A stretch of DNA of 64,000 bases from Caulobacter sp. Root1455. Its GTDB lineage: Bacteria > Pseudomonadota > Alphaproteobacteria > Caulobacterales > Caulobacteraceae. The notes below the pieces were generated by a model, which did not search any database, was not told the origin of the DNA, and was given only the letters and a program-made list of their open reading frames with translations. The DNA lies in assembly GCF_001426905.1 (NCBI RefSeq), contig NZ_LMFQ01000020.1:427758-491757 (forward strand), written 5' to 3'. The position numbers and the translations under genes are program-made. Shown piece by piece: positions 1 through 64,000 of the stretch; position 1 is the first letter of the stretch; each line of letters begins with the position of its first letter.

Positions 1-419
1 CTGTTGCTAAGCCAGCCCTCACGCCACGCCGTTTTAGTGTTCCATGCCCGGCCGGCCCTGGAGACGTGAGGTTTGATGCTGTCCCTACGCACGCGGACAA
101 CACCGCCGACAGAGCTTCCCGCTCGATCGCCCCCCGCCGCCGCATCGGTCGCTGGCCATGCGCCCTTTCCCTGCGTCGAGGTGAGACAAGGATACGGGCG
201 CCGCGAAAGGGTGCGGGGAATAAAGATTTAAGCGAGCCAGTTCAGCGCCCTAGGGCCGAATGTCGTGTGACCTTGCGGCGCCCCATGGGCCGGGCGCCTG
301 GCCGGCCCGCGCGACGGCAGTGTCGGCTGGCTGACCGACGATGCATCCGCCGTCGCGCTAGATTCCGCTCGGGCGATGGCTGGTCGGCATGGCGGACCCT
401 TCGCTCGGGGCGGGCGAGC
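1..419. other. gene-free left edge of the window
   Basis: No convincing gene lies here. Reading frames that run through it have no family resemblance and look like the spurious frames expected at high GC. The stretch contains an A/T-rich patch near 220-235 that could belong to a promoter, but I cannot match it to a known consensus. A gene whose body lies left of the window could still end here. Confidence 0.4.
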
Positions 420-638
420 ATGGGGAAGACCTACACCTTCGTGGGCTTGAGCGCGGACGGCCGTTCGCCGTTTGTCGACATCCGCGTGTTCGAGAACGGC
501 GAGGATCCGGCGATCCACGCCCGCGGGGTGCTCGACGAGCATCGCAGCTGCGCGCGGATCGAGGTCTGGGACGGTCATGTCCGCCTGTTCACGGTCGGCC
601 GCGACCTCGCGGATACCGGCGAGGTCGCGCCGGGCTGA
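420..638 (+). CDS. small conserved hypothetical protein (72 aa)
   Basis: I do not recognise a named family. The 72-residue product starts MGKTYTF and is a mixed-charge soluble protein without a signal peptide or membrane segment. The pattern is an N-terminal strand (YTFVGLSADG), an acidic middle (FENGEDPAIHARGVLDEH), and a C-terminal ARIEVWDGHVRLFTV strand pair. It resembles the product of 31862-32062, which has FTF, SDG, then VEVWRGATRLFEV in the same order and at similar spacing, so both probably belong to one short alpha/beta fold. The ATG at 420 was chosen because it aligns with the start of that second protein. Function is unknown. Confidence 0.7.
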   Translation: MGKTYTFVGLSADGRSPFVDIRVFENGEDPAIHARGVLDEHRSCARIEVWDGHVRLFTVGRDLADTGEVAPG

Positions 639-642
639 AGCC

Positions 643-891
643 CTATTTCTTGCCGTCGACCACGTGGGTCGTGGGACGGTCGTCCCCGGCCGACAGTTCC
701 TCGCGCCACTGGCCGCGCTCGTCCTCGTACGAGATTCCCGTCTCCTCGCCCGCCACCCGCTGTTCGCCGGCCGCGCGCTGGGCCGCATGCAGGGCCGCGT
801 CGTGGGTGCGGAAGGTCTCGGAGAACACGTCGCCCACCTTGTAGGCCCAGCCGCCGTCGTGCTCGACGATGATGTAGGTGATGTCGGTCAT
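643..891 (-). CDS. DUF2188-like small protein (82 aa)
   Basis: The product starts MTDITYIIVEHDGGWAYKVG and continues with FSETFRTHDAALHAAQRAA. This is the strand-strand-helix layout of DUF2188-type proteins, in which a W-x-Y/V-K strand is followed by a helix rich in Ala. It is soluble, with an acidic Glu/Asp-rich C-terminal half. The ATG at 891 was chosen because translation upstream of it runs into the palindromic repeat at 981-1123 and yields only Arg-rich nonsense. It is convergent with the small gene at 420 (the two stops are only a few bases apart). Role unknown; family assignment is by pattern only. Confidence 0.75.
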   Translation of the reverse strand: MTDITYIIVEHDGGWAYKVGDVFSETFRTHDAALHAAQRAAGEQRVAGEETGISYEDERGQWREELSAGDDRPTTHVVDGKK

Positions 892-980
892 GGGCGCGGC
901 TCCGTTCGGGTTGCTCAGAGAAACTGCGCCTCGAAGGGCGCGGTTCCAAGCGGGAAGTCTTGAAGGGAGGGGGGCTGGCC

Positions 981-1123
981 TTCTCCTCACCCGCAACGCG
1001 GGGGAGGTGGCGCGATGCGAATACGCATCGTGACGGAGGGGGCGTCGGCCTCTGCCCGAGACGCCCCCTCCGTCACGTCGCCGATGGCGCCGCGCCACCT
1101 CCCCCGTTTCACGGGTGAGGAGA
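981..1123. repeat. palindromic intergenic repeat, family A
   Basis: The two ends are complementary: CTCCTCACCCG...GGGGGAGGTGG at the left and CCACCTCCCCCG...GTGAGGAG at the right. The inner part carries GCATCGTGACGGAGGGGGCG facing its own complement. Three further copies lie at about 35350, 48501 and 50575. It sits between the DUF2188-like gene and cobS. Confidence 0.85.
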
Positions 1124-1154
1124 AGGAAGAGAGGGCCCGTCTAGTAGGGCGACC

Positions 1155-2162
1155 CTAAGCCACCTTCACCCGCGCCGCGCTCTCCGGCAGATCCGTCCCG
1201 AACGCCCGCTGGTAGAACTCGGCCACGGTCGGGCGTTCCAGTTCGTCGCACTTGTTCAGGAAGGTCAGGCGGAACGCCAGGCCGATGTCCTTGTCGAAGA
1301 TTTCGGCGTTCTGGGCCCAGGTGATCACCGTGCGCGGGCTCATGACGGTGGAGATGTCGCCGTTCATGAAGGCGTTGCGGGTCATGTCGGCGACACGGAC
1401 CATGGCGGCGATCGTGCGCTTGCCTTCCGGGGTGTCGTACGACGGGTTCTTGGCCAGGACGATGCCGGCCTCGACGTCGTGGTCCAGATAGTTGAGCGTC
1501 GTGACGATGCTCCAGCGGTCCATCTGGCCTTGGTTGATCTGCTGGGTGCCGTGATAGAGCCCCGTGGTGTCGCCCAGACCGATGGTGTTGGTCGTCGAGA
1601 ACAGCCGGAAATAGGGGTTGGCGCGGATCACCCGGTTCTGGTCGAGCAGGGTCAGCTTGCCGCCGGCCTCCAGCACGCGCTGGATGACGAACATCACGTC
1701 CGGGCGGCCGGCGTCGTATTCGTCGAACACCAGGGCGATCGGGCGCTGCAGGGCCCAGGGCAGGATGCCTTCGCGGAATTCGGTGACCTGCTTGCCGTCC
1801 TTCAGGACGATGGCGTCCTTGCCGACCAGGTCGATGCGCGAGACGTGGCTGTCGAGATTGACCCGCACCAGCGGCCAGTTCAGCCGGGCGGCGATTTGCT
1901 CGATGTGGGTCGACTTGCCGGTGCCGTGATAGCCCTGGACCATCACCCGCCGGTCGTTGGCGAAGCCGGCGCAGATCGCCTTGGTCGTCTGCGGATCGAA
2001 CTTGTAGGCCGTGTCGATCTCGGGGACGTGGCTGTCCTTGTGGCTGAAGTACGGAACCTTCATGTCGCTGTCGACGCCGAACGCGTCGCGAAGCGTGACC
2101 CACTTGTCGGGGGCCAGGGTGATCAGGGGATCGGCGGCGTGGCTGTCGGTCAGGTCGGGCAT
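1155..2162 (-). CDS. cobS: cobaltochelatase subunit CobS
   Basis: CobS is the AAA+ ATPase of the aerobic cobalamin pathway. With CobT and CobN it inserts Co(II) into hydrogenobyrinic acid a,c-diamide in the cytoplasm. The 335-residue product has a Walker A motif GYHGTGKS at about residues 77-84, a Walker B motif ALVFDEYD at 143-150, and the conserved [18 protein letters not shown] segment. Length is normal for the family. Many alphaproteobacteria keep cobS beside cobT and a J-domain gene. Here the J-domain gene lies about 2.8 kb upstream, beyond three unrelated genes, and no cobT follows within the window, so cobT must be elsewhere. A hairpin terminator for the upstream gene lies at 2229-2264, suggesting cobS has its own promoter. 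Confidence 0.96.
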
Positions 2163-2228
2163 GCTTTGTGGATTACCGCCTTGACCCAGGGGAGGGGAAG
2201 GGGCGAGGGCCCTTTCAGGCTTGAAAAA

Positions 2229-2264
2229 TGCAAACGCCCCGGACGGCGGAACCGTCCGGGGCGC
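2229..2264 (-). terminator. Rho-independent terminator after the RcnB-like gene
   Basis: Read on the minus strand there is a perfect 12-bp stem (CGCCCCGGACGG / CCGTCCGGGGCG) with a short loop, followed by TTTGCATTTTT. It lies just past the stop of the gene at 2290-2709. Confidence 0.8.
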
Positions 2265-2289
2265 TCGAATGAGGTCCTTGGGAAAGGGC

Positions 2290-2709
2290 CTAGTTGTTGG
2301 CGATGATCACCGAGGCGATCAGGCCGGTGGCCACGGCGGCCAGGATGTAGCTGTCGTCCACGCGCTGCCAGCGATAGCCGCGGGGCGGGGCGCGCAGGCC
2401 GTGACGGCGATAGTCGGTCACATAGTAGCGGTGGTCGCGGTAGCGGGCGTCCAGGCGCTGGCCGCGCTGCCAGTGGCGATACTCGTGGCGGGCGTCGCGG
2501 CGATCGTGGCTGTAGTCGCGACGGTCGTGGCCATAGTCGCGACGATCGTGGTCGTAGCGGCTGTCGTGACGCTGGTCGTAGCGGCTGTCTTGACGCTGGT
2601 CGTAGCGGCCGCGGTCGTCATAGCGTTGGCCCGCGGCCATGGCCGTGCCCGACAAGGCCGTACCGGCCAGCAGGGTCGCCGCGAGGGTGGTGATGATCAG
2701 ACGCTTCAT
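2290..2709 (-). CDS. RcnB-family secreted protein
   Basis: The 139-residue product begins [21 protein letters not shown], a clear Sec signal peptide ending near AMAAG. The mature part has a low-complexity Asp/Arg/Tyr/His block of repeated RYDQR and RRDY/RRDYSHD units (about residues 27-75). The C-terminal domain [21 protein letters not shown] and a hydrophobic tail ([15 protein letters not shown]) match the RcnB/DUF3315 family, periplasmic proteins linked in E. coli to Ni/Co homeostasis. The His-rich repeat could bind metal, but that is inference. The start at 2709 follows an AGGA ribosome site, and earlier in-frame starts lack a signal sequence. It is divergent from the PAP2 gene. Confidence 0.88.
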
Positions 2710-2907
2710 AACGAGGTCCTTTCCTGTTGTGTGGCAGTCCGACACTGCCGAACCTCTTCGATAGTCCGACACTAGCGAGAGTGGTTTGGACCGGACATGA
2801 ACGGCGCTGGTCAGGAATGGTTCATCCTGTTTCAGGGCCGCAACATTTGGTGAGCCACGGGGAATACTTGTGCGGCGCGGAATCGATTTTTGTGCGTTCA
2901 CTTGCAC

Positions 2908-3660
2908 ATGATGAATTTGTCCTTCTTTCAGCCTCGCCGGGATTTGCCGCGACTGCTAAGCGCCGCCCGGAGCGAACTGGGCGCGGTCGCGGCGCTGCTG
3001 ATCGTGGCGGGCGGGCTGCTGGCCTTCCTGCACGTCTCCGACGAGGTGGCCGAGGGCGACACCCGCGCCTTCGACCTGGCGGTGCTGAAGGCGCTGCGGC
3101 TGCCGGGCGATCCCAACAGCCTGATCGGGCCCAAATGGCTGCACCTCGCCGCCACCGACATCACGGCCCTGGGCTCGGTGACGGTGCTGGGGCTGATCGT
3201 GGTCCTGGCGCTGGCCTTGATGCTCTGCCTCAAGCGCTGGAGCGAGGCCCTGGTGGTGCTGGTCGGCGCCGGCGGCGGGGTGGCGATCAGCCAGGGCCTC
3301 AAGCAGCTGTTCGGGCGCGAGCGGCCGGACCTGGTCTATCGCGCGGTCGAGGCGGCCAATCCCAGCTTCCCCTCGGGCCACGCCATGCTGTCGGCCGTGG
3401 TGTTCCTGACCCTGGGCGCCCTGGCGGCCCGGTTCGCGCCCCTCAAGCGGATCAAGGCCCTGGCCCTGGGGGCGGCGGTGGTGCTCAGCGTGCTGGTCGG
3501 GGCCTCGCGAATCTATCTGGGCGTCCACTGGACCAGCGACGTGCTGGCCGGCTGGAGCCTGGGCGCGGCCTGGGCCATGGCCTGCTGGGTGGCGGCCTGG
3601 GCGTGGGAGCGGCGGTTCGGCGCTCCGGCGATTTCCCCGCGTGGGACGAACGCGCCCTGA
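2908..3660 (+). CDS. PAP2-family membrane phosphatase
   Basis: This is a type 2 phosphatidic acid phosphatase of the inner membrane. The 250-residue protein has about six hydrophobic segments and the three PAP2 signature motifs: KQLFGRERP (motif 1), PSFPSGHAM (motif 2, containing the catalytic-relay His) and SRIYLGVHWTSDVLAGW (motif 3). It probably dephosphorylates a lipid such as undecaprenyl pyrophosphate, phosphatidic acid or PGP; the sequence does not say which. Start: two adjacent ATG codons at 2908 and 2911; an upstream TTG at 2890 adds only a few residues. It is divergent from the RcnB-like gene with a 200-bp shared upstream region. Confidence 0.93.
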   Translation: MMNLSFFQPRRDLPRLLSAARSELGAVAALLIVAGGLLAFLHVSDEVAEGDTRAFDLAVLKALRLPGDPNSLIGPKWLHLAATDITALGSVTVLGLIVVLALALMLCLKRWSEALVVLVGAGGGVAISQGLKQLFGRERPDLVYRAVEAANPSFPSGHAMLSAVVFLTLGALAARFAPLKRIKALALGAAVVLSVLVGASRIYLGVHWTSDVLAGWSLGAAWAMACWVAAWAWERRFGAPAISPRGTNAP

Positions 3661-3735
3661 CGCTATCGTAAAGATGGTGTTATGGTTTCACGCCCCTCCT
3701 GGTCGAGATCGGCCGCCGGCGGCGGGAGCGCGAAG

Positions 3736-4956
3736 ATGCGAAAGCTGGCCACGGCCGTCTTCGTGACGGCGCTCGTCCTCGGGGCGGTGCTGATGCGCAC
3801 GCCCGCGGTCGCCAACTTGATCGGCCTGACGCCGGCCACCTGCGGCGCCGGCGAATACATGGTCGGCGTCAGCGGCCGCGGCGGGGATTTCATCAACGCC
3901 ATCCGCCCGGTCTGCCAAAGCTGGAACCCCGCCACCAGCACCGCGGGCCCGACCCGCAACGGCCAAACCCAGGGCGTCCCGGGGGGCGGCGAGGGCGTGG
4001 CGATCTGCCCGCGCGGCTCGGCCGTCAGCGGCATCGAGATCCGCCACGTGACCCAGGGCGAGGACATGTTCCTGCAATATGTCGCGCCGCAATGCCGAAC
4101 CATCCTGCCGCCGCGCGACATCGTCCAGATCGGCCGCCTGCAGTTCGGCCAAGGCGGTTCGCCGACGCCCAGTTCGGGACCGACCTTCCACGGTTGCGGC
4201 CCGCGCGAGCTGGCGATCGGCATCTCGGTGGCGGTCGGCCGGGCTCATGTCGCCGAGGTCGACCTCAAATGCCAGTTCGCCCCTGGTCCGTCGCCCCCGA
4301 TGTCGAGCCGCGACACCGAGCATGGGACCAGGCTCTACACCGGCCCGACCATCCGCACGGCCAGCGGCGACGACGTCAGCCTCGATTTCTGCCGCGAGTT
4401 CGGGACCAACTGCGGCCAGGCGGCCGCCAACGCCTTCTGCCGGGCCCATGACGAGCTGGTGGCGACGGGGTTCGAGCCCGCCTCGCGGATCGGCGTGACG
4501 GCGGTCATCGCCAACGGTCGCATTTGCGGCCCGACCTGCGACGGCTTCCGCAGCATCGAATGCGGCAAGGCGGCCGGCCCGGGATCGGTGTTCACGCCTC
4601 GCCCGCCGCTCTCGGTGACGCCGTCGCCGACGCCATCCCCCGCGCCCGCGCCCGCGCCGCCGCCGACCACGACCCATGTGCCGGTCGCCCAGATGACCGG
4701 CGTCATCTATCGGAATCCGGAGATCACCGCCGCCACGGGAGAAACCGCCCCTCTGGACTGGTGCCGCGACTACGGGGCCGAATGCGGCAAGCCCGCGGCC
4801 GACGCCTTCTGTCGAGCGCAAGGCCATGCGCGGGCCGATCACATTCAGCCGCGACCGGACATCGGCAGAACGGTGATCATCGCCACCGGCGCGATCTGCG
4901 CCGATCCGACCTGCGACGGATTTCGCCTTGTCGAATGCGTCCGCGCCGGGGAGTAG
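3736..4956 (+). CDS. secreted cysteine-rich protein with duplicated C-terminal domain
   Basis: I do not recognise a named family. The 406-residue product starts MRKLATAVFVTALVLGAVL (signal peptide). An N-terminal domain (to about residue 185) has paired Cys in CGAGEYMVGVSGRGG, VAICPRGSAVSGIE and HGCGPRELAIGISV. Two homologous units follow, at about residues 198-276 and 322-405, separated by a Pro-rich linker (PSPTPSPAPAPAPPP). Each unit has six Cys in the order LDFC/LDWC, NC/EC, AFCRA, ICGP/ICAD, TCDGF and EC, so disulphide-bonded export is likely. The ATG at 3736 follows GGGAG; an upstream ATG at 3682 would spoil the signal sequence. It converges with the J-domain gene. Confidence 0.8.
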   Translation: MRKLATAVFVTALVLGAVLMRTPAVANLIGLTPATCGAGEYMVGVSGRGGDFINAIRPVCQSWNPATSTAGPTRNGQTQGVPGGGEGVAICPRGSAVSGIEIRHVTQGEDMFLQYVAPQCRTILPPRDIVQIGRLQFGQGGSPTPSSGPTFHGCGPRELAIGISVAVGRAHVAEVDLKCQFAPGPSPPMSSRDTEHGTRLYTGPTIRTASGDDVSLDFCREFGTNCGQAAANAFCRAHDELVATGFEPASRIGVTAVIANGRICGPTCDGFRSIECGKAAGPGSVFTPRPPLSVTPSPTPSPAPAPAPPPTTTHVPVAQMTGVIYRNPEITAATGETAPLDWCRDYGAECGKPAADAFCRAQGHARADHIQPRPDIGRTVIIATGAICADPTCDGFRLVECVRAGE

Positions 4957-4977
4957 CCGGCGGCGGGTTCGGGCGGC

Positions 4978-5628
4978 CTACTTCGCCAGCCCGGACTTCT
5001 GCAGCGTCTTGTAGGCCTTGATCACCCGCTGGAGCTTGTGCTCGGCGCTGCGGTCGCCGCCGTTCATGTCGGGGTGGCAGCGCTTGAGCAGGTCCTTGTA
5101 CTTGGCGCGGATCGCCGCGCCGTCGGCGCCGGCTTCCAGATCCAGGTCGGCCAGGGCCTGGCGTTCCAGCTTGCCCAGGGCGCGACCGGCCGAGGCCGAT
5201 TCGGCCTTGCGCTGCTGGGCGCGGAACAGGCCGAACGGGTCGTTGAGGTGACGGGCGTCGCGGGCGGCGGCGGCGGCGGCCTCGCGCGAGCGCGAATCGG
5301 CCTTCATCGACCAGGTCGGTCGGCCGCCGGTCATCTTCTCCTGCTCCTGCTGCGAGCGGATCTGGCCCTCGCTCATGCCGGCGTAGAAGTTCCAGTTCTT
5401 GTTGTACTCGGCCGCGTGCCGCTGGCAGAAATTGTAGTAGACCCCCGGCATGTCGCGCGACTTGGGCGCCTTGGCCGTCGCGGCCGAGCGGCACTCGGGG
5501 TGATCGCAGCGCACTTCGCCCGGTTTCAGGGCGAAGACGTCGTTCTCCCGAGCCGCCTCCTCAGGCGATTTGGGGGGGCGGACACGGATGTCGAAAAACT
5601 TGGGGCGATATTCGAAGTCGGCGCTCAT
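4978..5628 (-). CDS. J-domain (DnaJ-like) protein
   Basis: The 216-residue protein has a C-terminal J domain (about residues 150-212). It includes the HPD tripeptide in KRCHPDMNG that stimulates Hsp70 ATPase, between helix II (AIRAKYKDLL) and helix III (KLQRVIKAYKTLQ). The N-terminal half holds a CDHPEC...FCQRHAAEYN segment that looks like a small metal-binding element, and ends with a Ala/Arg-rich helix. Alphaproteobacteria usually have this gene between bolA (divergent) and cobS, and its divergence from bolA is preserved here. It is probably a co-chaperone for DnaK with an unknown client. Confidence 0.93.
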   Translation of the reverse strand: MSADFEYRPKFFDIRVRPPKSPEEAARENDVFALKPGEVRCDHPECRSAATAKAPKSRDMPGVYYNFCQRHAAEYNKNWNFYAGMSEGQIRSQQEQEKMTGGRPTWSMKADSRSREAAAAAARDARHLNDPFGLFRAQQRKAESASAGRALGKLERQALADLDLEAGADGAAIRAKYKDLLKRCHPDMNGGDRSAEHKLQRVIKAYKTLQKSGLAK

Positions 5629-5687
5629 GGCGCTTAGAGTAAGCCGCAGCTATTTCCGTTCAAGGATTGACAAGCAAGGAAGCCATC

Positions 5688-5960
5688 ATGGGCGCCGTCG
5701 CCGATGCCATCGCCGCCAAACTGACCACCGCTTTTTCGCCCACCAGGCTGGAGGTCGTCGACGACAGCGACCGCCACCACGGCCATGCCGGGCATCGCGA
5801 GGGCGGGGAGAGCCACTTCAACCTGCTGATCGAGGCCCAGGCCTTTGCGGGCAAGGCCCGGGTGGCCCGCCAGCGGCTGATTTTCCAGGCCCTGGCCGAG
5901 GAGATGGCGGGCCCGGTCCATGCCCTGTCGATCGTCGCCAAGGCGCCGGGCGAGGCCTGA
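5688..5960 (+). CDS. bolA: BolA-family protein
   Basis: BolA proteins partner monothiol glutaredoxins in iron-sulphur and iron signalling. The 90-residue product has the family core: SPTRLEVVDDSDRHHGH in the first half, with the His pair that can ligate the shared cluster, then GGESHFNLLIEA and an RLIFQALAEEM helix, ending HALSIVAKAP. The ATG at 5688 follows AAGGAAG at good spacing; a TTG at 5667 would add seven residues. Divergent from the J-domain gene with a short shared promoter region, the arrangement common in alphaproteobacteria. Confidence 0.94.
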   Translation: MGAVADAIAAKLTTAFSPTRLEVVDDSDRHHGHAGHREGGESHFNLLIEAQAFAGKARVARQRLIFQALAEEMAGPVHALSIVAKAPGEA

Positions 5961-6065
5961 TCCCTTCGCGCGAAAACGGGCTTGCCAGGGCGGCCCGCGA
6001 CTGATTGCCTCTCCGCCCGGCGCGGCCCTGCAAAACGGCAGGAAACGCCGGCGAACGAGGCCGGC

Positions 6066-6509
6066 ATGAGCGCGACAGAGAATTCCACCCCGATCCCGAT
6101 CTTTTTGGACCAGGACAGCGAAGCCGCCCTGGCGGCCGCCTTGCCGGCCCTGCTGGCGCGGTCCTACGCCCGCTATTCGAACTTCACGGTGGCCGCCGCG
6201 GTGATCGACGCGGACGGCCGCGCCCACCTGGGGGTCAATGTCGAGAACGCCGCCTATCCGTCCGGCACCTGCGCCGAGCAGACGGCGATCGGGGCGATGG
6301 TCACGGCCGGCGGGCGCGGCATCGCCAAGGTGCTGATCGCCGCCGGCTCCGACGCGGTGGTCCAGCCCTGCGGCGCCTGCCGTCAGCGCATCGCCGAATT
6401 CGCCACCGGCGCCTGCGAGATCGTCTCGGTCCAGGGCGGCAAGGCCACGCGCCGCACGCCGTTCTGGAGCCTGCTGCCCGACTCGTTCGGGCCCCGCGAC
6501 CTCGGCTAG
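6066..6509 (+). CDS. cdd: cytidine deaminase
   Basis: This enzyme deaminates cytidine and deoxycytidine to uridine and deoxyuridine in pyrimidine salvage. The 147-residue length fits the homotetrameric class. Zinc ligands and catalytic acid are visible: C69-A-E71 in GTCAEQTAIG, and C102 and C105 in PCGACRQRIAEF. The substrate-binding NVENAAYPSG segment precedes them. The start at 6066 removes an Arg/Pro-rich upstream extension encoded in the bolA-cdd gap. A palindromic repeat at 6511-6554 follows the stop directly, so the transcript probably ends or is processed there. Confidence 0.94.
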   Translation: MSATENSTPIPIFLDQDSEAALAAALPALLARSYARYSNFTVAAAVIDADGRAHLGVNVENAAYPSGTCAEQTAIGAMVTAGGRGIAKVLIAAGSDAVVQPCGACRQRIAEFATGACEIVSVQGGKATRRTPFWSLLPDSFGPRDLG

Positions 6510-6510
6510 A

Positions 6511-6554
6511 GCATTTTCAAGCGAATTGGACTCCGGTTCGCGTGAAGAAAATGC
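6511..6554. repeat. palindromic repeat with GCATTTTC/GAAAATGC arms
   Basis: Arms GCATTTTC...GCGAA and TTCGC...GAAAATGC are complementary around a short loop (TTGGACTCCGG). It forms the entire gap between the convergent cdd and S9 peptidase genes and may act as a two-way terminator. Only this copy is obvious in the window; similar elements are common in Caulobacter-like genomes (recalled, not checked). Confidence 0.75.
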
Positions 6555-6567
6555 CCGAAACAAAGAT

Positions 6568-8616
6568 CTAGAGCCCGCCCGGGCCGCAGTCCTTGGCCAG
6601 GAAGCTCTCGATCTCGGTCAGCTGCTGCACCGCCATGGCGGGGGTCCAGGTGTCCAGGGTGTGGCCCATGTCCTTGATCTCGAACGCCCGGTAGGGCTTG
6701 CCCGCCGCCTTGATGGCGGCGGCCACGCCCTTCATCTCGCCGCCGTCGGACACCGCCTGGTTGACGTCGCGGTCGCCGCGATACAGCAGCACGGGAATCT
6801 TGACCTCGCCGGCGTGGGCCACCGCGTCCAGGCCCTCGACCGTCGGCCGCTGCAGCTCGCGCAGCTGGCGGTTGTTGAAGGTCTCGCGCTTGAAGCTGGC
6901 CAGCGAGCCCGGGGCGCCTGAAACAGCGCATTGATACAGGCCGTTAGGCCGGATGGCGGCGACCAGGGCCGCGTAGCCGCCGTAGGAATAGCCGAACATG
7001 GCGACACGGTCGGGCGCGGCGATCTTCTGGTCGATCAGCCACTTGGCGCCGTCGTCCTTGTCGTCCTGCATCTTCTGGCCCCACTCGCCGTCGCCGGCGC
7101 GCCACAGCTTCTGGCCCCAGCCGGTCGAGCCGCGGAACTGCGGTTGCAGCACCGCGTAGCCGCGGCTGGCGAAATACTGGGTCCAGCCGGTGGGGTCCCA
7201 GCCCAGGTCGTCGCGCGCCCACGGGCCGCCGTGCGGGGCGATCAGGGCGGGATAGGGCCCAGGGCCGAACTTGTCGGCCGGCGGCCTGGTCAGGAAGGCC
7301 GGGATCATCAGGCCGTCCCGCGCCGCATATTCGACCAGGGTGGTGTCGCCGAGCGTGGACAGGTCCAGGTCTGGATTGGCCCTGCCCAGCAGGCTCAGCT
7401 GGCCCGTATCGGTGAGCCTGTAGAACTCGGACGGCTGGCGCGGTCCGCTCTTCTCGACGATCACGGTCTTCAGGTCGTCCGATCGCGAGATCACCATGGC
7501 GTTGGCGCCCGACGGCACGCCGATCTTGACCTGGGCGTTCGAGCCCGGATCGGTCCAGGTCATGGCGACGGTCTTGATCCCCAGGGCCGCGCGCACGCCC
7601 TTGTCGAGGGCGGCCAGCTTGTCGTCGGTCCAGTAGATGGAGGTGCTGGGCCCCTGGTAGGTGAAGCCCAGGATCTGCCCCAGGCGAGCGGGCGTGCGGT
7701 CGATTAGCACGCCGCCGGCCTCGAACACCTTATGCTCGAACAGCGGCTCGGTGATCTTGCGCTGCTTGAGGTCGTATTCGTAGACGCCGGCCTTGTCGCG
7801 CCCCAAGGACGAGCGGACGAAGACGATGTTCGGGTCGGTGGAGAACCCGACCACGTCCATGTTCTCGCGGTTCTTGGCATAGTTGCGGAAGTGCTCGCTC
7901 CACTGCCCCGTGGCCGGGTCCTTGAACCATTGGGCGACATAGAGCTTGCCGTCCTCGAAGTCGGCCGACTGGCGGGCCCGGATCTGGCCGGTCAGGTCGG
8001 CGCGGTACGAGAAGTACTTCTCCGAGGCGCTTTCCAGCTTGGTGGTCTCACCGCTGTAGAGGTCGAGCTTGAGGATGTCGCCGCTGGAGCGCAGGCGCCG
8101 GTCCAGGACGATGACGTGCCTGGGGTCCTGCGGAAGGCTGTCCAGCAAGATGGCGTTGTCGAACTTGGCGACGTATTCGTCGACCGCCGAGCGGGCGTGG
8201 CTGGGGGCCAGCAGGCCGGTCCATTCCTTGCCCTGCAGGTCCGAGACGAACGAGCGGCGAAGGTGGCCGCGGTCGTCGCCTTCCGTGAAGACCTGGATCG
8301 TGTCGATCATCAGGCGGTCGCTCTTCAGGAAGCGCACGCCCTGGATGCGGACCTTGCCCGCGCCGATCACCGCGAAGGGTTTGCTCAGATCGTCGGTGTT
8401 CCACACCGAGATGGTGACGACATTGCCGTCGGCCGAGGTCAGGGCGGCCAGGTGCTTGCCGTCCGGCGCGATGCTGACGTCCGAGATCGCCGGGGCGCGG
8501 ACCAGCGCGAAGGCGGAGGGAGGATCGCCGGCCCGGGCGATCACCGGCGCGCCCGAAAACGCCAGCGCGAGCACCGCGGCCGCGGCGCGCAGGCCGCCGG
8601 CTATCGAAATCGTCAT
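6568..8616 (-). CDS. S9-family serine peptidase (prolyl oligopeptidase type), exported
   Basis: The 682-residue product starts MTISIAGGLRAAAAVLALAFS, a signal peptide, so it acts in the periplasm. The N-terminal two-thirds is a beta-propeller of the DPP/acyl-aminoacyl-peptidase kind (repeats such as ISDVSIAPDGKHLAAL). The C-terminal alpha/beta-hydrolase domain has the nucleophile in GYSYGGYA (Ser near residue 541), acid Asp in YRGDRDVNQAV (near 614) and His in MGHTLD (near 652). The oxyanion-side HGGPWARD motif is present. It hydrolyses oligopeptides, with exact specificity unknown. The start at 8616 was preferred to 8697 because the upstream extension is Arg-rich and destroys the signal. Divergent from a large TonB receptor, so uptake and cleavage of a peptide ligand may be linked (inference). 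Confidence 0.92.
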   Translation of the reverse strand: MTISIAGGLRAAAAVLALAFSGAPVIARAGDPPSAFALVRAPAISDVSIAPDGKHLAALTSADGNVVTISVWNTDDLSKPFAVIGAGKVRIQGVRFLKSDRLMIDTIQVFTEGDDRGHLRRSFVSDLQGKEWTGLLAPSHARSAVDEYVAKFDNAILLDSLPQDPRHVIVLDRRLRSSGDILKLDLYSGETTKLESASEKYFSYRADLTGQIRARQSADFEDGKLYVAQWFKDPATGQWSEHFRNYAKNRENMDVVGFSTDPNIVFVRSSLGRDKAGVYEYDLKQRKITEPLFEHKVFEAGGVLIDRTPARLGQILGFTYQGPSTSIYWTDDKLAALDKGVRAALGIKTVAMTWTDPGSNAQVKIGVPSGANAMVISRSDDLKTVIVEKSGPRQPSEFYRLTDTGQLSLLGRANPDLDLSTLGDTTLVEYAARDGLMIPAFLTRPPADKFGPGPYPALIAPHGGPWARDDLGWDPTGWTQYFASRGYAVLQPQFRGSTGWGQKLWRAGDGEWGQKMQDDKDDGAKWLIDQKIAAPDRVAMFGYSYGGYAALVAAIRPNGLYQCAVSGAPGSLASFKRETFNNRQLRELQRPTVEGLDAVAHAGEVKIPVLLYRGDRDVNQAVSDGGEMKGVAAAIKAAGKPYRAFEIKDMGHTLDTWTPAMAVQQLTEIESFLAKDCGPGGL

Positions 8617-8925
8617 CTGTTGCCCCACACGAATACGCCGCCGACCGAGGGCGCCCTCAATAGCGTCCCGCGACGCCCGCGCGACCTTAGCGAGCATTGT
8701 ATCGGCCAGAAAGAGGGCGAACGGCGTTCCCTCCGGCCGACAAGGTCAAGCTTTGCAGGGGTTTTGCCTAAAGTGAGGGCTGGACGACACAGTTTGGCGC
8801 AAATGCGACAAAACGGCGTCAGCAATGTTGCGTGTTTTGATCAACGCATGGTCAGCTTGTGACTTGCCGTTGGTCTGAGGGGATCGGACGGCCCCACATG
8901 TTCGTGGTTATGGGGACACAGCTTC
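8617..8925. promoter_or_regulatory. divergent intergenic region between S9 peptidase and TonB receptor
   Basis: About 310 bases without a gene. It must hold promoters for both flanking genes. It is less GC-rich towards the receptor (TTGCGTGTTTTGATCAACGC near 8825-8850). I could not match it to a specific sigma-factor or repressor consensus, and see no RNA gene. Confidence 0.5.
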
Positions 8926-11900
8926 ATGATTGTCAGCCGGAAATATCTGCTCAACACGACCGTGCTCGCGGGCATGGCGATCGCGGCCGCCATCGGCGCG
9001 CCCGCCGCGGCCCTGGCGCAGGAGGCCGCTTCCACCGCGACGGCGCAGCCGCCGCCGGCCGACAATTCCGAGGTGGAGGCCCTGGTCGTCACCGGGTCGC
9101 GCATCAAGCGCAATGAATTCACCAGCCCCGATCCCATCCAGGTGATCTCGGCCGAGAAAGGCCAGCTGGCCGGCATCGCCAGCACCGCGGGCCTGCTGCA
9201 GTCGTCGACGATCGCGTCGGGCTCGCCGCAGATCACCTCGGCGATCTCCAGCGCCTTCGTCACCGACGGCGGCCCGGGTTCGGAAACCATCTCGCTGCGG
9301 GGCCTGGGCGCCAACCGCACCCTGGTGCTGTTGAACGGCCGTCGCGCCGGTCCGGCCGGCGTGCGCGGCGGCGTGTCCGCCTTCGACCTGAACGTGCTGC
9401 CGCTGTCGTCGATCGACCGCGTCGAAATCCTGAAGGACGGCGCCTCGTCGATCTACGGCTCCGACGCCGTGGCCGGCGTGGTCAACATCATCACCAAGCG
9501 CGACACCGACGGCGTCAATCTGGAGATGTTCGTCAGCCAGCCCCAGGACAAGGGCGGCGAGGAGTTCCACGCCAGCGCCAACTGGGGCAAGACGTTCTCG
9601 CGCGGCTTCTTCAACATCACCTACGACTATTACAAGAAAGAAGAGCAGACGAACGGCCAGCGGGACTACACCAGCTGCGGCCAGTCCTACATCTTCGACG
9701 CCCAGGGCAAGCGCAAGGACACCATCGATCCGCGCACCGGCCAGATCCAGTGCCGCGACCTGCTGTACGATCAAGTCTGGCTCTATGACTACCCGGACTT
9801 CAACGGCCGGAACGGCAAGATCCAGTACGACTATTCCGGCAAGATGGGCCAGTTCATCCCGCAGACGCCGACCAATCCGGTCGACGGCGGCTATCCGGGC
9901 ATCCCTCCGGGCTTCTTCATCGTCGGCGACAGCCTGGACCCGGCCAATCCGGACATGGGCGTGCTGGACTACAACAGCCCCTACAACCTGGCCAAGTCGC
10001 TGACCCCGCGCACCGAGCGCAACACGATCTTCGCCCAGGGCTCGTTCGACGTCACCAGCAGCGTCGAGGCTTATGGCGAGGTGCTGCTGAACCGTCGGGC
10101 GAGCAAGACCAACGGCTACCGCCAGTTCTGGACCTATCTCTACACCGAGGATCTCGGCGATCCCTTCAGCGCCGGCTTCACCGGCGACTTCGTCCTGAGC
10201 CCGACCCCGGTCACCAACTTCAACCGCGACGGTCAGAAGGTCGACTACCAGCGCTATGTCGGCGGCTTGCGCGGCGACTTCGGCGGCGTCGACTTCCTGA
10301 AGGGCTGGGACTGGGACATCTTCGCCCAGTACAGCCACTCCAAGGGCGAGTACTCGCAGGACGTGATCCTGGATGACGCGGTCAAGAGCGCCGACGGCCG
10401 CAGCGACTTCGGCAGTTTCGGTCTGGGCAACGCCAACTCGATCCCGCGCCCGACCGCCTCCTGCGTCGGCTACAAGACGCCGATCAGCAACCGCGACTGC
10501 GTGGACGTGAACTGGATGTCGGCCGACTTCCTGGCCGGCAAGTACACCGACGCCGAAAAGAAGTTCCTGTTCGACACCGAAACCGGCCGGACGATCTACA
10601 AGCAGCTGGCCGTCGAAGGTTCGGTTTCGGGCGACCTGTTCAAGCTGCCGGCCGGCCCGGTCGGCGCCGCGTTCGGGGCCGCCTATCGTCGCGACGAGAT
10701 CAACGACACCCCCGGTCCCATCACCATGGCGGGCAACATCTGGGGTTCGTCGACAGCCGGCATCACCGCCGGCAGCGACAAGACCAAGGAAATCTACGGC
10801 GAACTGAGCGTGCCGATCTTCAGGGATATGCCGCTGGCCCAGAAGGTCGATCTGTCGCTGTCGGGCCGCTACACCGACGTCGACTCCTACGGCAGCGATG
10901 AGACCTACAAGGTCGGCCTGAACTGGCAGCTGATCTCCTCGCTGCGCCTGCGCGCCACCAAAGGCACCTCGTTCCGGGCCCCGGCCCTGTTTGAGCTCTA
11001 CAAGAACGCCGAGACCAGCTTCGCGTCGCAGCGCTCGATCGACCCCTGCATCCGCTGGCAGTCGAACCTGACCGCCGGCAACATCACCCAGCGCGTCGCC
11101 GACAACTGCGCCGCCGACGGCATTCCGCCGGCCTACACCGGCGCCGGCGCCACGGCGACCATCACCTCGGGCGGCGGCGCGGGCTCGCTCGAGGCCGAGA
11201 CCTCGGACGCGGTGACCTACGGCGTGATCTGGACCCCCAGCTTCGCCGACCTGAACGTGGCGTTGGACTATTTCGACATCGAGGTGAACAACGAGATCAC
11301 CCAGCTGGGCGCGAGCCGGATCATCGGCGGCTGCTATCGTTCGACGACCTTCCCGACCGACAAGCTGTGCTCGCTGTTCCAGCGTGGTCCGTCGCACCTG
11401 ATCACCACGGTCACCGACAACTACCTGAACATCGCCTCGCAGAAGAACCGCGGCATCGATCTGACGATCAACTACGCGCACGACCTGCCGTGGGACACCA
11501 AGCTGTCGGTCGAGCTGCAATCGACCTGGCAGCTGGAGGACACCACGGCCCTGTTCGCCGACGACGTGAAGGACACCAACGGCTTCGTGGGCGATCCGGA
11601 CTGGACCGGCCAACTGGGCTTCACCCTCGAGAAGGGCGACTGGACCGGCTACTGGCGCGTGGACATGATCGGCAAGGCCTCCGACGCCGAGACCGAGGCG
11701 GACCACAACGCCGCGGGCACCACGTTCTACAAGATCCACACCGAGTTCACGGCCTATCACAGCCTTTCGGTGCAGCGGGAGTTCGACCGCTGGACCTTCC
11801 TGGGCGGCGTGGCCAACCTGTTCGGCGAGGATCCCCCGCAGATGACCCTGGCCCAGGGCAACTACAACACGGTCGGCCGCTCGGTGCTGGCCTCGCAGTA

Positions 11901-11949
11901 CGACTATGTCGGCCGCCGCCTGTTCGTGCGGATGACGGCGAAGTTCTAG
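8926..11949 (+). CDS. TonB-dependent outer-membrane receptor
   Basis: A 1007-residue outer-membrane transporter. It has a signal peptide (LNTTVLAGMAIAAAIGAPAAALAQ), then a TonB-box-like segment (EVEALVVTGSRIKRNEF). The plug domain (about residues 60-200) contains LRGLGANRTLVLLNGRRAG and VEILKDGASSIYGSDAVAGV. A 22-strand-type barrel ends in an aromatic C-terminus (YVGRRLFVRMTAKF), with Phe last as expected for outer-membrane insertion. Its length and the GANRTLVLLNGRR plug style fit the large Caulobacterales/Sphingomonadales receptors for peptides or carbohydrates. Ligand is unknown; the divergent secreted peptidase suggests peptides (inference). GGGGA precedes the start. A terminator follows at 12013-12039. 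Confidence 0.95.
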   Translation: MIVSRKYLLNTTVLAGMAIAAAIGAPAAALAQEAASTATAQPPPADNSEVEALVVTGSRIKRNEFTSPDPIQVISAEKGQLAGIASTAGLLQSSTIASGSPQITSAISSAFVTDGGPGSETISLRGLGANRTLVLLNGRRAGPAGVRGGVSAFDLNVLPLSSIDRVEILKDGASSIYGSDAVAGVVNIITKRDTDGVNLEMFVSQPQDKGGEEFHASANWGKTFSRGFFNITYDYYKKEEQTNGQRDYTSCGQSYIFDAQGKRKDTIDPRTGQIQCRDLLYDQVWLYDYPDFNGRNGKIQYDYSGKMGQFIPQTPTNPVDGGYPGIPPGFFIVGDSLDPANPDMGVLDYNSPYNLAKSLTPRTERNTIFAQGSFDVTSSVEAYGEVLLNRRASKTNGYRQFWTYLYTEDLGDPFSAGFTGDFVLSPTPVTNFNRDGQKVDYQRYVGGLRGDFGGVDFLKGWDWDIFAQYSHSKGEYSQDVILDDAVKSADGRSDFGSFGLGNANSIPRPTASCVGYKTPISNRDCVDVNWMSADFLAGKYTDAEKKFLFDTETGRTIYKQLAVEGSVSGDLFKLPAGPVGAAFGAAYRRDEINDTPGPITMAGNIWGSSTAGITAGSDKTKEIYGELSVPIFRDMPLAQKVDLSLSGRYTDVDSYGSDETYKVGLNWQLISSLRLRATKGTSFRAPALFELYKNAETSFASQRSIDPCIRWQSNLTAGNITQRVADNCAADGIPPAYTGAGATATITSGGGAGSLEAETSDAVTYGVIWTPSFADLNVALDYFDIEVNNEITQLGASRIIGGCYRSTTFPTDKLCSLFQRGPSHLITTVTDNYLNIASQKNRGIDLTINYAHDLPWDTKLSVELQSTWQLEDTTALFADDVKDTNGFVGDPDWTGQLGFTLEKGDWTGYWRVDMIGKASDAETEADHNAAGTTFYKIHTEFTAYHSLSVQREFDRWTFLGGVANLFGEDPPQMTLAQGNYNTVGRSVLASQYDYVGRRLFVRMTAKF

Positions 11950-12012
11950 ACCTGGCCGGACCGCGGGGCGCCAACAAGGCGTTTCGCGGTCCATCGTCAG
12001 GCGCTAGGTTCA

Positions 12013-12039
12013 AGCGGCGGAGCGATCCGCCGCTTTTTT
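12013..12039 (+). terminator. Rho-independent terminator after the TonB receptor
   Basis: Perfect 9-bp stem AGCGGCGGA / TCCGCCGCT with a GCGA tetraloop, followed directly by a T6 run. It separates the receptor from the downstream sulfotransferase. Confidence 0.92.
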
Positions 12040-12097
12040 CTTGCGGTCGCCCCTTCCATCCCCGGAGGGCGCGGCCAGGTCACAGGATCCGTCTCGC

Positions 12098-12883
12098 GTG
12101 AACGCCGTCATCCGTGGAAAGCCGGACAATCTCGACGCCATCGGCGCCCGTTTCGAGCGGGCCGCGCTGAGCCAGCCGGTCCTGCTCAACAGCGTTCCCA
12201 AGGCCGGAACCCACCTGATCCGCAACATCCTGCGGATGTTCGTGGTCAAGGAACAGCACTGGCCCAGCGAGTACATCCAGCACGGCCTGCTGCGCCGCAG
12301 CCTGGCGGCGTTCTCGCCGGACAAGCCGTTCCTCAGCTGGGGGCACCTGCTGTTCTCGGACGAGGCGGCGATCGCGCTGCGCCGGGTCCGGCACATCGTC
12401 CTGGTCCGCGACCCCTATGACTGGGTGCTGGCGCGGGCCCGGTTCTACGTGTCCGACGAGTTCCAGGGCTCGCTGAACCACATCAAGGGCGGCGCCGTGG
12501 CGCCCGAGGACGTCATGAACATGATGATCCTGGGGGTGAACGGCCACGTTCCGACCCTGCTGGACATCTACACCTACAACGCCGCGGCCTGGATGGGCAC
12601 GCACGCCGTGATCGTCCGCTACGAGGACATCGTCGACGCCCTGAGCGACCTGGACTCCCGGCGCGCCGAGGCGTTCTTCACCCGGCTGCTGAACGACTGC
12701 GGGCTGGACCTGCCGGCCGACTGGCGCGAGCGGGTCGAGGCCGGCGCCGACCGCCGCGAAAGCCGCACGGCCAGCGAGAACCTCAACCTGACGGCGGAAT
12801 TTCCCAGGACCCTGCCGGACATCCAGAAGCGCCTGGTCGATTTTCATGCCCCGGGGCTGCGCGCCCTGTTGGGGTACGCCTAG
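12098..12883 (+). CDS. sulfotransferase-like protein
   Basis: The 261-residue product has the two PAPS-binding features of sulfotransferases. A 5'-phosphosulphate loop VPKAGTHLIRNIL lies near the N-terminus. A 3'-phosphate motif follows the strand HIVLVRDPYDWVLARARFY, with the Arg and downstream Tyr. Later VIVRYEDIVDAL and ESRTASENLNL fit the family fold. It would transfer sulphate from PAPS to an unidentified acceptor. Start: a GTG at 12098 behind AGGA is preferred. The TTG at 12041 lies only two bases after the T-run of the upstream terminator. The gene ends 10 bases from the convergent response-regulator gene. Confidence 0.85.
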   Translation: MNAVIRGKPDNLDAIGARFERAALSQPVLLNSVPKAGTHLIRNILRMFVVKEQHWPSEYIQHGLLRRSLAAFSPDKPFLSWGHLLFSDEAAIALRRVRHIVLVRDPYDWVLARARFYVSDEFQGSLNHIKGGAVAPEDVMNMMILGVNGHVPTLLDIYTYNAAAWMGTHAVIVRYEDIVDALSDLDSRRAEAFFTRLLNDCGLDLPADWRERVEAGADRRESRTASENLNLTAEFPRTLPDIQKRLVDFHAPGLRALLGYA

Positions 12884-12892
12884 AGCGCCTCG

Positions 12893-13261
12893 TCAGGCGA
12901 CCTGGGCGGCCAGGCCTTCCAGAACCCTGCGCAGGTCGGCTTCGCGGAACGGTTTCTGCAGCACCGTCGCGCCCTTGTGGCCTTCCGACAGGCCGGCCTC
13001 GCCATAGCCGCTGGCGAAGGCGAACGGCACGCCGCGCTCCCTGAGGGCGTCGGCGACCGGGAAGATCGGACGCCCCCCCAGATTGACGTCCAGCAAGGCG
13101 GCGTCGATGTCGGCGCTGCCGGCCAGGCGCAAGGCTTCCTCCAGCTCGGCGGCGGGGCCGACGACGATGCAGCCAAGGTCGCTGAGCATGTCTTCCACCA
13201 ACATGGAGACCAGCGCCTCGTCTTCGACCACCAGAACCTTAAGGGCGGCGAGGGTCTTCAT
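12893..13261 (-). CDS. single-domain response regulator (CheY-like)
   Basis: The 122-residue receiver domain has the acidic pocket (VVEDE, Asp14), phospho-acceptor Asp58 in ALLDVNLGG, Ser in FASGYGE and Lys103 in VLQKPF. There is no output domain, so it works by protein contact. It begins 3 bases after the stop of the HWE kinase, and the two form an operon. Single-domain receivers beside HWE kinases often act in phosphorelays; whether this one accepts phosphate from the adjacent kinase is inferred from location only. Confidence 0.93.
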   Translation of the reverse strand: MKTLAALKVLVVEDEALVSMLVEDMLSDLGCIVVGPAAELEEALRLAGSADIDAALLDVNLGGRPIFPVADALRERGVPFAFASGYGEAGLSEGHKGATVLQKPFREADLRRVLEGLAAQVA

Positions 13262-13264
13262 TGT

Positions 13265-14863
<1,599 letters not shown>

Positions 14864-14924
14864 AGCCTTGACCAACCCTTGATCCCCCGTCTCCCGAGCG
14901 TCACCGTTGTCGTGCGCGCTCACC

Positions 14925-14949
14925 AACGCGCCGCCACGTTGATGGTTCC
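14925..14949 (-). promoter_or_regulatory. EcfG/SigT-type general-stress promoter
   Basis: On the minus strand, GGAAC (14949-14945), exactly 16 bases, then CGTT (14928-14925). This is the published consensus for alphaproteobacterial EcfG (SigT in Caulobacter) promoters. It lies 60-85 bases upstream of the chosen kinase start. Confidence 0.8.
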
Positions 14950-15046
14950 GTTGCGCTCATCCTGCGCCGGACCACGGCGTCCTCAAAGGGGTTCGTTGCG
15001 GAAAGCCGTCAAAACAAGCGGTTACGTCGGGTTGTCGACAAAGCCG

Positions 15047-16333
15047 CTAGCGGACGCTCTCATCCAGCCGTCCGCTGATCCGCAGGCCGGTGATCTGGTT
15101 GCGCTGGCGACGCAGCACCTGGAAGCGGTGGTGGTGGAAGATGAAGATCTGGCCCGGCTCCGGAATGGTCTGGGCCTCGTGGATTACCAGGCCGGCGATC
15201 GTCACCGCGTCGCCCTCCGGCAGGCGCCAGTCCATGGCCCGATTGAGGTCGCGGACGGTGACATGGCCGTCGACATGCACCGAACCGTCGGCCTGAGGAC
15301 GCAGGCCCTCGACCTTGGTGTCGTGCTCGTCCTCGATCTCGCCGACGATCTCCTCGAGGATGTCCTCCAGGGTCACCAGGCCCTGCAAGGCGCCGTACTC
15401 GTCGACCACCAGGGCGAAGTGGCTGCGCCGCTTGAGGAAGGCGTTCAGCTGGTCCTTGAGGTTGGTGGTGTCGGGGATGAACCACGGCTCGCGCTGGATG
15501 GTCGCCACGTCGATGTCGTCGATCGCCCCGTTGGCGGCGGCCAGGGCCCGCAGCAGGTCGCGGGCGTGCAGCACGCCGACGATGTTGTCCGGGTTCTCGC
15601 GATAGAGCGGGATGCGGGTGTGCTGAGCCTCCAGGGCCTCGGCCACCAGCTCGCGGATCGGCAGGTCGGCGTCGATCAGGGTGATCGACTTGCGGTGGAC
15701 CATGATCTCCGAGACATCCATGTCCGACAGGTCCAGCACCCCGCCCAGCATCCGCCGGTCGCCGCTTTCGACCCCGCCTTCGGAGTGGTGGTATTCGACC
15801 GCGCCGCGGATCTCCTCGTGGGCGGCCAGCACGTCGACCCCCATGTCCAGCTTGACGCCGAACAGCCGCAGCGTGCGCCGCACCACCCACTGGATGGTGT
15901 AGATGATCGGTCCGAACACCCGCACCACGACCAGGGTGGGGGCCGATAGGAAGCGGGCCACGTCGTCGGACTTCAGGATGGCCAGGGTCTTGGGCAGCAC
16001 CTCGGCGAACACCAGGACCAGCACGGTCATCGCGCCGGTGGCCGCCGCCACGCCCCAGGGGCCGGGGATGGCCGCGGTCAGCACCTGGGTGGCCAGGGCC
16101 GAGGCCAGGATGTTGACCAGGTTGTTGCCCAGCAACACCGCCCCGATCATCGTTTCCTGGTCGGCCAACAGCTTGTTGACCCGCTTGGCCGGCCGATCGC
16201 CCTCGCGCTCCAGCTGGTGCATGCGAGCCCGGGAGGCGGCGGTCAGCGAGGTCTCGGCGGCCGAGAACAGCGCCGAGACGGCCAGCAGGACGATGATGAT
16301 CGGCGCGAGGCCGAGGATGGCGGTCAGGATCAT
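15047..16333 (-). CDS. CNNM/CorC-HlyC family membrane protein with CBS domains
   Basis: The 428-residue product has an N-terminal DUF21/CNNM transmembrane domain with four hydrophobic stretches, starting LTAILGLAPIIIVLLAVSALF. A pair of CBS domains (about residues 200-330, IMVHRKSITLIDADLPIREL and FALVVDEYGALQGLVTLED) and a C-terminal CorC_HlyC domain follow. The family is annotated hemolysin or Mg/Co efflux; metal-ion export is the best-supported role. Its usual place in alphaproteobacteria is directly after aroK-aroB. Here 3.2 kb carrying a hydrolase, a regulator and a VOC enzyme separates it from aroB. Confidence 0.93.
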   Translation of the reverse strand: MILTAILGLAPIIIVLLAVSALFSAAETSLTAASRARMHQLEREGDRPAKRVNKLLADQETMIGAVLLGNNLVNILASALATQVLTAAIPGPWGVAAATGAMTVLVLVFAEVLPKTLAILKSDDVARFLSAPTLVVVRVFGPIIYTIQWVVRRTLRLFGVKLDMGVDVLAAHEEIRGAVEYHHSEGGVESGDRRMLGGVLDLSDMDVSEIMVHRKSITLIDADLPIRELVAEALEAQHTRIPLYRENPDNIVGVLHARDLLRALAAANGAIDDIDVATIQREPWFIPDTTNLKDQLNAFLKRRSHFALVVDEYGALQGLVTLEDILEEIVGEIEDEHDTKVEGLRPQADGSVHVDGHVTVRDLNRAMDWRLPEGDAVTIAGLVIHEAQTIPEPGQIFIFHHHRFQVLRRQRNQITGLRISGRLDESVR

Positions 16334-16393
16334 GGATCCTTCTTACGCCACGTCTGGCCAATCAGGGAGAGCGCCCGGCGGGGGAGTGGAGCT

Positions 16394-17338
16394 TTAGACG
16401 CCCCAGAGCTTGCGGGCTTCCTCGGCGATCAGATCGGGCCGCTCCTCGGGGAAGAACAGGTTGGCGTCCTCGACGAAGCGCACGCCGCGCGACTTGGGGA
16501 ACGTATGGTCCAACCATAGCGCCCATTCGTCGCCGAACAGCTCGTTGTTCCGGGCCCAGACCATCCGCACCGGCTTGTCGAAACCGTGCAGGGCCGGCGC
16601 GGCGGCCGGCAACGGGTTGGGCAGCATGGCGATCGCGTAGTCCTGGCCCTGGCGGCGACGCTTGTCCGGGCCGACCAGCGGCCGCAGGTAGGTTTCGACC
16701 ACGGCCGGGGTCAACACCTGGTCGGGCCGTGAATAGCCGCGACCGATGCCGTCATGCGATCGCGCGAAGGCGTTGTCGTCCAACTGCTTGCCGAACCAGC
16801 CGACCAGTTGGTCCTTCCGCGCCGCCTCGATGGCGCCCATGAACGGCGGCGGCGGGCTGTTTGTGTCGACGTCGCCGTTGGTCAGCAGCAGCGACCGCAC
16901 CCGCTCGGGATGATGGGCGGCGATCAGCTGGGCCACGCCGGTGGCGCTGTCGTTCGAGACCAAATCGGCCTCGCGGAGGCCCAGCCTGTCCATCGCGGCC
17001 ACCACCATCGCGGCCTGAGCCAGGGGCGACAGGTCGGCGTCCTCCGCCACGTCGCTGTAGCCCAGGCCCATCAGGTCGATGGCGATGCAGCGGCGATGAT
17101 CGGCCAGCCGGGCCATGGCGCCGCGCCACTGGAAGCCGTTCAGCGGATAGCCGTGCAGAAAGATCGCCGCCCGGCCTCGGCCGCGCTCGGCATAGGCGAT
17201 CTTGCCGACCTCCAGATCGACGAAGCGCCGCGCGGCGTGGAACTGGCCGGCCGTCCATTCCGTCGGCGCGGCCAGAGCCGGACCGGCCGCCACGGCGACC
17301 AGGCTCGCGCCGGCCGCCAACACCTCACGCCTCAACAT
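16394..17338 (-). CDS. exported alpha/beta-hydrolase (haloalkane dehalogenase-like)
   Basis: A 314-residue protein with a Tat/Sec-like leader (MLRREVLAAGASLVAVAAGPALA). The fold markers are FLHGYPLNGFQWRG (oxyanion loop), AIDLMGLGYSD, and a nucleophile elbow LVSNDSATGVAQL in which Asp, rather than Ser, sits at the expected position, as in dehalogenases and epoxide hydrolases. Near the C-terminus, ANLFFPEERPDLI occupies the place where the catalytic His normally sits, and I see no His there. Activity is therefore uncertain. ATG 17338 keeps a compact leader; a GTG at 17362 is possible. It is divergent from an XRE regulator with an operator between them (17428-17444), so it is probably a regulated target. 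Confidence 0.85.
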   Translation of the reverse strand: MLRREVLAAGASLVAVAAGPALAAPTEWTAGQFHAARRFVDLEVGKIAYAERGRGRAAIFLHGYPLNGFQWRGAMARLADHRRCIAIDLMGLGYSDVAEDADLSPLAQAAMVVAAMDRLGLREADLVSNDSATGVAQLIAAHHPERVRSLLLTNGDVDTNSPPPPFMGAIEAARKDQLVGWFGKQLDDNAFARSHDGIGRGYSRPDQVLTPAVVETYLRPLVGPDKRRRQGQDYAIAMLPNPLPAAAPALHGFDKPVRMVWARNNELFGDEWALWLDHTFPKSRGVRFVEDANLFFPEERPDLIAEEARKLWGV

Positions 17339-17427
17339 TCCAACGCCCCGCGACCGACACACCGATGATGAAGCCGATGTAAGGAGATCGCCCCCGCCTT
17401 CTCAACTACGCTGCAAATCATCCGGTC

Positions 17428-17444
17428 ATGACCTTGGAGGTCAT
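17428..17444. promoter_or_regulatory. 17-bp palindromic operator, copy 1
   Basis: ATGACC-TTGGA-GGTCAT, a perfect 6-bp dyad. The same dyad with spacer CCGGA occurs at 19545-19561. It sits between the divergent hydrolase and XRE-regulator genes, as expected for an autoregulated repressor site. Confidence 0.7.
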
Positions 17445-17498
17445 GGACCGGATAGCCAGCTTGCCGGATAGGCCTTCTTCCTCGCTTACAGGGTCAGA

Positions 17499-18329
17499 AT
17501 GAGCGTTTCGTCCGTCGCGTCGCGTCCTCTGGCCGTCCAGCCGCCGATCGGCAGGCTCCTGCGGGAATGGCGGGCGGCGCTGCGCTTCAGCCAGATGGAC
17601 CTGGCGATGGAGGCCGGGGTCTCGACCCGCCACCTCAGCTGCATCGAGACCGGCAAGGCCCAGGCCAGCCGCGAGATCCTGACCCGCCTGGCCGACGCCC
17701 TGGCCATGCCGCTGCGCGAGCGCAACGCCCTGCTGACCGCCGCCGGCTACGCGCCGAAATATCCCGAGACCACGCTCGACACGCCCGAGCTGGAGCAGAT
17801 GCAGAAGGCGATCGAACTGATCCTGGCCAAGCAGGAGCCGTACCCCGCCTTCGTGATCAACCGCCATTTCGACGTGCTGCGGATCAACCGGGCCACGGCG
17901 CGCATCGACCAGCTGACGATGGGACGGCCGAGCCGCCACACCAACCTGCTGCACCAGGTGTTCGACCCCGACGACTTCCGCCCCGTGATCGCCAACTGGC
18001 ACGAGGTGGCCGAGGGCTTCATCGGTCACCTGCATCACCAGATCGCCGCCTCGCCCGCCGACCCGCGCGCCCAGCAGCTGCTGGACGAGATCCTGCGCTA
18101 TCCGGACGTGCCCACCCGCTGGCGGTTCCGCGACGTCGACAAGGCCCCGTCGCCGATCCAGACCATGCGGTTCCGCAGCCCCGAGGGCGAGCTGCGGTTC
18201 TTCGAGACGATCACCACCTTCGCCCTGCCGCGCGACGTCACCCTGGACGAGATGCGCATCGAATGCGCCTTCCCGGCGGACGAGCACACCGCGGCGGTCT
18301 GCGCGCGGTTGGCCGAGGCGGACGCCTAG
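17499..18329 (+). CDS. XRE-family regulator with MmyB-like ligand domain
   Basis: A 276-residue transcription regulator. The N-terminal helix-turn-helix (about residues 13-75) reads LREWRAALRFSQMDLAMEAG, STRHLSCIETGKAQASREIL. The C-terminal MmyB-type domain (about 100-270) has AFVINRHFDVLRIN, NLLHQVFDPDDFRPVIANW and FRSPEGELRFFETITTF; this PAS-like fold binds small hydrophobic ligands in relatives. Such regulators typically control adjacent oxidoreductases or hydrolases. It is divergent from the alpha/beta-hydrolase gene. A 17-bp dyad lies in the shared promoter and recurs before the VOC gene downstream, suggesting a three-gene local regulon. Confidence 0.93.
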   Translation: MSVSSVASRPLAVQPPIGRLLREWRAALRFSQMDLAMEAGVSTRHLSCIETGKAQASREILTRLADALAMPLRERNALLTAAGYAPKYPETTLDTPELEQMQKAIELILAKQEPYPAFVINRHFDVLRINRATARIDQLTMGRPSRHTNLLHQVFDPDDFRPVIANWHEVAEGFIGHLHHQIAASPADPRAQQLLDEILRYPDVPTRWRFRDVDKAPSPIQTMRFRSPEGELRFFETITTFALPRDVTLDEMRIECAFPADEHTAAVCARLAEADA

Positions 18330-18349
18330 CGTTGGTCCGGATGCGAAAA

Positions 18350-18436
18350 CCTCGTCCTTCGACAAGCTCAGGATGAGGTCTTCCACCGCTCAGGCCTAGA
18401 CAATGGTCCTCATCCTGAGCTTGTCGAAGGACGAGG
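18350..18436. repeat. palindromic intergenic repeat, family F
   Basis: CTCGTCCTTCGACAAGCTCA at the left and TGAGCTTGTCGAAGGACGAG at the right are exact complements. Further copies are at 41404 and 63098. It lies between the convergent XRE and VOC genes. Confidence 0.9.
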
Positions 18437-18467
18437 ACCAAGCACGGCGACTGGATGTCGATAGACC

Positions 18468-19526
18468 TCAGCCCTTCACCCCCTCGCACGGCCCCTTGGC
18501 GGACGCCGCGTGGAATTCGATCAGCAGGCCCAGATCGGCGCGGGTCGGGGCCAGGAACGCGGCGCCCGACAGACCGTCATAGCCGGCCAGGCTCTGCTCG
18601 TAGCCGCGCTCGACGCGCCGCTTGGCCGCGTCCAGATCGGCGACGTCCAGGCTGACGCCCAGCACCTGCGGGCCGCCCTCGCGCAGGGCGTCCGCGGCGA
18701 TCCCCGGCCCGTCCGGCTCCAGCGCCAGCAGGGCGTTCGGACCCACCGCCACGCAGTAGCCCTTGGCCGCCACCTGCGGGACCCGGACCGGAACCGCCCC
18801 GGCCAGACCCAGCTTTTCCAGCTTCGCCTTGTCCGCGCCGGCGTCGGCCGACAGCAGCCAGAACGCCGACAGCGACCGCGCGCCGTTCGGGTGCTGGCGG
18901 GCGGTCTTGTCGTCCGCCACGCTGGCCGGGTCGGACCGGGGCGCGGCGTAGTCGATCAGGAAGACGCTGCTGGACAGCACCGGGCGGTCGAAGGCGAACA
19001 GCCGCCAGCGCGGCGGCTTGCCCGGCCCCTGGCCGTCGGGATCGTCGGCGGCGGCGGTGAAGATCGGGGTCACCGGCAGACCCTGGGCCTTGAGGTCGGC
19101 CTGGGCCTGGTCGAGCGCCGAGGCGTGCAGGCCGAACGCCCGCGCGCCCGATCCGCCGTGCAGCGAGGCCTGGTCGGCCTGCATGCCGGGGTCCAGCTCC
19201 GGATCGGGACGGGTGATGCCCAGCAGCTCCAGATAGCCCTGGTCGGCCAGGCGCACATAGCGGTTGGCGACGCCGCCGGGGTTGCGCCCGGGCCGCACCT
19301 GGAAGCCCAGCTTGACCGCCAGGACCGCCGAGGCCTGGTCGATGTCGCGGCCCCACAGCAGCGCGTGGTCCAGCTTGTCGACGGGGGCGGGCGCGGCGGC
19401 CTGGGCGGCGGGCGGACCCAGGCCGAGCGACCCGAGGCCGAGTGATAGGGCGATGGCGGAGAGGGTGAGACGAGGGCGCAAGGCGGGGGGCTCCGTGACG
19501 CTTGAGCGGACGGGGCAAGCTGGCAT
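18468..19526 (-). CDS. exported VOC/glyoxalase-like protein
   Basis: A 352-residue protein with a signal peptide (LTLSAIALSLGLGSLGLGP...AQAAA). The mature part has the glyoxalase-like domain pattern VDKLDHALLWGRDIDQASAVLAVKLGFQV, then FGLHASALDQAQADLKAQG, and a second half with VLGVSLDVADLDAAKRRVE and FLAPTRADLGLLIEFH. Members of this group are metal-dependent VOC enzymes of mostly unknown substrate. A 17-bp operator copy lies 19 bases before the ATG, tying expression to the nearby XRE regulator (inference). It sits immediately downstream of aroB on the same strand but probably has its own promoter. Confidence 0.85.
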   Translation of the reverse strand: MPACPVRSSVTEPPALRPRLTLSAIALSLGLGSLGLGPPAAQAAAPAPVDKLDHALLWGRDIDQASAVLAVKLGFQVRPGRNPGGVANRYVRLADQGYLELLGITRPDPELDPGMQADQASLHGGSGARAFGLHASALDQAQADLKAQGLPVTPIFTAAADDPDGQGPGKPPRWRLFAFDRPVLSSSVFLIDYAAPRSDPASVADDKTARQHPNGARSLSAFWLLSADAGADKAKLEKLGLAGAVPVRVPQVAAKGYCVAVGPNALLALEPDGPGIAADALREGGPQVLGVSLDVADLDAAKRRVERGYEQSLAGYDGLSGAAFLAPTRADLGLLIEFHAASAKGPCEGVKG

Positions 19527-19544
19527 GGCGGCGTAAGCGGAACC

Positions 19545-19561
19545 ATGACCCCGGAGGTCAT
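19545..19561. promoter_or_regulatory. 17-bp palindromic operator, copy 2
   Basis: ATGACC-CCGGA-GGTCAT, matching copy 1 at 15 of 17 positions, including both arms. Located between the aroB stop and the VOC start codon. Confidence 0.7.
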
Positions 19562-19592
19562 GACCTCAGGCGGGGCGAGGTCAGGACGGCCC

Positions 19593-20702
19593 CTAGACCG
19601 CGCCTTCCTCGATCAGGAACGCCCGCAGCTCGTCCCGATCCACGTCCTTGGCCACGAAGGCGTCGCCGATGCCGCGGACCAGGATGAAGGTCAAAAGTCC
19701 GCCCTCGGCCTTCTTGTCCTGGGCGCTGTGGGCGATCAGGGCGTCGGCGCTGAACGGCTCGGGGCGGATGTCCGACAGCCTGGTCGGCAGGCCGGCGGCC
19801 TTGATCGCGGCCTCGGCGCGGACGGCGTCCTGGCTGGAGCACAGGCCCTGGCGGGCCGAGAAGCGGAAGGCCTGGGCCATGCCCAGGCCCACGGCCTCGC
19901 CGTGCTTGAGCGCGTCGCCGAAGCCCATCTCGCCCTCGACCGCGTGGCCGAAGGTGTGGCCCAGATTCAGCAGGGCCCGGCGGCCGACTTCCTTCTCGTC
20001 CTCGGCGACGATCTCGGCTTTCATCTCGACCGAGCGCCCGACGGCGCGGACCAGGGCCGAGGTGTCGCGCTCCAGCACGGCCTGGACGTTGGCCTCCAGC
20101 CATTCGAAGAAGGGGAAGTCGCCCAGCAGGCCGTACTTGATGATCTCGGCATAGCCGCAGGCCAGCTCGCGGGCCGGCAGGGTGGCCAGGATGTCGAGGT
20201 CGGCCAGCACCAGCCGCGGCTGGTGGAAGGCGCCGATCAGGTTCTTGCCGCGCGGGGTGTCGATGGCGGTCTTTCCGCCCACGGACGAATCCACCTGGGC
20301 CAGCAGGGTGGTGGGGATCTGGATGAAGTCGATGCCGCGCTTGTAGATCGCCGCCGCGAAGCCGGTCAGGTCGCCGACCACCCCGCCGCCGAACGCCACG
20401 ACCATGTCGCCGCGCTCCAGGTTCAGGGCCAGCAGGCGGTCGCTCAGGTCGGCCAGGCCCTCGAAGCTCTTGGTCTCCTCGCCCGGCGGCACCAGGATCA
20501 CGTCGGTGGCGACCCCGGCGTGCTCCAGCGCGTTGGCCAGCCGCTCGCCATGGTGCTCGCCGACGATGGTGTCGGTGACGATGGCCACCCGCTTGCGCTT
20601 CAGCAGCGGGGCGATGTGCTCGCCCGCCCGATCGATCAGGCCGGTTCCGACCACGACGTCATAAGCGCGCGCGCCCAGGCCCACGGGGATGGTGGTGATC
20701 AC
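19593..20702 (-). CDS. aroB: 3-dehydroquinate synthase
   Basis: AroB converts DAHP to 3-dehydroquinate, the second step of the shikimate pathway, using NAD and a divalent metal. The 369-residue product shows the NAD site ([17 protein letters not shown]), substrate residues ([15 protein letters not shown]) and metal ligands in [12 protein letters not shown] and near [11 protein letters not shown]. It starts at a GTG that overlaps the aroK stop (GTGA), so the two genes are translationally coupled in the order aroK-aroB usual for proteobacteria. Full length for the family. Confidence 0.97.
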
Positions 20703-21310
20703 TTCAGCTCGCTTTCGGACTTCAGGTACTTTTGCAGGGCCTGGATCACGGCCTCGACCGCCACGCCATGGGCGGTGTCGCCGGTCTCGACGGTCAGATG
20801 GGCCTCGCCATAGGCGGGGTAACGGAGTTGGGCGTGCTCGCGCAGCACGTCCATCGGGTCGCGGCCCTTCAGCAGCGGCCGGCCCTCCTTGCGGCTGACG
20901 CGGCGGGCCAGCAGCTCCAGGTCGGCCTTCAGCCAGACGGCGACGGCCTTGGACTTGATCAGGGCGCGGGTCTCGGCGTTGACGAAGGCCCCGCCGCCGG
21001 TGGCCAGCACGTGCGGCGGCTCGTCCAGCAGCCGGGCGATCACCCGCCGCTCGCCGTCGCGGAAGGCCGCCTCGCCCATCTCGGCGAAGATCTCGGGGAT
21101 CGAGCGGCCGGCGGCGGCCTCGACCTCGTTGTCGGCGTCGCGGAACGGCAGGTCCAGCGCCGTGGCCAGGCGGCGGCCGACGCTGGACTTGCCCACGCCC
21201 ATCAGCCCCACCAGGACGATGGTCTTGCGGCGCAGGGCGGCCCTCGGGTCCGGTCCCTGGGATTCAGGGGCTCGGACGTCAGGGCGGGAAGGGGCGGGAT
21301 CGTCGGTCAT
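20699..21310 (-). CDS. aroK: shikimate kinase
   Basis: AroK phosphorylates shikimate with ATP. The 203-residue product has the P-loop [16 protein letters not shown], the shikimate-binding [18 protein letters not shown], a GGGAF motif, and the lid/adenine region [12 protein letters not shown]. It carries an N-terminal extension of about 35 residues (Pro/Asp-rich) before the P-loop strand [10 protein letters not shown], common in alphaproteobacteria. The start at 21310 is the first reasonable ATG; further upstream frame overlaps the divergent gene. Overlaps aroB by four bases. Confidence 0.95.
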
Positions 21311-21431
21311 GGCCTGCTCGCGGTTTACACGAGCGCAAGGCCTCCCGCCAAGGTTTGGACCAAAGCCGCGTCCAGGGTGTCGCGGAGGGCGAAAAGTTTC
21401 GCCAACCCCTGTCCTGCGGCATAGTTGAACC

Positions 21432-22880
21432 ATGGCTCCTTGCAAGCGACTCACGACCCTTTCGGCCATCGTCCTGGCGGCGGTGCTCGCGGCCACGTCC
21501 ACCCCCGTTCAGGCCTTGGCTCAGGTGCAGGTCCAGCCCCTGGCCGCCCCGGACCTGTTCTCGACGCCGGCGGCGCAGACGGACCTGACGGGCGACCTCT
21601 GGAAGGACGCCTCGCCGGGCGTCGCCAAGGAAGCCCTGCCCAAGCTGGCGACCAAGCCGCTGTCGCCGGCCGCGACCGGCCTGGCGCGGCGGGTGCTGGC
21701 CACCGGCGCCAACGCCCCGCCCGGCATCGGCGACGACCCCGAACTGGGCGCGATGAGGGCCCTGGCCCTGATCGCCCTGGGCGAGGCCAAGGGGGCCGAC
21801 GCCATGCTGGACCGCGCGCCCGGCGTGGCGGGCAGCGCCCCGCTGTCGCTGGCGGCGGCCGAGGCGGCCCTGATTTCCGGCGCCGACGACAAGGCCTGCA
21901 AGATCGGCGAGGCGCTCACCGTCGACCGCGGCGGGCCCTACTGGCTGCGGCTGCGAGCCTTTTGCCAGGCCCTGGCCGGCGAGAAGGCCGCGGCCCAGCT
22001 GACCCTCAGCCTGGCCCAGGGCCAGGACGCCGATTACGCCCGGCTGATGAGCGCCCTGTTGTCCGGCGCGCCGGCGGGGCCGGCCAACCTGGCCAACGGG
22101 ATCAACTACGCCCTGTCGCGCAAGCTGGGACTGGACGTGGGGTCGGCCGCCGCCGTCGCCAGCGCCTCGCCGGCGCTGAAGGCGATGCTCAAGCCCGCCG
22201 ACGCGGCCGCGCCGACCGACCCGGCCGCCGCCCAGGCCCAGGTCCTGGCCGCCCTGCGCGGCGCCAAGGGCCTGGTCGCCTTCACCGACGCCGCCAAGGC
22301 CGCCCTGCCGGCGGTCGCCGCCCTGGCCGGGGGCGCCGCGCCGCTGGAGGACCCCGTGCCGCTGGCCCGCGCCGCCCTGGCCGCCGGCGACCTGGCCACC
22401 GCCCAGGCGATCCGAGGCAAGCTGACCGGCGACACCATCCCGGGCGCGACCACTCTGGATCTCGCCCTGCTGGACGCGACCCTGGCCGCCGCCGAGGGCA
22501 AGAAGGACAGCCAGATCCTGGACGGCCTGATCGAGCGCGGCGTCCAGGGCGGCGTCAAGTCGCCCGCCCAGGCGGCCGCCCTGATCCTGGCCGCGTTCGG
22601 CGGCCCCATGAGCCCCGAGGCCCGCGCGTCGTTCGCGATCTTCGACCCGGGCAAGTCCGCCGCGCCGGCCGGACGACTGATCGTGCTGGACGCCGCCGCC
22701 GCCGCCGGCCGCCAGGGCGAGGCGGCGCTGCTGGCCCTGTCGATCGCCGCCGACGCCGGGCCCGCCGGACCGGGGCCGGTCGATCGCGCCCGGCTGGTCC
22801 GCGCCCTGCTGAAGGCCGGGCTGGAAGCCGACGCCCGCGCCTTCGCCGTGGAGGGGCTGCTGGCGCTGCAGCTGAAATGA
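21432..22880 (+). CDS. exported alanine-rich helical-repeat protein
   Basis: I do not recognise a named family. The 482-residue product begins MAPCKRLTTLSAIVLAAVLA (signal peptide, cleaved near VQALA). The rest is about one third Ala with regularly spaced helices such as MRALALIALGEAKGADAMLDRA, each followed by Gly/Pro turns. That looks like a TPR- or Sel1-like solenoid, a role in periplasmic protein contacts being plausible. A pair of Cys (DKACKIGEAL and LRAFCQAL) could form a disulphide. Its stop overlaps the xerD start (ATGA), so it is co-translated with xerD. It is divergent from aroK. Confidence 0.85.
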   Translation: MAPCKRLTTLSAIVLAAVLAATSTPVQALAQVQVQPLAAPDLFSTPAAQTDLTGDLWKDASPGVAKEALPKLATKPLSPAATGLARRVLATGANAPPGIGDDPELGAMRALALIALGEAKGADAMLDRAPGVAGSAPLSLAAAEAALISGADDKACKIGEALTVDRGGPYWLRLRAFCQALAGEKAAAQLTLSLAQGQDADYARLMSALLSGAPAGPANLANGINYALSRKLGLDVGSAAAVASASPALKAMLKPADAAAPTDPAAAQAQVLAALRGAKGLVAFTDAAKAALPAVAALAGGAAPLEDPVPLARAALAAGDLATAQAIRGKLTGDTIPGATTLDLALLDATLAAAEGKKDSQILDGLIERGVQGGVKSPAQAAALILAAFGGPMSPEARASFAIFDPGKSAAPAGRLIVLDAAAAAGRQGEAALLALSIAADAGPAGPGPVDRARLVRALLKAGLEADARAFAVEGLLALQLK

Positions 22881-23788
22881 GCAGCGTGGCATCAGGCTGG
22901 ATCGACGCCTTCCTCGAGATGATGGCCGTCGAGCGCGCGGCCGCCCGCAACACCCTGACCGCCTATGAGAAGGACCTGGCCGACGCCCGGCTGTTCCTGG
23001 CCTCGCGCGGCGATCTCGACGCCGCCTCGGCCGAGGCCGTCGAGGCCTATTTCGCCGACCTGGGCGCGCGCGGCCTGTCGCCGGCCACCGCCGCCCGCCG
23101 GCGCTCGGCCCTGCGGCAGTTCTACCGCTTCGTGCTGGGCGAGGGCTGGCGCGACGACGACCCCTCGCGCCGGGTCGAGGCGCCCAAGGCCGGCCGGCCC
23201 CTGCCCAAGGTGCTGTCGCGCGACGCGGTCCTGCGGCTGATCGCGGCGGCGGCCGCCAAGGACGGGGGGCAGGGCCTGCGCCTGGCCTGCATGATCGAGC
23301 TGCTCTACGCCTCGGGCCTGCGGATCTCCGAACTGCTGAACCTGCCGCTGGCGGCCCTCGCCCGCGACCCGGCCTTCCTGATGGTCAAGGGCAAGGGCGG
23401 CAAGGAGCGGCTGGCCCCGCTGAACGACGCGGCCCGCGCGGCTGTGAAGGCCTATTTGGAGGCAAGGCCGCAATTCCTGCCAAAGGGCGTCAAGGAGAGC
23501 CCCTGGCTGTTCCCCTCGCGCGGCAAGGGCGGCCGGCTGACGGCGCGGCGGGTTTCGCAGCTGCTCGAGGACGCCGCCATCGCCGCCGGCATCGACCGCG
23601 AGACCGTCAGCCCCCACGTCCTGCGCCACGCCTTCGCCACCCACCTGCTGGAGGGCGGCGCCGACCTGCGCGTCATCCAGACCCTGCTGGGCCACGCCGA
23701 CATCGCCACCACCCAGATCTACACCCACGTGGCGGGAGATCACCTGGCCCAGGTGGTGAAGTCCAAGCATCCGCTGGGGCGGAAATAG
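22877..23788 (+). CDS. xerD: site-specific tyrosine recombinase XerD
   Basis: XerD resolves chromosome dimers at dif together with XerC and FtsK. The 303-residue product has the N-terminal SAM-like core-binding domain (about 5-95, AARNTLTAYEKDL) and the catalytic domain with R149 (ASGLRISEL), K173 region (VKGKGGKERL), H247 and R250 (HVLRHAFATHLL), H273 (LLGHADIATTQ) and nucleophile Y282 (IYTHV). All catalytic residues are present. It lies in the conserved xerD / aroK-aroB neighbourhood, so it is the chromosomal housekeeping recombinase rather than a mobile-element integrase. ATGA overlap with the upstream gene. Confidence 0.96.
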   Translation: MSSVASGWIDAFLEMMAVERAAARNTLTAYEKDLADARLFLASRGDLDAASAEAVEAYFADLGARGLSPATAARRRSALRQFYRFVLGEGWRDDDPSRRVEAPKAGRPLPKVLSRDAVLRLIAAAAAKDGGQGLRLACMIELLYASGLRISELLNLPLAALARDPAFLMVKGKGGKERLAPLNDAARAAVKAYLEARPQFLPKGVKESPWLFPSRGKGGRLTARRVSQLLEDAAIAAGIDRETVSPHVLRHAFATHLLEGGADLRVIQTLLGHADIATTQIYTHVAGDHLAQVVKSKHPLGRK

Positions 23789-23791
23789 TTT

Positions 23792-23834
23792 TGTCACCCC
23801 GGATCTGCGCGCTGCGCGCTCGTCCGGGATGACA
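23792..23834. repeat. short palindromic repeat, family D
   Basis: TGTCACCCCGGATCTGCGCG faces CGCGCTCGTCCGGGATGACA. It is a reduced copy of the longer family-D elements at 31738, 52817 and 54641, directly after xerD. Confidence 0.8.
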
Positions 23835-23890
23835 GTGTTTGTATTGGGCGCGCGCGCTGCTAAGCACCCACACCTTTTCAGGAGAACGAC

Positions 23891-24112
23891 ATGTCGGACG
23901 AAACCCGCGACAGCAACGGCACGATCCTGGCCGACGGCGACAACGTCACCCTGATCAAGGACCTCAAGGTCAAGGGCTCGGGCGGCGTGACGCTCAAGCG
24001 CGGGACCCTGGTCAAGAACATCCGCCTGACCGGCGACACCGACGAGATCGAGGCCAATGTCGAGAAGGTGCGCGGCCTGGTGCTGCGGGTGGAGTTCGTG
24101 AAGAAGGCTTAA
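23891..24112 (+). CDS. PhnA/YjdM C-terminal domain protein (73 aa)
   Basis: The whole 73-residue product matches the C-terminal domain of YjdM (formerly PhnA): RDSNGTILADGDNVTLIKDLKVKGSGG, then LKRGTLVKNIRLTGD and VLRVEFVKK. The N-terminal zinc ribbon of full-length YjdM is absent, as in many alphaproteobacterial homologues. Despite the historical name it is not a phosphonoacetate hydrolase, and its role is unknown. It starts at an ATG behind AGGAG. Single gene between two palindromic repeats. Confidence 0.9.
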   Translation: MSDETRDSNGTILADGDNVTLIKDLKVKGSGGVTLKRGTLVKNIRLTGDTDEIEANVEKVRGLVLRVEFVKKA

Positions 24113-24122
24113 GGGCGCCTAG

Positions 24123-24252
24123 TCCCTCCCCCCGTGGGGGAGGTGTCGGCGAAGCCGACGGAGGGGGCGTCATCGGCGGACGACCACAACCCGGATCGAC
24201 GATCCTAAACTCCCCCCACCGGCCTTCGGCCGCCTCCCCCACAGGGGGAGGG
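24123..24252. repeat. palindromic intergenic repeat, family B
   Basis: CCTCCCCCCGTGGGGGAGG at the left and CCTCCCCCACAGGGGGAGG at the right enclose TGTCGGCGAAGCCGACGGAG and CACCGGCCTTCGGCCGCC hairpins. Other copies are at 31101, 34145 and 47435. Confidence 0.88.
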
Positions 24253-24259
24253 CCCAGGC

Positions 24260-24745
24260 CTATGCCCCCTCGAACGCCGCCTTCAGCTTGGGCATGTCCA
24301 GCTTCACCATCTGCATCATGGCGGCGAACATCCGGCCGACGGCGGCCTTGTCGGGGCTGGAATAGAGGTCGAGCAGCGCCTGCGGCACGATCTGCCAGGA
24401 CAGGCCGAACTTGTCCTTCAGCCAGCCGCACGCGCTTGCCTGGCCGCCGTCGGCGAGCAGGGCGTCCCAGTAGCGGTCGACCTCGGCCTGGTCGGCGCAG
24501 TGGATGACGAACGACACCGCCTCGGTGAGGGGGAACATTGGGCCGCCGTTCAAGGCGGTGTATTCCTGGCCCTCCAGCTCGAAACCGATGGTCATGACGG
24601 TTCCGGGCGGTCCCGCCGGCGGCTGGGAGTCGCTGGGATAGCGCGCCACGCTGGTGATCCTCGAATTGGGAAACAGCGAGACGTAGAAGTTCGCGGCCTC
24701 CTCGGCCTGGGTGTCGAACCACAGGAACGGTGTGATCTTGGGCAT
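24260..24745 (-). CDS. PhnB-like VOC-family protein
   Basis: The 161-residue product is of the PhnB / 3-demethylubiquinone-methyltransferase-like VOC group: KITPFLWFDTQAEEAANFYVSLFPNS, TVMTIGFELEGQEYTALNGGP, and CGWLKDKFGLSWQIVPQAL. Proteins of this group form dimers with one betaalphabetabetabeta module per half. They are often mis-annotated as methyltransferases, and most have no proven activity. ATG 24745 was chosen because the upstream extension to 24808 lacks the family pattern. Confidence 0.9.
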   Translation of the reverse strand: MPKITPFLWFDTQAEEAANFYVSLFPNSRITSVARYPSDSQPPAGPPGTVMTIGFELEGQEYTALNGGPMFPLTEAVSFVIHCADQAEVDRYWDALLADGGQASACGWLKDKFGLSWQIVPQALLDLYSSPDKAAVGRMFAAMMQMVKLDMPKLKAAFEGA

Positions 24746-24863
24746 GGGGGCGTCCTCCGTTGAGCGGGTGTCGAACCCAGGACGATCAAGCCACGTCCGT
24801 TCCGACATCGGCCCGCGCTTTTCGACGAACCGCCGCCCAGGGGCGACCGATGTCGCCGAGGTC

Positions 24864-25496
24864 CTAGTCGAACACGCTCGTGTCGGTGACCCGGCCTTGC
24901 AGGTCGGTGACGTGGCGGACGATCCGATTGAACAGCACGCACTGCGCCATCACGACCAGGCCGCCCAGCATGATCATGCCGGTGAGCAGCGCGCGGTCAT
25001 GAATGCCGACCTGCTTGAGGACGCCGAGCAGGCCGCCGACGCCGCCGCCCGCCAGCCATGCGCCCCACCACCAGCGGAGCAGGGCGGGGGTCGTGACCGA
25101 GCGCCATGCGGTCCCCGCGGTGCTAGCCTTCCACAACTGTTCCATGCCCTCGAAGGGTTTCCAGATCGCGGCGATCGGCACGAAGTACCAGCCGACCGCC
25201 CAAGCGGCTGACATTGGCAGGCCGTAATTCGCTAGGCGTTGGGCGTTGCGGCTGGCGCGGTAAATCCAGATCAGGGCGAGGACGCCGGCTACAGCCTGGG
25301 TGAACAAGGCGATGTTGGTTGAAAGCTTCAGGACTTGGGCGAAGGCTAAGTATGGGAAGGCCTCCGGCGGCTTTCCGACCAGCAATGCTAGATTCGCCCC
25401 GAACAGACTGAACGTTAGGAGCCGTCCGGCGAAGAACATCCAGGTCGCGGCGATGACGAGGCCCGCCAGCCGCCTCGGAGCCTCAATGATCGTCAT
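24864..25496 (-). CDS. DUF4328 membrane protein
   Basis: The 210-residue product has about six hydrophobic segments and the DUF4328 pattern: IWIYRASRNAQRL, then MSAAWAVGWYFVPIAAIWKPFEGMEQLWKAS, a central Trp-rich WWWGAWLAGGG segment, and a C-terminal FNRIVRHVTDLQ. Function unknown for the family. The ATG at 25496 lies behind GGGGA. It is less GC-rich than its neighbours in the first half (25250-25450), which may mean a more recent arrival (impression, not computed). Confidence 0.88.
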   Translation of the reverse strand: MTIIEAPRRLAGLVIAATWMFFAGRLLTFSLFGANLALLVGKPPEAFPYLAFAQVLKLSTNIALFTQAVAGVLALIWIYRASRNAQRLANYGLPMSAAWAVGWYFVPIAAIWKPFEGMEQLWKASTAGTAWRSVTTPALLRWWWGAWLAGGGVGGLLGVLKQVGIHDRALLTGMIMLGGLVVMAQCVLFNRIVRHVTDLQGRVTDTSVFD

Positions 25497-25598
25497 GCTG
25501 TTCCCCAAACACTCAAGATCGCTAAGGCGGTTCGAGGCGATGGACAAGGTTCGAGACGGGTCGTTGCGGCCGGACGCCGCGCCGACTAGTTACGCTGC

Positions 25599-26780
25599 AT
25601 GGCCGCTTCCGAGATCGAACCCTTCCACGCCATCGCCATCAGCCGTCTGGCCCACCAGATGAAGGCCGAGGGCCGATCGATCATCCACATGGAGTTCGGC
25701 CAGCCCTCGACCGGCGCGCCCAAGGCGGCGATCGCCACGGCGCACCATGTGCTGGACACCGACGGCATGGGCTATTGGGAAAGCCCGCGGCTGAAGGCGG
25801 CGATCGCCCAGCGCTACGCCACGCTGGACGGGGTGAGCGTCGATCCCGAGCGGATCATCCTGACCTGCGGCGCCTCGCCGGCCCTGGTGCTGGCCCTGGC
25901 GTCCAACTTCCAGCCGGGCGACCGCGTGGCCTTGGCCCGGCCCGGCTACGTGGCCTATCGCAATACGCTGAAGGCCTTGAACCTGGTCCCGGTCGAGATC
26001 GCCTGCGGGGCCGAGAGCCGCTTCCAGCTGACCGCCGCCCACCTGGCGGCGCTGGACCCCGCGCCCGCCGGGGTGATCATCGCCAGCCCGGCCAACCCGA
26101 CCGGCACCATCATCCCCGCCGCCGAGCTGGAGGCCATCGCCGAGGTCTGCCGCGCGCGCGGGATTCGCGTCGTCTCCGACGAGATCTATCACGGCCTCAG
26201 CTACGGCGAGCCGGCCCGCTCGATGCTGGCGTTCGCGCCGGACGCCCTGATCGTCAACAGCTTCTCGAAGTACTTCAGCATGGCCGCCTGGCGGCTGGGC
26301 TGGACGGTCGTGCCGAGCGAGCAGATCCAGCGGGCCCGGGCCTTCATGGGCAATCTGTTCCTGACCCCGCCGTCGCTGAGCCAGCACGCGGGGCTGGTGG
26401 CCATGGACTGCCTGGACGAGCTGGAGGGCCACGTGGCCGTCTACCGCGCCAACCGCGCCCTGCTGCTCGATGCGTTGCCGGCCCTGGGCCTGGCCTCGAT
26501 CGCCCCGCCGGACGGGGCCTTCTACATCTACGCCGACATCGGCCATCTGACCGACGACAGCCTGGCCTTCTGCGAGGCCCTGCTGCGCGACACCGGCGTG
26601 GCCACCGCGCCCGGCGTCGATTTCGACCCGGTCGACGGCCGACGGTTCATCCGCTTCAGCTTCGCGGTCTCGACGGCGGAGGTCGAGGAGGCCCTGCGGC
26701 GGATCACGCCGTGGTTCGCCTCAAGAAACCCTCTCCCAGCGGGAGAGGGAGGGACCCGCGACGAAGTCGTGGGAGGGTGA
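25599..26780 (+). CDS. PLP-dependent class I/II aminotransferase
   Basis: The 393-residue enzyme has the fold-type I aminotransferase motifs: FGQPSTGAPKAAI, GASPALVLALASNF, the ASPANPTGT turn, SDEIYHGLSYG, the PLP lysine K224 in NSFSKYFSMAAWRLGW, and a final RFIRFSFAVSTAEVEEAL with the substrate-carboxylate Arg. Substrate unknown; similar proteins are annotated aspartate or alanine aminotransferase-like. Oddly, the last 17 or so codons (after residue 376) lie inside palindromic repeat C, so the tail NPLPAGEGGTRDEVVGG is repeat-derived and the stop codon belongs to the repeat. Confidence 0.92.
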   Translation: MAASEIEPFHAIAISRLAHQMKAEGRSIIHMEFGQPSTGAPKAAIATAHHVLDTDGMGYWESPRLKAAIAQRYATLDGVSVDPERIILTCGASPALVLALASNFQPGDRVALARPGYVAYRNTLKALNLVPVEIACGAESRFQLTAAHLAALDPAPAGVIIASPANPTGTIIPAAELEAIAEVCRARGIRVVSDEIYHGLSYGEPARSMLAFAPDALIVNSFSKYFSMAAWRLGWTVVPSEQIQRARAFMGNLFLTPPSLSQHAGLVAMDCLDELEGHVAVYRANRALLLDALPALGLASIAPPDGAFYIYADIGHLTDDSLAFCEALLRDTGVATAPGVDFDPVDGRRFIRFSFAVSTAEVEEALRRITPWFASRNPLPAGEGGTRDEVVGG

Positions 26781-26896
26781 GGGGTTACACCCTCACCGAT
26801 TTCTCACGGCGCTCTGCCGGCACGCCGGTTGACGCCTTCACCCCTCACCCTCCCATGCTGCGCATGGGCCCCTCCCTCTCCCCTCCGGGAGAGGGT
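26727..26896. repeat. palindromic intergenic repeat, family C
   Basis: CCCTCTCCCAGCGGGAGAGGG opens the element. GGGAGGGTGAGGGGTT and its complement lie inside, and CCCTCTCCCCTCCGGGAGAGGG closes it. It overlaps the 3' end of the aminotransferase gene. Further full copies are at 28704 and 37783, and a split copy is at 45734 / 46174. Confidence 0.88.
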
Positions 26897-26912
26897 CTTC
26901 AGGAGAGCGGCG

Positions 26913-28701
<1,789 letters not shown>

Positions 28702-28703
28702 TC

Positions 28704-28875
28704 ACCCTCTCCCAGAGGGAGAGGGAGGGACCCGCCGCGTAGCGGTGGGAGGGTGAGGGGTTACGCCCTCACCGATTTTCGCTCGGGCGCCCTGCCGGCG
28801 CGCCGTCGACTCACCACCCCCTCACCCTCCCACGCCTGTCGGCGCGGGCCCCACCCTCTCCCCATGGGAGAGGGT
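28704..28875. repeat. palindromic intergenic repeat, family C
   Basis: Full-length copy: ACCCTCTCCCAGAGGGAGAGGG ... GGGAGGGTGAGGGGTTACG ... CTCACCCTCCCACG ... CCCTCTCCCCATGGGAGAGGG. It fills the gap between the aldo/keto reductase and MscS genes. Confidence 0.88.
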
Positions 28876-28921
28876 TTTGGGGACTTGCCCGCCGTGCTCG
28901 GGCGCCCCCACACTCGCCGCC

Positions 28922-29947
28922 ATGGCCGAAAACCTGTTCAACCGCCCCGACGCCATCGAACTGGTCAAGCTGGGCAAGACCACGATCACCCTGGGCGGGG
29001 TGGCGGCGGCGATCGTCATCGTCGTGGCCTCGATCTACCTCTCGAAGCTGGTGGCCGCCGGTCTGCGGCGGCTCCGCGAACGGTCGGTGGTCGCCGCCCC
29101 GTCGCTGTACATCGTCGAAAGGCTCAGCACCTACGGCCTGCGGACGATCGGCCTGCTGGTCGCCCTGTCGGTGATGGGCGTGAACCTGACCTCGCTGGCG
29201 GTGTTCGCCGGGGCCCTGGGCGTCGGCGTGGGCCTGGGCCTGCAAGGCCTGGTCAAGGACTTCGCCTCGGGGGTGTCGCTGATGTTCGAGCGCCTGGTGG
29301 CGGTGGGCGACTTCGTCGAACTGCAGAATGGCTCCCGCGGCGTGGTTCACGAGATCGGCCCGCGCTCGACCCGCATCCGCACCAACGACAGCACCGACCT
29401 GATCGTGCCCAATTCGGTGCTGGTCAACGAGCAGGTGATCAACTGGACCCTGCACCACAGCACGCGCCGCATCCATGTGCCGTTCGTCACCGCCTTCGGG
29501 GTCGACAAGGAGAAGGTGCGCGAGGCGGTGTTGGCGGCGGCCCACTCGGTGTCGTTCACCGCCCCCGACGACGCCGTGCGCAAGGCCCAGGTCTGGCTGG
29601 TGGGGTTTGGAGAGTCGTCGCTGAAGTTCGAGCTGATCGTCTGGCCGACCGTGGACTCGGTGCGCCGCCCGGCGGCGATCTTCGCGGCCTATACCTGGGC
29701 GATCGACGACGCCCTGCGCGGGGCGGGCATCGAGGTGCCCTATCCGCAACGCGACGTGCGCCTGCGTGGGCTGTTCGGCGAGGAGGGCGACGACGCTCGC
29801 GCCGCCCTGCGCCTGGAGACCCGGGCCGGCCGCAAGGCCAAGGCCAAGGCCGCCCACGCCTCGAAGAACGACGCGGCCGAGGATCTCAAGCGCGAGGATC
29901 CCGAAGAGCCGCCGCTGCCGGTCCAGGGGCCACCCAGCAAGCCCTGA
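28922..29947 (+). CDS. MscS-family mechanosensitive ion channel
   Basis: The 341-residue inner-membrane protein has three transmembrane helices. The third is the Gly/Ala-rich pore helix, with AGALGVGVGLGLQGLVKDF at about residues 97-115. The beta domain (VAVGDFVELQNGSRGVVHEIGPRSTRIRTNDSTDLIVPNS) and the C-terminal vestibule follow, ending in a charged Lys/Glu tail. It releases solutes on hypo-osmotic shock. ATG 28922 chosen; upstream extension is repeat-adjacent sequence. Size is close to typical MscS (about 290-340). Confidence 0.94.
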   Translation: MAENLFNRPDAIELVKLGKTTITLGGVAAAIVIVVASIYLSKLVAAGLRRLRERSVVAAPSLYIVERLSTYGLRTIGLLVALSVMGVNLTSLAVFAGALGVGVGLGLQGLVKDFASGVSLMFERLVAVGDFVELQNGSRGVVHEIGPRSTRIRTNDSTDLIVPNSVLVNEQVINWTLHHSTRRIHVPFVTAFGVDKEKVREAVLAAAHSVSFTAPDDAVRKAQVWLVGFGESSLKFELIVWPTVDSVRRPAAIFAAYTWAIDDALRGAGIEVPYPQRDVRLRGLFGEEGDDARAALRLETRAGRKAKAKAAHASKNDAAEDLKREDPEEPPLPVQGPPSKP

Positions 29948-30049
29948 GGTTGGACCGTGACCCTTCCCTTCGCGTCAGTCTTGACCCCGCTACCGCGCCG
30001 CCGCAATCTTCTCGCAACTGCGAAATAAGAAACGAACTGGGAAGCGCGC

Positions 30050-31099
30050 ATGAAGACCCCCCGAGGCTTTTTCAAACCCCTGGCCATCGGCGCGCCGACC
30101 CCGTGGCGCGAACCGCCGGCCCGGGTCGAACGGATGATCCACTTCGTGCCGCCGCACCTGGACAAGGTGCGCGCCAAGGTCCCCGAGATCGCCCCGACTG
30201 TCGACGTGATCCTGGCCAATTTGGAGGACGCCATCCCCGCCGACGCCAAGGGCGCGGCCCTGGCCGGCGCGATCGCCATGGCCCGCGAGACCGACTTCAA
30301 GGCCCTGGGCGTGGGGCTGTGGGTGCGGATCAACTGCCTCAACTCGCCCTGGCACCTGGACGAGGTGGCCACCCTGGTCGAGAAGGCGGGAAACCAGATC
30401 GACGTGATCATGGTCCCCAAGGTCGAGGGGCCGTGGGACATCTTCTACATGGACCAGCTGCTGGCCTCGCTGGAGGCCAAGCACGGCGTCACCCGGCCGA
30501 TCCTGCTGCACGCCATCCTCGAGACGGCGGAAGGCGTGATGAACGTCGAGGCCATCGCCGGGGCCAGCCCGCGCATGCAGGGCATCAGCCTGGGCCCGGC
30601 GGATCTCGCCGCCAGCCGCGCCATGAAGACCACCCGGGTCGGCGGCGGCCATCCCGGCTACCGCGTGATCGAGGACCCGCACGCTGACGGTTCGCCCCGC
30701 GTCTCCGTCCAGCAGGACCTGTGGCACTACACCTTCGCCAAGATGGTCGACGCCTGCGCGGCCCATGGCATCAAGCCGTTCTACGGTCCGTTCGGGGCCA
30801 TCGACGACCCGGTCGCCTGCGAGCAGCAGTTCCGCAACGCCTTCCTGATGGGCTGCGCCGGGGCCTGGAGCCTGCACCCCAGCCAGATCGCCATCGCCAA
30901 GGCGGTGTTCAGCCCGGCGCCGGACGAAGTGATCTTCGCCAAGCGCATCCTGGAGGCCATGCCGGACGGCACTGGCGTGGCCATGCTGGACGGCAAGATG
31001 CAGGACGACGCGACTTGGAAACAGGCCAAGGTCATGGTCGATTGCGCCAGGCAGATCGCGGCCAAGGATGCGGAGTATGCGGCGCTCTATGGGTTTTAG
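30050..31099 (+). CDS. HpcH/HpaI aldolase/citrate lyase family protein (malyl-CoA lyase-like)
   Basis: The 349-residue product resembles L-malyl-CoA / beta-methylmalyl-CoA lyases of the CitE superfamily. It has [14 protein letters not shown], the acidic metal-binding [57 protein letters not shown] with its metal-ligand Glu, and the [13 protein letters not shown] motif with metal-ligand Asp. Expected reaction: reversible cleavage of (3S)-malyl-CoA or a methylated analogue into an acyl-CoA and glyoxylate, requiring Mg. The exact substrate cannot be read from sequence. Single transcription unit. Confidence 0.88.
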
Positions 31100-31100
31100 G

Positions 31101-31236
31101 TCCTCCCCCTGTGGGGGAGGTGTCGGCGAAGCCGACGGAGGGGGGCGTGGTCGGATGTTGGCCGCGAGTTCGGATCGAAGGCCCTAGAACTCCCCCCACC
31201 GATCGCTTCGCGATCGCCTCCCCCACAGGGGGAGGG
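31101..31236. repeat. palindromic intergenic repeat, family B
   Basis: CCTCCCCCTGTGGGGGAGG left arm and CCTCCCCCACAGGGGGAGG right arm, with the inner hairpin TGTCGGCGAAGCCGACGGAG. It separates the convergent malyl-CoA lyase-like and OsmC genes. Confidence 0.88.
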
Positions 31237-31243
31237 CCTGGTT

Positions 31244-31660
31244 TCAGGCCGCCGAAGTCACCACCCGCGACCCCGCCACCAGCATCTTGTGGATCGGGCA
31301 GGCCTCGGCGATCTCCATCAGCCGCGCCCGCTGGGCGTCATCGAGGTCGCCGCCCAGGGTGATCACGCGCTCGAAGATGTCGGCCGGCTGCGAGGACGGG
31401 TCGCGCCGCCAGGTCACCTCCACATGCACCGCGCCCAGCGACCAGGCCTTGCGGTTGGCGTAGAGCCGCAGGGTCTGGGTGGTGCAGGCCGCCAGGCCGG
31501 CGGCCACCAGGTCATGGGGATTGGGGCCGATGTCGAGCCCGCCGTTCAGGGGGGCCAGATCGGCCGCGAAGCGGATGGGGCCGGCGGTGACGAGGATCTG
31601 CACGCCGCCGTGGCCGCTGTCGTCGGCGATGGCGGAAGGGCGGGCGGGGACGGCGATCAT
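31244..31660 (-). CDS. OsmC-family protein
   Basis: OsmC/Ohr proteins reduce organic hydroperoxides with two Cys. The 138-residue product has the fold pattern RFAADLAPLNGGLDIGPNPHDLVAAGLAAC with the first Cys in AACTTQTLRLYA. The second Cys is in EACPIHKML near the C-terminus. This late CP(I/V)H form is that of the YhfA/OsmC-like branch rather than Ohr. Substrate not determined. Divergent or neighbouring genes are unrelated, and a family-D repeat lies upstream. Confidence 0.9.
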   Translation of the reverse strand: MIAVPARPSAIADDSGHGGVQILVTAGPIRFAADLAPLNGGLDIGPNPHDLVAAGLAACTTQTLRLYANRKAWSLGAVHVEVTWRRDPSSQPADIFERVITLGGDLDDAQRARLMEIAEACPIHKMLVAGSRVVTSAA

Positions 31661-31737
31661 GGGGCGGACTCCGGCTGGCGTTCCACTTGCTACCGTGAAG
31701 CCGGGCCGTCTTGTACGGATTTATCGCTCTATTCCGC

Positions 31738-31840
31738 TGTCATCCCGGACAAGCGCGTAGCGCGCCGATCCGGGACCGCCGGAAGCGCCGGCGCTCAGGC
31801 GTCGGTCCCGGATCTTCGCTGCGCTACGTCCGGGATGACA
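31738..31840. repeat. palindromic intergenic repeat, family D
   Basis: TGTCATCCCGGACAAGCGCG at the left is complementary to the right end TACGTCCGGGATGACA. GATCCGGGACCG and CGGTCCCGGATC form the inner arms. It lies between the OsmC gene and the 66-aa gene. Confidence 0.88.
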
Positions 31841-31861
31841 GTCTTCGAGGGGGAGAAAGAA

Positions 31862-32062
31862 CTAGGCCGCCGCCACCTGGTGCGAGGTCACCTCGAACAG
31901 GCGGGTGGCGCCGCGCCACACCTCGACGGTGTCGCAGCCGCGATGGACGCCGACCAGCTGTTCGGCGCGACGGCGCGCGGCCTGGTCGTCGGGGCAAGGG
32001 GTGACATCGAAACGCGGCACCGAGCCATCGGACTCGACACAGAAAAACGTGAACACCTGCAT
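31862..32062 (-). CDS. small conserved hypothetical protein (66 aa)
   Basis: No named family recognised. The product starts MQVFTFFCVESDGSVPRFDV and ends TVEVWRGATRLFEVTSHQV. It parallels the product of 420-638 (TYTFVGLSADG ... IEVWDGHVRLFTV), so the two look like paralogues of one small soluble fold. The ATG at 32062 behind GGATG is preferred over 32080 because it aligns with the other copy. Unknown role. Confidence 0.65.
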   Translation of the reverse strand: MQVFTFFCVESDGSVPRFDVTPCPDDQAARRRAEQLVGVHRGCDTVEVWRGATRLFEVTSHQVAAA

Positions 32063-32455
32063 GGGAACATCCGTTCGCATCAGGCGGGACCGGGTCCATA
32101 TTCGATGGGCGGGGCCGCGGGCGTCGGCTGGATTCTCAGCCGACTAGAAGGATATAGGTGAGAACCTGGCGATTAACCAGAGAGCGCGGGTTTCGATACA
32201 AGACTCTCCACAGGACTCTCACGAAGACGAATCCCTGAGCCTCGCAGGGGTTCCGGCCGAGTCATGGTGTCGCTGCGACGACAAGTCGCAGGCCAGGGCT
32301 CCGCGTATTCTTCTGGAACCCCAATGAGTCCGGCGTGAGTCCCGTACAAAGCGAGGTTTGGCGATTTCGAGGCGATGAACCGCCAAAAGCGGTTTCGTTT
32401 TCGGTTATCGCGCTCTAGGTTCGCCACCTTTCCGTAACGGCGACGTTAGAGACCC
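32063..32455. other. 393-base gene-free region upstream of accA with six GANTC sites
   Basis: No protein gene is credible; the one frame on the minus strand has no family signal. The region holds six GANTC sites (starting 32202, 32214, 32229, 32259, 32326, 32337) in 140 bases, an unusual cluster for a CcrM-methylating organism, plus nested complementary segments described separately. The last 90 bases (less GC-rich, TTTCGTTTTCGGTTATCG) probably hold the accA promoter. Confidence 0.55.
32213..32331 (+). ncRNA. candidate structured RNA upstream of accA
   Basis: Three nested complementary pairs: GGACTC (32213-32218) with GAGTCC (32326-32331); GGGGTTCC (32247-32254) with GGAACCCC (32315-32322); CTGCGAC (32273-32279) with GTCGCAG (32285-32291) around GACAA. 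A long interrupted hairpin of this kind could be a small RNA or a leader of accA. Strand is uncertain because the pairing works on both. No Rfam family is recognised. Confidence 0.3.
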
Positions 32456-33418
32456 ATGGCCGCGCATTATCTCGACTTCGAGCGACCCATCGCCGATCTG
32501 GAAAGCAAGATCGAGGAGCTGTCGCGGCTCTCCGAGACGGCGGGTCCCGGCGCGTTCGAGACCGAGATCCAGGCGCTGCGCGATCGCGCCCAGCAGCTTC
32601 GGAAAGAAGCCTATGCCGGCCTCGACGCCTGGCAGAAGACCATGGTCGCCCGCCATCCCGAGCGTCCGCACCTGAAGGACTATGTCGCCGGTCTGATCGA
32701 CGAGTTCGTCGAGCTGCGCGGCGACCGCAAGTTCGCCGACGACCAGGCGATCGTCGGGGGCCTGGGCCGGTTCCGCGGCGTCCCGGTGGTCGTGATGGGC
32801 CACGAGAAGGGCCACGACACCACCACCCGCCTGAAGCACAATTTCGGCATGGCCCGCCCCGAGGGCTATCGCAAGGCCGTCCGCCTGATGGACATGGCCG
32901 AGCGCTTCAACCTGCCGGTCATCACCTTCGTCGACACCGCCGGGGCCTATCCGGGCCTGGGCGCCGAGGAGCGCGGCCAGGCCGAGGCCATCGCCCGCTC
33001 GACCGAGCGCGGCCTGGTGCTGGGCACCCCGATGGTCGCCACCATCGTCGGCGAAGGCGGTTCGGGCGGCGCCATCGCCCTGGCCGGCGCCAACAAGGTG
33101 CTGATCCTTGAGCACTCGATCTATTCGGTGATCTCGCCGGAAGGCGCGGCCTCGATCCTGTGGCGCGACGGCGCCCGGGCCAAGGACGCGGCCGCCAACA
33201 TGAAGATCACCGCCCAGGACCTGATCCAGCTGAAGATCGTCGACCGCATCGTCGAGGAGCCGGCCGGCGGGGCCCATTCCGACCCGGCCGCCGCCATCGA
33301 AGCCGTCGGCGACGCGGTCGAGGACGAACTGAAGAAGCTGATGAAGCTGTCGCCCGCCGAGCTGAAGAAGCAGCGGGCCGCGCGGTTCTACGCGATCGGC
33401 CGCGAGGGGCTGCAGTAG
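32456..33418 (+). CDS. accA: acetyl-CoA carboxylase carboxyltransferase subunit alpha
   Basis: AccA with AccD transfers the carboxyl group from biotin to acetyl-CoA, the first step of fatty-acid synthesis. The 320-residue product has the usual N-terminal helical part (YLDFERPIADLESKIEELSRL) and the carboxyltransferase core: DRKFADDQAIVGGLGRF, VDTAGAYPGLGAEERGQAEA, TIVGEGGSGGAIALAGANK and SVISPEGAASILWRD. All oxyanion-loop glycines are present. Full length. A small membrane protein gene overlaps its stop codon by one base. Confidence 0.97.
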   Translation: MAAHYLDFERPIADLESKIEELSRLSETAGPGAFETEIQALRDRAQQLRKEAYAGLDAWQKTMVARHPERPHLKDYVAGLIDEFVELRGDRKFADDQAIVGGLGRFRGVPVVVMGHEKGHDTTTRLKHNFGMARPEGYRKAVRLMDMAERFNLPVITFVDTAGAYPGLGAEERGQAEAIARSTERGLVLGTPMVATIVGEGGSGGAIALAGANKVLILEHSIYSVISPEGAASILWRDGARAKDAAANMKITAQDLIQLKIVDRIVEEPAGGAHSDPAAAIEAVGDAVEDELKKLMKLSPAELKKQRAARFYAIGREGLQ

Positions 33419-33621
33419 TGTTCGATCCAGGCCCGCGCGACCCTCTGCTCGGAGCGGAAGTCGGCGGGCGGCGGAAGCAATCGGACAATAATTGGTTTGG
33501 CGCGGGTCTCGACGCGGGCTTGTCCAACGCCGGCTGGCTGGCCCTGCCCATCGTCGCCGTCCTAGGTCTCTGCGCGGTGGTTTTCGTTGCCTGGCAGAGA
33601 TTTTTCGGCGGGCGCCGATAA
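33418..33621 (+). CDS. small single-pass membrane protein (67 aa), GTG start
   Basis: A GTG at 33418 overlaps the accA stop (TAGTG), and the frame encodes 67 residues. A polar N-terminus (DPGPRDPLLGAEVGGRRKQ) leads to one hydrophobic helix WLALPIVAVLGLCAVVFVAW and a basic tail RFFGGRR. This is the shape of a type II or C-tail-anchored small membrane protein, translationally coupled to accA. No family recognised. It may be real but has not been seen elsewhere by me. Confidence 0.5.
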   Translation: MFDPGPRDPLLGAEVGGRRKQSDNNWFGAGLDAGLSNAGWLALPIVAVLGLCAVVFVAWQRFFGGRR

Positions 33622-33635
33622 AATCGCCGACCCTA

Positions 33636-33662
33636 TGTCACGTCTGGCCGCCTAACCTCGTC
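33636..33662 (+). promoter_or_regulatory. ECF41-type promoter before AhpD-like gene
   Basis: TGTCACG (33636-33642), 16 bases, CGTC (33659-33662). This differs from the ECF41 consensus TGTCACA-N16-CGTC at one base and has exact spacing. The start codon of the AhpD-like gene is 45 bases downstream. A perfect copy of the consensus lies before the ECF41 operon at 43875. Confidence 0.72.
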
Positions 33663-33706
33663 TTGTTCCGAAAGCCCGATCGCAGGGCCAAATCGAGGAC
33701 AAGACC

Positions 33707-34141
33707 ATGAGCGTCGAAACCGCCCCCTTCCGCCACGACGTCAACGTTCCGGCCGTCTACCAGGCCTTCATCGCCGCCGAGACCGCGGCGGTGGGCGCCG
33801 GGGTCGACGGCCACCTGGTGCACTTGGTCAAGCTGCGCGCCTCGCAGCTGAACCAGTGCGCCTTCTGCGTGAAGATGCACTCCAAGGAAGCCCGCGACGA
33901 CGGCGAGACCAACGAGCGGCTGGACCGTCTGGTGGTCTGGCGCCACGTGTCGGACTTCACCGCCAAGGAGAAGGCCGCCCTGGCCTGGACCGAGGCCCTT
34001 ACCCAGCTGCCCGTCCACACCGATCTCGGCCCGCTGCGCGCCGACCTGCGGACCCACTTCAGCGACGTCGAGGCCAGCGCCCTGACGACGGTGATCGCGA
34101 TGATCAACCTGTGGAACCGCCTGGGCGTGTCGGTGCACTAA
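33707..34141 (+). CDS. carboxymuconolactone decarboxylase/AhpD-like protein
   Basis: The 144-residue product has the AhpD-like redox motif: C51-x-x-C54 and H58 in LNQCAFCVKMHSKEA, with preceding VHLVKLRASQLNQ. The helix DFTAKEKAALAWTEALTQL and ALTTVIAMINLWNRLGVSV complete the CMD fold. Family members reduce peroxides or protein disulphides, and the label decarboxylase is usually wrong for this C-x-x-C subgroup. It carries an ECF41-type promoter, and CMD proteins are the classic ECF41 target, so it is probably controlled by the sigma factor encoded at 44863. Confidence 0.93.
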   Translation: MSVETAPFRHDVNVPAVYQAFIAAETAAVGAGVDGHLVHLVKLRASQLNQCAFCVKMHSKEARDDGETNERLDRLVVWRHVSDFTAKEKAALAWTEALTQLPVHTDLGPLRADLRTHFSDVEASALTTVIAMINLWNRLGVSVH

Positions 34142-34144
34142 ATT

Positions 34145-34277
34145 CCTCCCCCTGTGGGGGAGGTGTCGCCGAAGGGGACGGTGGGGGGAGTGATCGGCAG
34201 TCGGCCCGCGTCTGGATCGAACGAGCCTAAAACTCCCCCCACCGGTCCTTCGGACCGCCTCCCCCACGGGGGGAGGG
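34145..34277. repeat. palindromic intergenic repeat, family B
   Basis: CCTCCCCCTGTGGGGGAGG left, CCTCCCCCACGGGGGGAGG right, inner CACCGGTCCTTCGGACCGCC hairpin. It follows the AhpD-like gene. Confidence 0.87.
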
Positions 34278-34292
34278 ACTTCGGGAGGATGA

Positions 34293-35339
<1,047 letters not shown>

Positions 35340-35349
35340 CTACGCGGAA

Positions 35350-35489
35350 CGCCCCCTCCGTCATGTCGCGTATTCGCGCCATGCCACCTCCCCCGTTTCA
35401 CGGGTGAGGAGGAAGCTGGACCGCCCTCCTCCTCACCCGCATCGCGGGGGAGGTGGCGCGATGCGCAGCATCGTGACGGAGGGGGCGTC
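35350..35489. repeat. palindromic intergenic repeat, family A
   Basis: CGCCCCCTCCGTCATGTCGCG at the left and CGTGACGGAGGGGGCG at the right, with CACCTCCCCCGTTTCACGGG facing CCGCATCGCGGGGGAGGTGG inside. It precedes the GGDEF/EAL gene. Confidence 0.87.
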
Positions 35490-35608
35490 TAGCGCCGCGC
35501 AAGGTCACGGTAAACGCCCCCGCAAACACTGTGACAGCAACGTGAAGTTTTCGCGAAATAGCAACGCTTCGGCCCACAGATTAGCCAGTCGTTAGGTCAG
35601 AAATGGTC

Positions 35609-35628
35609 CCTCCACCCGCGAGTGGAGG
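35609..35628 (+). promoter_or_regulatory. hairpin that pairs with the ribosome-binding site
   Basis: CCTCCAC (35609-35615), loop CCGCGA, GTGGAGG (35622-35628): a perfect 7-bp stem. The GGAGG in its 3' arm is the Shine-Dalgarno sequence of the ATG at 35636. Folding would block initiation. Confidence 0.55.
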
Positions 35629-35635
35629 CGTATCT

Positions 35636-37879
35636 ATGTTCACCCTGCGAGACACCGTTTCTTCCCTGGTTCCGGCCCGCGCCGACAGCCTGGGCAAGAC
35701 CCTGTACGAGCGGTTCCGCGAGGAGCCCGACACCCTGATCGTGCCGGTGCTCGACGCCGACGACCGGCCGATCGGCCTGGTCGAGCGCAACGCCTTCTTC
35801 CTGCGCATGGCCGCCGAATACGGCCGCGCCCTCTACGCCCTGCGGCCGATCTCGGTGCTGATGGACAACGACCCCCTGGTGGTCGAGGCCGACGTCGAGC
35901 TGGCGGCCTTCACCAGCGACAGCCTGTCGTACCGGGCCAGCGACCTGCTGCGCGGCTTCATCGTCACCGACGGCGGCCGCTATCTGGGCGTCGGCACGGT
36001 GCTGGGCCTGCTGCAGGCCGCCAACGAGACCAACCGCCGGGGCGTCGAGGCCCTGGCTTCGGCGAAGGCCGCCGCCGAGCAGGCCCGCACCTTCATGACC
36101 GCGGTGGTCGAGGCCATCCCGTCGATGGTGTTCGTCAAGCGGGCGGACGACCACACCTATGTCCTCCTCAACCGCGCCGGCGAGAAGATCCTGGGCCACG
36201 CCCGCGCCGACATGATCGGCCGCACCGACGCCGACTTCTACCCGGCCGAACAGGCGGCGATCTATCGCGAGCGCGACGCCGAGGTGATCTCCTCGGGCGA
36301 GGTGCGGGTGATCGAGGAGGACCACGTGCCGCGCAAGGACGGCTCCCTGGCCCTACTGCGCACCAAGAAGATCGCCATTCCCGGCCCCGACGGCGCGGCC
36401 GAATACCTGCTGGGCGTCTCCGAGGACATCGCCGAGCGCAAGCGGGCCGAGGCCCAGATCGCCCGGCTGGCGCACTACGATCCGCTGACGGATCTTCCCA
36501 ACCGGCTGCTGTTCCAGAAGGACCTGGCCGCGGCCCTCAGCCGCGCGGCGCGCCGCGAAGACCTGGTGGCGGTGCACTGCATCGACCTGGACCGCTTCAA
36601 GACCGTCAACGACACCCTGGGCCATCCGATCGGCGACGCCCTGCTGAAGACCGCCGCCGAACGCCTGCGGGCCTGCGTGCGCGAAGGCGACACCGTCGCG
36701 CGCCTGGGCGGCGACGAGTTCGCGGTGGTCCAGTGCGGCCTGACCGATCTTTCCGGCGCCACGCGTCTGGCCGGCCGCATCGTCGAGGCCCTGGCCGAGA
36801 CCTTCGAACTGCAGGGCCACCAGGTGATGATCGGCGGCAGCGTCGGGGTGGCGGTGTCGCCCAACGACGGGTCGGACAGCGGCGAACTGCTGAAGAAGGC
36901 CGACATGGCCCTCTATCGCGCCAAGGCCGACGGGCGCGGGGCCTTCCATTTCTTCGAGCGGGCCATGGACGAGGCCCTGCAGGCGCGCCGGGCCTTGGAG
37001 CTGGACCTGCGCGTGGCCCTGGCCGAGGGCCAGTTCGAGCTCTACTACCAGCCGCTGTTCAACCTGGGCGCCGACAAGGTGATGGGGTGCGAGGCCCTGC
37101 TGCGCTGGAACCACCCGAGCCGCGGCATGGTCTCGCCGGGCGACTTCATCCCGATCGCCGAGGAGATCGGCCTGATCAATCCGCTGGGCGAGTGGGTGCT
37201 GCGCGAGGCCTGCCGCGAGGCGGCCGGCTGGCCCGAGCACGTGCGCCTGGCCGTCAACCTGTCGCCGGCCCAGTTCCGCGACAAGCACCTGGTCGGCATC
37301 GTGGTCTCGGCCCTGGCGGTCTCGGGCCTGCCGGCCGAGCGGCTGGAGCTGGAGATCACCGAGTCGGTCCTGCTGCAGGACAGCGTCGGCAACATGTCGG
37401 TCCTGCACCACCTGAAGGCCCTGGGCGTGCGGATCTCGATGGACGACTTCGGCACCGGCTATTCGTCGCTGAGCTATCTGCGCAGCTTCCCGTTCGACAA
37501 GATCAAGATCGACCAGACCTTCGTGCGCGACATCCTCGACGACGCCGACGCCCTGGCGATCATCAAGGCCGTGCTCGACCTGGGCGCCAGCCTGGGCATC
37601 ACGACGACGGCCGAGGGGGTGGAGTCGGTGGAGCAGCTGGACGAACTGCGCCGCCAGGGCTGCGGCGAGATCCAGGGCTATTTCATCAGCCGCCCCAAGC
37701 CGGCCGCCGAGATCGCGGCGATGCTGGGGGTGACGGTCCAGAGCGCCGGCAGGGCGTCCGTCGTCACCTTCTCCCAAACCGAAACCTTCTCCCATGGGGA
37801 GAAGGCGGGGCCCGCGCCGCAGGCGTGGGAGGATGAGGGGGTTCCGAGCCAGCCGGCGCGCCGGCAGGGCGCTGAGTGA
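35636..37879 (+). CDS. CBS-PAS-GGDEF-EAL cyclic-di-GMP signalling protein
   Basis: A 747-residue cytoplasmic protein. An N-terminal CBS-like pair (about 20-140, TLIVPVLDADDRPIGLVERN), a PAS domain (about 165-275), a GGDEF domain with intact GGDEF (RLGGDEFAVV) and an I-site REGD five residues before it, and an EAL domain with EALLRW, ELEITES and DDFGTGYSSL. Motifs for both synthesis and hydrolysis of c-di-GMP look intact; which dominates cannot be told. Start: ATG 35636, directly behind GGAGG; the ATG at 35603 would place the SD hairpin inside the gene. The last 30 or so residues (HGEKAGPAPQAWEDEG...) are encoded by a family-C repeat. Confidence 0.93.
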   Translation: MFTLRDTVSSLVPARADSLGKTLYERFREEPDTLIVPVLDADDRPIGLVERNAFFLRMAAEYGRALYALRPISVLMDNDPLVVEADVELAAFTSDSLSYRASDLLRGFIVTDGGRYLGVGTVLGLLQAANETNRRGVEALASAKAAAEQARTFMTAVVEAIPSMVFVKRADDHTYVLLNRAGEKILGHARADMIGRTDADFYPAEQAAIYRERDAEVISSGEVRVIEEDHVPRKDGSLALLRTKKIAIPGPDGAAEYLLGVSEDIAERKRAEAQIARLAHYDPLTDLPNRLLFQKDLAAALSRAARREDLVAVHCIDLDRFKTVNDTLGHPIGDALLKTAAERLRACVREGDTVARLGGDEFAVVQCGLTDLSGATRLAGRIVEALAETFELQGHQVMIGGSVGVAVSPNDGSDSGELLKKADMALYRAKADGRGAFHFFERAMDEALQARRALELDLRVALAEGQFELYYQPLFNLGADKVMGCEALLRWNHPSRGMVSPGDFIPIAEEIGLINPLGEWVLREACREAAGWPEHVRLAVNLSPAQFRDKHLVGIVVSALAVSGLPAERLELEITESVLLQDSVGNMSVLHHLKALGVRISMDDFGTGYSSLSYLRSFPFDKIKIDQTFVRDILDDADALAIIKAVLDLGASLGITTTAEGVESVEQLDELRRQGCGEIQGYFISRPKPAAEIAAMLGVTVQSAGRASVVTFSQTETFSHGEKAGPAPQAWEDEGVPSQPARRQGAE

Positions 37880-37954
37880 AATCGTCGGCGGCGTAACCCC
37901 TCACCCTCCCATCGTTTCACGATGGGTCCCTCCCTCTCCCTCAAGGAGAGGGTT
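37783..37954. repeat. palindromic intergenic repeat, family C
   Basis: ACCTTCTCCCATGGGGAGAAGG opens it, GGGAGGATGAGGGGG and CCCTCACCCTCCCATCG lie inside, CCCTCTCCCTCAAGGAGAGGG closes it. The left half overlaps the 3' coding end of the GGDEF/EAL gene. Confidence 0.85.
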
Positions 37955-38024
37955 TCAGAATTATCCCCGACCTTTCCGCCATCGCCCCTAGCGTCGCGCC
38001 CTCGCCTTTGCCACACACCGGCTC

Positions 38025-38456
38025 ATGCGCATGGTCGGCTATCTCAGAGTTCCGCCCGTCAGGGGCGTGGTGATCGACGGGCCGCAGTCCCAGCGCCTGT
38101 TCGAGGCCGGCTGCGACCAGCTGTTCCATGATCGCTGCTACGGCCTGGCGGTGCACAAGCCGGGGCTGGACTCGGCCCTGGCCGTCCTCAAGCCCGGCGA
38201 CGTGCTGGCGGTGATCAACCTGCACGCCTTCGCCGCCCACCTGGTCGACCTGCTGGAGGTCCTGGCGCGGTTCGAGGCGGCCGGGATCCATTTGCTGACC
38301 CTGACCGAGGGGATCGACACTCGCGCCCCCGGCGGTTTCTTCACGGCCTGCGCCCAGCTGGCCAAGTTCCACGACCAGCGCCGCATGGTGCGCACGGCGG
38401 AAGAGAAGATCGTGCGGGACGGACCGCGGCGGGAGGAAGCGGCGGTCGAGGAGTAG
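38025..38456 (+). CDS. degenerate serine-resolvase-fold protein
   Basis: The 143-residue product follows the N-terminal resolvase domain almost step by step: MVGYLRV, SQRLFEAGCDQLFHD, KPGLDSALAVLKPGDVLAV, LHAFAAHLVDLLEVLARFEAAGIHLLTLTEGIDTRAPGGFF, and AQLAKFHDQRRMVR. The catalytic Ser after YxRVS is replaced by Pro (YLRVPP). The usual KLDRLaR is NLHAFAA, and no DNA-binding domain follows. It therefore cannot recombine DNA in the normal way and looks like a repurposed relic, perhaps regulatory. Ends in an acidic tail. Confidence 0.8.
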   Translation: MRMVGYLRVPPVRGVVIDGPQSQRLFEAGCDQLFHDRCYGLAVHKPGLDSALAVLKPGDVLAVINLHAFAAHLVDLLEVLARFEAAGIHLLTLTEGIDTRAPGGFFTACAQLAKFHDQRRMVRTAEEKIVRDGPRREEAAVEE

Positions 38457-38463
38457 CGCTGTC

Positions 38464-38549
38464 GGGGACATGCCCTCGCGGCGTGTCCCCATCCGCCAGC
38501 GCCGAGCCAAGGTTTGGGAACACGCCGCAAGGGCGTGTCCCCCTCCCGT
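38464..38549. repeat. palindromic repeat with GGGGACA/TGTCCCC arms
   Basis: GGGGACATGCCCTCGCGGCG with TGTCCCC, then a second half-copy GAACACGCCGCAAGGGCGTGTCCCC. The two hairpins are inverted relative to one another. Sits between the resolvase-like gene and the threonine aldolase gene. Confidence 0.78.
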
Positions 38550-38552
38550 GAA

Positions 38553-39575
38553 TCACGCCACCGCCTTCAGCGCCTCGCCCAGTTCCTCGACCATCTCCGG
38601 CGTCGTCGCCCACGAGCACATGAAGCGGGCCGTGCCGTCCAGGAAGCGATAGACGAACCAGCCGCGCTCGCGCAGGCGCTCCAGCGCCGCGTCGTCCATG
38701 TCGACGAACAGGCCGTTGGCCTCGACCGGGTGGCGCAGGGGGAAGGGCATCAGGGCGGCCAGCTTTCGGGCCATGGCGTTGGCGTGGGCCGCGCGCGCCG
38801 CCCACGGACCGCCGTCGGCGCCCTCGCCCAGCAGGCCCAGCCAGGGGGCGCTGAGGAACCGGCCCTTGGAGACCAGCTGGCCGGCGTGCTTGAGGCGGGC
38901 GTCCAGGCGCCGGCCGAGATCCTTGTTCAGGAACACCACGGCTTCGGTCGGGGTCGAGCCGGCCTTGGTGCCGCCGATCACCAGGATGTCGACGCCGATC
39001 TTCGGCACGGCCTTCAGGTCGAAACCCGCCGCCACGGCGTTGGCCAGGCGCGCGCCGTCCAGGTGCACACCATAGCCCTTGGCCTTCACCGGCGCGATCA
39101 GGGCGGCCAGGTCGTCGGCGCCGTAGACCGTGCCGTACTCGGTGGCGTTGGTCAGGGACAGGGCGGCGGCCGGCTGACGGTACGAGACGTCCGGCTCGTT
39201 CAGGGCCAGCTCCAGCCCCGGCAGGGCGATCTTGCCCGAGGCGCCGGGCAGGCCGATCAGACCCACGCCCTGGCCGAAGAAGCCCGGCGCGCCGGTCTCG
39301 TCGGTGCAGATGTGGGCGTGCTCGTGGGCCAGCACCGCCTCGTGCGGCTGGGCCAGGCAGGTCAGGGCGAAGGCGTTGGCCGCCGTGCCCGAGGCGGTGA
39401 ACCGCACCTGCGCGTCGGCGTCCAGCAGGGCGCGGATGCGGTCGGCGGCGGCTTGGCTGACATGGTCGGTCCCGTAGCCCGACGCCGTCCCGGCGTTGGC
39501 GGCGACGATCGCCTCGATGACTTCCGGCATGGCGCCGGCGACGTTGTCCGAAGCGAAGTCGTAGCGGGCGGCCAT
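38553..39575 (-). CDS. low-specificity threonine aldolase family (beta-eliminating lyase)
   Basis: The 340-residue PLP enzyme has the threonine-aldolase pattern FASDNVAGAMPEVIEAIVAAN, YGTDHVSQAA, TASGTAANAFAL, HAHICTDETGAPGF, VHLDGARLANA, and the PLP lysine K204 in VIGGTKAGSTP. It would cleave L-threonine or allo-threonine to glycine and acetaldehyde; close relatives act on other beta-hydroxy amino acids. It starts eight bases after the stop of the GFA gene, so the two are co-transcribed. Confidence 0.92.
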   Translation of the reverse strand: MAARYDFASDNVAGAMPEVIEAIVAANAGTASGYGTDHVSQAAADRIRALLDADAQVRFTASGTAANAFALTCLAQPHEAVLAHEHAHICTDETGAPGFFGQGVGLIGLPGASGKIALPGLELALNEPDVSYRQPAAALSLTNATEYGTVYGADDLAALIAPVKAKGYGVHLDGARLANAVAAGFDLKAVPKIGVDILVIGGTKAGSTPTEAVVFLNKDLGRRLDARLKHAGQLVSKGRFLSAPWLGLLGEGADGGPWAARAAHANAMARKLAALMPFPLRHPVEANGLFVDMDDAALERLRERGWFVYRFLDGTARFMCSWATTPEMVEELGEALKAVA

Positions 39576-39583
39576 TCAGGTCC

Positions 39584-39991
39584 TCAGGGCAGCGGCGGGT
39601 TCTCGGGAAAGGCCGGGCGGCCCGGCTCGATCCGATGCCACGGCTGGGCCTCGCTCGTCCAGAGATGGATGGCCGGCTCCAGGATCGACGGATCGTCCAG
39701 GCTGCCGACCTTGACCGGATAGAAGGGCAGGCGGCCCTCCGACCACAGCGGCGTGCCGCAGTCGCCGCAGAAGGCGCGGGCGACGTCCGCCCCGCTGCCG
39801 CCCGGCCGCACGTAGCGCTTGGGCTCGCCCCGGGTGACCGTGAACCCGTCCCTCGGCGCCAGGCCCACATAGTTGGGCCCGCCGCCGGTCGAGTACTGGC
39901 AGGATCGGCAGTGGCAGGCGCCCGAACCCATGAACTCGCCCTCGATCCGGTAGCGGATCGCGCCGCACTGACAGCCGCCTTCGATGCTCAT
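39584..39991 (-). CDS. GFA-family (glutathione-dependent formaldehyde-activating-like) protein
   Basis: The 135-residue zinc protein has the GFA Cys set: GGCQCGAIRY, ACHCRSCQY and FCGDCGTPLW, which bind two zinc ions in characterised members. It may bind glutathione adducts; the formaldehyde role is proven only for the Paracoccus prototype. It is the first gene of the pair with the threonine aldolase. A family-E repeat lies upstream. Confidence 0.92.
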   Translation of the reverse strand: MSIEGGCQCGAIRYRIEGEFMGSGACHCRSCQYSTGGGPNYVGLAPRDGFTVTRGEPKRYVRPGGSGADVARAFCGDCGTPLWSEGRLPFYPVKVGSLDDPSILEPAIHLWTSEAQPWHRIEPGRPAFPENPPLP

Positions 39992-40060
39992 GATGGTTCC
40001 TCCCTGGGGTGGGCCTCGTCGGGCCGTTTGGGGGAGAGTGCACGAAGATCCCGACGGCCG

Positions 40061-40193
40061 TCATCCTCGGACTTGTTCCGAGGACCCCTGCTTCAGCTTA
40101 GGTGGCGGTGCAGGTGGGACGGAACGACGGCGGAAAGCTCGGACCCTTCAGCGCGGCCGGCAGAGGGGTCCTCGGAACAAGTCCGAGGATGAC
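40061..40193. repeat. palindromic intergenic repeat, family E
   Basis: TCATCCTCGGACTTGTTCCG and CGGAACAAGTCCGAGGATGA are exact complements at the two ends, each followed inward by AGGACCCCT-like sequence. A second copy is at 42600. It lies between GFA and the alcohol dehydrogenase. Confidence 0.9.
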
Positions 40194-40212
40194 GGGCGGG
40201 GAGGGGTGAACC

Positions 40213-41310
40213 TCAATCAAACACGATCACCGACCGCGCCAGCTCGCCGCGCTTCAGCTCGTCGAACGCCGAGTTGACGTCCTCGAGCTTGATGCGGCGC
40301 GAGATCAGTTCGTCCAGCTTCAGCTTGCCGGCCATGTAGGCGTCGACCAGGCGGGGCATGTCGACCGGGAAGCGGTTGGAGCCCATGTAGCTGCCCTGGA
40401 TCTTCCGCTCGCCCAGGAAGTCGGGGCCGTGCAGCTCGATCATGGTGCCCACCGGGATCATGCCGATGATGTTGGCCGTGCCGCCCCGGCGCAGCATCTT
40501 GAACGCCTGCTCGGCGGTGACCTTCAGGCCGATGGCCTCGAAGCTGTGGTGGACGCCGCCGCCGGTCAGCTCGATCACTTGCTTGACCGTGTCGTCCGAG
40601 GCCTGGATCACGTCCGTGGCGCCGAACGCCTTGGCCAGCTCCAGCTTGCCCGGGATGCGGTCGATGGCGATGATCCGGCCGGCGCCGGCCATGACCGCGC
40701 CGTTGATCGTCGACAGGCCCACGCCGCCGCAGCCGATGACGGCCACGGTCTCGCCCGGACGGACGCCGGAGGTGTGGATCACCGCCCCCACGCCGGTCAT
40801 CACCGAGCAGCCGATCAGGGCGGCGCGGTCGAACGGCATGTCGCGGCGAATGGCGACGCAGGCGTGCTCGTGCACCAGCATCATCTCGGCGAACGACGAC
40901 AGGTTCAGGAACTGGGCCATCCGGGTGTCGCCGGATCCCGAGAGATCCTCGCGGAACAGGCGCGGCTCCTCGCCCTTGGCGCGGCGCGTTTCCGGGCTGA
41001 TGCACAGGTTCATGTGCCCGGTCAGGCAGACCTCGCAGTGGCCGCAATAGGGGTTGAGGCAGGTGATCACGTGGTCGCCGACCTTGACGGTGCGGACCTC
41101 GGACCCGACCGCCTCGACGATCCCGGCGCTCTCGTGGCCCAGCACGGCGGGCAGGGGATGGGGATAGGAGCCTTCGACGAAGTGCAGGTCGGAATGGCAG
41201 ACGCCGGCGGCCTTGGTGCGGATCAGCACCTCGCGCGGGCCCGGCTTGCCGATCGAGACCTCCTCGATCTGGAGCGGCTTGCCCACTTCGCGCAGAACGG
41301 CGGCCTTCAT
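40213..41310 (-). CDS. zinc-dependent alcohol dehydrogenase (class III-like MDR family)
   Basis: The 365-residue medium-chain dehydrogenase has catalytic-zinc ligands C38 (GVCHSD), H59/E60 (LGHES) and Cys in ALIGCSVMTGVGAV. The structural zinc site C89, C92, C95 and C103 lies in NPYCGHCEVCLTGHMNLC. The Rossmann motif is VIGCGGVGLSTI. Similar proteins oxidise primary alcohols or S-hydroxymethyl-glutathione with NAD. It is adjacent to a GFA gene, so a formaldehyde or aldehyde role is tempting, but a repeat separates them. Confidence 0.93.
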   Translation of the reverse strand: MKAAVLREVGKPLQIEEVSIGKPGPREVLIRTKAAGVCHSDLHFVEGSYPHPLPAVLGHESAGIVEAVGSEVRTVKVGDHVITCLNPYCGHCEVCLTGHMNLCISPETRRAKGEEPRLFREDLSGSGDTRMAQFLNLSSFAEMMLVHEHACVAIRRDMPFDRAALIGCSVMTGVGAVIHTSGVRPGETVAVIGCGGVGLSTINGAVMAGAGRIIAIDRIPGKLELAKAFGATDVIQASDDTVKQVIELTGGGVHHSFEAIGLKVTAEQAFKMLRRGGTANIIGMIPVGTMIELHGPDFLGERKIQGSYMGSNRFPVDMPRLVDAYMAGKLKLDELISRRIKLEDVNSAFDELKRGELARSVIVFD

Positions 41311-41403
41311 CGGCGATCTCCCTGGTTCGTTGGGGAGACCCTAACGGGAGGGCGGGGGCCGAAGGAAGGGGTTATTCGAACAAATGTTTGGAAGCGGTGG
41401 ATG

Positions 41404-41491
41404 TCCTCGTCCTTCGACAAGCTCAGGATGAGGACAATCAATACGTCGCGTTCGAATTCATCCTCATCCTGAGCTTGTCGAAGGACGAGGA
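41404..41491. repeat. palindromic intergenic repeat, family F
   Basis: CCTCGTCCTTCGACAAGCTC at the left, GAGCTTGTCGAAGGACGAGG at the right; exact complements. Between the cheW and alcohol dehydrogenase genes. Confidence 0.9.
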
Positions 41492-41504
41492 TGCGGCAGG
41501 GCGC

Positions 41505-41975
41505 CTAGGCCGCCAGGTCGACCCGGCGCTCGGGCAGGATGGCGTCCACCGACAGCAGCACGATCATGGCCGCCTCGGTGGTGATCACCGCCGAGACCAG
41601 GTTCGAGGTGATGTCCTCGCCCAGCGGCGGGGGCGGGCTGATGCTGTCGGCCGAGACGATGAAGCTGTCGCAGACCGCGTCGACCAGCAGGCCGGCGACG
41701 TCGTCGTGGTGCTCGACCACGATGATCACCTGGCGGGCGCTGTCGGCGGCGACGCCCTTGCCCAGGCGTTCGGACAGGTCGATCACCGGCATCACCTGGC
41801 CGCGCAGATTGATCACGCCGCGCACATAGGGCGGCGCGTCCGGCAGCGGGGTGGCGGGGGTGACGCCGCGGATCTCGCGGACCGCGCCCACGGGCACGCA
41901 ATAGGTCTGGGTTCCGACTTCGAACGACAGGATCTGCAGATCCTCGCCGGCCGCGTAAGCCACGTTCCTGGACAT
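41505..41975 (-). CDS. CheW-family chemotaxis coupling protein
   Basis: The 156-residue product is a CheW-like SH3-type fold: LQILSFEVGTQTYCVPVGAVREIRG, PPYVRGVINLRGQVMPVIDLSERLG, and VIIVVEHHDDVAGLLVDAVCD. CheW couples chemoreceptors to CheA. No other chemotaxis gene is nearby, so it is an orphan CheW acting with receptors encoded elsewhere. Confidence 0.93.
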   Translation of the reverse strand: MSRNVAYAAGEDLQILSFEVGTQTYCVPVGAVREIRGVTPATPLPDAPPYVRGVINLRGQVMPVIDLSERLGKGVAADSARQVIIVVEHHDDVAGLLVDAVCDSFIVSADSISPPPPLGEDITSNLVSAVITTEAAMIVLLSVDAILPERRVDLAA

Positions 41976-42196
41976 CGCCTGGTCGCCTTCAAGCCTGTGT
42001 GTCGCCCGTTCTGAGCGCCGTCTGGTCCCACCCTCGCGCGGAAAGGTGAATAAATCGGCGTTGCCGTCAGGATTTGGATCGGGCGCGGCCGGTGAAGCTG
42101 ACGGTCCCGTTCAGCCTGCGTTCAGCCGCCGGGACCGAGGATCTCCAGCATGGAGACGGACGTGTCGGAACGCCGTCGCCACGAAGGAACAGCGTC

Positions 42197-42586
42197 ATGA
42201 CTCGTCATCTGAAAACCACGATCGGCCGTGTCGCCGCGAGCGTCGCGGCCCTGGCCATGGTCGCGGGCGCGACCGCCGCCTCGGCCGACTCCTACCGTCA
42301 CCACGGCTATTACGGCCACGGGCGCGGCCACCACGACAACGACGTCGGCGTCGCCATCGCCGGGGGCATCGTCGGCCTGGCCCTGGGCGCGGCGATCGCC
42401 GGCAACAACAACAACCATTATCGCACCGGCTACAGCCACGGCTACGCCCCGCCGCCGCCACCCCCGCGCTACTACGGCGGCTACGCCCCCCGCCCCTACG
42501 GTTACGGCTACGGCCGCGACTGCTGGACCACCCGCGACTACGACCCCTATCGCGACGCGGTGTACACGCGGACCGTCTGCCGCTAG
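42197..42586 (+). CDS. exported glycine-zipper protein rich in Tyr, His and Pro
   Basis: The 129-residue product has a signal peptide (RVAASVAALAMVAGATAASA). A His/Tyr/Gly stretch (YRHHGYYGHGRGHHDND) follows, then a glycine-zipper helix VGVAIAGGIVGLALGAAIAG, then a low-complexity Pro/Tyr/Gly tail ending DCWTTRDYDP...TVCR with two Cys. Such proteins are envelope-associated with unknown roles. The ATG at 42197 is behind GGAAC/AAGGA; the upstream extension has no leader. Confidence 0.85.
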   Translation: MTRHLKTTIGRVAASVAALAMVAGATAASADSYRHHGYYGHGRGHHDNDVGVAIAGGIVGLALGAAIAGNNNNHYRTGYSHGYAPPPPPPRYYGGYAPRPYGYGYGRDCWTTRDYDPYRDAVYTRTVCR

Positions 42587-42599
42587 GCCTCCAACGACC

Positions 42600-42743
42600 G
42601 TCATCCTCGGACTTGTTCCGAGGACCCCTCGGTCCGCTGGCAAGGCGAAATGAAGAAGGGGCGCTGCATCACAGCAGCGCCCCTTCTTTTCGTTTGAGTT
42701 GTCCGCCCCGGCAGGGGTCCTCGGAACAAGTCCGAGGATGACG
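42600..42743. repeat. palindromic intergenic repeat, family E, containing a terminator
   Basis: TCATCCTCGGACTTGTTCCG left and CGGAACAAGTCCGAGGATGA right, as in the copy at 40061. In the middle it holds a separate strong hairpin with a T-run (42655-42690). Confidence 0.9.
42655..42690 (+). terminator. Rho-independent terminator inside the family-E repeat
   Basis: Perfect 12-bp stem GAAGGGGCGCTG / CAGCGCCCCTTC, 8-base loop, then TTTT. It terminates the glycine-zipper gene and, being symmetrical enough, possibly the convergent suhB. Confidence 0.88.
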
Positions 42744-42752
42744 GTCGTGAGG

Positions 42753-43553
42753 TTAGCCCTGCGCCGCCAGCAGGCGCTCCAGCACCAGCGGGTGCAGTTC
42801 CTGGTTGGTGGCCAGGATCGAGGCGCCTTCGATCGGGTTGCCGTGCTCCTCGATCGTGGAGACCTTGCCGCCGCTCTCGGTGACCATCAGCACGCCGGCC
42901 GCCACGTCCCAGGGCTTGAGGTTGCGTTCCCAGTAGCCGTCGAAGCGGCCGGCCGCGACCCAGGCCAGGTCCAGCGAGGCCGAACCGAAGCGGCGCACGC
43001 CGGCGACCTTCTGGCTGATCTGGTGCAGCTCCTTCAGGAACTGGCCGTGGCCGGGCTTGCCCAGGAACGGCACGCCGGTGGCCAGGACGCTTTCGTCCAG
43101 GTGGCGGCGGGCCGCCACGCGCAGGCGCTTCTCGGCGCCCAGATAGGCGCCCTTGCCCTTTTCGACCCAGAACAGGTCGTTGGTGATGGGGTTGTAGGTG
43201 ACGCCGGCGACGACCTCGCCCTCGCGCTGCAGGGCGATGTTGACCGCGAAGTGCGGGATGCCGTGCAGGAAGTTGGTGGTGCCGTCCAGCGGGTCGACGA
43301 TCCAGGTGTGGGTCTTGTCGGTGCCCTCGATCAGGCCGCGTTCCTCGCCCAGGAAGCCGTAGCCGGGACGGGCCTTTTCGAGGATCTCGAAGATCACCTG
43401 CTCGGCCTTCTGGTCGGCGGCGGTGACGAAGTCGGCGGGGCCCTTCTTGGACACCTGCAGCTCGGTGACTTCGCCGAAGTCACGGGCCAGGCCGCGGGCC
43501 GCTTTACGGGCGGCGTCGATCATCACGTTTAGGAGGGCGGAAGCGGTGGCCAA
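42753..43553 (-). CDS. suhB: inositol-1-monophosphatase family protein SuhB
   Basis: The 266-residue Mg-dependent phosphatase has FLGEERG (metal-site Glu), WIVDPLDGTTNFLHG (motif A) and LKPWDVAAGVLMVTESGG (motif B). N-terminal sequence ATASALLNVMIDAARKAARGLARDFG follows the alphaproteobacterial SuhB pattern, so the TTG at 43553 is accepted as start; ATG 43523 is the alternative. It hydrolyses inositol phosphates, and E. coli SuhB also acts in rRNA transcription. Converges with the glycine-zipper gene. Confidence 0.93.
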   Translation of the reverse strand: MATASALLNVMIDAARKAARGLARDFGEVTELQVSKKGPADFVTAADQKAEQVIFEILEKARPGYGFLGEERGLIEGTDKTHTWIVDPLDGTTNFLHGIPHFAVNIALQREGEVVAGVTYNPITNDLFWVEKGKGAYLGAEKRLRVAARRHLDESVLATGVPFLGKPGHGQFLKELHQISQKVAGVRRFGSASLDLAWVAAGRFDGYWERNLKPWDVAAGVLMVTESGGKVSTIEEHGNPIEGASILATNQELHPLVLERLLAAQG

Positions 43554-43710
43554 GGCGGGTGTTCCTCATAGTTCCCCCTGCGCGGCGTCATGAGGATGAC
43601 GGCGGGGGATATGCATGCGGGCGGATAGAAAGATCGGGAAAGTGGGCGCGATACCTAGTCGCCTGGGCGGCCGAAAGCAAGGCGAGGGGATTTTTCAGGC
43701 CCGCCCCACC

Positions 43711-43840
43711 TCCGCTCATCCCGGCGAACGCCGGGACCCAGATCCCGTAGCGGGGTGGATGATTGGCAAGGGCTCAACGCTCATGGCGTCAGCCACACCG
43801 CCATTCCATCTGGGTCCCGGCGTTCGCCGGGATGAGCGGA
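43711..43840. repeat. palindromic intergenic repeat, family G
   Basis: TCCGCTCATCCCGGCGAACG at the left and CGTTCGCCGGGATGAGCGGA at the right are exact complements; CCGGGACCCAGAT and its complement lie inside. Only full copy in the window. Confidence 0.9.
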
Positions 43841-43874
43841 ATTTTGGTTCGGGGCCGAGTAAATCAGCGCGCCA

Positions 43875-43901
43875 TGTCACATCCGCCCGCGCTGCCTCGT
43901 C
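43875..43901 (+). promoter_or_regulatory. ECF41-type promoter of the sigma-factor operon
   Basis: TGTCACA (43875-43881), 16 bases, CGTC (43898-43901): a perfect match to the published ECF41 consensus. It is 28 bases upstream of the first gene of the operon that ends with an ECF41-like sigma gene, as expected for autoregulation. Confidence 0.88.
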
Positions 43902-43928
43902 CTGTCTCCAAACACGGAGGAGGTGACG

Positions 43929-44333
43929 ATGCGTTGGGTGAAATGGATCCTGCCGACCATCCTGGCGATCAACGGCGCGGTGATGCTGCTGGCCCCGGCC
44001 TGGTGGTATCCGCGCGTGCCGGGGGTGATCGAGACCGGGCCGCTGAACGAGCATTTCGTGCGCGACATCGGGGCGGCCTATCTGGCCTGCGCCCTGGCCA
44101 TGGGCTGGGCGGTGAAGGATCCGGCGCGCGGCCTGGGCGTGGCGGTCGCCTCGGCGACCTTCCTGACCCTGCACGCCGCCATCCACCTGATCACGCCGTT
44201 CTGCGGCACGACCCTGCCGTGGCCGCTGCTGCTGCGCGACTTCCCCGGCGTGTTCCTGCCTGCGATCATCAGCCTGCTGATCGTGCGGTCGTGCCGGCGA
44301 CGCGCCATGCGAGCGGAGGCCCGGCCATGCTGA
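43929..44333 (+). CDS. small polytopic membrane protein of the ECF41 operon
   Basis: The 134-residue product has four predicted membrane segments: ILPTILAINGAVMLLAP, DIGAAYLACALAMGWAV, VAVASATFLTLHAAIHLI, and FLPAIISLLIV. It ends with a basic tail. No family name recognised. The ATG at 43929 sits 6 bases after GGAGG and overlaps the next gene by 7 bases. First gene after an ECF41-type promoter, so probably induced by that sigma factor. Confidence 0.87.
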   Translation: MRWVKWILPTILAINGAVMLLAPAWWYPRVPGVIETGPLNEHFVRDIGAAYLACALAMGWAVKDPARGLGVAVASATFLTLHAAIHLITPFCGTTLPWPLLLRDFPGVFLPAIISLLIVRSCRRRAMRAEARPC

Positions 44334-44866
44334 CCTGGTTGATGCTGGGCGCCGTGCGCCGCCTGGAGCGCCGCTACGACTACGACGCCAGCTATCTGCG
44401 CGCCCTGGCCGCGGCCAGCCCCAGGGCGCTGATCGCCTTTTCGGGCGTCGGACGGCTGCAGGGCTTTCTGGAGGGCGCGCCGCCGGCCGCGATCGCCGCC
44501 GCGGCCCTGGCCGGCACGCTGAACGAGGACTGCGGCCCCTGCACCCAGATCGTCGTGCGCCGGGCCGAGGAGCGGGGCGTATTGCCCGCGATCCTGGCCG
44601 CAATCCTGGCCGGCGACGGCGAGGCCATGGGACCGGACGCGGGCCTGGCCTTCGGCTTCGCCCGCGCCAGCCTGGCCCGCGATCTGGAAAGCAGCGAGGA
44701 CCTCCGTGAGGAGATCGTCTCGCGCTGGGGCCAGAAGGGCCTGGCCGCCATCGCCCTGGCCTTGGCGGCGGCGCGGGTCTATCCGACGGTGAAATACGCG
44801 CTGGGCTACGGCAGGGCCTGTTCCAAGGTCACGGTCGGCGGCCGCGCGGTGGCGGTGCGGACATGA
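44327..44866 (+). CDS. carboxymuconolactone decarboxylase-like (AhpD-fold) protein
   Basis: The 179-residue product has a C-x-x-C motif at C69/C72 in GTLNEDCGPCTQIVVRRAEERG, and the helix EEIVSRWGQKGLAAIALALAAARVYPTVKYALGYG typical of CMD/AhpD folds. The residue pattern around the motif differs from the gene at 33707, so this is a different subgroup. CMD proteins are the C of the COE partner set (carboxymuconolactone decarboxylase, oxidoreductase, epimerase) of ECF41 sigma factors. Its ends overlap both neighbours (7 and 4 bases), a tightly coupled operon. Confidence 0.8.
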   Translation: MLTWLMLGAVRRLERRYDYDASYLRALAAASPRALIAFSGVGRLQGFLEGAPPAAIAAAALAGTLNEDCGPCTQIVVRRAEERGVLPAILAAILAGDGEAMGPDAGLAFGFARASLARDLESSEDLREEIVSRWGQKGLAAIALALAAARVYPTVKYALGYGRACSKVTVGGRAVAVRT

Positions 44867-45732
44867 GCGCTTTTGGCAAGAACGGGCGGGACGCGATCTT
44901 CGAGGACCGCCGCGGGGCGATGACCGGCCTGGCCTACCGCATGCTGGGCTCGCGGGCCGACGCCGAGGACGTGGTGCAGGACGCCTGGATCCGCTGGCGC
45001 GACGTCGACGCCGACGAAGTGGCCAACCCGGCCGGCTTCCTGAACAAGGTGGTCACCCGCCTGTGCCTGGACCGGCTGAAATCGGCCCGCGCCCGGCGCG
45101 AGGTCTATGTCGGCGAGTGGCTGCCCGAGCCGGTGGTCGACGAGGATCACGAACGCCTGGGCGAGGACCTGTCCGTGGCCTTCCTGCTGGCCCTGGAGCG
45201 GCTGACGCCGCTGGAGCGCGCGGCCTTCCTGCTGCACGACGTGTTCGACGCTCCTTTCGCCGAGGTCGCCAAGACGCTGGGCCGGACCGAGGCGGCCTGC
45301 CGCCAGCTGGCCGCCCGGGCCCGCGAGCACGTCAAGGCCGGCAAGCCGCGCTACCGCCCCAGCGCCGAGGAGGAGCAGCGCCTGACCGGCGCCTTCCTGG
45401 CCGCGGCGATGACCGGCGACGAGACGGCGCTGCGCGGCGTCCTGGCTCGGGACGTGGTCATGCATTCCGACGGCGGGGGCCTCGCCAAGGCGACCATGAA
45501 CCCGGTGTTCGGGCTGGAGAAGGCCGTGCGCCTGATGCTGGGGATCAAGAAGAAATGGCCCGCGCCCGACGACACGGTGGCCCGCCTGGCGCGGATCAAC
45601 GGCGCTCCCGGCATCGTGTTCAGCCACGCCGGCGTGGTGTTCCAGACCATGGGCCTGGAGATCGTCGACGGCCGCATCGCCGCGGTCTACACGATGCGCA
45701 ATCCGGAGAAGCTGGCGCGGTTGAATTCTTGA
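44863..45732 (+). CDS. ECF41-family RNA polymerase sigma factor with SnoaL-like C-terminal domain
   Basis: The 289-residue product has sigma region 2 (about residues 10-75, AYRMLGSRADAEDVVQDAWIRW), region 4 (105-155, LTPLERAAFLLHDVF...LGRTEAACRQLAARA) and a C-terminal SnoaL-like extension of about 125 residues. The family-defining motifs are there: WLPEP (86-90), DGGG (203-206) and NPEKL (280-284; NPDKL in the family). In ECF41 the fused domain replaces an anti-sigma factor and tunes activity. A perfect ECF41 promoter precedes its operon. Confidence 0.92.
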   Translation: MSAFGKNGRDAIFEDRRGAMTGLAYRMLGSRADAEDVVQDAWIRWRDVDADEVANPAGFLNKVVTRLCLDRLKSARARREVYVGEWLPEPVVDEDHERLGEDLSVAFLLALERLTPLERAAFLLHDVFDAPFAEVAKTLGRTEAACRQLAARAREHVKAGKPRYRPSAEEEQRLTGAFLAAAMTGDETALRGVLARDVVMHSDGGGLAKATMNPVFGLEKAVRLMLGIKKKWPAPDDTVARLARINGAPGIVFSHAGVVFQTMGLEIVDGRIAAVYTMRNPEKLARLNS

Positions 45733-45733
45733 A

Positions 45734-45770
45734 ACCCTCTCCCGGAGGGGAGAGGGCGGGTGAGGGGTGA
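45734..45770. repeat. left part of a split family-C repeat
   Basis: CCCTCTCCCGGAGGGGAGAGGG followed by CGGGTGAGGGGTGAC. The matching right part, inverted, is at 46174-46232 with a DUF559-type gene between them. Confidence 0.8.
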
Positions 45771-45838
45771 CACCGTCAAAAGTGAAACCCCGATTACTTT
45801 GCTTGCCACGTTCTTGATTTGATCCGCTTCATCGCGAG

Positions 45839-46176
45839 ATGAACCAGATCCCCAACGCTCGCCGCCTGCGTCGCGGCCAGACCCAGGCCGAGGAAAGATC
45901 TGGGCGATCGTGCGCGGCCGCCGTCTCGATGGCTTCAAGTTTCGCCGCCAAGTTCCGATCGATCGTTATTTCGCGGACTTCGCCTGTTGGGACGCCAAGC
46001 TCGTCGTTGAACTCGATGGACCGGCGCACGAGGATCGCGAACTGCATGACCTGGTTCGCACCGAAGTTCTTGAGCGCTGCGGGTATCGCGTCTTGCGGTT
46101 CGACAATGAATTCGTACTGGCCGATCCCGGAGGGGTGGCCGAGGCCATCGGCGCGGCGCTCCGGCTGAGGGCGTGA
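45839..46176 (+). pseudogene. DUF559 (Vsr-like nuclease fold) gene broken by a -1 frameshift
   Basis: Two overlapping frames make one DUF559 protein. The start at 45839 reads MNQIPNARRLRRGQTQAEE. The continuation in another frame reads VRGRRLDGFKFRRQVPIDRY, ADFACWDAKLVVELDGPAHE, YRVLRFDNEFVL. Adding one G after GAGGAAA near 45897 would restore ...AEERIWAIVRGRRLDG... as in intact relatives. The PD-(D/E)xK-type core (ELDG, with the strand VVELD) is preserved. DUF559 proteins are small nuclease-like proteins of unknown role. Flanked on both sides by halves of a family-C repeat. A sequencing error is possible. Confidence 0.8.
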
Positions 46177-46232
46177 CCCCTCACCCTCCCACGCTTCGCG
46201 TGGGCCCCTCCCTCTCCCCTCCGGGAGAGGGT
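46174..46232. repeat. right part of a split family-C repeat
   Basis: GTGACCCCTCACCCTCCCACG, then CCCTCTCCCCTCCGGGAGAGGG. Inverted relative to 45734-45770; together with it equals a whole family-C element interrupted by the DUF559 gene. Confidence 0.82.
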
Positions 46233-46236
46233 GCCC

Positions 46237-46653
46237 CTAGGGCAGCGCCACCTTCGGCAAGGTGTCCTTGGTCTCGCACGCCACGCGGCCCGCGCCGCCG
46301 GCGGCGCCCTTGATGTCGTCGATCTTCTCGCCCTTGCGCCAGCCCTTGGGCAGGCCCTGGTCGCCGGTGAAGTCCATGCCCAGGTCGATCCACTTGTCGG
46401 CCGCGCAGTCCAGGGCGAACAGCAGGATCGGACCCTTGCCGGCCGGCCAGCTCCGGTAGGGGCCGTTGGGCCGTCCCTCGGCGATGCGCAGCACGATCAG
46501 GCCGGACGTCTGGTCCACCCGCATGAAGTCCGCGTCGTAGAAGGTTTTCGCCTCGCCGGGCGACGCTTTCCAGCTTTCCGCCAGGGTCGCGGTGGCCGTC
46601 GCCATCAGGCCCAGGACGGTTACGCCAAGCAAACACAGACCAAGCCGCCGCAT
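46237..46653 (-). CDS. exported hypothetical protein (138 aa)
   Basis: Not recognised as a family. The product starts MRRLGLCLLGVTVLGLMATA and continues to TLAES, a signal peptide. The mature part has a single domain (TFYDADFMRVDQTSGLIVLRIAEGRPNGPYRSW...ILLFALDCAADKWIDLGMDF) with two Cys (LDCAADK and VACETKD) that may pair. Compact beta-rich periplasmic protein. It runs up to a family-C half repeat 4 bases beyond its stop. Confidence 0.82.
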   Translation of the reverse strand: MRRLGLCLLGVTVLGLMATATATLAESWKASPGEAKTFYDADFMRVDQTSGLIVLRIAEGRPNGPYRSWPAGKGPILLFALDCAADKWIDLGMDFTGDQGLPKGWRKGEKIDDIKGAAGGAGRVACETKDTLPKVALP

Positions 46654-46729
46654 GGACGTCCTCCCCGTATTCTATCGTTGGGAAGACGCTACGCCCGACA
46701 AGCTTGACCGGCAAGCTCCGCGAACGGCG

Positions 46730-47389
46730 TTATGCGCCTCGCGCCGCCAAGCGGGCCGCAAGGCCCTCGGCGATGGCGGCGTTGATCGCCGCGACGCCGG
46801 CGGCCGGCCCCTGGGGGTGCTTCCAGACCCCGGCCGAGACGGCCAGGAAGTCGGCCCCCGCCGCGGCCAGGCCGGCGGCGTTGTCGGCGGTGATGCCGCC
46901 AATGGCCACCGAGGGCACTTCCATCGTCTCCTGCCAGATCGACAGGATCTCCGGATCGGCGGTGGTCGGAGCGTCCTTGGTGGTGGTCGGGAAGAAGGCC
47001 CCGAAGGCCACGTAGTCGGCCCCGGCCTCGGCGGCCTCCATGGCCAGGTGGCGGCTGTCGTGGCAGGTGACGCCGATCATGGCGTTCGGCCCCATGATCT
47101 TGCGGGCCTCCTTGTAGGGCGTGTCGCCCTGGCCGACATGGACCCCGTCGCAGCCCAGCCGGGCGGCCAGGTCGGGACGGTCGTTGAGGATCACCGCCAC
47201 GCCGCGCGACCGGGCGATGGGGCTGAGCACCTGGACGGCGGCGGCGATCACGTCGTCCGGGGTGTCCTTCAGGCGGATCTGCAGGGCGGCCACGTCGCCG
47301 CCGTCCAGGGCCGCGGCCAGGTCGTGGCCGAAGGCGGCCAAGTCGTCCAAGGCCGGCGGGGTGATCAGATAGAGGCGGCAGTCGGTCAT
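46730..47389 (-). CDS. thiE: thiamine-phosphate synthase
   Basis: ThiE joins hydroxymethylpyrimidine diphosphate and thiazole phosphate to thiamine phosphate. The 219-residue TIM barrel has [67 protein letters not shown] and [11 protein letters not shown], which together make the phosphate- and pyrimidine-binding sites. Complete and unlinked to other thi genes here. Confidence 0.94.
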
Positions 47390-47434
47390 CAGGCGGGATT
47401 ACGCCGATTTGCAGCGCGGGACGAGAGGGCAAGA

Positions 47435-47566
47435 CCCTCCCCCTATGGGGGAGGCGGCCGAAGGCCGGTGGGGGGAGTTTTGGGATCGTCGATCCGGAAT
47501 CCGGCCGCCTGCCTATCACTCCCCCCTCCGTCGGCTTCGCCGACACCTCCCCCACAAGGGGGAGGA
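47435..47566. repeat. palindromic intergenic repeat, family B
   Basis: CCCTCCCCCTATGGGGGAGG left, CCTCCCCCACAAGGGGGAGG right, inner GCGGCCGAAGGCCGG and CGTCGGCTTCGCCGACACC hairpins. Orientation is opposite to the copies at 24123, 31101 and 34145. Confidence 0.87.
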
Positions 47567-47625
47567 TCTAGGAGCTATTTGTCGCACTGCGAGTCAGTTG
47601 CAAAAGGCGCGCGCCTCCGCTACAT

Positions 47626-47644
47626 GAGAATGACAATCATTCAA
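47626..47644 (+). promoter_or_regulatory. Fur-box-like site before bfd
   Basis: GAGAATGACAATCATTCAA matches the 19-bp Fur consensus GATAATGATAATCATTATC at most positions and keeps the AATGAxAATCATT core. It lies 14 bases before the bfd start codon, so iron-dependent repression is likely. Confidence 0.72.
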
Positions 47645-47657
47645 TGGGGCGCGTCCC

Positions 47658-47843
47658 TTGTACGTCTGCAACTGTAACGGCATTCGCGAGCGGGAAGTCC
47701 GCGCCGCCATCGACGCCGGGGCCACCCGCCCGGCCGACGTGTTCCGTCACAAGGGCTGCCAGGCCCAGTGCGCCAAGTGCGTCTGCGAGATGCGCCAGAT
47801 GATCCAGGACAACCGCGAAGCCCTGGCCTTCGCCGCCGAATAG
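47658..47843 (+). CDS. bfd: bacterioferritin-associated ferredoxin
   Basis: Bfd reduces the iron core of bacterioferritin to release iron. The 61-residue product has the four Cys of the BFD-type [2Fe-2S] fold: CNC near the N-terminus (YVCNCNGIREREVRAAI) and QAQCAKCVCEMRQM. It starts at a TTG codon; no in-frame ATG is near. Preceded by a Fur-like box and followed by bfr, with which it probably forms an iron-regulated operon containing an intergenic hairpin. Confidence 0.92.
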   Translation: MYVCNCNGIREREVRAAIDAGATRPADVFRHKGCQAQCAKCVCEMRQMIQDNREALAFAAE

Positions 47844-47938
47844 GCCGCGCGAGCTGGTTTCACGCTTTTCCGTGAGGCTGAGAAACACTTGCAGACATAG
47901 CGGTTGATGCAACTTGGCCGATGGCTCAGGGTCCCCCT

Positions 47939-47969
47939 CTGCCTGAGTCCAAAGGACTCAGGCAGCCCT
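47939..47969 (+). terminator. hairpin between bfd and bfr, possible attenuator
   Basis: Perfect 12-bp stem CTGCCTGAGTCC / GGACTCAGGCAG with AAA loop, then CCCTTTT. It could end part of the bfd transcripts or protect the bfr mRNA 5' end. The T-run is short. Confidence 0.65.
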
Positions 47970-48006
47970 TTTACGCGCCGACTATTCGAATCTGAGGAGA
48001 CCCGCC

Positions 48007-48486
48007 ATGCAAGGCGATCCCGGCATCATCCGGCTCTTGAACGCGGTGCTCACCAACGAGCTGACGGCGGTGAACCAGTACTTCCTGCACGCGCGGATGT
48101 ACGACAACTGGGGCTTCAAGCGCCTGGGCAAGATCACCTACGACGAGTCGATCGGCGAGATGAAACACGCCGACAAGCTGATCAACCGCATCCTGTTCCT
48201 GGAGGGGCTGCCCAACCTGCAGGACCTGCACAAGCTGAAGATCGGCGAGACCGTGCCCGAATGCCTGGCCAGCGACCTCTCGGTCGAGGTCGGCGGCCGT
48301 GAGACCCTGATCCCCGGAATCATCCAGTGCGAACAGGCCCGCGACTATGTCAGCCGCGAACTGCTGCGCGAGATCCTCAGCGACACCGAGGAGCATATCG
48401 ACTTCCTCGAGATGCAACTGGGCCTGGTCAAGGCGCTGGGCGAGCAGAACTACCTGCAGAGCGCCGTGGGCGAACTGCCGGCTTAG
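48007..48486 (+). CDS. bfr: bacterioferritin
   Basis: Bfr stores iron in a 24-mer with haem. The 159-residue product aligns with E. coli Bfr throughout: NELTAVNQYFLHARM, E18, E51, haem ligand M52, H54 (GEMKHADKL), E94 and H130 are present. The remaining ferroxidase ligand E127 appears as Thr in SDTEEHIDFLE, although E128 and E129 are next to it. It may use a shifted ligand or have a changed ferroxidase centre. AGGAG lies 11 bases before the ATG. Downstream of bfd. Confidence 0.95.
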   Translation: MQGDPGIIRLLNAVLTNELTAVNQYFLHARMYDNWGFKRLGKITYDESIGEMKHADKLINRILFLEGLPNLQDLHKLKIGETVPECLASDLSVEVGGRETLIPGIIQCEQARDYVSRELLREILSDTEEHIDFLEMQLGLVKALGEQNYLQSAVGELPA

Positions 48487-48500
48487 GTCGCGGCGGACGG

Positions 48501-48634
48501 ACGCCCCCTCCGTCGGGCTTCGCCCGCCACCTCCCCCGTTGCTCGGGGGAGGAAAAGGTGAGGGCGTAATCCTCCTCACCCGCATCGCGGGGGAGGTGGC
48601 GCGATGCGAATACGCATCGTGACGGAGGGGGCGT
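48501..48634. repeat. palindromic intergenic repeat, family A
   Basis: ACGCCCCCTCCGTCGGGCTTC at the left, GACGGAGGGGGCGT at the right, with CACCTCCCCCGTTGCTCGGGGG inside. Between the convergent bfr and acetyltransferase genes. Confidence 0.87.
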
Positions 48635-48642
48635 CCGTCCCC

Positions 48643-49140
48643 TCAAAAATCCCGCGTCATGAACACCCGCGCGCTCTCATCCAGCCCTCGCGCCAGGTGT
48701 TCCTCCCGGATCGCGGCCATCCCCGGCGTCAGCGCCGCCACCTCCACGAACCCCAGCCGCCGGTAGTACGGCGCGTTCCACGGCACGTCGCGGAAGGTCG
48801 ACAGCGACAGGCCGTCCAGCCCCGCCGTCCGCGCCCATTCGGCCGCCGCGTCCAGCAGCGCCGCGCCGATCCGCCGGCCGGCGAAGGCGGGCAGCACGTC
48901 GAGCTGTTCGACATAGGCCCGGGTCTCGACCCGCCGGAACATCACGAACGCCACGACCGCCTCGTCCTCCACCGCCACGACCAGGCCGCCGGCGGCGATC
49001 CGCGGGGCCAGGATCGACGCCGGCGTGGGCTCGTCGGCGGCCAGGGCGTCCATCAACCCGACGAAACGCTGGGCCGAGGCGCGCTCGAGGGCGCGGATCG
49101 TCTCGATCTCTTCGGGCCGGGCGGGGCGGAAAACGAGCAT
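48643..49140 (-). CDS. GNAT-family N-acetyltransferase
   Basis: The 165-residue product has the GNAT fold: MLVFRPARPEEIETIRALERAS, VVAVEDEAVVAFVMFRRVE, acetyl-CoA motif VLPAFAGRRIGAALLDAAAEWA, and LSLSTFRDVPWNAPYYRRLGFVEV. Substrate unknown. ATG 49140 lies behind GAGGG; the earlier start at 49230 adds a Trp/Arg-rich segment overlapping the divergent gene. Divergent from the TspO-like gene. Confidence 0.9.
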   Translation of the reverse strand: MLVFRPARPEEIETIRALERASAQRFVGLMDALAADEPTPASILAPRIAAGGLVVAVEDEAVVAFVMFRRVETRAYVEQLDVLPAFAGRRIGAALLDAAAEWARTAGLDGLSLSTFRDVPWNAPYYRRLGFVEVAALTPGMAAIREEHLARGLDESARVFMTRDF

Positions 49141-49222
49141 GGGAACCCTCAAACCGTTTCGCCGCCTTGGAACCAAGGCCCAGCTAGGCGGGTTACAAGC
49201 ATGTTTAGCGAGGAGTTCCGCC

Positions 49223-49813
49223 ATGCACATCCCGAACGGCCGATCCCACGGGAGGCGGACTCACGCCGGTCGCGAGTCGTTCGAGATTGACGTCAAGGCC
49301 GACACCCCCAGCACCGCCGGCGCTCAACTGCTCCTGGGCCTGGCCCTGGCCGGCGGCGCGATCCTGGCCTCGACCCTGCTGGGCCGCCGCCACGAGAAGA
49401 TGATCGACGACGAGGAATACGCGGTCGGCTACGCCGAGATGCACGAGCCGGTCGCCCATCAGCCCAAGGCCCTGACCAGCCTGATCCTGCCGCCGCTGTT
49501 CATCGCCATGACCCTTTCGGGACTGCGGATCTGGAACGCGCCGTCCAGCCCCACGCGCACCCGGGCTCTCACCCTCTGGAGCCTGGTCCAGGGCTTCAAC
49601 GCCCTCTGGTTGGCCCTCGGCGCCAAGCGCGTCGGGGGACAACTTGGCGCGGCGACCGCGTCGCTGGCGGCCTCGGCCGCCTATGCCCTGCAGGCCCGCA
49701 AGCTGGTGGCCCCGGCCTCGGGCTTTTCCAGCCCCTATCTCGGCTGGCTGGGCTTCGCCAACGCCCTGACCGAGGAGCTGTGGAAGCGTCCGCGCCGCGT
49801 GACGGTTCATTGA
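49223..49813 (+). CDS. TspO/MBR-like membrane protein
   Basis: The 196-residue product has five hydrophobic segments and the TspO pattern: LPPLFIAMTLSGLRIWNAPS, ALTLWSLVQGFNALWLALGAKR, and SPYLGWLGFANALTEELWKR near the C-terminus, comparable to LALN-W and PYLAWVSFA. TspO proteins bind porphyrins and are linked to oxidative stress. An N-terminal extension of about 60 residues with DDEEYAVGYAEMHEPV is not typical. ATG 49223 follows AGGAG. Divergent from the acetyltransferase gene. Confidence 0.75.
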   Translation: MHIPNGRSHGRRTHAGRESFEIDVKADTPSTAGAQLLLGLALAGGAILASTLLGRRHEKMIDDEEYAVGYAEMHEPVAHQPKALTSLILPPLFIAMTLSGLRIWNAPSSPTRTRALTLWSLVQGFNALWLALGAKRVGGQLGAATASLAASAAYALQARKLVAPASGFSSPYLGWLGFANALTEELWKRPRRVTVH

Positions 49814-49866
49814 GTACGGGCCACTAGGAAACCATCGTTCAGCGGCCGTTCAGACGGCCAAGCTTT

Positions 49867-49909
49867 AGCTCCCCCCAAGTCACGCTTTAGGGCCATGCCT
49901 TGGGGAGCT
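49867..49909 (+). promoter_or_regulatory. hairpin that pairs with the ribosome-binding site of the DUF2799 gene
   Basis: AGCTCCCC (49867-49874) and AAG (49877-49879) pair with CTT (49899-49901) and GGGGAGCT (49902-49909) around a 19-base loop. GGGGAG is the Shine-Dalgarno of the ATG at 49915. Confidence 0.5.
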
Positions 49910-49914
49910 TACAC

Positions 49915-50565
49915 ATGCGTCGTCTTTGGGTTCGGAAACTGGGGGTTCTGGGACTGGTCGTCACGGTCGGCGCGCTGGCCGGCTGCGCCACCATGAGCAA
50001 GGAGGCCTGCCTGCAGGGCGACTGGGCCGGGGTGGGCTTCAAGGACGGCGAGGCGGGGCGTCCGCAAAGCCGTCTGGACGACCACGCCAAGGCCTGCGCC
50101 AAGGCCGGGGTGGTTCCCGACGCCGCGCCCTATTTCCAGGCCCGCGACCAGGGGCTGAAGCTGTATTGCACCCAGGACCGCGGCTTCAGCGAAGGGCGCG
50201 ACGGCAACGCCTATGCCGGGGTTTGCCCGCAGGGACCCGAGCGCGGCTTCCTGATCGGCTATGCCGACGGCCAGCTGGTGAACGCGGCCGTGTCGCGCCT
50301 GAGCCAGGCGGAATCGGACCGCCAGAGCGCCGACCACCGCGCCGAGAAGCGCGACCGCGAGGCGCGGGGCGTCGAGGACGAACTGAAGAATCCCCAGCTG
50401 AACGACGAGCAGAAGCACGAACTGCGCGACCGGCTGAACCGCCTGCGCAGCGAGCGCCGCCAGGCGGTCGAGGACGGCCGCCGGGCCGACTGGGCCGCCC
50501 GCGACGCCGAGCGCGAGGTGGACGAGTTGCGGCGCCGGTTCGGGCCGCGATATGGCGGGTGGTGA
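49915..50565 (+). CDS. DUF2799 lipoprotein
   Basis: The 216-residue product has a lipobox (LVVTVGALAGCATM; the Cys follows AG) so it is probably an envelope lipoprotein. The conserved DUF2799 part follows: KEACLQGDWAGVGFKDGEAGRPQSRLDDHAKACAKAGVVPD and YCTQDRGFSEGRDGNAYAGVCP. A charged coiled coil (about residues 120-200) of Glu/Arg heptads completes it. Function unknown. ATG 49915 follows GGGGAG, which is part of a hairpin. Confidence 0.9.
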   Translation: MRRLWVRKLGVLGLVVTVGALAGCATMSKEACLQGDWAGVGFKDGEAGRPQSRLDDHAKACAKAGVVPDAAPYFQARDQGLKLYCTQDRGFSEGRDGNAYAGVCPQGPERGFLIGYADGQLVNAAVSRLSQAESDRQSADHRAEKRDREARGVEDELKNPQLNDEQKHELRDRLNRLRSERRQAVEDGRRADWAARDAEREVDELRRRFGPRYGGW

Positions 50566-50574
50566 CGCGACGGG

Positions 50575-50705
50575 ACGCCCCCTCCGTCACGATGCGTATT
50601 CGCATCGCGCCACCTCCCCCGCCTTGCGGGTGAGGAGGATGCGGCGTCTTTCTCCTCCCCCGTGCAACGGGGGAGGTGGCGGGCGAAGCCCGACGGAGGG
50701 GGCGT
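50575..50705. repeat. palindromic intergenic repeat, family A
   Basis: ACGCCCCCTCCGTCACGATGCG at the left and CCCGACGGAGGGGGCGT at the right, inner CACCTCCCCCGCCTTGCGGG. It separates the convergent DUF2799 and bufD-like genes. Confidence 0.87.
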
Positions 50706-50716
50706 CTTGGGAGGCC

Positions 50717-51187
50717 TCAGCGAATCCCCAGCACCCGATCCAAGCTCCACTTCCCGCCGCCCTTGGCCACCAGGAACAGCAGGATCGCGGCCCAGGACAG
50801 GTGGGTGCTCCAGGCGTCGGGATAGACGAACACCTCGATCACCAGGGTCATGCCCAGGAAGGCCAGGGCCGAGATCCGGGTGAACAGGCCCAGCACCAGC
50901 AGGATCGAGAACAGGTGCTCGCTGTAGGTCGCCAGGTGGGCGGCGACGTCCGAAGGGATCAGCGGCAGGGCGTATTCGTCGGCGAACAGCGAATAGGTCC
51001 CGTCGGTGATGTGCAGGATCCCGTCGACCTTGGTGCGTCCCGACAGGAAGAACACCGAGGCGACGCCCAGGCGCGCGACCAGGGTCAGGACCCCGTCGGG
51101 CAGGGCGCGGTGGGCCAGGACGGCCAGGGCGTCGAACGGACGGCTCCAGGGACGCGAGGGGGCGGGGGCGAGCATCTGGTCGGTCAC
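50717..51187 (-). CDS. DoxX-family membrane protein of the bufferin-type operon
   Basis: The 156-residue product has four membrane segments: [57 protein letters not shown], and [16 protein letters not shown]. This is the DoxX/TQO-small-subunit-like fold. It is the last gene of the operon and starts at a GTG that overlaps the preceding stop (GTGA). DoxX proteins regularly close DUF2282-DUF692-DUF2063 operons; the role is unknown, possibly respiratory-chain or metal related. Confidence 0.9.
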
Positions 51188-51966
51188 GCGAGGTCTCCAA
51201 GGTCGAGGCCGCTGAACGCACCGTCGGCGATCAGGGCGGCGAAGAGGGTTGCGAGGTCGGCGGCGGGGTTCGCCCGGGCCGCGGCGGTGATCGCCTCGCC
51301 CAGGCTCGCCCCGTCGCGGGCGGCGGTCAGGAAGGCGAAGCCGGCGGCGTCGAGCAGGCGGCCATGCACCATGTCGTCGGGCCGGGCGATCAGGACGCCC
51401 TGCGGGTCGTCGGTCAGCGCCATCTCGCCGGGCTCGGGTTCGCGGGCCGCCAGCCACAGGCCGGGCAGGCCGCTGTCGAACCAGGCGAAGGCCAGGCTGG
51501 GATGCAGGCGCGGGCGGGCGGCGGCCAGGGCGTCGGGCGCCAGGGCGAAGGCTTCGGCGGCCAGCGGCTGGGCCTCCGGCGCGAACAGGGCGGTGGTCCA
51601 CATCCGATCCAGCCGGGCCATGGCCGGCAGGTAGGGCAGGTCGTCGGCCGGCGGAAAGCGGTCCAGCCAGTCCGGGAAGGCCTCGCCATAGGCCAGCAGG
51701 GCGGCGCTGGTCGGCGGATGCTCGCGGACGAACAGGGCCGCGGCGGCGCGGAACCAGTCGTCGCCGACCAGGCTGGCCACGGTCGGGAAGTTGGCGGCCA
51801 GGGCGTCGACGCAGCCCTTGGCGATGGTGTTGCGATAGACGGCCAGGCCGGCGGGCTCGGCCTCGCCGTCGCCCTCGCCGTTTGGCAGCCAGGCGGCGAT
51901 CGGCGCGGATGCTCGCTCGGCGAGGGCGGCGGCGAAAGCGTCCTGGAAACGGCCCAGCTCAGACAT
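51184..51966 (-). CDS. bufC: DUF2063-family partner protein (BufC/HvfC-like)
   Basis: The 260-residue product belongs to the DUF2063 (HvfC) family. Markers: [73 protein letters not shown]. It lacks membrane segments. In characterised systems this partner binds the precursor peptide and presents it to the DUF692 enzyme. Start ATG 51966; it overlaps the DUF692 gene by 8 bases, and its own stop overlaps the DoxX GTG, so translation of all three is coupled. Confidence 0.9.
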
Positions 51967-52789
51967 GGGCCGGCTCCCGCTTCGCCAGCATCCCATGCGC
52001 CCGGTTCCGCTCAGCCATCAGCACGTCGAAGGCCGGGATGTCGTCGTCGCGCTCGATCAGGGTCGGACGGGGGCCGATCCGGTCGACCAGGCGGCGGTAC
52101 AGGGTCCAGACGGGCTCGGCGACCGGGGCGCCGTGAGTGTCGATCAGCAAGCTTGAGCCGCCCTCATCGGCGCCGTGGCCGGCCAGGTGGATCTCGCCGA
52201 TGACCTCGGCGGGCAGGGCGTCCAGATAGGTCTCGGCGGCGTAGCCCAGGTTGCTGGCGCTGACGAACACGTTGTTGACGTCGACCAGCAGGCCGCAGCC
52301 GGTGCGGCGGGTCAGGTCGATCAGGAAATCGGTCTCGTCCAGCGCGTGACCGGTCAGCGGCAGGTACAGCGACGGGTTCTCGACCAGGATCGTCCGTCCA
52401 AGGACGTCCTGGGTGCGGCCGATGTTGCCGGCGATCCGGTCGAGGGCCGCGCGGGTGCGGGGAAAGGGCAGGAGGTCGGGCTGGTGGACGCCGCGATGGG
52501 TGCTCCAGGCCAGGTGCTCGGAGATCACGAACGGCTCGAACCGATCGGCCAGGGCCTTCAGGGCGAGCAGGTGGGCGGGGTCCGGATCGGCGTCGGCGGC
52601 CAGGGACAGGCCCACCCCGTGCAGCGACAGCGGATGCCTGTCGCGGACGGCCTGCAGCCAGCGCAGGCGCGGCCCGCCGGCGGCCATGTAGTTCTCGGGA
52701 TGGACCTCGAACCACAGGCCCGCGTCCTCGGCCGCGAGGGCTTCGGCGTAGTGCTGCGGTTTGAGGCCGAGGCCGGCGGTGGGGGACAT
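51959..52789 (-). CDS. bufB: DUF692 multinuclear non-haem iron enzyme (BufB/MNIO)
   Basis: The 276-residue TIM-barrel enzyme has the MNIO His/Asp/Glu set: FEVHPENYM, LHGVGLSLA, ISEHLAWSTH, ILVENPSLY, LLVDVNNVFVSASN and GEIHLAGHGAD. Enzymes of this family use two or three irons to modify Cys or other residues of a precursor peptide. Here the precursor is encoded just upstream (52938-53222), with a palindromic repeat between. Full length for the family. Confidence 0.95.
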   Translation of the reverse strand: MSPTAGLGLKPQHYAEALAAEDAGLWFEVHPENYMAAGGPRLRWLQAVRDRHPLSLHGVGLSLAADADPDPAHLLALKALADRFEPFVISEHLAWSTHRGVHQPDLLPFPRTRAALDRIAGNIGRTQDVLGRTILVENPSLYLPLTGHALDETDFLIDLTRRTGCGLLVDVNNVFVSASNLGYAAETYLDALPAEVIGEIHLAGHGADEGGSSLLIDTHGAPVAEPVWTLYRRLVDRIGPRPTLIERDDDIPAFDVLMAERNRAHGMLAKREPAHV

Positions 52790-52816
52790 GGGATGTTCTT
52801 CAAATCAACAAGAGCC

Positions 52817-52918
52817 TGTCATCCCGGACGAAGCGAAGCGCAGATCCGGGACCGCCGGAAACGCATGCGCTCTGGGTCGGTCCCGGATCTTCGCGCTTCG
52901 CGCTCGTCCGGGATGACA
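52817..52918. repeat. palindromic family-D repeat inside the bufferin operon
   Basis: TGTCATCCCGGACGAAGCG at the left and CGCGCTCGTCCGGGATGACA at the right, inner GATCCGGGACCG and CGGTCCCGGATC. It fills the gap between bufA and bufB, so the transcript carries a strong hairpin at this point. Confidence 0.88.
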
Positions 52919-52937
52919 GCGTTGGGGCGGGCGTGGC

Positions 52938-53222
52938 CTACATCGAGGTCTTCGGGGTCAGCGAGCCCGTGCCGTTCGGGGTCTTGATGCTGGTGCAGGT
53001 GCCCTTGGCGACCTTCTTCCAGGCGTCGCCCTGATAGTCGGCCTTCGAGGTGCCCGCGCACGAGGTGCCGGCGCCGGCCTTGCAGTCGTTGTGGCCGGCC
53101 TTGGCGATGCCGTAGCACTTTTCCATTTCCATCTTGGCCGGCTTGGCGTCGTCGCGGGCCATGGCGGCGCCGGCGCTCAGGGCGAACACGGCGGCGAGGG
53201 CGAGAGCGGGGGTGCGGTTCAT
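52938..53222 (-). CDS. bufA: DUF2282 precursor peptide (bufferin, BufA1-type)
   Basis: The 94-residue product has a Sec signal peptide ([19 protein letters not shown]) and a short mature peptide. It has the four Cys of the DUF2282 family: C36 in [15 protein letters not shown]47, C55 in [10 protein letters not shown], and C76 in KGTCTSIK. In BufA proteins of Caulobacter, Cys residues are modified by the DUF692 enzyme to bind copper in the periplasm (recalled from recent work, not checked). First gene of the operon, 75 bases downstream of a SigF-like promoter. Confidence 0.93.
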
Positions 53223-53297
53223 GGAGGCGTTTCCTTCGTCTGGTGCGACCGAGCCCGGCGCCGTTCGTCGGCCCGTCCTGCGCGGTCAAAGGGGAGT

Positions 53298-53323
53298 TAC
53301 GGACGGGCGCCGCGAAAGGTTAC
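53298..53323 (-). promoter_or_regulatory. SigF-type promoter of the bufferin operon
   Basis: On the minus strand, GTAACC (53323-53318), 16 bases, CGTA (53301-53298). It differs from GTAACC-N16-CGAA by one base in the -10 element. The -35 and spacing are exact. Confidence 0.78.
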
Positions 53324-53403
53324 ACCGGTATCCGAACAAAAAAGCGGCGCGCCGAAAAACGCCGGACAGCGCCAGACCCGGTTCCCGCTTTCCGCGACGC
53401 GGT

Positions 53404-53429
53404 GTAACCATCAGGCCGTCTCGCGCGAA
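53404..53429 (+). promoter_or_regulatory. SigF autoregulatory promoter
   Basis: GTAACC (53404-53409), 16 bases, CGAA (53426-53429), an exact match to the Caulobacter SigF consensus. It is divergent from the bufA promoter and lies only 13 bases before the sigF GTG, so the transcript leader is very short. Confidence 0.88.
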
Positions 53430-53441
53430 CAAGGGGGAGGC

Positions 53442-53984
53442 GTGACGGAAACCGAGGCCGCCCTGAAGGCGCTGATGCTGTTGAGCCTGGACGGCGACGC
53501 CCCGGCCTATCGGCTGTTGCTGTCTCAACTCGGCGGCCGGCTCCGCGTCTATTTCGAGCGCCGCATGCGCGACGCTTCCGGCGATGTGGAGGATCTGGTG
53601 CAAGAGACCCTGATGGCGGTGCATACGCGGCGCGCGACCTACGATCGCGCCCAGCCGTTCACCCCTTGGGCCTTCGCCCTGGCGCGCTACAAGCTGATCG
53701 ACCACTGGCGGCGGCGGAAGGTGCGGGTGACCCTGCCGATCGACGACTATGTCGAGGTCCTGGCCGCCTATGCGCCGGAACCCGGCTCGGCCATGGACCT
53801 GGACAAGGCCCTGGAGACCCTGCCCGAGCGCCAGCGCAACCTGGTGCGCGACGTCAAGATCGAGGGTCTCAGCCTGGCCGAGGCCGGCGATCGGGCCGGC
53901 GTCAGCGAGGGCGCGGCCAAGGTCGCCCTGCACCGCGCGCTGAAGAGTCTCGGAGAAAGGATGCGTGGCCGTGCGGACGGATGA
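53442..53984 (+). CDS. sigF: ECF sigma factor SigF
   Basis: The 180-residue product has ECF region 2 (RRMRDASGDVEDLVQETLMAVHTRRATYDRAQPFTPWAFALARYKLIDHWRR) split by short gaps, and region 4 (LPERQRNLVRDVKIEGLSLAEAGDRAGVSEGAAKVALHRALKSLGERM). It is a small ECF of the SigF/ECF16-like group. In Caulobacter SigF responds to copper and oxidative conditions through NrsF. The GTG start at 53442 lies behind GGGGGAGG. It overlaps the nrsF start by 20 bases and is divergent from the bufA operon, as in C. crescentus. Confidence 0.93.
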   Translation: MTETEAALKALMLLSLDGDAPAYRLLLSQLGGRLRVYFERRMRDASGDVEDLVQETLMAVHTRRATYDRAQPFTPWAFALARYKLIDHWRRRKVRVTLPIDDYVEVLAAYAPEPGSAMDLDKALETLPERQRNLVRDVKIEGLSLAEAGDRAGVSEGAAKVALHRALKSLGERMRGRADG

Positions 53985-54612
53985 TCTGATCGATCAGCTG
54001 GCGGCGCGACCGCGCGCCATCCCGGCCGGGGCGGTGCAGCGTCGGTTCGTCGGCGTGGCCGTGGCCGGAGGCCTGGCGGCCTTGGTGATGGTGCTGGCCT
54101 GGCTGGGCACGCGTGAGGACCTGGCCCAGGCCATGACCGGCCGGATGTTCTGGATGAAGGCGATCTACACCGCCCTGCTGGGCGTGGCGGGCTTCTGGGC
54201 CCTGGAGCGCCTGGCGCGGCCGGACGGCGCGCCGCGCAAGGCGTTGCTGTTCGGGGCTCTGGTGCTGGCGCTGTTCGTCGGCATGGGCTTCGGCCAATGG
54301 CTGGCCGCCGACTGGGAGCATCGCCGGTCGATGATGATGGGCGGATCCTGGAAGGTCTGCTTCCGCTACATCCTGACCCTGGCTCTGCCGGGGCTGGCGG
54401 CGACGCTGGTGGTGCTGCGCGGCATGGCCCCGACCCGCCCGGCCCTGACCGGCTTCGCGGCCGGCGCCTTCGCCGGCGGCGTGGCGGCCACGGTTTACGG
54501 CCTGCACTGCGGCGAGAGCACGATGGTGTTCGTGGGCACCTGGTACACCCTGGGCGTGCTGGGGACCGGGGCGCTGGGGGCGTTGGTGGGTCGGTGGGCG
54601 CTGCGGTGGTGA
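53965..54612 (+). CDS. nrsF: NrsF-family membrane anti-sigma factor (DUF1109)
   Basis: The 215-residue inner-membrane protein has six hydrophobic segments and the DUF1109 layout. A short N-terminal cytoplasmic part (RTDDLIDQLAARPRAIPAGA) binds the sigma factor. Two Cys, C132 (GGSWKVCFRYI) and C182 (YGLHCGEST), fall one residue from the two Cys reported essential in Caulobacter NrsF (131 and 181). NrsF holds SigF at the membrane until metal or oxidant stress. It starts within sigF. Confidence 0.92.
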   Translation: MAVRTDDLIDQLAARPRAIPAGAVQRRFVGVAVAGGLAALVMVLAWLGTREDLAQAMTGRMFWMKAIYTALLGVAGFWALERLARPDGAPRKALLFGALVLALFVGMGFGQWLAADWEHRRSMMMGGSWKVCFRYILTLALPGLAATLVVLRGMAPTRPALTGFAAGAFAGGVAATVYGLHCGESTMVFVGTWYTLGVLGTGALGALVGRWALRW

Positions 54613-54640
54613 GCGCCCTTCACGTCTGAAAACGCAAAAA

Positions 54641-54755
54641 AGCCTGTCATCCCGGACGAAGCGCGAAGCGCGAAGATCCGGGACCGGGCCGAAGCGCTGA
54701 GCTCTGGCGTCGGTCCCGGCTCTCCGCTGCGCCGCGGCCGGGATGACAGGCTTTT
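54641..54755. terminator. family-D repeat acting as a two-way terminator
   Basis: AAAAAAGCCTGTCATCCCGG at the left and CCGGGATGACAGGCTTTT at the right. The outer A6/T4 runs put a U-tract after the long stem in both directions, so it can end both nrsF and the convergent efp. Confidence 0.8.
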
Positions 54756-54773
54756 GGAAGCTCTAGGCGAAGC

Positions 54774-55343
54774 CTAGTCCTTCGCGCGTTCCTGGTACGA
54801 ACCATCCTCGGTCAGGATGATCACCCGGGTGCCCGAGGCGATGTACGGCGGCACCATGGTGCGCACGCCGTTGCTGAGGATGGCCGGCTTGTACGACGAG
54901 CTGGCGGTCTGGCCCTTCACCGAGGGTTCGGTCTCGACGATCTCGAGGGTCACGGTGCGCGGCAGTTCCAGGGCGATCGGCACGTCGTTGTGCGTCGACA
55001 GGACGACGGTCATGTTTTCCTGCAGATAGGCGCCCAGGTCGCCGATCACGTCCTCGGAGGCGACCAACTGGTCGAAGGTTTCCGGGTTCATGAAGTGGTA
55101 GCCCTCGCCGTCCTGGTACAGGAAGGTGTGGTCGCGCTGGTCGACGAAGGCGCGCTCGACCTGCTCGGTCGTGCGGTAGCGTTCCGACACCTTCACGCCG
55201 TCCGAGATGCGGCGCATGTTCAGCTGGGTGACCGGCGTGCCCTTGCCGGGGTGGATGTTTTCGGCGTTGAGGACAACGTAGAGCTTGCCGTCCATATCGA
55301 CGACGGAACCCTTCCTCAGCGAGCTGGCGGCGACTTTGGTCAC
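54774..55343 (-). CDS. efp: translation elongation factor P
   Basis: EF-P relieves ribosome stalling at polyproline stretches. The 189-residue protein has the three-domain EF-P layout: KYV-type N-domain with the tip loop [11 protein letters not shown]34 being the lysine modified by EpmA, then domains II and III ([27 protein letters not shown]...[20 protein letters not shown]). GTG start at 55343. It is divergent from epmA, whose product attaches beta-lysine to K34. Confidence 0.97.
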
Positions 55344-55451
55344 GTAGTGCGTCCTTGGATCTCGCGGCGGCCTTGGCCGCGAATTGCGTTAGATATCGCC
55401 CTCCTATAGCGATCCTCGCCAAGTTCGCCACCCCCCGACCTGGGACGCCCC

Positions 55452-56501
55452 GTGCCGACAGCTTCTCCTTCGCCCTGGTGGCGGCCTGAAAACCACGCCG
55501 ACCGGCGGCCGTTCCTGCTGGCCCGCAACAGGATCAAGGCCGCGTTCCGGGCCTGGTTCGAGGCCGCGGGGTTCCTGGAGGTCGAGACCGCGGCCCTGCA
55601 GGTCTCGCCCGGCAACGAGGCCCATCTGCACGCCTTCGAGACCCAGGCCCTGACGCTTTCGGGGGAAAGCGCGCCGCTCTACCTGCACACCTCGCCGGAG
55701 TTCTCGTGCAAGAAGCTGCTGGCGGCGGGCGAGCGGCGGATCTTCGATTTCGGCAAGGTCTGGCGCAACCGCGAGCGCGGGGCGCTGCACCATCCGGAGT
55801 TCACCATGCTGGAATGGTACCGGGTCGACGCGCCGTACCAGACCCTGATGGACGACTGCGCGGCGTTGCTGGCGCTTTCGGCGGAAACGGTGGGAACCCT
55901 CCAATTCCGCTTTCGCGGTCATGACTGCGATCCTTTCGCCGCCCCCGAGCGGGTGACGGTGGCGGAGGCGTTCGCGCGGCACGCGGGCGTCGATCTGCTG
56001 GCCTCGATCGACGGGACGGGGGCGACGGATCGCGACGTCCTGGCGGCCTCGGCCAAGGCCGCCGGCATACGGGTGGCCGACGACGACACCTGGGCCGACG
56101 TGTTCAGCCGGGTGATCGTCGAGAAGGTCGAGCCGAACCTGGGGATCGGCCGCGCCACGATCCTCTGCGAATACCCGACCGCCGAGGCGGCCCTGGCGCG
56201 GCCCAAGCCCGGCGACCCGCGCGTGGCCGAGCGGTTCGAGCTCTATGCCTGCGGGGTCGAGCTGGCCAACGCCTTCGGCGAGCTGACCGACGCCGGCGAA
56301 CAGCGCCGCCGCTTCGAGGCCGAGATGGACGAGAAGGCCCGGGTCTATGGCGAGCGCTACCCGTTGGACGAGGATTTCCTGGCCGCCCTGGCGATCATGC
56401 CGAACGCTTCGGGCTCGGCCCTGGGCTTCGACCGCCTGGTGATGCTGGCGGCGGGGGCGTCGCGGGTGGACCAGGTGCTGTGGACGCCGGTGGCGGGGTA
56501 G
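55452..56501 (+). CDS. epmA: EF-P beta-lysylation protein EpmA (lysyl-tRNA synthetase paralogue)
   Basis: EpmA charges beta-lysine onto K34 of EF-P using ATP. The 349-residue product resembles the catalytic domain of class II LysRS, without the N-terminal anticodon-binding domain. Motifs: LARNRIKAAFRAWFEAAGFLEVETA, motif 2 GALHHPEFTMLEWYR, VDLLASI, ELANAFGELTDAGEQRRRF, and motif 3 GSALGFDRLVML. Longer than E. coli EpmA (325 aa). GTG start. Divergent from efp; epmB lies 1.5 kb downstream. Confidence 0.94.
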   Translation: MPTASPSPWWRPENHADRRPFLLARNRIKAAFRAWFEAAGFLEVETAALQVSPGNEAHLHAFETQALTLSGESAPLYLHTSPEFSCKKLLAAGERRIFDFGKVWRNRERGALHHPEFTMLEWYRVDAPYQTLMDDCAALLALSAETVGTLQFRFRGHDCDPFAAPERVTVAEAFARHAGVDLLASIDGTGATDRDVLAASAKAAGIRVADDDTWADVFSRVIVEKVEPNLGIGRATILCEYPTAEAALARPKPGDPRVAERFELYACGVELANAFGELTDAGEQRRRFEAEMDEKARVYGERYPLDEDFLAALAIMPNASGSALGFDRLVMLAAGASRVDQVLWTPVAG

Positions 56502-56559
56502 GGATCAATATTTGGCGTTTCGGCCGTTCAATCCCTCTCGAAGCCATTCCCCCTTTATC

Positions 56560-56592
56560 CCGTCATTCCCGCCACAAGGGCGGGAATGACGG
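56560..56592. repeat. short perfect palindrome
   Basis: CCGTCATTCCCGCC / GGCGGGAATGACGG stem around ACAAG. It lies between the convergent epmA and methyltransferase genes and may be a terminator. Confidence 0.85.
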
Positions 56593-56628
56593 ATAGATTT
56601 TTGGGTGCGCCTGAATGTCGACAAACCC

Positions 56629-57477
56629 CTACCCCCGCGCCCGCACCAGCCAGCAGGCCGCGGTGAACCGCGCCACGCCGTCGGCCAGAAAGGGCGCGAA
56701 GCCCCGCCGCACGGCCTCGATCACCGCGGCGCGACGACCGGCCTCCAGGCTCGGCAGCATCAGACCCACGGGCCCCATGCGCGTCGCGTAGGTTTCCAGG
56801 TCGTCCGCCGGCACGGCGCAGGCGACGTCCAGCGGCTGGAGGTCCGCGTCCCGCCATCCCGCCGCCGACAGGATCCCGCCCACCCGATCCGGATCGGCGA
56901 AGGCGAACTGGCCCGGGGCGTCGGGCGCGCGCTTGGGCAGCTCGGGCAGCAGCGGGCCGGCCGCCCGCTCCGCCGCGGCCATGAACGGGTTCTCGTCGGT
57001 CCCGCGCCAGACGATGCAGGCCAGGCCCGCTTCGGGACGCGCGGCCCGCCGCAGATTGGCGAAGGCGGCGACCGGATCGTCGAAGAACATCACCCCGAAC
57101 CGCGAAATGACCGCGTCGAAGCTCGCGGGCTGGAAGGCGTGCTGCTGGGCGTCGGCGACCACGAAATCGGCGTTGTCGACGTCCTGTTCGGCCGCCCGCC
57201 GCCGCGCCAGGTCGATCAGCGGCGCGGACAGGTCAAGGCCGGTGGAGCGGCCTTGCCCCTTCAGGCTCCGCGCCACGGCGAAGGTGGTGGCGCCCGCGCC
57301 GCACCCCACGTCGAGCACCGCGCGCGCCCCGTGTTCCCGGATCGCGTCGACCAGCGGCTGTTCGAACGGTTCGAACAGGCGGTCGAGCATGGCGTTCTGC
57401 TCGACCCAGTTGCGGCCGGCCCCGCCGTTCCAGAGCTCGGTCTGGGCCTTGTTGGCCTCGGTTTGCGGCTGCGTCAC
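56629..57477 (-). CDS. class I SAM-dependent methyltransferase
   Basis: The 282-residue protein has the UbiE/Coq5-like Rossmann SAM motifs: VLDVGCGAGATTFAVA (motif I), GLDLSAPLIDLARRRA, VVADAQQHAF, FDAVISRFGVMFFDD (motif post-III). The C-terminal part differs from ubiquinone enzymes, so the substrate is unknown. Its promoter lies under the MerR regulator encoded divergently: -35 TTGACC and -10 TAGCCT are spaced by 19 bp with a dyad in the spacer. Confidence 0.9.
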   Translation of the reverse strand: MTQPQTEANKAQTELWNGGAGRNWVEQNAMLDRLFEPFEQPLVDAIREHGARAVLDVGCGAGATTFAVARSLKGQGRSTGLDLSAPLIDLARRRAAEQDVDNADFVVADAQQHAFQPASFDAVISRFGVMFFDDPVAAFANLRRAARPEAGLACIVWRGTDENPFMAAAERAAGPLLPELPKRAPDAPGQFAFADPDRVGGILSAAGWRDADLQPLDVACAVPADDLETYATRMGPVGLMLPSLEAGRRAAVIEAVRRGFAPFLADGVARFTAACWLVRARG

Positions 57478-57514
57478 GCGCGGTCCTCCTTGCTTTCCAA
57501 GCGGGCTATGGACG

Positions 57515-57545
57515 AGGCTACGACTTCAAGCCGACTTGAGGTCAA
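57515..57545 (-). promoter_or_regulatory. MerR-type promoter with a 19-bp spacer and operator dyad
   Basis: On the minus strand TTGACC (57545-57540), 19 bases, TAGCCT (57520-57515). The dyad ACTTCAAG-CCGA-CTTGAGGT lies between them (7 of 8 arm bases pair). The over-long spacer is the hallmark of MerR-activated promoters. It drives the methyltransferase gene. Confidence 0.75.
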
Positions 57546-57547
57546 TC

Positions 57548-57970
57548 GTGAAACTTCTCGACATCGCGCAGGTGGCTCGGGGAACGGGCATGGCGGCCTC
57601 CCGGTTGCGGTTCTACGAGGAAAAGGGCCTGATCGTCTCGATCGGCCGGCGGGGGCTGAAGCGGCTGTTCGAGGCCGGCGTGATCGAGCGCCTGTCGCTG
57701 ATCGCCCTGGCCCAGACGGCGGGGTTTTCGCTGGACGAGATCGCCGGCATGTTCGACGTGGCGGGCAAGCCGCGCCTGGACCGCGCGCGGCTCTCGGCCA
57801 AGGCCGACGACCTGGACCAGACGATCCGCCGCCTCTCCGCGCTGCGCGACGGCCTGCGCCACGCCGCGGCCTGTCCCGCGCCCAGCCACATGGCGTGCCC
57901 GACCTTCCGGCGGCTGCTGAAGGGCGCGGTCAAGGCGCGGCCCCGGGCGTTCGTCGACGATCTCGGCTAA
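57548..57970 (+). CDS. MerR-family transcription regulator
   Basis: The 140-residue product has the N-terminal winged helix-turn-helix of MerR proteins: IAQVARGTGMAASRLRFYEEKGLI. A dimerisation coiled coil follows (DDLDQTIRRLSALRDGLRH), and a C-terminal effector segment with Cys at AACPAPSHMACPTF. The two Cys could sense a metal or an oxidant, as in SoxR/CueR-like regulators, but the spacing matches none I recall. GTG start at 57548, directly beside the promoter it likely controls. Confidence 0.87.
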   Translation: MKLLDIAQVARGTGMAASRLRFYEEKGLIVSIGRRGLKRLFEAGVIERLSLIALAQTAGFSLDEIAGMFDVAGKPRLDRARLSAKADDLDQTIRRLSALRDGLRHAAACPAPSHMACPTFRRLLKGAVKARPRAFVDDLG

Positions 57971-58017
57971 GCCGCCGCATTGCTCCGGGCCGCCTAATCC
58001 GCCATATCCCGCGCCTC

Positions 58018-59061
58018 ATGACCGCCGCCCGCACCCTCCGCAGCGCCGCCGCCCTGGCCGAAGCCGGCCTGATCGCTCCCGAGCGGCTGCCGGCGCTCGA
58101 GGCCGTGGCGGCGCGCTACGCCGTGGCGATCACCCCGGACATGGCCTCGCTGATCGACCCGGCCAACGAGAGCGACCCGATCGCCCGCCAGTTCCTGCCC
58201 GACGAGGCCGAGCTGCTGGAAAGCCCCGGCGAGGTCGCCGACCCGATCGGCGACGAGACCCACAGCCCGGTCGAGGGGATCGTCCACCGCTATCCCGACC
58301 GCGTGCTGCTGAAACCCACCCACACCTGCGCGGTCTATTGCCGGTTCTGCTTCCGCCGCGAGATGGTCGGGCCCGAGGGCCTGGCCAACCTGTCGCCCGA
58401 GAAGCTGGACGCCGCCTTCGCCTATATCGCCGCCCACCCGGAGATCTGGGAGGTGATCGTCACCGGCGGCGACCCGCTGGTGCTGTCGCCGCGCCGCCTG
58501 CGCGACCTGGGCGAGCGGCTGGCCAGGATCGACCACGTGAAGGTCGTGCGCTTCCACACCCGCGTGCCGGTGGTCGATCCGGCGGCGATCACCGAGGACA
58601 TGGTCCAGGCCCTGAAGGCCGGCGGCAAGACGGTCTATGTGGCCCTGCACGCCAACCACCCGCGCGAACTGACCGACGCGGCCCGCGCCGCCGTCGCCCG
58701 GATCATCGACGCCGGCATCCCGATGCTGAGCCAGACCGTGCTGCTGAAGGGCGTCAACGACGATCCCGAGACCCTGGGCGCCCTGATGCGCGGCTTCGTC
58801 GAGAACCGCGTGCGGCCCTACTACCTGCACCACGGCGACCACGCGCCGGGCACGGCCCATCTGCGCACCACGGTGGAGGAAGGCCGCGCCCTGATGCGCG
58901 CCATCCGCGGCCGGTTCTCGGGCCTGTGCCAGCCGACCTATGTGCTCGACATCCCCGACGGCCACGGCAAGGTGCCGATCGGGCCGGACTATCTGGCGGT
59001 CGACGGTCAGGTCGAGGATCCGAACGGCGGGGCGCACGCCTATCCGCCAAGCCAGACCTGA
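58018..59061 (+). CDS. epmB: EF-P lysine 2,3-aminomutase EpmB
   Basis: EpmB converts (S)-alpha-lysine to (R)-beta-lysine with a radical SAM cluster and PLP, supplying EpmA. The 347-residue product has C104-x3-C108-x2-C111 (THTCAVYCRFCFRRE) for the [4Fe-4S] cluster, the substrate-binding EVIVTGGDPLVLSPRRLRDL, RFHTRVPVVDP, and PDGHGKVPIGPDY with the PLP lysine. Length fits EpmB (about 340) more than catabolic lysine 2,3-aminomutases (over 400). It completes the efp-epmA-epmB set. Confidence 0.93.
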   Translation: MTAARTLRSAAALAEAGLIAPERLPALEAVAARYAVAITPDMASLIDPANESDPIARQFLPDEAELLESPGEVADPIGDETHSPVEGIVHRYPDRVLLKPTHTCAVYCRFCFRREMVGPEGLANLSPEKLDAAFAYIAAHPEIWEVIVTGGDPLVLSPRRLRDLGERLARIDHVKVVRFHTRVPVVDPAAITEDMVQALKAGGKTVYVALHANHPRELTDAARAAVARIIDAGIPMLSQTVLLKGVNDDPETLGALMRGFVENRVRPYYLHHGDHAPGTAHLRTTVEEGRALMRAIRGRFSGLCQPTYVLDIPDGHGKVPIGPDYLAVDGQVEDPNGGAHAYPPSQT

Positions 59062-59149
59062 CCCGAACGGATTTTCCGAACCTTCCGGCCAGCGAGGTGT
59101 TTGGGACACGCCGACCCATGAAACGGGGTCGGTGTCGTCGGAGTCCGCC

Positions 59150-61228
59150 GTGTCTCGTCCCATCAATCCGCCATCCGTGTCCGGCGCGGGCGGCCGTGAA
59201 CTGCCCGCCTATGTCAGCAACGGCCTGATCGGCCTGCGCGTGCGCTGCCAGCCGCTGCAGGCCGGCATGACCATCGTCGGCGGCTACGCCGGCGAGGACC
59301 CCGAGCGGCGGATCGAGGGCGCGACGCCCGCGCCCTATCCCCTGGCCGGCGACATCGCCGTCGACGGGGCCTGGCTGTCCGACCTGCCGCACCAGGTCGG
59401 CGACCTGGAGCAGGCCTACGACTTCGCCACGGGCGAGCTGACCAGCCGGTTCGTCTTCCAGGCCGGCGCCCGCCGCCTGACCTGCACGGTGCTGACCTTC
59501 GCCAGCCGAGAGGACCCGACCCTGGTCTGCCAGGAGACCACGCTGGAGGTCGACGGCGCCTGCGACCTGCAGGTGCGCGCGGGCGTCGAGACCACCGGCG
59601 TGCTGGGCCGGGCTCTGCGGTTCCTGCGCGACACGCCGGGCGAAGGAAAGGCCGACGTCGACGGCGTGCTGCTGTGGGAGTCGGCCGGCGCCCTGGGTCG
59701 TCTGGGCATGGCCTATGTCACCGAGATCTCCGGCGGCGCGGCGGCGGGTGTCGAGCCCGTGCGTCCGGCCCTGGACGGCCAGGGGCTGATCACCACCTAC
59801 GCCTTCCGCGGCGGAGCGCGCGCCACCTATCGCTTGCGGCAGATCACCAGCCTGGTGCCCAGCGCCATGCACGGCCGTCCGGACGAGCACGCGGGGCGGA
59901 TGGCCGCCAAGGCGCGGCACGACGGCTTCGACGCGATCCGCGCCGAGAACCGCGCGGCCTGGGACGAGCTGTGGAAGGGGCGGGTGCGGCTGGTAGGCGC
60001 CGACGACCGCTGGCAGGCCCTGGCCGACGCGGCGTTCTTCTATCTCAACACCTCGGTCCACGCCTCGTCGTGCGCCTCGACCTCGATCTTCGGTTTGGCC
60101 ACCTGGCACGACTATCACTACTATTACGGCCACGTGATGTGGGACATCGAGGCCTTCGCGGCGCCGGTCCTGACCCTGCTCCAGCCCCAGGCGGCCCACG
60201 CCCTGCTGGACTATCGCTTCCGCAACCTGCGGTCCGCGCGGACCAACGCCCAGCTGATGGGCCGCGAAGGCGCGCAGTTTCCCTGGGAGAGCTCGCCGTC
60301 GGCGGGGGAAGAGGCCGCGCCCTTGCCGGGCACGGCGTGCTGGCACGAGGACCACGTCTCGCTGGACGTGGCGCGGGCCTTCGCCCTGTTCGCCGACGCG
60401 ACCGGCGAAGGCGAGTTCCGGCGCGAGAAGGCCTGGCCGGTCCTGGCGGGCGTCGCCGAGTGGATCGTCTCGCGCGCCCACCAGACCGCCGACGGCTACG
60501 AGATCCGCGCGTCCATGGGCATCGCCGAACGCGAACAGCCGGTCGACAACGCCGCCTTCACCAACATGGCTGCCGTGGTGGTGCTGAACGACGCCGTGCG
60601 GATCGGCGAGCGCCTGGGCCGGTCGATCGATCCGCGCTGGCGGGCCGTCGCCGACGGCATGGTCCTGCCGCGTCGCGATCGGGTGGTCGTCTCGCACGAC
60701 GGCTATCGCAAGACCGAGGAGAAGGGCGGCACGCCCGATCCGCTGATGGGGGTGTGGCCGTTCGGCTACCGACTGGATCCCGAGGACCAGCAGGCGACCC
60801 TGAGGTTCTATCTCGACCAGGCCGACGCCTATGTCGGCAGCCCGATGCTGTCGGCCCTGTACGGCGCCTGGGCGGCGCGGACGGGCGACCGCGCCTTGGC
60901 GCTGAAGCTGCTGGACGAGGGCTACGCCCGGTTCGAGAGCGGCCGCTTCGCCCAGATCCTTGAATACCGCCCCGACCGGTTCCCGGAACAGCCGCGGGCC
61001 GGTCCGTTCTTCGCCAACATGGGCGGCTTCCTGTCGAGCCTGGTGCTGGGCTTCCCGCGCCTGGAACCCGGCGAGGGCGAGCCGGAAACCTGGTCCAAGG
61101 CCCCGGTGGTCCTGCCGGCCGGCTGGGAGGCGATCCGGATCGACCGGCTCTGGGTGCGCGGCCGGCCCATGCGGCTGGAGGCCCGGCACGGCGAGCCGGC
61201 GCGCCTGACGCCGGCGACCGAGGCCTAG
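59150..61228 (+). CDS. glycoside hydrolase family 65-like protein
   Basis: The 692-residue protein matches the (alpha/alpha)6-barrel GH65 group, with similarity to protein-glucosylgalactosylhydroxylysine glucosidase-like enzymes. Markers: N-terminal beta-sandwich (LPAYVSNGLIGLRVRCQP, AYDFATGELTSRFVFQAG), barrel segments HDYHYYYGHVMWDIEAFAAPVL and FPWESSPSAGEEAAP, WHEDHVSLDVARAF, and a C-terminal strand region with WSKAPVVLPAGWEAIRIDRLWVRG. The Asp in MWDIE and the Glu in WHEDH are candidate catalytic residues. No signal peptide. GTG 59150 follows GGAG; GTG 59132 is an alternative. Substrate unknown. Confidence 0.82.
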   Translation: MSRPINPPSVSGAGGRELPAYVSNGLIGLRVRCQPLQAGMTIVGGYAGEDPERRIEGATPAPYPLAGDIAVDGAWLSDLPHQVGDLEQAYDFATGELTSRFVFQAGARRLTCTVLTFASREDPTLVCQETTLEVDGACDLQVRAGVETTGVLGRALRFLRDTPGEGKADVDGVLLWESAGALGRLGMAYVTEISGGAAAGVEPVRPALDGQGLITTYAFRGGARATYRLRQITSLVPSAMHGRPDEHAGRMAAKARHDGFDAIRAENRAAWDELWKGRVRLVGADDRWQALADAAFFYLNTSVHASSCASTSIFGLATWHDYHYYYGHVMWDIEAFAAPVLTLLQPQAAHALLDYRFRNLRSARTNAQLMGREGAQFPWESSPSAGEEAAPLPGTACWHEDHVSLDVARAFALFADATGEGEFRREKAWPVLAGVAEWIVSRAHQTADGYEIRASMGIAEREQPVDNAAFTNMAAVVVLNDAVRIGERLGRSIDPRWRAVADGMVLPRRDRVVVSHDGYRKTEEKGGTPDPLMGVWPFGYRLDPEDQQATLRFYLDQADAYVGSPMLSALYGAWAARTGDRALALKLLDEGYARFESGRFAQILEYRPDRFPEQPRAGPFFANMGGFLSSLVLGFPRLEPGEGEPETWSKAPVVLPAGWEAIRIDRLWVRGRPMRLEARHGEPARLTPATEA

Positions 61229-61236
61229 CGCGGAAC

Positions 61237-61273
61237 GAAAAAGGCCTCCCCGGTCGCCCTGGGAGGCCTCTTC
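61237..61273. terminator. bidirectional hairpin terminator
   Basis: AGGCCTCCC...GGGAGGCCT with inner CGG/CCT pairs. On the minus strand it is followed by TTTTT, so it mainly ends the gene at 61296-61691; on the plus strand the T-run is short. Confidence 0.78.
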
Positions 61274-61295
61274 ACATGTCGCGAAAGCGGACCGG

Positions 61296-61691
61296 TCAGG
61301 CGTTGGCGATGGCCGTGGCGATCGCGTCGGTCGGCTGGCCGGTCAAGTCCTTGGCGAGTTCGCCGACCAGCTTGGCCTGCAGCGCCTTGTGCCAATGCTT
61401 GCGCAGTTCGCCGAGCGTCTTGGGGGCAGCGACGACGAATAGGTCATCGAACTGGTTGGTCAGCGCCTGCTGGTTCAGCAGGGCCGCGACGCCGGCGGCG
61501 TACCCGTCCTCGGCCTGGGTGCTGTCGTCGGGATTGGCCGCGCTGGACGGATGGCCGCCCGAGCCGCCGCCGCCGTTGAGGTCCGGCGTTGGCAGGGCGG
61601 TCAGTTCGGGGGCGTGGTCGCCTGTGTTCTTGAACAGCACCAGCTTCTCGCCGTCGACGACGGCCACCAGGGCGCCTTTGGGAAGTACCAT
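61296..61691 (-). CDS. host-attachment family protein (baeRF/eRF1-like fold)
   Basis: The 131-residue product has the Host_attach family pattern: LPKGALVAVVDGEKLVLFKNTG at the N-terminus, then a Gly-rich NGGGGSGGHPSSAANPD loop, and LLNQQALTNQFDDLFVVAAPKTLGELRKHWHKALQ with the core-domain motif VVAAPKTLGELR. The name comes from an Agrobacterium attachment gene; the fold is a shortened eRF1-like domain and function is unknown. ATG 61691 follows AGGA. Confidence 0.85.
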   Translation of the reverse strand: MVLPKGALVAVVDGEKLVLFKNTGDHAPELTALPTPDLNGGGGSGGHPSSAANPDDSTQAEDGYAAGVAALLNQQALTNQFDDLFVVAAPKTLGELRKHWHKALQAKLVGELAKDLTGQPTDAIATAIANA

Positions 61692-61794
61692 CGTGCGTGT
61701 CCTTGAACCAATGGGGCCTGTTAACGGCCCGCGAGGACGGGAGTTGCCCCAGGGCGCACGGAAAGGCCTTTCCGATGATCGCATCACCGAAATC

Positions 61795-61836
61795 TGTCAT
61801 CCGGATCTGCGCGCTACGCGCTGGTCCGGGATGACA
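61795..61836. repeat. short palindromic repeat, family D
   Basis: TGTCATCCGGATCTGCGCGC faces GCGCTGGTCCGGGATGACA. Reduced copy, like that at 23792. Confidence 0.8.
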
Positions 61837-61853
61837 GCCGTGAGGTGTGAAAT

Positions 61854-61893
61854 GCGAAAAGGCCTCCCGGGTCTCCCCGGAAGGCCTCTTCGC
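61854..61893 (-). terminator. Rho-independent terminator of fba
   Basis: GCGAAGAGGCCTTCCGGGG and CCCGGGAGGCCTTTTCGC on the minus strand form a long stem with a T4 run in its 3' arm, 20 bases after the fba stop codon. Confidence 0.78.
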
Positions 61894-61912
61894 ATCCACG
61901 AAAGCCGCTAGC

Positions 61913-63004
61913 CTACTCGGCCGCGGCCTTCTTCGCCGTCGCGCCGAACTTGGCGTTCAGTTCGCCGGCGCTGTAGCGCTTGGCCATGGTCGCGGTCGAC
62001 AGGACCTTGATCTTGTCGGCGTGGCCGGCCGAGCCGAACTGCACGAAGCGCTCCTGGCAGACCTTGCGCATGGCCTCCTTGGCGGGCTTGAGATAGGCGC
62101 GCGGGTCGAACTCGTGCGGCTTCTCGGTCAGGATCTTGCGGATCGCGCCGGTGATGGCCAGGCGGTTGTCGGTGTCGACATTGACCTTGCGAACGCCGTG
62201 CTTGATGCCGCGCTGGATCTCCTCGACCGGCACGCCCCAGGTCTGGGGAATGGCGCCGCCGTACTGGTTGATGATGTCCTGCAGATCCTGCGGAACGCTG
62301 GAGCTGCCGTGCATCACCAGGTGGGTGTTGGGCAGGCGCTGGTGGATCTCCTCGATCACGTTCATGGCCAGGACGTCGCCGTCCGGCTTGCGCGTGAACT
62401 TGTAGGCTCCGTGGCTGGTGCCCATGGCGATGGCCAGGGCGTCGACGCCGGTCCGCTCGACGAACTCGACCGCCTGGTCGGGATCGGTCAGCAGCTCCTC
62501 GTGGCTGAGCTTGCCCTCGAAGCCGTGGCCGTCCTCGGCCTCGCCCATGCCGCTCTCGAGCGACCCGAGCACGCCCAGTTCGCCTTCGACCGAGACGCCG
62601 CAGGCGTGGGCCATCTCGACCACCTTGCGGGTGACCTCGACGTTGTATTCGTAGGTGGCGGGGGTCTTGGCGTCCTCCATCAGCGAGCCGTCCATCATCA
62701 CCGAGGTGAAGCCGTACTGGATCGCCGTGGCGCAGGTGGCCGGGCCGTTGCCGTGGTCCTGGTGCATGCACACCGGGATGTTGGGATAGATCTCGGCCAG
62801 GGCGTCGATCATCCGGGCCAGCATGATGTCGTTGGCGTAGCTGCGCGCGCCGCGCGAGGCCTGGATGATGACCGGGGAGTTGACGGCTTCCGCCGCCTCC
62901 ATGATCGCCAGGCCCTGCTCCATGTTGTTGATGTTGAAGGCCGGCAGCGCGTAGTCATGCTCCGCCGCATGATCCAGCAACTGTCTTAGCGTGATCCTCG
63001 CCAC
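61913..63004 (-). CDS. fba: fructose-bisphosphate aldolase class II
   Basis: Fba cleaves fructose-1,6-bisphosphate or forms it in gluconeogenesis. The 363-residue zinc enzyme has zinc His ligands in [21 protein letters not shown] and [10 protein letters not shown], and the [10 protein letters not shown] phosphate-loop region. Length and the RIKHG-like [16 protein letters not shown] segment fit the class IIB alphaproteobacterial type. GTG start. Downstream of pgk on the same strand, separated by a family-F repeat. Confidence 0.96.
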
Positions 63005-63097
63005 GTGGTGTTCTCCTGCAAGCGTGAGTGATTTGGGTCGTTTCTTGTTTTTGGGGCCCGACGCTGATGCGTTCTTTGCCCTGGTCGTGCGTGAAAT

Positions 63098-63185
63098 CCT
63101 CGTCCTTCGACAAGCTCAGGATGAGGATTTCAAGTTGGCGTCGCGTTCAATTCAGCCCTCATCCTGAGCTTGTCGAAGGACGAGG
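63098..63185. repeat. palindromic intergenic repeat, family F
   Basis: CCTCGTCCTTCGACAAGCTC at the left, GAGCTTGTCGAAGGACGAGG at the right. It lies between pgk and fba. Confidence 0.9.
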
Positions 63186-63212
63186 GCGAGCCATGAACGC
63201 GGGTATCTCCTC

Positions 63213-64000
63213 CTAGGCTTCCAAGGCTGAGACACCCGGAAGCGTCTTGCCCTCCATCCATTCAAGAAACGCGCCGCCGGCGGTCGAGACGAAGGTGAAA
63301 TCGCCCGATACGCCCGCGTGGTTCAGGGCGGCCACGGTATCACCGCCGCCGGCCACGGCGACGATCTTACCCGATTTAGCGAGTTTCGCGGCGTGTTTTG
63401 CCGCCGAAACCGTCGCTTCGTCGAACGGAGGCACCTCGAAAACGCCCAAAGGACCGTTCCAGATCAGGGTATTGCTCGAATCCATGGCTTCGATCAGCCG
63501 CTGGGCGCTCTTGGGGCCGGCGTCCAGGATCAGGTCGTCGGGCTGGACGTCGGCCAGCTCGCGGGTCTCGGCGTCGACGCCGGGCGCGACCTTCTTGGCC
63601 ACGACCACATCGATCGGCAGCAGCAGTTCGCAGCCCGACTTCTGCGCCGTGGCGATGATCTGGCGGGCGGTGTCGGCCAGGTCCTTCTCGCAGAGCGAGC
63701 CGCCGATGTCGTGGCCCTGGGCGAACAGGAACGTGTTGGCCATGCCGCCGCCGATCGCCAGGCGGTCCAGCTTGGCGACCAGGTTGTTGAGCAGGTCCAG
63801 CTTGGTCGAGACCTTGGAGCCGCCGACGATGCCCAGCACGGGCTTTTTGGGGTTGCCGAGCGCGGCGTCGAGGGCGTCGAGCTCGCGCTGCATGGCCAGG
63901 CCCGGATAGGAGGGCAGGATGCGGGCCAGGGCTTCGGTCGAGGCGTGGGCGCGGTGGGCGGCGCTGAAGGCGTCGTTGACATAGAGGTCGCCGTTGGCGG
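63213..64000 (-). CDS. pgk: phosphoglycerate kinase (5' end outside the window)
   Basis: Pgk transfers phosphate from 1,3-bisphosphoglycerate to ADP. About 262 C-terminal residues are in the window. The partial frame enters with [20 protein letters not shown] (substrate-side domain), followed by the hinge and nucleotide domain: [47 protein letters not shown] and [18 protein letters not shown]. Motifs are intact. About 130-140 residues at the N-terminus must lie beyond 64000. It is upstream of fba, so glycolytic genes are clustered. Confidence 0.95.

Follow-up and report, generated by a model that had tools for sequence, protein, structure and literature searches.

A SigF-NrsF / bufferin-1 locus in a Caulobacter genome that very probably makes a copper-binding peptide

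We report that a six-gene cluster in a 64 kb stretch of Caulobacter DNA (here called the window) is the Caulobacter SigF-NrsF / bufferin-1 locus, the orthologue of CC3252-CC3257 of C. crescentus, and that, when metals perturb a membrane sensor, it very probably produces a small peptide that binds copper. Homology gives the copper-buffer reading good support, but the reading is not new; the C. crescentus orthologue has already been characterised, and since the same cluster was thus studied in a close relative we regard it as mostly ordinary. The additions beyond the published system are modest, and consist of a folded bufA-bufB gap in Caulobacter and a promoter motif before msrA.

The six genes (bufA-bufB-bufC-doxX, divergent from sigF-nrsF) all lie within positions 50717-54612 of the window, where the initial annotation had placed them, and their families were confirmed using Pfam (Table 1). 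That annotation had also described the peptide gene, its enzymes and DoxX as one coupled operon, which holds for bufB-bufC and bufC-doxX, overlapping by 8 and 4 nt, respectively, but not for bufA, which lies 148 nt away from bufB with a strong hairpin in between; translational coupling of bufA to bufB is ruled out by this gap. On the other strand sigF and nrsF overlap by 20 nt, and sigF starts directly 3' of its promoter and a GGGGGAGG stretch.

Table 1. Genes and other features of the SigF-NrsF / bufferin-1 locus (positions in the window)
Feature	Position	Strand	Description
doxX	50717-51187	-	156 aa, GTG start; Pfam DoxX 63.9 bits (cut-off 23.6)
bufC, DUF2063 partner	51184-51966	-	260 aa; Pfam DUF2063 86.8 bits
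bufB, DUF692/MNIO enzyme	51959-52789	-	276 aa; Pfam MbnB_TglH_ChrH 322.8 bits
bufA-bufB gap hairpin	52816-52919	-	Inverted repeat TGTCATCCCGG, dispersed; dG -89.3 kcal/mol
bufA, DUF2282 bufferin precursor	52938-53222	-	94 aa; Pfam DUF2282 (PF10048) 86.3 bits (cut-off 22.4)
SigF-type promoter of bufA	53298-53323	-	GTAACC-N16-CGTA
SigF-type promoter of sigF-nrsF	53404-53429	+	GTAACC-N16-CGAA
sigF, ECF sigma factor	53442-53984	+	180 aa, GTG start; Pfam Sigma70_r2 45.3 bits, Sigma70_r4_2 43.4 bits
nrsF, DUF1109/NrsF anti-sigma	53965-54612	+	215 aa, GTG start; Pfam NrsF 210.6 bits

BufA has four cysteines (Cys 36, 47, 55 and 76), and by eye its N-terminus resembles a signal peptide (residues 4-22 hydrophobic, followed by AMA-R). 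An alignment of DUF2282 sequences, proposed earlier as a check, bears out the conservation of the cysteines: in the window sequence together with the 120 listed of 4980 matches they are kept in 121, 121, 119 and 121 of the 121 sequences, respectively. The four-cysteine pattern is shared with Buf1 of C. crescentus/vibrioides. BufB scored 354.3 bits against the NCBIfam model MNIO_BufB (cut-off 310) and aligns with PDB entry 3bww over residues 18-218 and 214-267, while phmmer searches of the PDB with BufA and BufC gave nothing significant (best E 0.031 and 0.014, respectively); the structure of a DUF2063 protein, 3DEE, has been solved (PMC13097082). Counting against the best explanation, BufA did not match the NCBIfam BufA1 model and was sub-threshold for BufA2 (26 of 60 bits), and NrsF (AntiSigF_NrsF, 256.5 bits, cut-off 300), BufC (HvfC, 36.0 bits, cut-off 142) and DoxX (HvfX family, 50.6 bits, cut-off 80) were all under their NCBIfam cut-offs. 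This genome has one DUF2282 gene and therefore lacks a second operon like CC2907-CC2905, which is present in C. crescentus; its second MNIO gene comes after that of a ferritin-like protein.

Both promoters read exactly as first annotated. The full motif, GTAACC-N16-CGWA, has two sites in the 64 kb against 0.02 expected from shuffled sequence, which rules out chance as the origin of the two promoters. That the divergent motifs arose in this way, or that they serve another ECF sigma factor, is accordingly given next to no weight. The short form GTAACC-N16-CG is indeed not enriched, since its 35 sites in the genome are rarer than those of the reversed pattern (125), but the full form is kept across the genus and is the same as that of the experimentally mapped SigF promoters of C. 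crescentus. Among 25 non-duplicate Caulobacter loci, including that of the window, the order of the genes is conserved, and the bufA-side motif is present in all and the sigF-side motif in 20; the absence of the latter from the other five, together with the lack of strong sigF autoregulation in C. crescentus, counts against the best explanation.

NrsF has two cysteines, Cys132 and Cys182 (numbered from the GTG start at 53965), both of which are present in 32/32 distinct sequences, the window's included. They are one residue off C131 and C181 of CC3252, as had been noticed from the sequence, and NrsF Cys131/181 have been described in C. crescentus together with the sigF dependence of the locus (PMC3511200). 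To call these residues essential in Caulobacter was, however, an overstatement; the two cysteines are there, but changing them to serine gave higher regulon expression (PMC3511200). Three segments of NrsF pass a plain hydropathy scan, six transmembrane helices being a trait of the ECF16 pair.

The C. crescentus genes CC3253-CC3252 (sigF-nrsF) and CC3254-CC3257 (bufferin-1) thus have the same six genes, the same promoter motif and the same two NrsF cysteines, and copper induces all six (PMC8224329). Thiooxazole groups of C. vibrioides Buf1 bind copper (PMC12452194, PMC13097082), in agreement with the initial statement that BufA peptides are modified for copper binding. On the strength of this orthologue, the locus would work as follows. 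NrsF would keep SigF at the inner membrane (holding and release of SigF by NrsF were shown by cell fractionation in C. crescentus) until excess metal disturbs NrsF, probably via the two conserved cysteines, and SigF is freed, as C. crescentus experiments suggest. Freed SigF would read both divergent promoters, and BufA would be made with a signal peptide. BufB and its partner BufC would oxidise the central Cys 47 and Cys 55 to 5-thiooxazoles, Sec would export BufA, the outer Cys 36 and Cys 76 would pair as a disulfide, and the mature peptide would buffer copper in the periplasm; DoxX, a membrane protein known from bufferin operons, is a putative accessory. The response to metal, the modification and export of the peptide and its binding of copper are here taken over from the orthologue, while the gene set, the conserved cysteines and the promoters are seen in the window itself. 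The initial proposal of a periplasmic copper-sequestering bufferin released by SigF is supported. As a whole, we consider this explanation very likely to be right.

Another reading is that the locus answers mainly thiol-reactive metals or reactive chlorine or oxygen, BufA being a buffer for another metal or a sacrificial thiol. In its favour, C. crescentus SigF was first linked to chromate and cadmium, ECF16 relatives answer H2O2 (EcfF) or HOCl (BcrS), and msrP and msrA, which are likely further SigF targets, mend oxidised methionine. However, copper induced the C. crescentus regulon, a sigF::Tn5 mutant was copper-sensitive with chromate and cadmium sensitivity reported to be like that of the wild type (PMC8224329), and the oxidants tried left two SigF-dependent C. 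crescentus genes uninduced. The earlier statement that SigF regulons respond to copper and oxidants therefore stands for copper but only in part for oxidants, and we judge a mainly non-copper role improbable. In C. crescentus sigF and CC3255 are dispensable for surviving dichromate or cadmium, which counts against the best explanation.

With respect to further targets, this genome has nine GTAACC-N16-CGWA sites, four of which (L025, L027, L104 and L106) look chance-like by eye. The motif is found upstream of msrA in 30 of the 33 genomes where NrsF is matched at 180 bits or more, vs 2 of the 17 others, and on this sequence evidence msrA is a likely SigF target; the msrA homologues were unchanged in C. 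crescentus microarrays. Likewise msrP, the identity of which was confirmed by Pfam, is a likely target. A DUF1223 gene is a possible one, its motif being present in 9/30 loci (reversed control 2/30), all nine among the 11 closest orthologues. Should a periplasmic MsrA indeed belong to the SigF regulon, methionine repair would be linked with the buffering of copper.

The hairpin between bufA and bufB scored z -10.1 vs 200 dinucleotide shuffles. Two of the 16 copies of the 11-mer TGTCATCCCGG counted over 361,333 bases from this genome lie within it, and no Rfam match was obtained at gathering thresholds in 50000-55000. Such a hairpin could be a functional element that raises the precursor over the enzymes, by protecting the bufA transcript at its 3' end, through processing of that transcript or by partial termination, and it would then complement the copper-buffer explanation. 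This is suggested by the gap of 67-159 nt in 26/27 Caulobacter loci with adjoining bufA and bufB (the exception, L046, has 3 nt) and by the folding of these 26 gaps, scored by the same method as control gaps: z is below -2.5 in 25 and below -4 in 20, and the folded gaps form nine sequence clusters without mutual similarity at E 1e-4. In other Caulobacteraceae genera the 15 adjoining pairs have gaps of 2-68 nt and none of the examined loci has a folded gap (three foldable gaps, z -0.4 to -1.1), and bufB-bufC-doxX overlap instead of being gapped. On the other hand, 22/71 co-directional gaps of this genome also have z < -2.5 and 13/71 z < -4 (the 22/71 figure is rough because naive gene calls missed bufA itself), and a control gap, chosen for having a hairpin, keeps one in 22/30 relatives; control gaps 1 and 3, with a usable gap in 2/30 and 3/24 loci, were uninformative. 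Since hairpins are this frequent elsewhere, dispersed repeats alone could explain much of the folding and a function is putative; moreover, one Caulobacter gap (L041) reaches merely z -2.1. The hairpin is not a classical terminator, as there is no T run longer than 4 (the longest in the final 45 nt of the window's gap is 3). Taken together, we hold a function of the hairpin to be somewhat less likely than not. The wider proposal that a hairpin kept in shape but refilled from unrelated dispersed repeats sets precursor excess, and that in this genus a periplasmic MsrA belongs to the SigF regulon, is more tentative still. Hairpin, attenuation and stoichiometry are not mentioned in the text available from PMC12452194.

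Part for part, the system described in C. crescentus recurs in this genome and in many other members of the genus, and the side results raise msrA as a possible SigF target missed by microarrays and the hairpin as a possible setter of the precursor:enzyme level. Beyond Caulobacter, the ECF16/DUF1109 pairs EcfF-OsrA (Bradyrhizobium), RpoE7-EcfR7 (S. meliloti) and BcrS-AbcS (Brucella) likewise combine an ECF sigma factor with a membrane anti-sigma factor, and share with the window the two conserved anti-sigma cysteines and a GTAAC...CGAA-type promoter. Methionine sulfoxide reductase genes are among the targets of both EcfF and BcrS. RpoE7 drives a DUF692/DUF2063 operon; H2O2, Cd and chromate all failed to induce this S. 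meliloti relative, which counts against the best explanation. With regard to the peptide, DUF692/MNIO enzymes are described as oxidising cysteines of copper-binding ribosomal peptides in the captophorins (fontiphorin, oxazolin and gonophorin) and methanobactin as in bufferin, while the precursors belong to families other than DUF2282; according to PMC12452194, methanobactin, with the partner MbnC, scavenges copper whereas bufferin buffers it.

Each of the six genes of the sigF locus lies exactly where the initial annotation had placed it, and each identity is backed by profile searches (DUF2282 for bufA, MbnB_TglH_ChrH for bufB, DUF2063 for bufC, ECF sigma, NrsF and DoxX). BufB exceeds the cut-off of the NCBIfam bufferin-maturase model; NrsF, BufA, BufC and DoxX fall below the cut-offs of the NCBIfam models matched, which concerns the model thresholds and not defining features. 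The genome comprises 5.08 Mb in 26 contigs, and all eight named relatives identified via NrsF (71-92% identity) are Caulobacter.

Coordinates of the features (window positions, or contig C# of the own genome, G000)
Feature	Position	Remark
bufA-bufB-bufC-doxX (-), sigF-nrsF (+)	50717-54612	
bufA-bufB hairpin	52816-52919 (-)	arm TGTCATCCCGG
Further TGTCATCCCGG arm copies in the window	23824, 31738-31840, 54645-54748, 61826	
bufA		CGWA-form site 5' of gene
sigF		CGWA-form site 5' of gene
Molybdopterin oxidoreductase gene		CGWA-form site 5' of gene; like msrP/CC2748
msrA (L022)	G000:C21:449418-450082	CGWA-form site 5' of gene; signal peptide by eye
DUF1223 gene (L011)	G000:C7:52824-53616	GTAACC-N16-CGAA 58 nt 5' of gene start
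Second MNIO locus (L001, L119:12119-14107)	G000:C21:499771-504107	

The alignment of DUF2282 sequences proposed as a check on Cys conservation shows the four BufA Cys kept in 121, 121, 119 and 121 of 121 sequences (that of the window and 120 among the matches listed of 4980 homologues), and all four are present in 25/25 distinct BufA of the compared loci. In Buf1 the middle two Cys are reported to be modified and the outer two disulfide-bonded (PMC12452194). NrsF Cys132 and Cys182, present in 32/32 distinct sequences, do lie one residue from C131 and C181 of C. crescentus NrsF, whose change to Ser is reported to raise regulon expression (PMC3511200). A second NrsF-like stretch lies shortly 3' of nrsF in 12 of the 38 compared loci (L048, L049, L050, L052, L054, L060, L062-L065, L067 and L068), the window's locus not being one of them.

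Both predicted promoters are present: GTAACC-N16-CGWA occurs twice in the window, once 5' of bufA and once 5' of sigF, against 0.02 expected from shuffles. Among the 38 loci, which include that of the window, eight lack an adjacent bufA and five are duplicates by gap sequence, leaving 25. With the sixth -35 base free and a spacer of 14 to 18, GTAAC...CGWA is found 5' of bufA in all 25 and 5' of sigF in 20 (the others being L048, L049, L050, L065 and L067); 3/8 loci without adjacent bufA carry it at most 300 nt 5' of sigF. Of 16 loci from other Caulobacteraceae genera, 15 carry a comparable, less strict motif 5' of bufA; the one without it is L101, a cut-off locus.

Genome-wide, GTAACC-N16-CG occurs 35 times versus 125 for the reversed pattern, and nine of the 35 extend to CGWA; the four sites not tabulated are probably due to chance. 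The DUF1223 motif is seen in 9/11 close orthologues and in 9/30 loci in total. A match to msrA (E 1e-40) is present in 62/75 genus genomes, and its promoter was surveyed in 50, the 12 most distant being left out. The motif co-occurs with NrsF within the genus: it is present in 30/33 genomes with a best NrsF match of at least 180 bits (absent from G008, G046 and G062) and in 2/17 with a weaker or no match. Of these two, G027 has its NrsF match in two pieces and G063, assembled in 680 contigs, has none. The genomes are not independent; among the 17, nine score almost alike for NrsF (136-149 bits) and perhaps form a single clade. Against msrA as a SigF target, published C. crescentus microarrays give the msrA homologues CC0994 and CC1039, either of which may be the orthologue of the surveyed msrA, as unchanged. 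Msr genes are described as known targets of ECF16 sigma factors in other bacteria, so msrA as a SigF target would be an extension and not a surprise.

The wrong detail in the initial annotation is the single coupled operon: bufB-bufC and bufC-doxX overlap, but 148 nt separate bufA from bufB. The gap sequence folds into a hairpin at -89 kcal/mol, with z -10.1 against dinucleotide shuffles, built of the dispersed repeat TGTCATCCCGG; the 11-mer has 16 copies in 361,333 bases of this genome. The gap measures 67-159 nt in 23/25 loci (L046 has 3 nt; L042 lacks an adjacent bufB). With three further genus loci, giving 26 gaps among 27 adjacent pairs and nine similarity clusters, uniform shuffle scoring gave z < -2.5 in 25/26 (L041, -2.1) and < -4 in 20/26; none of the 26 has a T run > 4 in its last 45 nt. 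Among the 16 other-genus loci, which are part of the matches found, bufA adjoins bufB in 15 (not in L099) with gaps of 2-68 nt, and the three long enough to fold have z of -0.4 to -1.1.

The hairpin might plausibly help to set the excess of precursor. The weight of the conserved folding is tempered because control gaps also fold: with the same scoring, 22/71 co-directional gaps of 60-170 nt in the own genome have z < -2.5 (13/71 < -4), as do 16/25 convergent and 0/22 divergent gaps, and one orthologous control gap, selected for its hairpin, keeps one in 22/30 relatives.

Elsewhere in the genome, a second MNIO (342 bits with the BufB model) has a DUF2063 partner, and DUF2282 is absent at that locus. 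Ahead of it is the gene for a Ferritin-like (PF12902) protein of 662 aa, seemingly Cys/Gly-rich in its C-terminal part and a possible protein-sized MNIO substrate; by coordinates, this gene, found in 6/149 family genomes, is directly 5' of an MNIO gene in 6/6. A bufA query of a plasmid collection gave BufA-like matches (E 1e-5) in 259 records, including 60 from Escherichia and 17 from Klebsiella.

Kohler et al. (2012) describe the identical six-gene set in C. crescentus, with the promoter GTAACC-N16-CGAA and a start site mapped 61 nt 5' of CC3254; they report no strong sigF autoregulation, a second regulator apparently being needed (PMC3511200). Of the expected response to copper and oxidants, the copper part stands: copper is reported to induce all six genes, sigF and nrsF as well as the buf set of four (for two values, significance was reached by a laxer test only), and a sigF::Tn5 mutant is copper-sensitive (PMC8224329). 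The oxidant part does not hold for the agents reported, as H2O2, t-butyl hydroperoxide, paraquat and diamide did not induce CC3255 and CC3252 more than twofold (PMC3511200). Thiooxazoles are reported in C. vibrioides bufferin 1 (PMC12452194, PMC13097082). The interpretation as an operon for a copper-sequestering bufferin released by SigF is supported, with qualifications. The published work on C. crescentus and C. vibrioides makes the locus an orthologue of an already characterised system; its novelty is low, with two small testable additions.
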